A stretch of 28,899 nucleotides of DNA, taken from a virus. The DNA lies in the IMG/VR virus record IMGVR_UViG_3300033571_021049, positions 1 to 28,899 of that record; one strand, 5' to 3'. Numbering within the stretch: the stretch's first letter is position 1; every line of letters begins with the position of its first letter. Of the stretch, positions 1 to 28,899 are shown in pieces. The position numbers and the translations under genes are program-made. The notes beneath the pieces are model-generated. The model did not search any database. It was given only the letters and a program-made list of their open reading frames with translations, and was not told the DNA's origin.

Positions 1-63
1 ATGTGGTCATAGCGGCGGTCTGAAGAACCGTGGAAAGTGGTTCGATTCCACTAGTTGGTACCA
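1..63 (+). tRNA. tRNA-Phe(GAA), 5' truncated by window edge
   Basis: The anticodon stem GCGGT/ACCGT encloses loop CTGAAGA, giving anticodon GAA. The T arm is AGTGG-TTCGATT-CCACT. The 3' acceptor strand AGTTGGT is followed by discriminator A and an encoded CCA at 61-63. The matching 5' acceptor (ACCAACT expected) and part of the D arm lie before base 1, so the gene is cut by the window and not visibly degenerate. Confidence 0.9.
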
Positions 64-68
64 AGTTT

Positions 69-166
69 AGGATAGGTGCAGCAAAAAAACTAGCATGACA
101 GTGGATGTCAATTTGCCTTCTAAGCAAACCTGGCGGGTTCGAATCCCGCTGCAAAAAACTATCCTG
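69..166 (+). tRNA. tRNA-Arg(TCT)-like RNA with aberrant acceptor region
   Basis: The core looks like a tRNA: D arm TGAC/GTCA (96-99/107-110), anticodon arm TTTGC/GCAAA with loop CTTCTAA (anticodon TCT at 119-121), and a perfect T arm GCGGG-TTCGAAT-CCCGC (133-149). No acceptor forms at the standard distance. Instead TGCA 77-80 can pair with TGCA 150-153, and AGGATAG 69-75 with CTATCCT 159-165. A-rich unpaired stretches lie between (about 81-95 and 154-158). No CCA is encoded. A canonical tRNA-Arg(TCT) lies at 2750-2824, so this copy may be a decaying duplicate or a non-translational tRNA mimic. The ends given are those of the outer helix and are inferred. Confidence 0.5.
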
Positions 167-174
167 TTTTATAA

Positions 175-251
175 GCCGATGTGATGGAATTGGTATACGT
201 GTCTGACTCAAAATCAGAATTTTGTCGGTTCGAGTCCGACCATCGGCACCA
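175..251 (+). tRNA. tRNA-Leu(CAA) with short variable loop
   Basis: Acceptor GCCGATG/CATCGGC is followed by A-CCA. Anticodon stem TCTGA/TCAGA encloses loop CTCAAAA (anticodon CAA). The T arm is GTCGG-TTCGAGT-CCGAC. The D arm (GGAATTGGTATAC) is of the class II leucine type, but only five bases (ATTTT) separate the anticodon and T stems, so the long variable arm usual in tRNA-Leu is absent. The gene is 77 nt including CCA. Confidence 0.9.
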
Positions 252-252
252 T

Positions 253-326
253 GCTCTCATAGTATAATGGTATTACACACCCTTGGTAAGGGTGAAACAC
301 AAGTTCAATTCTTGTTGGGAGCACCA
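253..326 (+). tRNA. tRNA-Thr(GGT)
   Basis: Acceptor GCTCTCA/TGGGAGC (one G-T pair) is followed by A-CCA. Anticodon stem CACCC/GGGTG encloses loop TTGGTAA (anticodon GGT). The T arm is ACAAG-TTCAATT-CTTGT. The structure is canonical, and the gene starts two bases after the previous tRNA's CCA, as expected for a co-transcribed cluster. Confidence 0.92.
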
Positions 327-469
327 ATGTTTGGAATAATTAAAGGTTTAAAACCATCATTCACTTGATTTATTATAGGATGTGGTGTAAAATATCTACT
401 CGTTGTGTAATAGATACAGTGATGTACATTTGCTGAAATTTTTATAGGTTGGTTCATAAACCTATATAT
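327..469 (+). other. spacer with hairpins inside tRNA cluster
   Basis: No coding region or recognisable tRNA is seen. Two inverted repeats stand out. One is TATCTA/TAGATA around position 400. The other is a perfect 8-bp stem, TATAGGTT 443-450 with AACCTATA 459-466 and an 8-nt loop, ending just before the next tRNA. The hairpin could be a processing signal or a tRNA remnant (its loop contains GGTTCAT). Function is unknown. Confidence 0.4.
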
Positions 470-546
470 GCCCCGGTGACGGAACTGGTATACGTGTTGG
501 TCTTAGAAACCAAATTTTAGGAGTTCGACTCTCCTCTGGGGCACCA
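470..546 (+). tRNA. tRNA-Leu(TAG) with short variable loop
   Basis: Acceptor GCCCCGG/CTGGGGC is followed by A-CCA. Anticodon stem TTGGT/ACCAA encloses loop CTTAGAA (anticodon TAG). The T arm is AGGAG-TTCGACT-CTCCT. The D arm is nearly identical to that of the Leu(CAA) gene at 175, and the variable loop is again only ATTTT, so the two look like relatives that share loss of the long variable arm. Confidence 0.9.
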
Positions 547-558
547 ATATATAATTAT

Positions 559-948
559 ATGAAAAAAATATTTGTTAATGGAACATTCGACATTTTACAT
601 GTTGGCCATATCGGACTATTAAACTATGCCAAAAGTCTTGGTGACATTTTGGTTGTTGGTATTGATAATGATGATAGAGTCAAACAATTAAAAGGTGATT
701 CTAGACCAATCAATAATGAAAATGAAAGACTTTTGTTGTTAAGTAATTTGAAATCAGTAGATGAGGTACACATTTTCAAAAACGACCAAGAATTAATTGA
801 TTTAATTCGTGGTTGTGATATAATGGTCAAAGGTTCAGATTACGAAGGTAAATCAATTATTGGTAGCAATCTTGTTCCAGTTATTTTTTATGGGTACAAA
901 GATGGATGGTCAACAACCAAAAAAATTCAACATATTATTAATCGGTGA
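559..948 (+). CDS. hldE2: HldE-type adenylyltransferase domain (RfaE domain II)
   Basis: A 129-residue nucleotidyltransferase of the cytidylyltransferase-like fold. It matches the C-terminal half of bifunctional HldE: NGTFDILHVGH near the N-terminus (HVGH at residues 14-17 is the HxGH nucleotide-binding motif), then KGDSRPI, an IMVKGSDY segment, and GWSTTKKI near the end. HldE domain II transfers AMP to D-glycero-beta-D-manno-heptose 1-phosphate to give ADP-heptose, the LPS core precursor. In bacteria it is usually the C-terminus of a fusion; here it is a stand-alone gene upstream of its kinase partner, which it overlaps by about 47 bases. No Shine-Dalgarno sequence is visible before the ATG, which lies 12 nt after a tRNA. 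A glycerol-3-phosphate cytidylyltransferase is a weaker alternative, given the kinase and epimerase neighbours. Confidence 0.85.
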   Translation: MKKIFVNGTFDILHVGHIGLLNYAKSLGDILVVGIDNDDRVKQLKGDSRPINNENERLLLLSNLKSVDEVHIFKNDQELIDLIRGCDIMVKGSDYEGKSIIGSNLVPVIFYGYKDGWSTTKKIQHIINR

Positions 949-1654
949 TTATTGTACGGACATATATCAATTCGGCACAATTGACCGATTGAGTCCAGAA
1001 GCACCCGTACCGATATTTGTTCCTTCTCATAAAGAAGAGCGTAAAGGTATGGCAGGCAATGTACATTCAAACTTAATTAAATTGGAATGTGATGTTACAA
1101 TTCTTTGTGGAACTTCCAGCAAAAAAACTAGATTAGTTGATAGTAGAAGTCGTCAACAGTTGCTTCGTATGGATGAAGATGTTGATTCCATTCCTATTGT
1201 GAATGTGGATTCAACAGGTTATGATGCAATAGTTATTAGTGATTATGGTAAAGGTGTAGTAAGTTATGAATTGATTGAAAAATTAATTCAAACAAAAATA
1301 CCATTGTTTATTGATACAAAAAAATCTGATCTTGAACGTATGCAAGGTGCATGGGTTAAGATAAATGAACTTGAATATAGTAAAATAAAATCTGAATGTA
1401 CTGGTTTGATTATCACTAGAGGTTCAAAAGGCGCAGAGATAAAACATCATAATTATTTTTCACCAACAAAAAAAGTTGAAGTTGTAGATGTTACTGGCGC
1501 AGGCGATACATTTTTGTCAGCATTAACTTATCAATATTTGGTGACAAACGATATTAAAAAAGCAGTTGATTTTGCCAATGTTGCATCTAGTATAACTGTC
1601 CAACATTTTGGTGTATATGCACCATCTTTGAAAGAAATACATGAAAATAGTTGA
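902..1654 (+). CDS. hldE1: HldE-type heptose-7-phosphate kinase domain (RfaE domain I, PfkB family)
   Basis: A PfkB-family sugar kinase matching HldE domain I: IGDYCTD near residues 14-20, a following LSPEAPVPIF segment, SRQQLLRMD, VISDYGKG, and the catalytic DVTGAGDT with D202 as the base. HldE-I phosphorylates D-glycero-beta-D-manno-heptose 7-phosphate at C1. At about 250 residues it is shorter than the usual ~320-residue domain, with losses in the lid region. The start is uncertain: ATG at 902 is chosen because it lies closest to the conserved beta strand, but ATG 890 and TTG 860 are in frame and none has a good ribosome-binding site. It overlaps the adenylyltransferase gene upstream and the cupin gene downstream, suggesting translational coupling. 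The phosphatase GmhB and isomerase GmhA are not in the window, so the host or another phage region must supply substrate. Confidence 0.85.
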   Translation: MDGQQPKKFNILLIGDYCTDIYQFGTIDRLSPEAPVPIFVPSHKEERKGMAGNVHSNLIKLECDVTILCGTSSKKTRLVDSRSRQQLLRMDEDVDSIPIVNVDSTGYDAIVISDYGKGVVSYELIEKLIQTKIPLFIDTKKSDLERMQGAWVKINELEYSKIKSECTGLIITRGSKGAEIKHHNYFSPTKKVEVVDVTGAGDTFLSALTYQYLVTNDIKKAVDFANVASSITVQHFGVYAPSLKEIHENS

Positions 1655-1988
1655 TAAAGGATGGGGACATGAATTAATCTGGGTCTCTAATGAAAAATAT
1701 TGTGGAAAATTATTGAAGTTCAATACCGGTTCCAAATTCAGTATGCACTTTCATGCAGTAAAAGACGAAACTTGGTATGTGTTGGACGGAAAATTTGAAA
1801 TACAATACATAATGACACAAGATGCCAGTATTAGAAAAACAATATTAAATCCTGGTGATGTGTGGCGAAATGAACCATTAGAACCACATCAATTGATTTG
1901 CCTTGAAAAAGGTACTATTATTGAAGTTAGTACACCAGATAGTGTTGAAGATAATTATCGTGTGATGCCAGGAGATTCTCAAAAGTGA
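1641..1988 (+). CDS. small cupin protein, sugar-isomerase-like
   Basis: A 115-residue single-domain cupin. Metal-ligand candidates are H36 and H38 (in MHFH), E43 and, in the second cupin motif, H83 (EPHQL). The GWGHE start, KFSMHFHAVKDETWYVLDG block and GTIIEVSTP near the end resemble the cupin module of type II phosphomannose isomerases (the C-terminus of ManC/AlgA) and related phage or LPS-cluster cupins. It sits between heptose kinase and heptose epimerase genes and overlaps both by a few bases, so it probably acts on a sugar phosphate in the same pathway, perhaps replacing an isomerase. Substrate and reaction cannot be fixed from sequence. Confidence 0.7.
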   Translation: MKIVDKGWGHELIWVSNEKYCGKLLKFNTGSKFSMHFHAVKDETWYVLDGKFEIQYIMTQDASIRKTILNPGDVWRNEPLEPHQLICLEKGTIIEVSTPDSVEDNYRVMPGDSQK

Positions 1989-2764
1989 AAATTCTTGTGA
2001 CTGGCCATCGTGGTTTTATCGGTTCAAATCTCTATTCAAAATTAAAAACCCTTGGTCACAATGTAGACGGGTTTGAATGGGGTGAAGAATTTCCAGGATT
2101 CGAATATGATACCGTGATGCATATTGGTGCAATTTCTTCAACGACCGAACGTGATGTAGAAAAGATCATGCGACAGAACTATGATTTTTCAACATGGTTG
2201 TTGGAAGCCTGCAACACATATAAAATAAATTTTCAATATTCATCATCAGCATCTGTGTATGGATTAAAAAAAGAGTTTAAAGAAAATTCGCCTGTTGATC
2301 CTAGAACGCCATATGCGTGGTCTAAGTATATGTTTGAGAGATATACTCAAAGTAGAATTTGGGATATTAAAGTGCAGGGTTTTAGATACTTTAATGTGTA
2401 TGGTCCTGGTGAAGATCATAAAGGCGATCAAGCAAGTCCATATCATAAGTTTTCGAAACAGATTGCTGAATTTAATGAAGTAAATTTATTCGAAGGATCA
2501 GATTCTTTTTATAGAGATTTTGTTCCTGTGGAACAAGTTGTTGATACACATATTAAATTCCTGGATGTAAAAGAATCCGGATTATGGAATGTCGGTACAG
2601 GAAAACCTAAAAGTTTTCTTGCCGTGGCCATGGAACTGGGGTATAATACAACCAAGATAAATTTTCTTCCAATGCCTGATTATCTAAATCCAAGTTATCA
2701 AAAGTATACTTGTGCAGATATGACGAAGATGGAAAAAACTTTGAATGAACTGGCGTTAGTATAA
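1985..2764 (+). CDS. hldD: ADP-heptose 6-epimerase (HldD-like), C-terminally short
   Basis: A short-chain dehydrogenase/epimerase with the Rossmann motif GHRGFIG (residues 7-13) and catalytic Y110-x3-K114 (YAWSK). Family blocks match HldD closely: FRYFNVYGPGE-HKGD, LFEGSDSFYRDFVPVEQVVD, and WNVGTGKPKSF. HldD converts ADP-D-glycero- to ADP-L-glycero-beta-D-manno-heptose, the LPS core donor. The protein has 259 residues against about 310 in bacteria, and the missing part is at the C-terminus. The last five codons and the stop lie inside the tRNA-Arg gene at 2750, so the tail appears to have been replaced by the tRNA cluster. The active-site residues remain, so the enzyme may still work. It overlaps the cupin stop by 4 bases. 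Confidence 0.9.
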   Translation: MKILVTGHRGFIGSNLYSKLKTLGHNVDGFEWGEEFPGFEYDTVMHIGAISSTTERDVEKIMRQNYDFSTWLLEACNTYKINFQYSSSASVYGLKKEFKENSPVDPRTPYAWSKYMFERYTQSRIWDIKVQGFRYFNVYGPGEDHKGDQASPYHKFSKQIAEFNEVNLFEGSDSFYRDFVPVEQVVDTHIKFLDVKESGLWNVGTGKPKSFLAVAMELGYNTTKINFLPMPDYLNPSYQKYTCADMTKMEKTLNELALV

Positions 2765-2824
2765 TGGATAATACAGTAGGCTTCTACCCTACGAATGTGG
2801 GTTCGATTCCTGCACGCCGGACCA
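2750..2824 (+). tRNA. tRNA-Arg(TCT)
   Basis: Acceptor CTGGCGT/ACGCCGG (one T-G pair) is followed by A-CCA. Anticodon stem GTAGG/CCTAC encloses loop CTTCTAC (anticodon TCT). The T arm GTGGG-TTCGATT-CCTGC has two wobble pairs. The first 15 bases overlap the end of the hldD coding sequence. AGA is a frequent arginine codon in this AT-rich phage but often rare in hosts. Confidence 0.92.
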
Positions 2825-2829
2825 AATAT

Positions 2830-2912
2830 GCGGGTATGGTGGAATGGTAGACACAGCAGACTTAAAATCTGCCGCCTTGAGCGTGTCGGTTCGAATCCGA
2901 CTACCCGTACCA
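2830..2912 (+). tRNA. tRNA-Leu(TAA), normal class II
   Basis: Acceptor GCGGGTA/TACCCGT is followed by A-CCA. Anticodon stem GCAGA/TCTGC encloses loop CTTAAAA (anticodon TAA). A long variable arm (CGCCTTGAGCGT) precedes T arm GTCGG-TTCGAAT-CCGAC. At 83 nt it is a normal class II tRNA-Leu, unlike the two other leucine tRNAs in the window. Confidence 0.93.
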
Positions 2913-2950
2913 GTTGCCAAGGTTAAAAGGATAATATATAATAACCACAT

Positions 2951-3024
2951 GCGGGATTAGTTTAGTGGTAAAACGAAACCTTGCCAAGGTTTAGTTGACA
3001 GTTCGATTCTGTCATCCCGCTCCA
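2951..3024 (+). tRNA. tRNA-Gly(GCC)
   Basis: Acceptor GCGGGAT/ATCCCGC is followed by T-CCA. Anticodon stem AAACC/GGTTT encloses loop TTGCCAA (anticodon GCC). The T-arm loop is TTCGATT. The structure is canonical. The 38-nt spacer before it holds nothing recognisable. Confidence 0.93.
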
Positions 3025-3030
3025 AGATTT

Positions 3031-3105
3031 GCCCCGTTAGTTCTAGTGGTAAAACATCGGTTTTGTAATCCGAGGTCGGGTGTTCGATTCACCCCCGGGG
3101 CACCA
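3031..3105 (+). tRNA. tRNA-Thr(TGT)
   Basis: Acceptor GCCCCGT/CCGGGGC (last pair mismatched) is followed by A-CCA. Anticodon stem TCGGT/TCCGA has a T-T pair next to the loop; loop TTTGTAA gives anticodon TGT. The T arm is GGGTG-TTCGATT-CACCC. It is the last tRNA before the strong promoter at 3110. Confidence 0.88.
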
Positions 3106-3109
3106 AGTA

Positions 3110-3138
3110 TTGACTCTACAAATTTTTTGTGATATAAT
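3110..3138 (+). promoter_or_regulatory. consensus sigma70 promoter
   Basis: TTGACT at 3110-3115 and TATAAT at 3133-3138 are separated by exactly 17 bases. This is one mismatch from the ideal bacterial housekeeping promoter. It starts five bases after the tRNA-Thr CCA and should begin transcription near 3145. It would drive the structured RNA region and then the Ro60-like gene, pointing to early, host-polymerase expression. Confidence 0.85.
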
Positions 3139-3172
3139 ACTGTTTTCGTTATGAGATTTTGAGAAAGTTTTT

Positions 3173-3323
3173 AGGTAAGGTTCAGCAACACAAAATTAAA
3201 GCTGAATGTTAGTACTCTATGGTAAACACTGGAGCTTAACGGCTTTGAAGGTGTTTATTGAAATGGACCTAACAAAGGAGAGTTTCGTATTCTCTCTGTA
3301 AACAAAAAGTAGAAAACTTACCT
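3173..3323 (+). ncRNA. structured RNA, module A (multi-helix, closed by 7-bp stem)
   Basis: Hand pairing finds six nested helices in this non-coding stretch. P1 is AGGTAAG 3173-3179 with CTTACCT 3317-3323. P2 is TTCAGC 3181-3186 with GCTGAA 3201-3206. P3 is TGTTAG 3207-3212 with CTAACA 3269-3274. P4 is TAAACAC 3223-3229 with GTGTTTA 3251-3257, capped by GGAGC/GCTTT (3231-3235/3242-3246). P5 is GAGAG 3278-3282 with CTCTC 3292-3296, whose loop contains the T-loop-like TTCGTAT. The layout is roughly cloverleaf: closing stem, short arm, long arm, short arm. It lies just downstream of the consensus promoter and upstream of a Ro60-like gene, so a Y-RNA-like role is the leading guess. No folding program was run, and ends are set by the outer helix. 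Confidence 0.6.
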
Positions 3324-3333
3324 GTTGTTTTTT

Positions 3334-3513
3334 GGATGATTACAGCAATATAAACAAACTACGAAAGCGCCTAATAAGCGATAGTGCCTGTAGAATATAG
3401 GATAGTGCCAGTAGAATATTGGATCGGTTTCAATGACGAACATTGAATAGGGTTGTGAGTATAAACATGGCAACCAGAAAATAAATTACGGTACTCGGTC
3501 ATCCAGTTTGTTT
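3334..3513 (+). ncRNA. structured RNA, module B (serial hairpins)
   Basis: A non-coding stretch with consecutive hairpins: CGC/GCG (3368-3380); CCTGTA-GAA-TATAGG (3387-3401); CCAGTA-GAA-TATTGG (3408-3422); TTCAATG-ACGAA-CATTGAA (3429-3447); GGTTG/CAACC (3451-3455/3471-3475). Two long-range helices could close the group: AAACAAACT 3352-3360 with AGTTTGTTT 3505-3513 (9 bp) and GGATGAT 3334-3340 with GTCATCC 3498-3504 (7 bp, one G-T). These two cross, so they are either alternatives or a pseudoknot. The segment belongs to the same presumed transcript as module A. It could be a separate small RNA or the leader of the downstream gene. Confidence 0.55.
3380..3422 (+). repeat. two tandem 21-nt repeats forming GAA-loop hairpins
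   Basis: Units 3380-3400 and 3401-3421 share the pattern GATAGTGCC(T/A)GTAGAATAT(A/T)G. They differ at two positions, and those two positions pair with each other in the hairpin (T-A in copy one, A-T in copy two). The stem is therefore preserved by compensatory change between the copies. Confidence 0.75.
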
Positions 3514-3515
3514 TT

Positions 3516-3571
3516 AGGTTACTTGCAGCAATCAACCAACTATACTTGAAATGTAGCAAAAAAGGTAACCT
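3516..3571 (+). ncRNA. structured RNA, module C, next to Ro60-like start codon
   Basis: AGGTTAC 3516-3522 pairs perfectly with GTAACCT 3565-3571. TTGC 3523-3526 can extend the stem with GCAA 3556-3559, leaving a five-base bulge on the 3' side (3560-3564). A small inner stem (CTATAC with GTAG) is possible. Its flanks resemble module A: GTTTTTAGGT before the 5' strand and ACCTGTT(N)TTTT after the 3' strand. A stretch after module A (about 3340-3362) resembles 3523-3545. The 3' strand ends 22 nt before the ATG at 3593 and 9 nt before its ribosome-binding site, so it may affect translation of the Ro60-like gene. Confidence 0.5.
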
Positions 3572-3592
3572 GTTATTTTGAAAGGAAATGTT

Positions 3593-5023
3593 ATGAACAC
3601 TTTTGTAGACGCCGTTGTGAATCAAGAAGCTCGTACCACCAATGGTATGAAGGTTCGTAAGTCCACAGCTAATGCGGTTGTAGACCTGTTCTACAATATT
3701 GGTGCAAGCCGTGGGAAGGACATTGTTCCTGCTTTTACCGCTGCATTGGTTGAGAACCGTGAGTTGGCACTCCGTGTCGCTGCATGGGCTCGTGATGTTC
3801 GTGGTGGTGCAGGTGAACGTGAATCGTTCCGTAACATTCTCCGTTATTTGGAAAAGACTGATGTTGAAGCCGCAAAGGCTCTCTTGGCCAAGGTTCCCGA
3901 ACTTGGTCGTTGGGATGACATTTTTGTTTTCCAAACCGATGTGATGAAGTCTATGGCTTACACCATGCTTGGTGACGCATTGCGTGCTAAGAATGGTTTG
4001 GCTGCAAAGTGGACTCCACGCAAAGGACCTATTGCGGCAGAAATTCGTGCGTTCTTTGGAATGTCACCAAAATTCTATCGTAAGTCCTTGGTTGAAATGA
4101 CCAAGGTTGTTGAAACCCAAATGTGTGCTAAAGAATGGGATGCCATTAACTTCAGCCATGTTCCTTCTGTGGCGACTGCTCGTTACAAGAAAGCATTTAA
4201 TCGTAATACTCCAAAGTATGCGGAATATGTGCAAACACTTGTAAAGGGTGATAACCCAGAAGTGAAGGTCAATGCATCTGTGGCATACCCATACGATGTA
4301 TTGAAAGGTCGCATCAACAATTATGGTGTATCTTTCGACAAGACCGAATTGGACTTGATCGAAAAACAATGGGAAGCATTGCCTAACTATGTTGGTGATG
4401 CAAACATTCTACCTTTGGTGGATGTGTCTGGTTCTATGACCTGCCGTGCTGGTGGTCACCAATCTAAGTCTCAATTGACTTGTTTGGATGTTGCTGTGTC
4501 GCTTGGTCTATACCTTGCAGACAAGAACAAGGGTAAGTTCAAGGATACATTCCTAACTTTCTCTAGCAATCCAGAATTGATGCATCTAAAAGGTAACATC
4601 AACCAAAAGATTGACCAAATGGTCAAATCTAATTGGGATATGAGCACCAATCTACATGCAGCTTTCAAGAAAATTCTAGATACTGCTGTTAAAGGTAATG
4701 TGCCACAAGAAGAAATGCCAGAAATGGTATTGATTCTTTCTGACATGCAATTTGACCATTGTGTCAAGCATGACGATAGTGCAATTCAAATGATTGCACG
4801 TAAGTACCAAGAAGCAGGATACGAAATTCCGAAAGTAGTATTCTGGAACTTGAATGCTTCATATGGCAACTCACCTGTGAAGTTTGACAAGTCTGGTACT
4901 GCTCTGGTATCTGGATTCTCACCAGCAATCGTGAAACCTTTGCTGAGTGCAGACCTAGATGGTTTCACACCAGAAGCCGTGATGCTTAAAACCATCATGG
5001 ATGACCGTTACAAAGTAATTTGA
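3593..5023 (+). CDS. Ro60/TROVE-like DUF2828 protein with VWA domain
   Basis: A 476-residue protein. The N-terminal alpha-helical part carries DUF2828/TROVE signatures: RDVRGGAGERESFR near residues 67-80, VPELGRWDD at 101-109, KWTPRKGP, and an FSHVPSVA block. The C-terminal part is a von Willebrand A domain with an intact MIDAS motif DVSGS (D277, S279, S281) and a later D384 in LSDMQFD. Ro60-family proteins are RNA-binding rings that hold misfolded small RNAs and Y RNAs and, in bacteria, work with exonucleases. The DUF2828 link to Ro60 rests on domain order and motifs. ATG 3593 is chosen over in-frame TTG 3578 because AAAGGA lies 7 nt upstream. By eye, codons look more GC-rich at third positions (CGT, AAG, GAC) than in neighbours, suggesting transfer or high expression. 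The gene is surrounded by tRNAs and structured RNAs and reads from the 3110 promoter. Confidence 0.85.
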   Translation: MNTFVDAVVNQEARTTNGMKVRKSTANAVVDLFYNIGASRGKDIVPAFTAALVENRELALRVAAWARDVRGGAGERESFRNILRYLEKTDVEAAKALLAKVPELGRWDDIFVFQTDVMKSMAYTMLGDALRAKNGLAAKWTPRKGPIAAEIRAFFGMSPKFYRKSLVEMTKVVETQMCAKEWDAINFSHVPSVATARYKKAFNRNTPKYAEYVQTLVKGDNPEVKVNASVAYPYDVLKGRINNYGVSFDKTELDLIEKQWEALPNYVGDANILPLVDVSGSMTCRAGGHQSKSQLTCLDVAVSLGLYLADKNKGKFKDTFLTFSSNPELMHLKGNINQKIDQMVKSNWDMSTNLHAAFKKILDTAVKGNVPQEEMPEMVLILSDMQFDHCVKHDDSAIQMIARKYQEAGYEIPKVVFWNLNASYGNSPVKFDKSGTALVSGFSPAIVKPLLSADLDGFTPEAVMLKTIMDDRYKVI

Positions 5024-5032
5024 TAACGGGGT

Positions 5033-5058
5033 GATGCCTATATATTAGGCGTCATTTT
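5033..5058 (+). terminator. probable rho-independent terminator after Ro60-like gene
   Basis: GATGCCTA 5033-5040 pairs with TAGGCGTC 5046-5053 (8 bp, one G-T, five-base loop), followed by ATTTT. It starts nine bases after the stop codon. The U-run is short and its last bases also belong to the 17-bp stem of the next element, so termination may be partial or conditional. Confidence 0.55.
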
Positions 5059-5129
5059 GAAGTATACTGTCTACTGGCGGGTAAGACAACAACGCTTACT
5101 GTAAGTCCAAATAGTATATTTCAAAATGA
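5052..5129 (+). ncRNA. 78-nt stem-closed RNA between Ro60-like gene and tRNA-Gly
   Basis: Bases 5052-5068 pair with 5113-5129 in an uninterrupted 17-bp helix (one G-T pair), enclosing a 44-base loop. Inside, GTAAG 5081-5085 can pair with CTTAC 5095-5099. There is no ORF. The stem ends three bases before the tRNA-Gly 5' end at 5133. A long helix joining both RNA ends around a large loop is the general shape of Y RNAs, and the neighbour is a Ro60-like gene. Alternatives are a tRNA-processing hairpin or a large terminator/antiterminator pair with the hairpin at 5033-5053. Confidence 0.55.
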
Positions 5130-5132
5130 TAT

Positions 5133-5205
5133 GCGGGTATTCTCCTGGGAGAGGACTTAGCCTTCCAAGCTAATGAAGCCGGTTCGAATCCGACTACCCG
5201 CTCCA
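5133..5205 (+). tRNA. tRNA-Gly(TCC)
   Basis: Acceptor GCGGGTA/TACCCGC is followed by T-CCA. Anticodon stem TTAGC/GCTAA encloses loop CTTCCAA (anticodon TCC). The T arm GCCGG-TTCGAAT-CCGAC has one mismatch. It reads the GGA codons common in this genome. Confidence 0.9.
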
Positions 5206-5212
5206 GTTTTAT

Positions 5213-5279
5213 GCGGTGTGTAATAATACGACATAGAGCACCCCTTTATGTTAGCTGTGTGAATCAGTCCGCCGCTCCA
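5213..5279 (+). pseudogene. degenerate tRNA or tRNA-like RNA
   Basis: The 5' GCGGTG pairs with CGCCGC (one T-G pair) next to a terminal T-CCA, as in the neighbouring glycine tRNAs. A four-bp T-like arm GCTG/CAGT has loop TGTGAAT in place of TTCGAAT. An anticodon-like stem ACATAG/TTATGT carries a nine-base loop, so no anticodon can be read with confidence. The whole is only 67 nt. It looks like a decayed tRNA retaining its ends, or a tRNA mimic. Confidence 0.5.
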
Positions 5280-5293
5280 TTTTTAGGATAATT

Positions 5294-5539
5294 ATGAATC
5301 TTAGGCCTTTACATAATAAAGTTGTTATCGAAAAAATTGAAAACAACAAAACGACCGAATCTGGTATTGTCTTACCAAGATCGGATGAACCAGACCGAGC
5401 AAAGATTCTTGCAGTAGGTCCTGAAGTTGATGGGGTCAATGTAGGTGATATTGTTCTGGTCGATTGGAATGCAGCGACCAAAGTACAAAAATATTTTATA
5501 ATTCCAATTACAAGTGTAGTTTTCGTTTACGGAGAATAA
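5294..5539 (+). CDS. GroES-like co-chaperonin
   Basis: An 81-residue GroES fold: RPLHNKVVIEKIE at the start, an ESGIVLPRSDEP segment at the mobile-loop position, and ILAVGPEVDGVNVGDIVLVDW in the beta-barrel core. It would cap the host GroEL chamber, as T4 gp31 does for the capsid protein, although this one looks closer to bacterial GroES than to gp31. No GroEL partner is encoded nearby. AGGAT lies about seven bases before the ATG. The next gene starts two bases after the stop, so the two are probably co-translated. Confidence 0.9.
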   Translation: MNLRPLHNKVVIEKIENNKTTESGIVLPRSDEPDRAKILAVGPEVDGVNVGDIVLVDWNAATKVQKYFIIPITSVVFVYGE

Positions 5540-5540
5540 A

Positions 5541-5741
5541 ATGTCCGATGGTGGAAAAGGTTCAAACTCACGCCCATATAGCGTAAATCAAAAAACATTT
5601 TCTGATAATTGGGATAAGACTTTCAAGAAAAAAGATCGTAGAGAAATTGAAGATGCTGAACTGGAAGATGAAGCATTTAAACAATTGTTCGATAAACAGG
5701 TCATAATGAAATCTGAATATTACGATTTAGATGATAAATAA
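5541..5741 (+). CDS. small hypothetical protein, T4-like phage type
   Basis: A 66-residue, highly charged, hydrophilic protein with no membrane segment. The N-terminus (KGSNSRPYSVNQKTFSDNWD) resembles short conserved proteins of marine T4-like phages whose function is unknown to me. It follows GroES immediately and shares its transcript. The stop codon lies three bases before the tRNA-Met. Confidence 0.65.
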   Translation: MSDGGKGSNSRPYSVNQKTFSDNWDKTFKKKDRREIEDAELEDEAFKQLFDKQVIMKSEYYDLDDK

Positions 5742-5744
5742 TAT

Positions 5745-5819
5745 AGCGGGATAGCGCAGCGGTAGAGCACCGGGCTCATAATCCGGAGGTCGTAGGTTCG
5801 ATTCCTTCTCCCGCAACCA
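5745..5819 (+). tRNA. tRNA-Met(CAT), initiator-like
   Basis: The anticodon loop is CTCATAA (CAT). Acceptor AGCGGGA/TCCCGCA leaves the first pair as an A-A mismatch, followed by A-CCA, the hallmark of bacterial initiator tRNA (unpaired 1-72, 3' end GCAACCA). The anticodon stem is CCGGG/TCCGG, so its loop-proximal pairs are G-C, G-C and G-T, near the GGG/CCC initiator signature. T arm GTAGG-TTCGATT-CCTTC has one mismatch. A CAT tRNA modified to read ATA (Ile) is possible but fits the 1-72 mismatch less well. Confidence 0.85.
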
Positions 5820-5869
5820 AATATGGAAATATACCATTAATTTATTGATTTGATAGGATATATACGGCT

Positions 5870-6304
5870 ATGAAGAAACTAATTCCTATCAAATCACTAG
5901 ATCATCCATTGGCTCCATTTTTAAAGGATGACCCAATTCGTCCTGACATTCCACATGAAGTGAGAGTGGGAGCAAACTCTACTGTTTTTGCTTTGCAAAC
6001 CGATGATAAAATAGAAGCCATGGTTTGTGTCAAATATCAAGACAGTATTCCATCAAATTTAAAAGAATTATTAAACGAATCTAAAAGTCCAACTGTGGCC
6101 GTGTTTTACACCATTTGGAGTTATGTTTCTGGTGCAGGCCGTGATATGCTTCTTGAAACAAGAAAGTATATTGAGGATACAAATCCAAATATAAAAGACT
6201 TTGTGACTTACAGTCCCAAAACGGAAATGGCTAAAAAATTTCACCTAAGAAATGGTGCATATGCATACCGTGAAAATGAAGATTCAATAAATTACAAGTA
6301 TTGA
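5870..6304 (+). CDS. putative GNAT-like acyltransferase
   Basis: A 144-residue protein with an alternating beta/alpha pattern compatible with a GNAT fold: KIEAMVCVKYQDS, PTVAVFYTIWSYVSGAGRDMLLETRKYI (central strand, glycine-rich turn GAGRDML in the acetyl-CoA position, then helix), and a C-terminal EMAKKFHLRNGAYAYRE segment typical of the last GNAT strand and helix. Similar proteins occur in marine T4-like phages. The acceptor is unknown. AGGAT precedes the ATG, and the gene ends seven bases from the convergent minus-strand block, with no obvious terminator. Confidence 0.55.
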   Translation: MKKLIPIKSLDHPLAPFLKDDPIRPDIPHEVRVGANSTVFALQTDDKIEAMVCVKYQDSIPSNLKELLNESKSPTVAVFYTIWSYVSGAGRDMLLETRKYIEDTNPNIKDFVTYSPKTEMAKKFHLRNGAYAYRENEDSINYKY

Positions 6305-6311
6305 TACATCA

Positions 6312-6800
6312 TTAACATTTGCCGCCGGTGCAAAAAGAAATAAAGTAAAAAACGCCCCATCCTATGGCAATTAATATTATCATTATTATAACAACTGCAA
6401 ATAAAATTTCAATGATTTCTTGAAGTTCTTTTCGCTTTCTTATTCTTAATTCTTTTTCTTTTCTGGCTTGATGTGCGGCTTCTACATCCATGGCCATTGA
6501 CCTAGCTTTAATTTTATTCCAAACATCAATTTTACCAGATTGCATGAATAACAATTGCAATTGTTTTTCGAATTGTTCGGCTTGATGTAAAGCCATTTCA
6601 ATCTCAATGGCAATTGCCATATTTGATTTTTTTCCATCACTTTTTGCTTGATGGGCTGCCTTAGTCGCATTACTTTTTGCATCAAAATATTTACCTAAAA
6701 CGGGACCCAGCGATGCAACATCGTCAACTGTTTTGGATACTTTTTTGATAAGTGCAACTGCGGATTGTATTCCCGCAAGTGCTGTTATCGGATCAATCAT
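6312..6800 (-). CDS. membrane-anchored hypothetical protein (C-terminal TM)
   Basis: A 162-residue protein. It begins MIDPITALAG, followed by an amphipathic helical region, a long basic helix (KEKELRIRKRKELQ, about 114-127), and one strongly hydrophobic segment at about 131-156 near the C-terminus. MIDPITA-type proteins with a C-terminal membrane segment recur in marine T4-like phages beside virion or lysis genes, but I know no assigned function. It is the last gene of the minus-strand block. Its start overlaps the preceding 63-codon gene by four bases, so it is probably translationally coupled. Confidence 0.65.
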   Translation of the reverse strand: MIDPITALAGIQSAVALIKKVSKTVDDVASLGPVLGKYFDAKSNATKAAHQAKSDGKKSNMAIAIEIEMALHQAEQFEKQLQLLFMQSGKIDVWNKIKARSMAMDVEAAHQARKEKELRIRKRKELQEIIEILFAVVIIMIILIAIGWGVFYFISFCTGGKC

Positions 6801-6988
6801 CTTTTTATTCCTTCAGCTTTACATATTTCTTTGTGTAGACGCAAAGAGCAATCTTTTAATTTCCATTCATAACAAATAACTTTCCTATCATAAACATCAC
6901 CTGTCCATCCCCATCTAACACATTCGTAGATGGGTTTTTCTTTCATTGTATCAACTGCAAAAAGTAGCGTAAATACAATTTCAAACAT
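6797..6988 (-). CDS. small secreted or membrane hypothetical protein
   Basis: A 63-residue protein with a short hydrophobic N-terminus (FEIVFTLLFAV), possibly a weak signal or anchor, followed by a segment with four cysteines (C23, C39, C47, C56) that could form disulfides outside the cytoplasm. It overlaps the upstream coiled-coil gene by one base and the downstream gene by four, which supports a real coding sequence despite its size. No family recognised. Confidence 0.55.
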   Translation of the reverse strand: MFEIVFTLLFAVDTMKEKPIYECVRWGWTGDVYDRKVICYEWKLKDCSLRLHKEICKAEGIKR

Positions 6989-7638
6989 TATTTTGCTAAT
7001 GGATTATCAAGTGCTTTTTGTATTTTTTGGTCAACTTCTTTTTTAAGAGCGTCCACATCTCTTTTAACTTCTTTTTTCATAGTGTCAACTTCTTTGGATA
7101 TTTCTTTCTTGGTTGTATCCACTTCTTTAGAAATTTCACGGCGTGCTTCAGCAACTTCTTTCCGTATTGAAGCAACTTCACTTCTTGCTTTCTCTAAATC
7201 TTCACGAATGTCTTTTCGTGCTTGACGCATTTCAGTTTCGGTTTCTCGTTGTGCTTGTTTTACACCACGTTCAATCTGTTCAGTCACAGATTCGTTTCTG
7301 CGAATATCATTTTTTAAATCGTTCTTGATATCTCTCGTATAGTCTGAAGTCTTGGCACTATTTTCCTCAATAACAGCCAAACGTTTGTCAAACTCAGACA
7401 AATCTGGTGCAATGTATTCAGCAATCTTTTTCTTCATACCTTGATAGTCTTTATATACCTCAAAGGCACCATAAAGTCCACCAAGTGTGGATGATACCAA
7501 AGTAAATGCAACCATCAATTTGGCTGGAGTAAATTCATACCCACCAATACTGATGACTGTATCTTTGCTTGCATACTTTTTCATAGCCGCTTCGGCTTCA
7601 TCAATCTTTTTATTAACATTTACGTTTTCTTCTGACAT
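6988..7638 (-). CDS. TM plus coiled-coil hypothetical protein
   Basis: A 216-residue protein: an N-terminal soluble stretch, an IGGYEFTPAKL motif, a glycine-containing hydrophobic segment at about 41-62 (MVAFTLVSSTLGGLYGAF), then a long coiled coil to the C-terminus. Residues about 150-207 are near-heptad repeats of the type KKEISKEVDT / KKEVKRDVDA. It may be a virion-associated or envelope-spanning rod; a spanin role is possible but the topology is not diagnostic. It follows the lipoprotein gene with a one-base gap and belongs to the minus-strand block. Confidence 0.65.
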   Translation of the reverse strand: MSEENVNVNKKIDEAEAAMKKYASKDTVISIGGYEFTPAKLMVAFTLVSSTLGGLYGAFEVYKDYQGMKKKIAEYIAPDLSEFDKRLAVIEENSAKTSDYTRDIKNDLKNDIRRNESVTEQIERGVKQAQRETETEMRQARKDIREDLEKARSEVASIRKEVAEARREISKEVDTTKKEISKEVDTMKKEVKRDVDALKKEVDQKIQKALDNPLAK

Positions 7639-7639
7639 T

Positions 7640-9247
7640 TTATTTCCTGTATTGTTGATCCACCATTTGTTGGTGTAGTCTATCAGATGACAGTTGCCTT
7701 AATGCTCTAACATTGTCTATTGTCACTTGATTTTTATAAATCACATCAGGTTTGTATAACTGTCCATCCTTGAGTGCTAAATTAAGATAAGTATTAAATC
7801 CTGCTGGTGTAACCGCAATGGATGATATGTCAACACCACCAGCCAATTCATTTGGTTGCACATTACTTCTTACTGTTTCCGTTTGTTGATCCATATTTGT
7901 ATTTTCCACATTTAATCGTTGTTGCAATATGTTATTCACGGGATTGTTAAGACCCATAACATTTGTTTGTTGTACTTCAACTTCAACTGTTCTTGATTCC
8001 ACTCTATTCATAGTAAATGTTGTGGTTGGTATAGTGGTTGGCAAAAGAGAATAATCAACTTTGGGCATTTGAATTTGAACTGTCGCCGCAGGCTGTTGAA
8101 CTTCAACTGCTCTCTGCGATTGTGACACAGAACTTATCATTGCACTTGAATTGGAGACTGCGGCAATTGTTTCATGTTGTCTTTCGTTTGTTCTTTGATT
8201 ATTTGCTATCACCATATTTGTTTGTTCTTGTGCATTTGCAATTGCGTTTGAAACTTCTTGTAATGCATTTTGAACTGCTGCCGATTGTACTGCTCTATCG
8301 TTGGCTTGTACCTGTCGTACAACACTCATTATCAAATTCATATTTGGTGCTGGCTTGTTTTCTTCGGATTTTTGTGACTCTTTAACAGATTGTGGAATAT
8401 TGTCCGGTGCGCTAATTGTACCTGTTGTTGAAACTTGCACGCCGCCAGCATCCACCTTGACTTCAGCCGAAGGTGTATCTGCAACAATTGGTAAAGTTGT
8501 TATCGTATTTACTGGCGCAGCTTGTACAGTTGTTGCTGGTGTTAATGTGCTGATTGCTGACAGATAACCCGAACAACTAGGTGAACTTAAAACATTTGTT
8601 GAACAAGGATCAACTGTGTACTTCAAAGAGAAGTTTATGTTGTTAACTTCTGGTCCATATGGTCCTGCCCAATAATTGTTATCTCTACCAACTAAACCGT
8701 AACGAACATTACCTAGACTGCTTGCAGCATATGGAGTTGTGAAGGTTTCATTGAAATTGAAAGTGGTCCAATTAAATTTATAATTTAAATTATAATTTTT
8801 ATTAGTTACAAGTCCACCCGAACGGTCATAAAGATTTACATAAGCACTTAACTGGTCCACTCTACCATCATCCCATCCATTGCCGTTCTTAGCGGTAAAT
8901 CCGAAAGTATATCCTGTTACCTGTAAGCCTGTACCAGAATTCGGTAAAAAGTTATTAACTGTTTGAATTTGATGGAGGTCGGTTTGACCAAAAGAAAAGT
9001 TAATATTATTTCCTGGTCGAACTATCGCATTTGGTCCACAATAACCTGGATTATCCCAGCCCCAACATGTCAGATTGTTTTGATAAACGCCATTCACCCA
9101 AGACGATGGACCGCCTTGAGGTGTATTGATAACGATGTTACCAGTATTATAAGTTTGACCTGGTATTAGTTCTTGTGCTTTACTTGAGCAACTTGTGAAC
9201 AAGAACGCCAAGGAAACTACCGATACCAATCTTTGTATAGGTGTCAT
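7640..9247 (-). CDS. large predicted lipoprotein, unknown function
   Basis: A 535-residue protein. Residues 1-20 are a signal peptide ending in a lipobox-like FTSC, with C20 the probable lipidated residue (F instead of L at -3). Residues about 25-215 are rich in Gly, Asn and aromatics (for example YNTGNIVINTP, CWGWDNPGYCGPN, NGNGWDDGRVDQLSAY) and look like a secreted beta-sandwich domain. The middle and C-terminal half is low-complexity and helical, rich in A, Q, V and T. Its first 68 bases overlap the end of the upstream gene in another frame, so signal-peptide codons double as C-terminal codons of the neighbour. Late expression, as a virion or cell-surface protein, is inferred from the block. 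Confidence 0.65.
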   Translation of the reverse strand: MTPIQRLVSVVSLAFLFTSCSSKAQELIPGQTYNTGNIVINTPQGGPSSWVNGVYQNNLTCWGWDNPGYCGPNAIVRPGNNINFSFGQTDLHQIQTVNNFLPNSGTGLQVTGYTFGFTAKNGNGWDDGRVDQLSAYVNLYDRSGGLVTNKNYNLNYKFNWTTFNFNETFTTPYAASSLGNVRYGLVGRDNNYWAGPYGPEVNNINFSLKYTVDPCSTNVLSSPSCSGYLSAISTLTPATTVQAAPVNTITTLPIVADTPSAEVKVDAGGVQVSTTGTISAPDNIPQSVKESQKSEENKPAPNMNLIMSVVRQVQANDRAVQSAAVQNALQEVSNAIANAQEQTNMVIANNQRTNERQHETIAAVSNSSAMISSVSQSQRAVEVQQPAATVQIQMPKVDYSLLPTTIPTTTFTMNRVESRTVEVEVQQTNVMGLNNPVNNILQQRLNVENTNMDQQTETVRSNVQPNELAGGVDISSIAVTPAGFNTYLNLALKDGQLYKPDVIYKNQVTIDNVRALRQLSSDRLHQQMVDQQYRK

Positions 9248-10211
9248 CTTTTCTTTCTTTTATTGGTGCTGGAATTTTTTGTGGGTTTGATTCCCATGCT
9301 GCTTTTGCTTGTTCGCCAATTCTGCCTTCGTATGGGCAAGGAGTGCCGGCTGCCATCATAGCATCCCATACTCTACGGTCTTGGCACATTGTTGCAACGG
9401 CAGCAACTTTCATACCCATGTCATAGAGTGTTTTAGAAAGTTTTAATCTCTCACAATTTTCATCACGAATCGTTCCACCAGCAGATATACCAAATATTTG
9501 TGTTTGAACTGCGCTACTTGAACCTGTAGTACACAAATCATTATTACCACCACTCATCATGGTCGGTGCAACAGCAGTTGGTGGTGGTTGAATTATTCGT
9601 TGTGTAACTTCAGAGGTGCTGATGTTACGATTCGTCATATCACCAGTCTGTACATTGTTGTTGGTGTTTGTATTATTTGATGTTGCAGTAGATATATTAT
9701 TGTTATTATTTGTCATCGTACCAGAGTTGATATTATTATTCGTATTCACATTGGTAGATGTACTAGCACTGGTACTTGAATTAACATTGTTATTATTATT
9801 TGTCATTGTACCACTATTAATATTATTATTCGTATTCACATTGGTAGATGTGCTGGCATTGTTATTGTTGTATGTCATTGTGCCAGAATTGACATTATTG
9901 TTTGTATTCACATTGGTACTTGTGGATGTGCTGGAGTTGACATTATTATTGTTATATGTCATAGTTCCAGAATTCACATTGTTGTTGGTGTTAACGCTTG
10001 TACTGGTGTTAACATTTGTTGAAACACTATTAACGTTCGTGTTGTTAGTGTTCACAGTCGTGGCTGTGCTAGTATTATTGGTGTTTACTGTGCTTGTAGA
10101 GGTAGATGTACTGTTTGTATCTACCAATGTTTTCGAATCATAGGTTGTTTGTGCAACGCTAGTTGATGTAGCCATGACAAAAAGCACCATTACGGATAAC
10201 TTTTTTATCAT
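9180..10211 (-). CDS. secreted Asn/Thr-repeat protein with conserved C-terminal domain
   Basis: A 343-residue protein. Residues 1-20 form a type I signal peptide (cleavage after SVA). Residues about 31-200 are almost only N, T, S and V, with five imperfect units of the NTNNN(V/I)NSGTMT type. Residues about 225-305 form a compact conserved-looking domain with four cysteines (DLCTTG, DENCERLKLSKTLYDMGMKV, TMCQDRRVWDAM, GTPCPYEG). A C-terminal hydrophobic segment (IGIGSFLGVLVHKLL) follows. The C-terminal block recurs in marine T4-like phages. The repeat is probably a flexible exposed stalk. AAAGGT precedes the ATG, and a TATAAATA late promoter lies about 80 bases upstream on this strand. Confidence 0.7.
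   Translation of the reverse strand: MIKKLSVMVLFVMATSTSVAQTTYDSKTLVDTNSTSTSTSTVNTNNTSTATTVNTNNTNVNSVSTNVNTSTSVNTNNNVNSGTMTYNNNNVNSSTSTSTNVNTNNNVNSGTMTYNNNNASTSTNVNTNNNINSGTMTNNNNNVNSSTSASTSTNVNTNNNINSGTMTNNNNNISTATSNNTNTNNNVQTGDMTNRNISTSEVTQRIIQPPPTAVAPTMMSGGNNDLCTTGSSSAVQTQIFGISAGGTIRDENCERLKLSKTLYDMGMKVAAVATMCQDRRVWDAMMAAGTPCPYEGRIGEQAKAAWESNPQKIPAPIKERKDDTYTKIGIGSFLGVLVHKLLK
9621..10025 (-). repeat. coding tandem repeats (Asn/Thr-rich)
   Basis: About five imperfect units of 25-30 codons encode (S/T)TNVNTNNN(V/I)NSGTMT(Y/N)NNNN with small insertions. Such DNA can change copy number by slippage or recombination, which would alter the length of the predicted stalk. Confidence 0.8.
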
Positions 10212-10228
10212 TTTTTACCTTTTTATTA

Positions 10229-10257
10229 TTGACTTTTTTGTGGTTATGTTGTATAAT
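10229..10257 (+). promoter_or_regulatory. consensus sigma70 promoter for replication operon
   Basis: TTGACT 10229-10234 and TATAAT 10252-10257 are separated by 17 bases, the same hexamers and spacing as the promoter at 3110. It faces right into the gp43/uvsX/gp41 operon and implies early transcription by unmodified host polymerase. Confidence 0.85.
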
Positions 10258-10288
10258 GTTAAAAGTCTCTTACTCAAAAGAACATAAG

Positions 10289-10296
10289 TATTTATA
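10289..10296 (-). promoter_or_regulatory. T4-type late promoter facing left
   Basis: The minus strand reads TATAAATA followed by C, an exact T4 late-promoter element (recognised by gp55/gp33-modified RNA polymerase with the sliding clamp). It lies about 78 bases upstream of the ATG at 10211 and would drive the minus-strand block. Confidence 0.7.
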
Positions 10297-10315
10297 TAAC
10301 TGAAAAGGATAGATC

Positions 10316-10627
10316 ATGGAAATCATTGCCCTAAGACTGGTAACACACGAAGAATTGCTGGGTGAAGTTGTGGAAAACAATTCGGAATACCTAAAAATTA
10401 AAAATCCCGTAGGAATTTCTGTGGTTCGTGGTAAAGATGGTATGCCTAATGTAGGTTTTTCACCTTTCCCACTCCACGCCGAACAACAAAGCGGAACTAT
10501 TGTTACAATAAAGAAAATTCATATTGTATATGAATACGAACCCGCAGAAGATTTTAAAACGAATTATGACCAGCTTTTTGGTGCAGGCATCATTCTACCT
10601 AAACAACAATCCATTATTACTGGCTAA
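10316..10627 (+). CDS. small Sm-like hypothetical protein upstream of DNA polymerase
   Basis: A 103-residue protein. The first 70 residues alternate short beta strands (IIALRLVTHEELLGEVVE, YLKIKNPVGISVV, SGTIVTIKKIHIVYEY), as in an Sm/LSm-type barrel; the family I am reminded of is the small protein next to gp43 in cyanophages. RNA or DNA binding is inferred only. AAAGGAT lies seven bases before the ATG. The stop overlaps the polymerase start (TAATG), so the two are translationally coupled. Confidence 0.6.
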   Translation: MEIIALRLVTHEELLGEVVENNSEYLKIKNPVGISVVRGKDGMPNVGFSPFPLHAEQQSGTIVTIKKIHIVYEYEPAEDFKTNYDQLFGAGIILPKQQSIITG

Positions 10628-13194
10628 TGGCAGATTTTTACACAAATATTCAAAGCTTCGGAAACAACATTCTCTACAGAGGTGTTCGTAACGACCAAAG
10701 AGTGAGAATGCGAATTGAGTATTCTCCTTCACTTTATCTTCCTTCCAGAAAAAATACACAAAGTAGGTTTAAAAGCTTGGATGGAATTGATTTGGAAGAA
10801 AAACGTTTTGATTCAATTCGTGAAGCAAAAGAATTCATCAAACAATTCGAAGGTATTCCTGGCGCACCAAAAATCTATGGTAATAGTAGATTTGAATATG
10901 CGTTCATTGCTGACCAACACAAAGGTATGATTGAGTGGGATATTGATAAGATCAATGTTGCCTTTATCGATATTGAGGTTGGATCTGAAAATGGTTTTCC
11001 TGATCCATATAAAGCCAATGAACCAATCACAGCAATTGCTATTCGTTCACTCAAAGGTGGTATCATTGTATTTGCCTGTGGTGATTACGATTTCTCTATT
11101 GATGAAACAAATAAAGGCGACGATGTTACCTATGTGAAGTGTAAAGATGAATGGACACTTTGCAAAAAGTTTCTTATGTATTGGTCCAAAGACTATCCTG
11201 ATGTTGTCACCGGTTGGAATACCAAATTCTTCGATGTGCCCTATTTGATAAATCGTTTTCGTAAAATCTTGGGTGAAGATGAAACCAAAAAACTTTCACC
11301 TTGGAACTATATCTCAGAAAGAAAGACCATCATTAATGGCCGTCAGATGATTGCTTATGGTTTTCTAGGTGTTGAACAATTAGATTATATCGAACTATAC
11401 AAATGGTATGCACCAGGTGGTAAGTCACAAGAGTCTTACAGACTTGATAATATCGCACAAGTTGAACTCGGTGAAGGTAAACTTTCATATGATGAGTATG
11501 ATAATCTACATGCTTTGTATCGTCTAAATCACCAAAAGTTTATTGAATATAACATTAAAGACGTTAATCTGGTTCTTAAACTAGAAGATAAACTGAAACT
11601 GGTCGAGCTGGCACTTACTCTTGCTTATGATACCAAATGCAACTATGAGGATGTGTTTGCACAAACTCGTATGTGGGATTCAATGACTTATTCATATCTT
11701 CTAGGAAAAAAAATCATTGTTCCTCCACGGGAAATTCAAGAGAAAGATTCTGCGTTTGAAGGTGCATATGTGAAAGAACCACAAGTTCGTATGCATCGTT
11801 GGGTTGCATCGTTTGACTTGAACAGTCTGTATCCACATTTGATGATGCAGTATAACATTTCACCTGAAACTTTAATTGAACCTGAAGAATACACTGATGA
11901 GATGCGAAATGTTTTGAGCCAAGGAGTTTCTGTAGATAAACTTTTGAAATGTCAAGTTGACACATCAAGCTTGAAAAATGTTACTATCACACCAAACGGA
12001 CAATTCTTCCGCACCGACATTCAAGGTTTCTTGCCTAAAATGATGGAAGAAATGTATGAAGATCGTAAGAAATTCAAGAAGCTGATGTTGCAAGCACAAC
12101 AAGAGAAAGAAAATGAAAAAGACAAATCTAAAAAATACGATATTGAAAAGCGAATCGCTAGATACAATAATCTACAACTCGCAAAAAAAGTATCTCTCAA
12201 TTCTGCTTATGGCGCTTTGGGTTCTCAGTATTTTAGATTTTACGACCTACGGATGGCTCTGGGTGTCACTACTGCTGGTCAGCTTTCTATTCGTTGGATT
12301 GAAGGCAAGATCAATGAATGGATGAACAAGGTTTTAAAAACCCACGGAGTTGATTATGTTATTGCATCGGACACTGACTCGATATATTTGCGTCTTGGAG
12401 ATTTGGTTGAATCTGCGCTGGGGGACAGAACTAAAGATACTGACAAGACCATTGCCTTTATGGATAAGGTATGTGAACTTAAAATTCAGCCGTATATTGA
12501 CAAGTCTTATGCAGAGCTTGCTAATTATGTTAAAGCATATGCACAAAAGATGCAAATGAAACGTGAAGGTCTGTCCGATAAAGGTGTTTGGACGGCCAAG
12601 AAACGTTACATTCTGAATGTTTACAACAACGAAGGTGTTCAATATGCCGAACCTAAGATTAAAGTCATGGGTTTGGAAATGATTAAATCTTCTACACCAT
12701 CGGCAATCCGTGAAAAGATGTGGGAAGCCGTTAAGTTGATGATGACTGGTACCGAATCTGAAATTCAACAGTTTATTGCCGATTTTAGAAATGAGTTTGG
12801 TAAACTGCCGCCGGAAGAAATATCTTTCCCACGTGGTTTGAACGGACTCGCCACATATTCCGATAGTGTTACACTATATAAAAAAGGAACACCTATTCAT
12901 GTGAGAGGTGCCATTCTATATAACCACAATCTCAAACAGTTTGAGTTAACGAAGAAATATCCACTTATTCAAGAGGGTGAAAAGTTAAAATTTACCTATT
13001 TGAAAATGCCAAATCCTTTCAAGTCCGATGTGATTTCATATCCATCTAGATTGCCACCAGAATTTAATCTTGACAAATATATCGATTATGATGTACAATT
13101 CGAAAAGGCGTTCTTGGAACCAATTAAGGTTATTTTGGATTGTATTGGTTGGTCCGCAGAAAAGACAAACTCGCTTGAAGATTTTTTTAATTGA
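10627..13194 (+). CDS. 43: family B DNA polymerase (gp43-like)
   Basis: An 855-residue replicative polymerase with 3'-5' exonuclease. Exo I is FIDIE (D115, E117), Exo II VTGWNTKFFDVPYL, and Exo III a YNIKDV segment. Polymerase motif A is DLNSLYPHLMMQYN (starting D397), motif B KKVSLNSAYGALGS (from about 520), and motif C ASDTDSIYL (D582, D584). All catalytic carboxylates are present. The size and order match T4 gp43 (898 residues). It starts within the stop codon of the preceding gene and is followed after nine bases by uvsX. Its early promoter is at 10229. Confidence 0.97.
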   Translation: MADFYTNIQSFGNNILYRGVRNDQRVRMRIEYSPSLYLPSRKNTQSRFKSLDGIDLEEKRFDSIREAKEFIKQFEGIPGAPKIYGNSRFEYAFIADQHKGMIEWDIDKINVAFIDIEVGSENGFPDPYKANEPITAIAIRSLKGGIIVFACGDYDFSIDETNKGDDVTYVKCKDEWTLCKKFLMYWSKDYPDVVTGWNTKFFDVPYLINRFRKILGEDETKKLSPWNYISERKTIINGRQMIAYGFLGVEQLDYIELYKWYAPGGKSQESYRLDNIAQVELGEGKLSYDEYDNLHALYRLNHQKFIEYNIKDVNLVLKLEDKLKLVELALTLAYDTKCNYEDVFAQTRMWDSMTYSYLLGKKIIVPPREIQEKDSAFEGAYVKEPQVRMHRWVASFDLNSLYPHLMMQYNISPETLIEPEEYTDEMRNVLSQGVSVDKLLKCQVDTSSLKNVTITPNGQFFRTDIQGFLPKMMEEMYEDRKKFKKLMLQAQQEKENEKDKSKKYDIEKRIARYNNLQLAKKVSLNSAYGALGSQYFRFYDLRMALGVTTAGQLSIRWIEGKINEWMNKVLKTHGVDYVIASDTDSIYLRLGDLVESALGDRTKDTDKTIAFMDKVCELKIQPYIDKSYAELANYVKAYAQKMQMKREGLSDKGVWTAKKRYILNVYNNEGVQYAEPKIKVMGLEMIKSSTPSAIREKMWEAVKLMMTGTESEIQQFIADFRNEFGKLPPEEISFPRGLNGLATYSDSVTLYKKGTPIHVRGAILYNHNLKQFELTKKYPLIQEGEKLKFTYLKMPNPFKSDVISYPSRLPPEFNLDKYIDYDVQFEKAFLEPIKVILDCIGWSAEKTNSLEDFFN

Positions 13195-13203
13195 AGGAAC
13201 ATT

Positions 13204-14241
13204 ATGAGCATCCTAGACAAAATCAAAAAGAATAGTTCTATTAAAGATTCTGCTATTCTATCTAAATCAAAATTCTTTACCGATAAAGATATGATTCCCA
13301 CGGCAGTACCAGCAGTCAACATTGCGTTGTCTGGTCGCCTTGATGGTGGTCTAACACCAGGTCTTACAATGTGGGCAGGCCCATCCAAACATTTTAAGAC
13401 TGCATTCTCACTATTGATGGCCAAATCTTATATGGACAAATACGAAGATGCAGCACTTTTATTTTATGATTCTGAGTTTGGCACTCCTCAGTCATATTTC
13501 GACTCGTTCGGGATTGATACGGATCGGGTTCTTCACACTCCTATTACTGACATTGAACAGCTGAAGTTTGATATTATGAATCAACTCACTCAGTTAGAGA
13601 GGGGTGAACATTTGATTATTGTAGTTGATTCTATCGGTAATCTCGCATCTAAAAAAGAAGTTGAAGATGCATTGGATCAAAAATCAGTTGCAGATATGAG
13701 CCGTGCAAAGCAAGTCAAATCTTTGTTCCGCATGGTAACGCCTCACCTATCACTCAAAGACATTCCAATGATTGTTGTCAATCACACATACAAAGAAATT
13801 GGTATGTTCCCCAAAGACATTGTTGGTGGTGGCACAGGTTCTTACTACTCAGCCGACAACATCTTTATTCTTGGTCGCCAGCAAGAAAAAGATGGTACAG
13901 AAATTACTGGTTATAATTTTATTATTAATGTGGAGAAATCTAGATATGTCAAAGAAAAATCAAAAATTCCTGTTTCTGTATCTTTTGATGGTGGCATTAG
14001 CCGTTGGTCAGGCCTACTTGATGTTGCGTTGGAATCCGGACATGTCATCAAACCCTCAAACGGGTGGTATAGCAAAGTGGATGTTTCCACCGGTGAAGTA
14101 GAAGAAAAGAAATACCGTGAGAAAGACACAAACACATCCGATTTTTGGGATTCATTATTGAAAGATGAAGGTTTCAAAGCCTTCGTTGAAAGTAAATATC
14201 GTGTCGCTAACGTTGATATTCTACAAGAGGAAACAACATGA
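13204..14241 (+). CDS. uvsX: UvsX, RecA-like recombinase
   Basis: A 345-residue RecA/UvsX protein. Walker A is GPSKHFKT at 59-66 (T4-type GPSKxFK rather than bacterial GPESSGKT), and Walker B is HLIIVVDS at 136-143. The DNA-binding-loop region contains DIVGGGTGSYYSADN, which resembles the corresponding T4 UvsX segment. It promotes strand exchange in recombination-dependent replication and repair. AAGGA lies seven bases before the ATG. The stop overlaps the next gene's ATG (ATGA). Confidence 0.96.
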   Translation: MSILDKIKKNSSIKDSAILSKSKFFTDKDMIPTAVPAVNIALSGRLDGGLTPGLTMWAGPSKHFKTAFSLLMAKSYMDKYEDAALLFYDSEFGTPQSYFDSFGIDTDRVLHTPITDIEQLKFDIMNQLTQLERGEHLIIVVDSIGNLASKKEVEDALDQKSVADMSRAKQVKSLFRMVTPHLSLKDIPMIVVNHTYKEIGMFPKDIVGGGTGSYYSADNIFILGRQQEKDGTEITGYNFIINVEKSRYVKEKSKIPVSVSFDGGISRWSGLLDVALESGHVIKPSNGWYSKVDVSTGEVEEKKYREKDTNTSDFWDSLLKDEGFKAFVESKYRVANVDILQEETT

Positions 14242-14561
14242 TAGAAGGTGAAGATTTCTGTTATATCTTTCCAAAAGAAGATTCGACAACAGTAAATATA
14301 AAATTTCTACAGGGTCCATACAAAGATACCATATTCAAATATGGTAAGGTCAAATTTAAGGAAGAAAATGACCAGGTCTATTTACTTTTTGCATATGATG
14401 TGTTAGAATCTCCTGTAATGAAACCTTCAAAACTAGAGAAGGATGATACGTTTAAAAATTATATCGGTGATTTATTGGTAGAAATCATGTCATCGAATAT
14501 TGAACAGGAAATTGTTGATGAAACTAGAACAAACGATTCTCAAGAATCTAATTTACAATGA
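14238..14561 (+). CDS. hypothetical protein between uvsX and gp41
   Basis: A 107-residue acidic protein with a beta-rich first half (TTVNIKFLQGPYKDTIFKYGKVKF, YLLFAYDVLES) and a charged C-terminal tail. A small protein at this spot is common in T4-like aquatic phages, with no function I can name. Its start overlaps the uvsX stop by four bases, and its last 44 bases overlap the helicase start in another frame, so expression is coupled on both sides. Confidence 0.65.
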   Translation: MIEGEDFCYIFPKEDSTTVNIKFLQGPYKDTIFKYGKVKFKEENDQVYLLFAYDVLESPVMKPSKLEKDDTFKNYIGDLLVEIMSSNIEQEIVDETRTNDSQESNLQ

Positions 14562-15915
14562 CGAATACCTACGTAAAGTACTACCTTTCATTAAAGCAGA
14601 GTATTTTACGGATAGGACCGATAGAACAATCTTCAATGAAATTTCCGAATTCGTACAATCTTACAATTCTACACCAACGATTGAAGCGATTGAATTGGCC
14701 GTCAAAGAAAGGCGAAATCTATCAGATGAAGAAGTGGAGAAGTGCGAAACTTGTCTACAAGAGATTGTTAAACATAAACAGGAAGAATCCAAGATTGAAT
14801 GGTTGGTTGACAAGACCGAAAAATTCTGTCAAGAGAAGGCCATATACAATGCAGTATTGGGGTCTATTTCCATCCTCGACGGCAAAGATAAAACCCAAGA
14901 TAAAGGGTCCATACCTAAGTTACTTTCCGATGCACTATCTGTAAGTTTTGATGCGTCTGTTGGCCATGATTATTTGGAGAATAGTGATGAACGGTATGAA
15001 TTCTATCACAAAAAAGAAGAACGAATTCCTTTCGACCTTGAGTATTTCAATAAGATTACAAAAGGTGGCCTTCCTTCTAAAACTCTTAATATTGCCTTGG
15101 CTGGCACTGGTGTTGGTAAGTCTTTATTCATGTGTCATGTTGCCTCTAGTTGTATGGTACAAGGCAAAAATGTCCTGTATATTACTATGGAAATGGCTGA
15201 AGAAAAGATTGCAGAAAGAATAGATGCGAACTTATTGAATGTGACTGTTGATGACCTTATCAATTTACCTAAAGATTTGTATGACAAAAAGATAGAAAAA
15301 CTCCGGGCCAAAACTGTAGGCAAACTTATTATCAAGGAATATCCAACAGCTTCGGCGTCCGTAACACATTTTAGGACACTGTTAAATGAACTCAATCTCA
15401 AGAAAAGCTTTGTTCCTGATATTATCTTTGTGGATTACCTCAATATTTGTTGTAGTTCTCGCATTAAAGCAGGAGCTAATGTCAACTCTTATACCTACGT
15501 CAAGGCTATTGCCGAAGAATTGCGAGGTCTTGCCGTTGAATTCGGAGTCCCAATTGTTTCTGCTACGCAAACTACTAGAAGCGGATTTACTTCATCCGAC
15601 CCAGGTTTGGAGGACACAAGTGAGTCTTTTGGTTTGCCAGCAACCGCTGACCTGATGTTCGCCTTGATTTCTTCTGAACAGTTGGAAGAACTTGGTCAAA
15701 TCATGGTTAAACAATTGAAGAATCGTTATTCTGATCCAACCATGTATAAAAGATTTACTGTAGGCATCGATAGAGCTAAAATGCGTTTATTCGATATTGA
15801 ACAATCTGCACAAGATGGATTGGCAGATGCTGGCGTAACTTCGCCACCAGATAAACCACTTAACACATTTGGTAATAGAGAAATGAAAAAGAAATTTGAT
15901 GGATTTAAAGTATGA
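14518..15915 (+). CDS. 41: DnaB-type replicative helicase (gp41-like)
   Basis: A 465-residue hexameric helicase of the RecA-core DnaB family. Walker A is AGTGVGKS at 195-202, with YITMEMAEEKIAERIDANLL (H1a region), IIFVDYLNICCS (Walker B) and a SATQTTRSGF sensor region. The block LSVSFDASVGHDYLE is close to T4 gp41. It unwinds the lagging-strand template and pairs with a primase not seen in the window. ATG 14518 is chosen because it gives an N-terminus aligned with T4 gp41; in-frame TTG 14500 only adds residues overlapping the previous gene. The stop overlaps the next ATG by four bases. Confidence 0.95.
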   Translation: MKLEQTILKNLIYNDEYLRKVLPFIKAEYFTDRTDRTIFNEISEFVQSYNSTPTIEAIELAVKERRNLSDEEVEKCETCLQEIVKHKQEESKIEWLVDKTEKFCQEKAIYNAVLGSISILDGKDKTQDKGSIPKLLSDALSVSFDASVGHDYLENSDERYEFYHKKEERIPFDLEYFNKITKGGLPSKTLNIALAGTGVGKSLFMCHVASSCMVQGKNVLYITMEMAEEKIAERIDANLLNVTVDDLINLPKDLYDKKIEKLRAKTVGKLIIKEYPTASASVTHFRTLLNELNLKKSFVPDIIFVDYLNICCSSRIKAGANVNSYTYVKAIAEELRGLAVEFGVPIVSATQTTRSGFTSSDPGLEDTSESFGLPATADLMFALISSEQLEELGQIMVKQLKNRYSDPTMYKRFTVGIDRAKMRLFDIEQSAQDGLADAGVTSPPDKPLNTFGNREMKKKFDGFKV

Positions 15916-17021
15916 GTTTAACATTTGATGAAGCTCAACATTGTGCAAAAGTATTTAAAGATTATTTTGGTGGGTTCAATCGTGTAGATGATTACATGAG
16001 AGACCAGAAGATGGCCTCTCTTTCGGAAATTCCATCAAATCCATTATTTCCCCTAGAAGATGATTTGTTTCAGGATTTCTCTATGCATCCAAATGATATG
16101 GATTTTGATGTATGTGAGATTCCCATTGAACAATGGGAAAATTTATTGAACATTACCAGCTCTCACATCAACATTGCACCTGTTGGTCGCCAAGTTCGAT
16201 TGGCTGTATTTGAAAAGAATACTAAAAAGATTGTTGGCTTTCTCCGTCTTGGTTCTCCTGTCATAAACATGAAACCAAGAAATGAAATGCTGGGTCAAGT
16301 GTTTACGCAAAAACCTGAATGGGGAAAAAGATTTAATGATTCGGCAATGATGGGTTTTGTTATCGTGCCAGCGCAACCTTTTGGTTACAATTATCTCGGT
16401 GGAAAGTTACTTGCAGGTATTTGTACCTCACACCACGTGCGTGAGATTGTAAACAAGAAATACAATATGAATTTATGTCTGTTTGAAACTACCAGTCTTT
16501 ATGGTTCATCTAAAACAGTATCTCAGTATGACGGCATGAAACCTTTTATTAGATTCAAAGGTTTAACTGATAGTGATTTCATTCCTATGATGCACGGCAA
16601 ACCATATGAAAATTTGCGTGATTATGTTGAAAGTCGCATTGGTGAAATCGTGGATCCAGATTCTTCAAGTAAGAAACTCAAGATTACCATGAGAATTATT
16701 GCCATGACTAAAAGCGCATTAAAGAGTGATAAAGTCGCTTTAGACGCATTTAATGATACAATAAAGAACGCCAAAGACCTAACCGAACAGAAACGGTATT
16801 ACATTTCAGACTATGGATTTAAAAACATGGTCGACTATGTAAATTGCAAAACTGACAAACTGGTACCGGGTGAAAACTACGAAAAACATGAACTTGAGAA
16901 TATAATCAAGTGGTGGAAAAACAAGGCTTCAAACAGATTTGAAAACTTAAAGAATGAAAATAAAATCAGAACGGAACTTGAAGTTTGGACTTCCGGAAAG
17001 CACATTGATATAATAAGATAA
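15912..17021 (+). CDS. conserved T4-like phage protein, possibly DUF4338 (DruA)-like
   Basis: A 369-residue protein. The core NIAPVGRQVRLAVF, IVGFLRLGSPVINMKPRNE, a FVIVPAQPFGYNYLGGKLLA block and LFETTSLYGSSKTVSQYDG resembles the DUF4338 domain (a self-description followed by a common-neighbour block and a late FETT segment) found in DruA-type proteins. That match is from memory and moderate at best. A homologue next to gp41 appears to be standard in marine T4-like phages, so a replication-linked role is more likely than defence. It overlaps the helicase stop by four bases and ends the early operon. Confidence 0.5.
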   Translation: MSLTFDEAQHCAKVFKDYFGGFNRVDDYMRDQKMASLSEIPSNPLFPLEDDLFQDFSMHPNDMDFDVCEIPIEQWENLLNITSSHINIAPVGRQVRLAVFEKNTKKIVGFLRLGSPVINMKPRNEMLGQVFTQKPEWGKRFNDSAMMGFVIVPAQPFGYNYLGGKLLAGICTSHHVREIVNKKYNMNLCLFETTSLYGSSKTVSQYDGMKPFIRFKGLTDSDFIPMMHGKPYENLRDYVESRIGEIVDPDSSSKKLKITMRIIAMTKSALKSDKVALDAFNDTIKNAKDLTEQKRYYISDYGFKNMVDYVNCKTDKLVPGENYEKHELENIIKWWKNKASNRFENLKNENKIRTELEVWTSGKHIDIIR

Positions 17022-17024
17022 ATA
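17017..17024 (+). promoter_or_regulatory. possible late promoter (one mismatch)
   Basis: GATAAATA differs from the T4 late consensus TATAAATA at the first base. It lies 20 bases before the ATG at 17044, and GAGG between them can serve as ribosome-binding site. It may separate the following gene from the early operon. Confidence 0.35.
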
Positions 17025-17043
17025 TTCTTATTTGAGGTCATAA

Positions 17044-18480
17044 ATGGCTGACACACTTAATGCCACGGAATTTTTCAAACTTCCAAACAAGTCTAGACCT
17101 GACCGAAAGGCTGTATTCTTAGACAAATATAAAAATCAAAAACCTTTCGAAGTTAAGGGTAGTGCCAGACTTGTTGTTTTTCTTCCAGAACCGGCAGTGT
17201 TATCCAAAATCTCAGACCTACAACCTGGTGATAAAGTTCAATTTGAAAATATCCGTTTAAAGGGCCTAGACGGAAAATATTACAAAATGAACCAACTCAA
17301 AAAGACAAAAGAGTTTGGTGGCGGTGGTGGTTCTGGCGCCGGCGCAGAATTGACCGAGTTCACAGAATCTGGTCAATGTTATGTTTGTTCAGTTGTATAT
17401 AATATATTACAAAGGCCGATTGCGTGGGAAGATTTAACTTATGAAAATCTAAAAGAAGGTGCCAAGTATGTTGACACAGGCAAAACCTCGTTGGATCAAA
17501 TTATCGAAAAGTCTCCTCCTGAATGGGTGCAATCTTATGTGAAAACGGCAAATATTATGTACGCAAACTATCAAATGAAACCTGGAAAAAAGGTACAATT
17601 TCACAGAGATTCCAGATTTATGAATAAAATCTATGAATATAAATCATTGACACAGAAAAAAGATAAAGAAAGTGAAACGCCTCAAGCACCAGGTACGTTT
17701 GCAAATGATAAATGGAATCCAGGTGATATATGGATGACAACTCTTGATTCTGTACCTGAATTACCCACAGATAGTTGGATGTCACTAAATTCTGAAATCT
17801 ACAGATTGGCTCAAGAAAGAGTCATGTTGGGTGTTTCACTTAAAAAGATTATAAGAACACCAAAAATTGATGAATATAATTCACCAAAAAATTCCAAACA
17901 AAGATATAACTTTCAAAACTTTAGATTGAGTGCTGCAGCAAGAGGAAAAGGAACACCGTTCTTTGATTCGATTGATATGTACATGACTATTTCTGGTCAA
18001 GAAGTTCAATTTCGAGCAACAAGTGGTTCTGCATCTTGGCAAGGAGAAATTAAAGGTGCTACTGCTGCAGGCGGAAAAATCGGTGGCGGTAATGTTAATT
18101 TCTTTTTGAAAAAATATACTGGCAGAGAATTGTTTAATAAATCCGAAAGTGAGATTACAAACTATGCCAAAACGACAAACGAAACTTTTTGGAAAGATTT
18201 CTACACTCTTTATACTAGATGGTTTAATCACAACAAATTGAATCCTAGTTTAGGTGATAATCCCGTTCCCTATGATTCATTCAAACAATTGGCAACAGAT
18301 AAAACTAAAGACCCGTCTGGTGGACAAGCCTACCTATTCTCAAAGTACATGAATATGAAGTTCTTGGACATTTTCTTGAGTGCTGGTGATACTGCACAAC
18401 AAAATATTGTTTCAGACCTTTTCCTTTACGGAGCTTCTAGTACGGATCAAAGTTCTTTCTTCATTAAAGTATACGAATAA
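17044..18480 (+). CDS. conserved hypothetical protein, possibly nuclease-like
   Basis: A 478-residue soluble protein of unknown family. Visible features: a glycine-rich turn followed by GAELTEFTESGQCYVCS (about 97-113), KWNPGDIWMTTL (about 222-233), and RVMLGVSLKKI (about 258-268). The NPGDIW ... SLKK pairing, an acidic residue followed some 35 residues later by a Lys-rich strand, recalls the D ... (E/S)xK core of PD-(D/E)XK nucleases, but a fold search is needed. FDSIDMYMTISGQEVQFRA suggests a beta-sheet core. GAGG precedes the ATG. Position and possible late promoter leave virion or DNA-processing roles open. Confidence 0.5.
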   Translation: MADTLNATEFFKLPNKSRPDRKAVFLDKYKNQKPFEVKGSARLVVFLPEPAVLSKISDLQPGDKVQFENIRLKGLDGKYYKMNQLKKTKEFGGGGGSGAGAELTEFTESGQCYVCSVVYNILQRPIAWEDLTYENLKEGAKYVDTGKTSLDQIIEKSPPEWVQSYVKTANIMYANYQMKPGKKVQFHRDSRFMNKIYEYKSLTQKKDKESETPQAPGTFANDKWNPGDIWMTTLDSVPELPTDSWMSLNSEIYRLAQERVMLGVSLKKIIRTPKIDEYNSPKNSKQRYNFQNFRLSAAARGKGTPFFDSIDMYMTISGQEVQFRATSGSASWQGEIKGATAAGGKIGGGNVNFFLKKYTGRELFNKSESEITNYAKTTNETFWKDFYTLYTRWFNHNKLNPSLGDNPVPYDSFKQLATDKTKDPSGGQAYLFSKYMNMKFLDIFLSAGDTAQQNIVSDLFLYGASSTDQSSFFIKVYE

Positions 18481-18495
18481 AATTGAGGTTATATT

Positions 18496-19206
18496 ATGAG
18501 TGCAACTGTGATTATACCAACAACCGGTACACCAGAATTAAATGGTGCTGTTGGTAGTGTTTTAAAACAAACAACCGAAACAAAATGTTACGTGATTGCC
18601 GATGGCGTACAATCACATTCCAAAACAAGAATTATTACCGACAATTTTCTGGAAAGAAAAAATCTGGAAAGATGTTTTTTGCCACTTAATGTTGGTGCAA
18701 ATGGTTTTTATGGCCATCGTGTGTATGCCGCTTTCACACACTTAATTGATACCGATTATGTACTTTACCTGGATCAAGACTGTTGGTTCGACAACGACCA
18801 TGTACAGTCTTGCATTGAAACGATAGAAAAAAACAACCTGGATTGGTCCTACTCTCTCCGCAAGGTTTGTGACAAACAAGGCAACTTCATTTGCAATGAT
18901 GATTGTGAGTCTTTAGGTAAGTGGCAATCTTATCATGGAATTAATCATATAGACACAAATTGTTATTGCATTAAAACTGAAGTTGCGATAAAATTAGCTT
19001 CTGTTTGGCATGGAGGTTGGGGACAAGATAGAGTGTTTTTATCGGTTCTTGCTCAACATTTTCCAAAATTTGATTGTACAAGAAAATACACCGTGAACTA
19101 TCGAGTGGATGGAAATGCTGGATCAGTAAATTCAGAATTCTTTTTGAATGGAAATAAATTAATGAAACAAAAATATAATGGAGAATTCCCATGGCAAAAA
19201 ATTTAA
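18496..19206 (+). CDS. family 2-like glycosyltransferase
   Basis: A 236-residue GT-A fold enzyme. The N-terminus SATVIIPTTGTPELNGAVGS has the nucleotide-binding strand and loop, YVLYLDQDCWFDNDH contains the DxD metal/nucleotide motif, and HGGWGQDRVFLS is a probable catalytic loop. It transfers a sugar from an NDP-sugar to a surface or modified-base acceptor that cannot be told from sequence. GAGG lies eight bases before the ATG. It is the first gene of an operon to 24705 and overlaps the next gene by 16 bases. Confidence 0.8.
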   Translation: MSATVIIPTTGTPELNGAVGSVLKQTTETKCYVIADGVQSHSKTRIITDNFLERKNLERCFLPLNVGANGFYGHRVYAAFTHLIDTDYVLYLDQDCWFDNDHVQSCIETIEKNNLDWSYSLRKVCDKQGNFICNDDCESLGKWQSYHGINHIDTNCYCIKTEVAIKLASVWHGGWGQDRVFLSVLAQHFPKFDCTRKYTVNYRVDGNAGSVNSEFFLNGNKLMKQKYNGEFPWQKI

Positions 19207-20048
19207 TTATTGGTGGATTCACCAATTATGTTATCAATCAACTTAAACCCTGGGTAATTTCGGCAAAAGAAGTTGCTGGAGAAAATGATGTTGTTTTGAT
19301 TACTGGTCAAACAACTCAAGAAACGGTTGATTGGTTAAAAGAACAAAATGTCATAGTTATTCCCATGAAGCAAGTTGAAGGAATTCCTGTTCATGTATTG
19401 CGTTTTCTTTCTATCTATGAATACCTAAGACACAATTGGGCCAGTTATCGCTTTGTGGTGACAACTGATGTAAAGGATGTTTATTTTCAAAGTGATCCTT
19501 TTGAACAATTGGAAAGACTAATATCTCCAGGTTCAACAACCAAATTGGTAATTGCATCAGAAGGTTTGAAATATAAAGACGAACCTTGGGGAGATGACAA
19601 TCTCAAACAGGCATATGGTCCATATGTTTATGAACAATTCAAAAATAACACCATCTACAATGTAGGCACTTTTGGTGGTGTTTCTGAATATGTAAAAGAC
19701 ATGGTGTTCAACATCTTTACCAATGCAACCAATCGTCCAATTCCCATCTGTGACCAAGCTGTATTCAATGTCTTAATCAATACACAACCATTCAAAGATG
19801 TTTGTGTTCCGACGAATAATTGGGCATGTGAAGCGGGAACTGTTGCTGATCCATCCAAGATTGAATATTTCAGACCAAATTTACTATGTTATGAACCTGT
19901 GTTTGAAAATGGTACCGTAGTGACACAGGATCGTTATGTGTTTCCGATTGTTCACCAATATGACCGTGTTCCTGAATGGAAGAAGTTTGTTCAAGAAAAA
20001 TATGGACAAGAAAGTACCGAACAATATTTTGTGTACAATACAATTTAA
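19191..20048 (+). CDS. putative glycosyltransferase with DxD motif
   Basis: A 285-residue protein. A central strand leads into VVTTDVKDVYFQSDPF, a D-V-x-D motif followed by FQ-DPF, as in several sugar-transferase families. IYNVGTFGG and ICDQAVFNVLI match the acceptor-binding and DQ loops of GT-A enzymes, and IVHQYDRVPEW near the end has the conserved late His. Its substrate is unknown. The gene overlaps its upstream neighbour by 16 bases and lies ten bases before the acetyltransferase gene. Confidence 0.7.
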   Translation: MAKNLIIGGFTNYVINQLKPWVISAKEVAGENDVVLITGQTTQETVDWLKEQNVIVIPMKQVEGIPVHVLRFLSIYEYLRHNWASYRFVVTTDVKDVYFQSDPFEQLERLISPGSTTKLVIASEGLKYKDEPWGDDNLKQAYGPYVYEQFKNNTIYNVGTFGGVSEYVKDMVFNIFTNATNRPIPICDQAVFNVLINTQPFKDVCVPTNNWACEAGTVADPSKIEYFRPNLLCYEPVFENGTVVTQDRYVFPIVHQYDRVPEWKKFVQEKYGQESTEQYFVYNTI

Positions 20049-20058
20049 GGATTATAAA

Positions 20059-20538
20059 ATGAATGATGAAATATCTATATTGATTAAACTTGTCACAAAT
20101 GATTCGGATGTTGAAACACTCCGGGTTATTAGAAATACTTGTAGAACTTTTATGACAAGACAGATATATGAAATTGATACACAAAACCAGCAAATCTGGT
20201 GGCAAAAATTGGACAAGTCTACAAACTTTCCATACTTGTTATATAAAGCAGAATTTGGTGTGATTATCTACCCGATTGGTTATGGTTACGTCAGATTTGA
20301 GAATGGTGAAATATTATTAACTGGAGGATTAATTCCTGAAGAACGTGGTAAAGGTTACGGCAAAAAGTTATTTGAACTAATGATTAATTCAAGTAAGAGA
20401 TATAATGTACCAATCAAATTAGAAGTTCTTAATTCAAATACAAATGCGTTTGAAATGTATAAGAAAATAGGCTTTACTGTCATTTCAAAAGATGACAAAA
20501 TAACAAAAATGGAGTATCATTATGATTCAGTTATTTAA
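20059..20538 (+). CDS. GNAT N-acetyltransferase, probably amino-sugar modifying
   Basis: A 159-residue GNAT protein from ATG 20059 (AAGGATT lies just upstream; the reading frame is open further 5' but has no site). RIRNTCR-type helix: VIRNTCRTFMTR. The acetyl-CoA loop is ERGKGYGKKLFELM (R/Q-x-x-G-x-G/A pattern), and the C-terminal block is LEVLNSNTNAFEMYKKIGF. Immediately followed by a DegT-type aminotransferase that it overlaps by 17 bases, it most simply N-acetylates the amino sugar that enzyme makes, as PseH-, PglD- or WecD-type enzymes do. Confidence 0.75.
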   Translation: MNDEISILIKLVTNDSDVETLRVIRNTCRTFMTRQIYEIDTQNQQIWWQKLDKSTNFPYLLYKAEFGVIIYPIGYGYVRFENGEILLTGGLIPEERGKGYGKKLFELMINSSKRYNVPIKLEVLNSNTNAFEMYKKIGFTVISKDDKITKMEYHYDSVI

Positions 20539-21598
20539 AGTTAAAATGTCAAATGATGCACCAAGTTTGTTGAGTGAGGTGCTTTTATCGGGTTTTATTG
20601 GCCAAGGTCCAAAAGTTGAAGAATTTGAAGATGCTTTACAGAAACAATTGAAAAGTGTGCGTAGACCAGTTACTGTAAATTCTTGTACACATGCAATTGA
20701 TCTTGCATTGGCACTACTTGATGTGGGTCCTGGTGATGAAATTATTGCTACACCACAAACTTGTTTTGCTTCACAGATTGGCGCCATGCACCGTCATGCC
20801 AAAATCAGATGGACAGATATTGATCCAATTACGGGTCTGATGGATACAAACACAGTTGAAAAATTAATTACCAAAAAAACAAAAGCAATCATTGCTGTCA
20901 ATTGGGCCGGCCGTGTCTGTGATTACAAAAAATTAAAATCGTTTGGTGTTCCTGTAATTGAGGATGCCGCACATACTTGGGATGTAGATGTACCAATTAC
21001 AACAGAACGTGGCGACTATATCTGTTACAGTTTTCAAGCAATCAAATATTTGACAAGTGGTGATGGGGGCGCATTGATTTGCCCCACAGAAGAAAAAGAA
21101 AATGAGGCCAAAATTTTAAGATGGTTTGGTTTAGATAGAACGAAAGGAGAATCTTTCCGTTGTTCACAAAACATAACCAGAGCCGGTTACAAATATCACA
21201 TGAATGATATTAACGCAACTATCGGATTAGCTAATATTGCACCTGCGTTAGAGTCTGTTATAAAACAGAAACAGAACACACAATACATTATAGATAATGT
21301 AAAGAATAAAAATCTGATACTTCCAAAGTATGATAATGAATGTTCATTCTGGTTATTCAGTATGCATGTATTAAATAATAGAAAACAAGAATTTATTGAT
21401 TATTTGGCTAAGAATGAGATTTCTTCAAGTCCAGTGCATTTTAGAAATGATTTATATGATAGTACGATACATTTTAAAGAGGAAGATTTGCCTGGAGTAT
21501 CATCATTTCACGATACACAAGTTTGTATTCCTAATGGTTGGTGGTTATCTGATGATGACTTAAATAGAGTAATTACTACATTAAATAATTTTAAATGA
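20522..21598 (+). CDS. DegT/DnrJ/EryC1/StrS sugar aminotransferase
   Basis: A 358-residue PLP-dependent aminotransferase. It has VNSCTHAIDLALALLDVGPGDE (phosphate-binding region and the following GxGDEV-like turn), VIEDAAHTWD (Asp that holds the PLP ring nitrogen), and SFQAIKYLTSGDGGAL with catalytic K175. It converts an NDP-keto sugar to an NDP-amino sugar. GNAT and glycosyltransferase neighbours suggest synthesis and transfer of an acetamido sugar. The keto-sugar dehydratase is not in the window. It is translationally coupled on both sides (17-base and ATGA overlaps). Confidence 0.92.
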   Translation: MIQLFKVKMSNDAPSLLSEVLLSGFIGQGPKVEEFEDALQKQLKSVRRPVTVNSCTHAIDLALALLDVGPGDEIIATPQTCFASQIGAMHRHAKIRWTDIDPITGLMDTNTVEKLITKKTKAIIAVNWAGRVCDYKKLKSFGVPVIEDAAHTWDVDVPITTERGDYICYSFQAIKYLTSGDGGALICPTEEKENEAKILRWFGLDRTKGESFRCSQNITRAGYKYHMNDINATIGLANIAPALESVIKQKQNTQYIIDNVKNKNLILPKYDNECSFWLFSMHVLNNRKQEFIDYLAKNEISSSPVHFRNDLYDSTIHFKEEDLPGVSSFHDTQVCIPNGWWLSDDDLNRVITTLNNFK

Positions 21599-22266
21599 AA
21601 ATTGCACTTTGTTTTTCTGGTCAAACCAGATCATTTGAAAAAGGTTACGAATATTATAAACGTAATCTTTTGGATCACCACGATGTTGATGTATACATAC
21701 ACTCTTGGATACCAGCCAATTCAGAAATAGTTAAACTATACAATCCTGTTTCTTTTTCCTTTTCAACTCCTCTGGTTGAAGATGTAAACAGCAAATATAC
21801 AAACACACCAAACCCACAAAAATATCCTCCAAACAATACATACAGTATGTTGTACTCATTGTACATGGTGAGTAAAATGATAAAAACAAAATATGATTGG
21901 GTGATAAAATCTAGAACAGACTATGCTTTGAATGTAAATATTCCTTTTGAAGAATTAAATTCAAATTTTTTGTATATTCCGAATTGTCGAATGGTGCCAG
22001 AAAGAGATTTTGGCAACGACCAATTTGCTTTCAGCTCGCAGAGTAATATGGACAAATACATGAAAACCTTTTTGTATATTGATGAATATTACAAAGCCGG
22101 AAATCAATTTATAGGCGAAGATATGATGAGAGCCAATTTACACAAACATGGCCTTCATGGTGAAAAATTAGTATATGTTAATATGAATAATCCTTTTCCT
22201 CCTGGACCACATAACGGCACTTGGCATTCATTAATTCGTGATGACTATAATCAATGGAAAAAATAA
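21595..22266 (+). CDS. putative glycosyltransferase-like protein
   Basis: A 223-residue protein beginning MKIALCFSGQTRSFEKGYEYYKR, a motif of sugar-transferase-like proteins in phage and capsule clusters. YDWVIKSRTDYAL carries a D in the usual DxD position (R-x-D), and GNDQFAFSS resembles the later GT loop. No membrane segment. The ATGA overlap with the aminotransferase and 13-base overlap with the kinase place it in the decoration operon. The exact family is uncertain. Confidence 0.6.
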   Translation: MKIALCFSGQTRSFEKGYEYYKRNLLDHHDVDVYIHSWIPANSEIVKLYNPVSFSFSTPLVEDVNSKYTNTPNPQKYPPNNTYSMLYSLYMVSKMIKTKYDWVIKSRTDYALNVNIPFEELNSNFLYIPNCRMVPERDFGNDQFAFSSQSNMDKYMKTFLYIDEYYKAGNQFIGEDMMRANLHKHGLHGEKLVYVNMNNPFPPGPHNGTWHSLIRDDYNQWKK

Positions 22267-22997
22267 TCAAAGAATTAAATGGACATTCAGGATCAAAAGT
22301 TTACTTAAAAGAAATTGATGGCCAATATTGTGTTGAAAAAATAGGAAACACAAAAAGGAATTTGGAAAGAATAACTGCCTTATGGGAACAAGGTTATAGT
22401 ATTCCTAAAATATATTCGGTTGGTGATGACACATTAACTATGGAGTACATACATGGATTGGACATGAAAACATATCTGATTCACAACAATATAAATTATC
22501 TGTACAATTTTATTAGTAAAACAATAGATGATTTCTCCAAAGATTCCGCAATAAAAGATTATACAGAAATATATCACAAAAAAATTTCTTGGTTGGATGA
22601 TTGTGATTTTTTACCATTCACCAAAGAACAGTTAATATCCAAATTGCCAAAGAGATTACCCAAATCAACCTATCACGGCGATTTTACTTTAGAAAATCTT
22701 ATACATACGAATACTGGTTTTGTTATGATTGATGCGGTAACCATAGAGTATGACTCTTATGTGTTTGATATCGCAAAGTTGAGACAAGACGTTGAGTGTA
22801 AATGGTTTCTAAGAAGTTCTGATGTAAAGTTAGATACAAAACTGGAAATAATAAATTCGAAATTGAAAAAAGATTACAAACAATATTTTGATGATAATCT
22901 TTTAATATTGATGTTATTGAGAGTGTTACAACACTGCAAAATAGGTGACAGTAACCACAAATTTTTAATGAAAGAAATTTACAGATTATGGAAATAA
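22254..22997 (+). CDS. aminoglycoside-phosphotransferase/choline-kinase-like kinase
   Basis: A 247-residue kinase-fold protein. The catalytic loop is HGDFTLEN (H141, D143, N148), followed by FVMIDAVTIEYDS, where the Asp is the metal ligand (DFG-equivalent). The N-lobe is short, with a conserved Lys-Glu pattern hard to place. The APH superfamily includes choline kinases (LicA) and sugar kinases. The next gene encodes a LicC-like nucleotidyltransferase and overlaps this one by ten bases, so a choline, ethanolamine or sugar kinase feeding that enzyme is plausible. Confidence 0.7.
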   Translation: MEKIIKELNGHSGSKVYLKEIDGQYCVEKIGNTKRNLERITALWEQGYSIPKIYSVGDDTLTMEYIHGLDMKTYLIHNNINYLYNFISKTIDDFSKDSAIKDYTEIYHKKISWLDDCDFLPFTKEQLISKLPKRLPKSTYHGDFTLENLIHTNTGFVMIDAVTIEYDSYVFDIAKLRQDVECKWFLRSSDVKLDTKLEIINSKLKKDYKQYFDDNLLILMLLRVLQHCKIGDSNHKFLMKEIYRLWK

Positions 22998-24016
22998 TTG
23001 TACCCGCAGCTGGACTTTCTACCAGATTTCCAAACATGAAACCCAAATATCTACTATATGATTATAAGGGTGATATGATGTTAATGAACGCTTTGAAAAC
23101 CTTCAGACAAAAAGGATTCAGAATTCATCTGGGTATTTTGAAAGAACACCAGGAAAAATATAATGTTATTGAACAGATACAACATGAATGGCATGACAAT
23201 ATCAATTATGTAATCATCGATAAGCCCACAAGAGGTCCTGCGGACACAGTATATCAAATTATCAAGGCGGCCGGCATACACACCTCCGAAATCTTCATCA
23301 AGGATTGTGATAGTTTCTTTGAACATGAGATTACCAAAGATGACAATTATGTTTGCGTTTCAAGAATTTCACAGCATGAAATACTAAAAAAACTTGCATC
23401 AAAGAGCTTTACAATTGCTAACGAAAATGGTATAATAACGGATATCGTTGAGAAAGAAGTGGTATCTGATACTTTCTGTGTTGGTGGTTATAAGTTTTCA
23501 ACAGCCATGATGTACAAAAAGGCCTTTGAAGAATTGAACACAGATAGAGAGGTATTTGTTTCCGATGTGATTGGTCGTTGCATCAACAGTATGCAAATCT
23601 TTACCAACAAATATGTAACTGATTATGTTGATGTTGGTACCGCACAAGACTGGTTTGAATACAATGACAAGCCTGTAATTTTTTGTGACATTGATGGTAC
23701 AATCATCGAAGCGCAATCCAGACTTGACCTGGAAGCCAAAAGAGAACCTGTGGTATTAGAAAACAATGTGAATAGATTGCTTCAGTTACAGGAGACCGGC
23801 GCACAATTCATATTCACTACAGCAAGAGAAAACGAATACACTTCTTTAACCAGAGAAATGTTATATAAGTTAGGGTTCAAAAGTTTCAATTTAATTTGTG
23901 GTTTACAGAACTCAAAACGTATTATAATCAATGACTACAACGAAGCAAATCCATATCCAAGAGCGGTTGCAATCAATCTTTATAGAAATGATGACAGACT
24001 ACAGGACTTTTTATGA
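22988..24016 (+). CDS. nucleotidyltransferase (LicC/MobA-like) fused to HAD phosphatase
   Basis: A 342-residue two-domain protein. Residues 1-~225 are a sugar-1-phosphate/choline-phosphate nucleotidyltransferase: IIVPAAGLSTRFPNMKPK is the NTP-binding loop with Arg and Lys, and IFIKDCDSFFE holds the metal-binding Asp. Residues ~230-342 are a HAD hydrolase: IFCDIDGTII (D234, D236), FTTARE, and IINDYNEANPY with late acidic residues. Such fusions occur in LPS, capsule and phosphocholine pathways. Choline-phosphate, phosphoethanolamine or sugar-phosphate are all possible substrates. It overlaps both neighbours. Confidence 0.75.
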   Translation: MEIIVPAAGLSTRFPNMKPKYLLYDYKGDMMLMNALKTFRQKGFRIHLGILKEHQEKYNVIEQIQHEWHDNINYVIIDKPTRGPADTVYQIIKAAGIHTSEIFIKDCDSFFEHEITKDDNYVCVSRISQHEILKKLASKSFTIANENGIITDIVEKEVVSDTFCVGGYKFSTAMMYKKAFEELNTDREVFVSDVIGRCINSMQIFTNKYVTDYVDVGTAQDWFEYNDKPVIFCDIDGTIIEAQSRLDLEAKREPVVLENNVNRLLQLQETGAQFIFTTARENEYTSLTREMLYKLGFKSFNLICGLQNSKRIIINDYNEANPYPRAVAINLYRNDDRLQDFL

Positions 24017-24705
24017 TTATACCAGATAAAAATTTGTTCATTGTTTCTTCAGCAATAAAACCATCCATTGGAATATATTCTTTTGAGGAAAGGTTTAGTC
24101 AAACCGTACAGTCACTAAAATCAGTAAGAGAAAAAGTTCCAAATGCTATAATTGTATCAGCTGATGTATCACTTGTTCCTTTGACACAAATGGAAAAAGA
24201 TATAATTTATAACTATTCTGATGTTTTTATTGATTTATCGCAAGAACACAACACAAAAACTTTTTCCGAAAGAGGAATGAAAAGTCATGCTGAAAACGCT
24301 TTGTTGTTTGCCACTTTATTGACTTTGAGACATAACCATGAATTAAGTAAGATGTTATCTTCCGTTAAAAGAATCTTTAAATTTGGTGGTCGAACTGAAT
24401 TGCAAGATACTTTTGATATTAAAGAATATGATAATCTTTTTGGAAAATTTGTATTTAAAAAAAGAATACCAACTTGGATGCATCCGCCAATTACTTCCAA
24501 TCTGTTGATTACAAGAATGTTTTCTTTTTGTCCTTCTTTGTACGACACATATTTAAATGTTATTCAGAAAAACTTCACAGTATTAGATAGTTTAGATACT
24601 GAACACGCACACTTCTTGAACATTCCAAAAGAACATTTGGTCGAATTTGACACGCTTCATTGTTGGGGTCGAATCGCTGTAACAGGTCAAATCGAACATT
24701 ATTGA
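24013..24705 (+). CDS. hypothetical protein of the decoration operon
   Basis: A 230-residue soluble protein. FIVSSAIKPSIGIYSFEERFSQT at the start and VPNAIIVSADVSLVPL form a Rossmann-like strand-loop-helix pattern, followed by KRIFKFGGRTEL and a C-terminal DTLHCWGRIAVTGQ. This resembles uncharacterised transferase-like phage proteins, with no clear family. The ATGA overlap with the fusion gene makes it the last gene of the operon. A glycosyltransferase-like role is a guess. Confidence 0.55.
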   Translation: MIIPDKNLFIVSSAIKPSIGIYSFEERFSQTVQSLKSVREKVPNAIIVSADVSLVPLTQMEKDIIYNYSDVFIDLSQEHNTKTFSERGMKSHAENALLFATLLTLRHNHELSKMLSSVKRIFKFGGRTELQDTFDIKEYDNLFGKFVFKKRIPTWMHPPITSNLLITRMFSFCPSLYDTYLNVIQKNFTVLDSLDTEHAHFLNIPKEHLVEFDTLHCWGRIAVTGQIEHY

Positions 24706-24760
24706 CACTATATATCAATCCCAAAATTTAAAAATTTTATTGGTCTATATTTAAAACTTG

Positions 24761-24768
24761 TATAAATA
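24761..24768 (+). promoter_or_regulatory. T4-type late promoter
   Basis: TATAAATA followed by C is an exact late-promoter element, 41 bases before the ATG at 24810 (AGAGGA at 24799-24804 is the ribosome-binding site). It lies in the only sizeable gap between the decoration operon and the head-protein-like operon, so those genes should be late. Confidence 0.75.
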
Positions 24769-24809
24769 CCTTTTGGCAACCAAAGTGTGTTGCATATCAG
24801 AGGATTTTA

Positions 24810-26003
24810 ATGAAATCGTTTCGAAGTTATTTAATTGAACAGGAAGATCCCGAAGAGGGTGCCAGCCGTCAGATTAAACATTTGACGCACGCTGAAGATC
24901 GTCCATTGCAAAACGGAGAAAAAGGTGCTGGCAGAGCACTAAAGATATTGGCTGCAGCTGCCGAACACATCAAACAAGGCAAGAAAACCTCAGAACTAAC
25001 CACAAAATATGATGGTTCTCCAGCAATTGTATATGGTCACCACCCTGAAACGGGCAAATTCTTTGTAGCGTCCAAATCGGCATTTAATAAGACACCAAAG
25101 ATTAATTATACCGAGAAAGACATTGAAAAGAATCATGGCCATGCGCCAGGCCTGGTAAAGAAACTAAAAGACGCACTGAAACACCTACCAAAAGTTGCAC
25201 CAAAAGAAGGTGTATATCAGGGTGATATGATGTTCTCACAAGAGGACAAACACAAAACAAAAGATGGTACGTCTTTTCATCCAAACCCATCTGGACTAAC
25301 ATACACTGCCCATGGCACACACAAAGCCGCTGTGGACAAAGCAAAAATCGGTGTCGTTACACATCTATCATATAAGGGTAAAGATGCCAAAAGTTTGAAT
25401 GCAAACCACGAAGTTGACCATGAAAATTTTGGTAAACATTCAGATGTTTTCTCGGTTGACCCTAGAATGGACACATCTAAGGTACATTTCAGTCCACAAC
25501 AACAAAAAGAATTCAGTAAACACCTATCTGCTGCTCAATCTGTACATGATACGCATGGTGATGACATGTATGCAGGAACAAAGATACATCAGGGTATCGG
25601 TGGCCACTTAGAAACCTATATGAATCACACGGTCAGAACAGGTGAACAACCAAATCACCAAAATTTTAAGAACTGGCTGGAAACCAAGAAGAATAAAGAA
25701 ATCGACAAACTAAAAGTCGAAAAGAATAAGACAGCTAAGCAATCCGAACTGAAAGGTGAGTTAGACAAGATTGAACGTAATAAGAAACATTACAATAATC
25801 TATTCAAAATGCATGGTCACTTACAAGCTGCAAAGAATACATTGATTGATGTTATGAATCAACATCAAGAATTTCAACACACACATGGTGGTGAAAATGC
25901 TAACCCTGAAGGTTATGTTTTTCATCATTCCGGTGATTCCGACAAATTTGTTAACCGCCAAGAGTTTTCTCGTAGAAATTTTGCGGGAATAAGAAACATA
26001 TGA
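24810..26003 (+). CDS. DUF6267-like, ligase-fold nucleotidyltransferase candidate
   Basis: A 397-residue, Lys- and His-rich protein. TTKYDGSPAIVYG has a KxDG motif (K66), the AMP/GMP-accepting lysine motif of ATP-dependent ligases and capping enzymes, and EGVYQGDMMF (133-142) resembles motif III (xxGExx). The N-terminus MKSFRSYLIEQ looks like the capsid-targeting leader of T4 internal proteins (MKTYQEF type). Similar proteins in cyanophages are called DUF6267. It may be a nucleic-acid-joining or nucleotidyl-transferring enzyme carried in the head. Activity is unproven because the other ligase motifs (IV and V) are not clear. The gene is the first after a late promoter and its stop overlaps the next ATG (4 bases). 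Confidence 0.6.
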   Translation: MKSFRSYLIEQEDPEEGASRQIKHLTHAEDRPLQNGEKGAGRALKILAAAAEHIKQGKKTSELTTKYDGSPAIVYGHHPETGKFFVASKSAFNKTPKINYTEKDIEKNHGHAPGLVKKLKDALKHLPKVAPKEGVYQGDMMFSQEDKHKTKDGTSFHPNPSGLTYTAHGTHKAAVDKAKIGVVTHLSYKGKDAKSLNANHEVDHENFGKHSDVFSVDPRMDTSKVHFSPQQQKEFSKHLSAAQSVHDTHGDDMYAGTKIHQGIGGHLETYMNHTVRTGEQPNHQNFKNWLETKKNKEIDKLKVEKNKTAKQSELKGELDKIERNKKHYNNLFKMHGHLQAAKNTLIDVMNQHQEFQHTHGGENANPEGYVFHHSGDSDKFVNRQEFSRRNFAGIRNI

Positions 26004-27799
26004 AAAAGTTTTTAGAAAAGATTCAAGAGGATTTACAGACACACACGCCTGTGGTGATGGCTTTTGGCCGCATGAATCCTCCAACAATTGGACATGAAAA
26101 GTTGGTCAACCGAGTAAAAGAAATTGCTCAAGACTATCATGCTCCACACCACATTATATTGTCACATTCCATGGATGCGAAAAAGAATCCGTTGGATGTG
26201 GCAGCTAAAATTAAGCACGCAAAAAGATTTTTTCCAAATACCAACATCATTTCTTCCAGTAAAGACAAACCAACGTTTTTACAACATGCAGCTGCATTAC
26301 ACCAGGCTGGACACGATCATCTAATTATGGTTGCCGGATCGGATAGAATACCTGAATACGAACAAAAACTGCATCAGTATAACGGTGAAGGTCCAGGAAA
26401 ACTATTTAATTTCAAAAAGATTGAAGTTAAATCTGCTGGCCAACGTGATCCTGATGCCGAAGGTGCAGAAGGAATGTCAGCATCCAAGATGCGTGAACAT
26501 GCCAAAAATAATGACCTTGCCTCTTTTAGACAAGGTGTTCCATCTCATGTACCAGAAAAACATGCAAAAGAATTATTTCGTGATGTGCGCCGTGGCATGG
26601 GTATCAATGAACAAAATGAACGTGGTATGTTCAAAGCAATTTTCATAACTGGTGGACCAGGTTCTGGTAAAGATGTAATTTTACGTGAAGCAATTGCTGA
26701 ATCCAAAATGGTAGAAATTAACCTGTCACAAGCTTTCGAATACTTGGCAGACAAAAAGAAACTCTCTGAAAAAACAAACGATTATCGTAGAGAGTCAATC
26801 AGAAAACGTGGTCCACTCATCATAAATGGTCCAGCAGACTGCAACGAAGATATATTATATGTGAAAGAAGAACTGGAAGAACTTGGATATAAAACATCCA
26901 TGGTTTTTGTGAGTACCACAAATGAAGTCAGTCAGGAAAGAAACCAGAAACTTTCCAAAATGATTGCCGAATCTGTTAGAAATGACAAGTGGAAATTATC
27001 ACAAAAATACAAAACTGATTACTCATCAATGTTTGAAGAATTCATGGTCGTAGATAATTCAAAGAACCTACAAGATATCGAAGAAGAAATTACCGAGACA
27101 TATAAAAAATTAAATTCTTTTATTGATTCAACAGAAAAAACTGACACTGCAATGTTATGGTTAGAAAACCATGGTATGCTAAATATAAATGATTCTATTC
27201 AATCTTTATTTAAGGAAGAAAAAAATGATAAAGTGGTTTCTAGATTTATTCAAAGGTTCCAAGAAAGTCGAGGATCAAAAACATCCCCTAGACTTCACAA
27301 GTCGGACAGCAATGGTCGAGCCATCGGCCCAAGTGATATCCCAGCCGATAACCGAGCCTCAGACCCCAACAGTGACAACATCAAGTGGGACGCCAACAAG
27401 CGCCGTGGAGGTTACACCTTCAGAACCTACACAGAAGCCGAAGAAACCACGAACAAAAAAACAAACTTCAGCAAAGACAAAGAAAAAGTAAAGAAAAACA
27501 GATTTTCCGATAGTCCAACCGTAAATCAAAGAATGAGAAACGTTACATCTATCGGACCCGAATTTGATACTCGCCAACAGGGAACAGTATACCCAATGTC
27601 AGGCCTCGGCGATGTAACATATAGAGAATCGAAGAATTTTTTATCTTTTAGAAATTCACTAAAAGAATCATTTATGGATCCAGGCGACAACGAAATGGGT
27701 GTTGGTGGTGTTTTGAATGGTGCAACAAATAAAGAGCCAATTCAAAATCCAAAAGATAACATTGGTATAACAATTTTAAAGAAGAAGAAAAAGAAATGA
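26000..27799 (+). CDS. NMNAT-like nucleotidyltransferase fused to P-loop kinase with long tail
   Basis: A 599-residue protein. Residues ~15-200 are a cytidylyltransferase-like domain: AFGRMNPPTIGHEKL (a T/HxGH motif, IGH at 30-32), VAGSDRIPEY, and GMSASKMREH (SxxxxR, ISSTxxR-like) at 158-167. Residues ~210-380 form a P-loop kinase with Walker A GGPGSGKD (218-225). This order resembles NadR-type NMN adenylyltransferase/nicotinamide-riboside kinases, although cyanophage homologues are usually just called cytidylyltransferase. A basic tail follows, with an RFSDSP ... GLGDVTYRESKNFLSFRNSL segment. The N-terminus MKKFLEKIQEDL may be a packaging leader. Codons in the tail (about 27225-27490) have unusually C-rich third positions, where another gene overlaps. 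Confidence 0.7.
   Translation: MKKFLEKIQEDLQTHTPVVMAFGRMNPPTIGHEKLVNRVKEIAQDYHAPHHIILSHSMDAKKNPLDVAAKIKHAKRFFPNTNIISSSKDKPTFLQHAAALHQAGHDHLIMVAGSDRIPEYEQKLHQYNGEGPGKLFNFKKIEVKSAGQRDPDAEGAEGMSASKMREHAKNNDLASFRQGVPSHVPEKHAKELFRDVRRGMGINEQNERGMFKAIFITGGPGSGKDVILREAIAESKMVEINLSQAFEYLADKKKLSEKTNDYRRESIRKRGPLIINGPADCNEDILYVKEELEELGYKTSMVFVSTTNEVSQERNQKLSKMIAESVRNDKWKLSQKYKTDYSSMFEEFMVVDNSKNLQDIEEEITETYKKLNSFIDSTEKTDTAMLWLENHGMLNINDSIQSLFKEEKNDKVVSRFIQRFQESRGSKTSPRLHKSDSNGRAIGPSDIPADNRASDPNSDNIKWDANKRRGGYTFRTYTEAEETTNKKTNFSKDKEKVKKNRFSDSPTVNQRMRNVTSIGPEFDTRQQGTVYPMSGLGDVTYRESKNFLSFRNSLKESFMDPGDNEMGVGGVLNGATNKEPIQNPKDNIGITILKKKKKK
27225..27491 (+). CDS. overprinted 88-residue Pro/Thr/Lys-rich protein
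   Basis: This lies wholly inside the previous gene in the +1 frame. AAGGAAG at 27212-27218 ends six bases before ATG 27225, a better ribosome-binding site than most genes here have. The predicted protein starts MIKWFLDLFKGSKK (amphipathic helix), continues with a Pro/Thr/Ser/Glu-rich linker, and ends in a Lys-rich tail (KPKKPRTKK, KTKKK). This style is common in small phage proteins. In the overlap the long frame shows C-ending codons atypical of the window. That the longer frame extends through and beyond argues for genuine dual coding, but a frame shift or fusion history is possible. Function unknown. Confidence 0.5.
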   Translation: MIKWFLDLFKGSKKVEDQKHPLDFTSRTAMVEPSAQVISQPITEPQTPTVTTSSGTPTSAVEVTPSEPTQKPKKPRTKKQTSAKTKKK

Positions 27800-28479
27800 A
27801 ATCATTCTTAGATTTTTCCAAAGAACGTGAAAACGATGAGTTGAAAAGACAAATCGATCATTACACAGAAATGGCCGAAAAACAACAAGAGAGAGCGGAA
27901 GCCGCACTGATGATGGGTGACCGTGATGGTTACGCATTATTTATGGCAAAAGTCAATCATCTAAAGACTCAATGTGAAAATCTAAAGGGTATGAAAGAAG
28001 AAGTTGAACAGATTGATGAAATGGACAAATCTCAACCATCAAGTGACCGTGGGGGTGAAAGTTCAGGTGATCCATATGCCAAAGGTGATAAATCTAAACC
28101 GGTGAAAACCAAAAATTTTACTGACAAAGCCGGCAAAATATTAAGCCAGGCAATGAACAAAGCTTACAAAAAAAATGTAAAAGAAGAAGTTGAATTGGAT
28201 GAATCCACACCAGCTTGGCAACGCAAAGAAGGCAAGTCAGAATCTGGCGGCCTAAACAAAAAAGGCATTGCATCCTATCGTAGAGAAAATCCAGGTTCAA
28301 AATTATCGATGGCTGTCACAACCAAACCATCAAAGTTAAAACCAGGTTCAAAAGCTGCCAATCGTCGCAAATCTTTTTGCGCTAGAATGAGCGGCATGAA
28401 AAAACGCTTGACCTCTGCAAAAACTGCTAGAGATCCAGATTCTAGAATTAACAAATCACTACGCAAGTGGAATTGCTGA
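27796..28479 (+). CDS. DUF6321-like protein with IDE/LDE motifs, probable head-internal protein
   Basis: A 227-residue, very basic protein. MKSFLDFSKERE is another CTS-like leader. A helical stretch follows, then EEVEQIDE and EEVELDE, which match the (I/L)xE cleavage pattern of the T4 gp21 prohead protease. The C-terminal ~85 residues (WQRKEGKSESGGLNKKG, ASYRRENPGSKL, PGSKAANRRKSFCARMSG, DPDSRINKSLRKWNC) form the compact basic DUF6321-type domain, which could bind DNA. The start overlaps the previous gene's stop by four bases. Packaging and cleavage are inferred, not shown. Confidence 0.65.
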   Translation: MKSFLDFSKERENDELKRQIDHYTEMAEKQQERAEAALMMGDRDGYALFMAKVNHLKTQCENLKGMKEEVEQIDEMDKSQPSSDRGGESSGDPYAKGDKSKPVKTKNFTDKAGKILSQAMNKAYKKNVKEEVELDESTPAWQRKEGKSESGGLNKKGIASYRRENPGSKLSMAVTTKPSKLKPGSKAANRRKSFCARMSGMKKRLTSAKTARDPDSRINKSLRKWNC

Positions 28480-28492
28480 ACGGAGAAAAAAA

Positions 28493-28899
28493 ATGATAAA
28501 CTTAAAAGCAAAAGATTCTGTCGCTGACGCAGTAAAAGACATCCTTCAACAGGAAGCTTTAAAAGGTCAACAACATCAAATCGATAAAAACAAAAACAAA
28601 AAAATTGATGCTCAAGATTTTGCCATCTTGCGTGGTGAAAAGAAACCTGAGGTCAAAAAAGAAGAAGTTGAACAAATCGATGAATTGAAAAAGTCAACTG
28701 TCAAGTCATATCTTAGTAAGAAAATGGCTAGCCTGCCGGGTAAAAATCCAAAGAAAGACCAAGAAAGTATGATGAAAGCTCATCACCGTGTGACTGGTGT
28801 TAAGCCAACATCAGAAGAAGTTGAACTAGACGAAGGCACAATGACCCATATCACTCTTGGTAAAAAAGTAAAGAATGATGAAGGTGGCCACAACCAAGA
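28493..28899 (+). CDS. EF-hand-like, IDE/LDE-repeat protein, 3' truncated by window
   Basis: Partial: 135 codons are visible and no stop is reached. ATG 28493 has GGAGAA six bases upstream and 13 bases separate it from the previous stop. Residues about 31-43 (DKNKNKKIDAQDF) have an EF-hand or dockerin-like Ca-binding loop (acidic or Asn at 1, 3, 5, 9 and 12). Then come EEVEQIDELKKSTVKSYL and later EEVELDEGTM, the same motifs as in the upstream protein. Such modules are common in head proteins of marine T4-like phages. A role in prohead core or internal packaging is inferred. Confidence 0.6.
   Translation, partial: MINLKAKDSVADAVKDILQQEALKGQQHQIDKNKNKKIDAQDFAILRGEKKPEVKKEEVEQIDELKKSTVKSYLSKKMASLPGKNPKKDQESMMKAHHRVTGVKPTSEEVELDEGTMTHITLGKKVKNDEGGHNQ

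What the first reader, a model, noticed from the sequence alone, without database searches (positions are those of the whole stretch)
3173..3571. Duplicated RNA modules with covarying 7-bp closing stems
Modules 3173-3323 and 3516-3571 share flanks (GTTTTTAGGT ... ACCTGTT-N-TTTT) but have different middle pairs in the closing stem: AGGTAAG/CTTACCT versus AGGTTAC/GTAACCT, both perfectly complementary. A shared AGCAAT...AACTA motif (about 3340-3362 and 3523-3545) supports duplication. Compensatory differences between copies point to selection on RNA structure.
Basis: seen in the sequence. Interest (0 to 1): 0.7.

Follow-up and report, generated by a model that had tools for sequence, protein, structure and literature searches.

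The report
Phage Y-RNA-like family beside Ro60-like gene
The two look-alike RNA modules belong to a large, apparently undescribed family of phage noncoding RNAs that share one base-paired 'handle', carry interchangeable tRNA-like inserts, and sit beside a gene for a protein with the fold of the human autoantigen Ro60, so they are probably phage relatives or analogues of Y RNAs.

Summary
The window holds four modules, not two: 69-165, 3173-3323, 3333-3505 and 3516-3571, all on the + strand. Each has the frame [A/U]G-N5 + 3 nt + CAGCAA ... N5'-C[U/A]-GUU. Their inserts differ. Directly downstream (3593-5023) is a DUF2828/DUF7788 protein whose predicted structure matches Ro60 over its whole length (VIA Z 20.8).

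The frame lies upstream of that gene in 82 of 83 loci, and a covariance model finds it in 15 of 16 isolated phages with the gene against 1 of 6 controls (weakly). The closing stem is 100% paired in 40 diverse modules; five of seven pairs change on both sides. Inserts mimic tRNA parts far above shuffled controls: T arms 28 versus 0.07, anticodon arms 36 versus 7.

Best reading: a Y-RNA-like ribonucleoprotein system with one handle and exchangeable tRNA-mimic inserts. Binding and function are inferred, not shown. The handle is not that of known bacterial Y RNAs. It closely resembles that of Dictyostelium Class I RNAs, reported as unique to social amoebas, but scores stay below Rfam's cut-off, so the modules are not filed there.

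The parts
69..165 (+). module M0: stem AGGATAG/CTATCCT, CAGCAA 79-84; insert with anticodon-arm-like hairpin 112-128 (TTTGC-CTTCTAA-GCAAA) and T arm 133-149 (GCGGG-TTCGAAT-CCCGC); 10 nt before tRNA-Leu
3110..3138 (+). sigma70-like promoter TTGACT-17-TATAAT (11 of 12 consensus) ahead of the module array
   Evidence: consensus match only; shuffles give similar counts
3173..3323 (+). module M1: stem AGGTAAG/CTTACCT, CAGCAA 3183-3188, covarying structured insert with GAGTTTCG hairpin 3278-3297
3516..3571 (+). module M3: stem AGGTTAC/GTAACCT, CAGCAA 3526-3531, anticodon-arm-like hairpin 3540-3556 (CTATA-CTTGAAA-TGTAG)
3580..3588 (+). presumed ribosome-binding site GAAAGGAAA of the Ro60-like gene, 8 nt after M3
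   Evidence: sequence
3593..5023 (+). Ro60-like protein P0001 (DUF2828 + DUF7788 vWA, phrog_850 RNA-binding protein); predicted fold matches Ro60 over full length

Best explanation
The modules are genes for a family of phage noncoding RNAs that work like Y RNAs. Each RNA is a cassette. A constant handle (7-bp end-joining stem with invariant G-C and an outer A-U or U-A pair, 3 nt, unpaired CAGCAA, then GUU after the stem) is bound by the Ro60-like DUF2828 protein encoded beside it. An exchangeable insert displays a structure, often a mimic of a tRNA part: an anticodon arm in short modules, T/D/acceptor elements or a circularly permuted tRNA-like body in modules of about 100 nt, other folds in longer ones. 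The RNAs are made from arrays that often also hold tRNA genes, and the insert is offered to tRNA-handling proteins while the Ro60-like ring holds the handle. Shown: the handle, its covariation, its linkage to the gene, the Ro60 fold (predicted), the tRNA mimicry. Inferred: that the protein binds the handle, that modules are processed out, and that inserts recruit or absorb tRNA-binding enzymes. The last module, 21 nt before the start codon, may also let the protein regulate its own translation.
For: Pairing-blind test: 20 of 31 distinct stem pairs perfect versus mean 2.7, max 9 in 1000 shuffles. Exact 7-nt stems at one fixed distance from CAGCAA: 222 on + versus 8 on -. Detector 294 + versus 15 -. 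Covariation on 40 modules. A covariance model finds modules in phages not used to build it: Citrobacter Ci1 8e-10, Vibrio nt-1 7e-9, Stenotrophomonas DLP6 3e-8, Ochrobactrum OC 6e-8. Controls without DUF7788: 5 of 6 none. Upstream of the gene in 82 of 83 loci, median 22 nt to the start codon. Ro60 fold. Anticodon arms 36 versus 7.2 (max 15), T arms 28 versus 0.07 (max 1). YrlA hits inside modules of Klebsiella KP2025 and mycobacteriophage UPIE. Modules in tRNA arrays mostly lie 6-7 nt after and 10-11 nt before tRNA genes.
Against: No binding, expression or processing data for any module. Pfam TROVE is not matched and vWA_Ro60 only at E 0.049, so the Ro60 link rests on a predicted fold and on others' HHpred annotation. 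In several phages the modules lie kilobases from the gene, so membership of tRNA arrays could explain part of the neighbourhood. The most abundant ncRNA of Listeria phage CKA15 is not a module. 114 of 150 inserts showed no anticodon-arm mimic.
Confidence: 0.75

Rival explanations
1. Cis-regulatory leader only: the modules are binding sites in the 5' UTR of the Ro60-like mRNA through which the protein represses its own synthesis; they are not independent RNAs.
For: The last module ends a median 22 nt before the start codon (21 in the window), next to the ribosome-binding site.
Against: Modules also lie inside tRNA arrays kilobases away or downstream of the gene; the window's M0 is 3.4 kb upstream among tRNAs; inserts are elaborate and conserved by type, which a plain operator does not need.
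Confidence: 0.12
2. A specific version of the best explanation: the RNP displays anticodon arms as decoys that absorb or titrate host defence nucleases which cleave tRNAs at the anticodon.
For: Anticodon-arm mimics with U33 and mostly A37; an LAh_6 module carries TTGACTTTTAATCAA, identical to the E. coli tRNA-Lys(UUU) anticodon arm; inserts differ between related phages.
Against: No nuclease is linked; many inserts mimic T arms or other folds; the anticodons are varied rather than concentrated on known targets.
Confidence: 0.3
3. The tRNA-like modules are decayed or mobile tRNA gene fragments caught between conserved stems, without a role.
For: Modules lie in tRNA arrays and some inserts contain clear tRNA pieces.
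Against: Closing stem kept with double changes, fixed 9-nt register and near-invariant CAGCAA across unrelated phages, T arms intact, M1-type insert with 18 pairs changed on both sides.
Confidence: 0.03

Closest known systems
Y RNAs / bacterial YrlA (Rfam RF02553) with Ro60/Rsr
   Same: ends joined by a stem, Ro60-fold protein gene nearby, tRNA-mimic domain in part of the modules (YrlA hits at 40.1, 39.8 and 34.3 bits in modules)
   Different: hits below the 69-bit cut-off; the YrlA consensus lacks the stem + 3 nt + CAGCAA frame; here tandem arrays with many insert types, including anticodon arms alone; partner is DUF2828/DUF7788, not Pfam TROVE
Dictyostelium Class I RNA (Rfam RF01414; PMC7919456)
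   Same: start AAG, 6-bp stem with invariant 5' G and compensatory changes, motif C..CAA beside the 5' stem, end CUGU, 42-65 nt, variable insert, many copies; RF01414 matches seven modules in four unrelated phages at 22.6-33.4 bits
   Different: all below the 41.5-bit cut-off; one nucleotide shorter between stem and motif; U mostly at motif position 4 rather than 3; phage rather than amoeba; inserts up to about 300 nt; known Dictyostelium binder is an RRM protein, Rnp1A
Abundant ncRNAs of Listeria phage CKA15 beside its Rsr-like gene CKA15_055 (PMC12282133)
   Same: authors suggested Y RNAs near a Ro-like protein; CKA15 has three modules at 25,291-25,551, directly before CKA15_055
   Different: the most abundant RNA region (26,236-26,727) is not a module; coordinates of the other two abundant regions are not given in the passages read

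Membership tests
Ro60 / TROVE proteins (for P0001) | helical-repeat region plus vWA domain in the Ro60 arrangement | tested here: met
   AF2 pLDDT 85.9; Foldseek top ten all Ro60/TROVE, E 1.9e-9; VIA Z 20.8 over 410 residues
Ro60 / TROVE proteins (for P0001) | Pfam TROVE profile match | tested here: not met
   only DUF7788 and DUF2828 pass; vWA_Ro60 at E 0.049, under its cut-off
Ro60 / TROVE proteins (for P0001) | MIDAS metal site DxSxS in the vWA domain | tested here: met
   D277, S279, S281, T352, D384 invariant in 17 and 25 aligned relatives
Y RNA / YrlA | Rfam model at or above gathering score | tested here: not met
   no hit in the window; best module hits 40.1 and 39.8 of 69 bits
Y RNA / YrlA | tRNA-like domain | tested here: met
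   for a subset only: 28 of 150 inserts with a T arm versus 0.07 shuffled; in the window M0 only
Y RNA / YrlA | bound by a Ro60 protein | not testable with these tools
   needs a binding assay
Dictyostelium Class I RNA | 6-bp covarying terminal stem with invariant 5' G, CUGU end | tested here: met
   feature list from PMC7919456
Dictyostelium Class I RNA | 11-nt motif with T3, C6, C9, A10, A11 | tested here: inconclusive
   C6, C9 and A10 100% (required by the detector), A11 91%; T mostly one position later
Dictyostelium Class I RNA | Rfam RF01414 gathering score 41.5 | tested here: not met
   best 33.4 bits
Dictyostelium Class I RNA | shared partner protein (a DUF2828 protein in Dictyostelium) | not testable with these tools
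   no eukaryotic genomes are held

The most novel reading that the evidence does not exclude
The phage modules and the Dictyostelium Class I RNAs are one ancient RNA class defined by the handle (AG-stem, CAGCAA, stem-CUGU), whose general partner is the DUF2828/DUF7788 branch of Ro60-fold proteins. In phages the class has radiated into cassettes that display tRNA parts, some probably as decoys or baits for tRNA-cutting defence enzymes.
Probability: 0.35. Interest if true: 0.92.

Novelty: new variant of a known kind. Interest (0 to 1): 0.8.

Why it matters
It gives a protein family found in 678 phage records, usually labelled DUF2828, hypothetical or RNA-binding, a likely RNA partner with a precise candidate recognition site. 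That makes its function directly testable. It suggests that phages carry Ro60-type RNPs whose RNAs are modular tRNA mimics, relevant to tRNA-targeting anti-phage defence. It also offers the first candidate relatives, outside social amoebas, of the orphan Class I RNAs.

Tried and rejected
Simple duplication of one RNA: rejected, inserts are unrelated. Known Rfam family: nothing at gathering score in the window except tRNAs. A first whole-record pattern search used a register one nucleotide too long and is valid only as a shifted-register control. The idea that the most abundant CKA15 ncRNA is a module: rejected. Requiring A before G and CUG after the stem missed modules with a swapped outer pair (M2, mycobacteriophage UPIE) and was relaxed. 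The strict detector failed in several isolates because their modules lie elsewhere in the genome; the covariance model found them. One control, Prochlorococcus phage P-SSM2, gave two weak hits (E 0.0013 and 0.027), so single hits near 1e-3 in AT-rich genomes are not trusted; the hits in Bacillus 136, Sinorhizobium phiM19 and UPIE are of that strength, and the UPIE modules rest. Alignment A6 was made of modules chosen by pairing, so its 100% is partly circular; searches are the independent tests. Searches of the literature for the Pfam accession and for Dictyostelium + TROVE gave nothing useful. The VIA list was only a second look at Foldseek's candidates.

Full report
Observation. The stems and flanks described are exactly in the sequence. 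A detector for the frame finds four modules in the 28.9-kb window, all on the + strand: M0 69-165, M1 3173-3323, M2 3333-3505 and M3 3516-3571. Shuffled windows give 0.2. All four share [A/U]G-N5, three nucleotides, CAGCAA, then an insert, then N5'-C[U/A]-GUU. The inserts are different.

Neighbourhood. The window is an IMG/VR virus record. M1-M3 lie between a tRNA cluster and a gene at 3593-5023. A sigma70-like promoter (TTGACT-17-TATAAT, 3110-3138) precedes M1 and no intrinsic terminator was found, though such promoter matches are expected by chance. The protein has Pfam DUF2828 and DUF7788 and PHROG 850 'RNA-binding protein'. Its AlphaFold model (pLDDT 85.9) matches Ro60 structures over the full length: Foldseek E 1.9e-9 with the first ten hits all Ro60/TROVE, and VIA Z 20.8 over 410 residues. 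The MIDAS residues are invariant. By sequence it is not a Pfam TROVE member.

Relatives. Eighty IMG/VR relatives were fetched, and 678 phage records encode the protein. Upstream of the gene nearly every locus has such modules with varied inserts: 82 of 83 loci, the last module a median 22 nt before the start codon. In isolated phages the same frame, in the same 9-nt register, is beside the gene in Salmonella FelixO1, Aeromonas LAh_6 (seven modules), Listeria LMTA-34, Klebsiella KP2025, Campylobacter CP81 and a Synechococcus phage, and in several bacterial contigs. One bacterial contig, Novimethylophilus (module seen), also carries TrfA- and actin-like genes, so it may be a mobile element.

Statistics on the handle. 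Pairing 5' and 3' elements by order only, 82 of 101 unique modules had 5/5 Watson-Crick pairs; among distinct stems 20 of 31 were perfect versus mean 2.7 and max 9 in 1000 shuffles. Exact 7-nt stems around CAGCAA peak at one distance, 222 on + versus 8 on -. The detector gave 294 + versus 15 - and 56 distinct stems among 223 unique modules. On 40 short modules the stem is 100% paired, five of seven pairs change on both sides, and the covariation score is 0.797 versus 0.186 shuffled and at most 0.144 slid; this set was chosen by pairing. A covariance model built from it finds modules in phages not used to build it, with E down to 8e-10, and in 15 of 16 DUF2828 phages overall, a few of them weakly (alignments). 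Of six controls lacking DUF7788, five gave nothing and one gave two weak hits.

Inserts. Short inserts often form a hairpin with a 7-nt loop (21 of 53 versus 3.7 in shuffles), with U at the position of U33 in 17 of 21. Across 150 non-redundant inserts, 36 have an anticodon-arm-like hairpin (mean 7.2, max 15 in 500 shuffles; the count includes some T arms) and 28 have a T arm (0.07, max 1). Short inserts alone, which have no T arms in that list, give 15 versus 1.7 (max 6). An LAh_6 module contains TTGACTTTTAATCAA, identical to the E. coli tRNA-Lys(UUU) anticodon arm. M3 carries CTATA-CTTGAAA-TGTAG; M0 carries an anticodon-like arm and a T arm. Rfam YrlA, the tRNA-mimicking bacterial Y RNA, is found in modules of Klebsiella KP2025 and mycobacteriophage UPIE, below its cut-off. 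M1-type inserts have their own structure (18 of 32 pairs of the whole module with double changes); M2-type inserts have a weaker consensus. Of 246 unique modules, 43 lie within 25 nt of a same-strand tRNA gene, typically 6-7 nt after the upstream tRNA and 10-11 nt before the next. This suggests they are cut out together with tRNAs.

Interpretation. The anatomy (Ro60-fold protein, RNA with joined ends and a constant end part, tRNA-mimic distal part) is that of a Y RNA RNP. What the RNP does is inferred. Known bacterial Y RNAs tether Ro60 to a nuclease (D. radiodurans, as summarised in PMC12282133). For phages the likeliest use is to hold or absorb proteins that act on tRNAs. Decoys against anticodon nucleases are an attractive but untested version. 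The module next to the ribosome-binding site may add autoregulation.

Comparison with the known. Phage Y RNAs have been suggested before: for mycobacteriophages (cited in PMC12282133) and for Listeria phage CKA15 from expression data (PMC12282133). In CKA15 three modules lie right before the Rsr-like gene, but its most abundant ncRNA is elsewhere. I found no description of this handle, of the tandem arrays or of anticodon-arm mimics in the held literature; key Y RNA papers were not held. The handle agrees in detail with Dictyostelium Class I RNAs (AAG start, covarying 6-bp stem with invariant G, C..CAA motif, CUGU end), said to be unique to dictyostelids. RF01414 matches seven modules in four unrelated phages, always over the whole model and nowhere else in the scans, but under its cut-off (best 33.4 of 41.5 bits). 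Common origin is possible, convergence is not excluded, and I do not file the modules as Class I RNAs.

Verdict. A real, widespread, structured RNA family; a new variant of the Y RNA / Ro60 kind. Confidence is high for the RNA family, good for the Ro60-like partner, moderate for a tRNA-directed function, low to moderate for the Dictyostelium link.

Noticed in passing
L016 5613-6133 (IMGVR_UViG_3300008110_005605): Permuted tmRNA (RF04321, 82.9 bits, above cut-off) encoded on a phage contig of the same group.
   Followed up: no
L120 about 4050-4545 (Listeria phage cka15 26,236-26,727): The extremely abundant untranslated RNA region of CKA15 (annotated as CKA15_059-061) has no Rfam match at gathering score and holds no module; an unidentified large RNA.
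   Followed up: partly
L091 2405-2500 (Aeromonas phage LAh_6): The annotated start of the DUF2828 gene lies upstream of RNA modules; the alignable protein begins at 2501, so the annotated start is probably wrong.
   Followed up: partly
L005 2862-2974 and related loci: Insert looks like a circularly permuted tRNA: anticodon arm, T arm, joined acceptor strands, D arm, in that order.
   Followed up: partly
all modules, the first nucleotides after CAGCAA: The 7 positions after the core almost lack G (0-2% each), unexplained; may be kept single-stranded for protein contact.
   Followed up: no
L104 (Erysipelotrichaceae MAG contig): DUF2828 relative whose matched stretch contains one in-frame stop under table 11.
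   Followed up: no
window 9180-10211, - strand: Protein with long Asn/Thr/Ser/Val repeats (NNNVNSSTSTSTNVN type).
   Followed up: no
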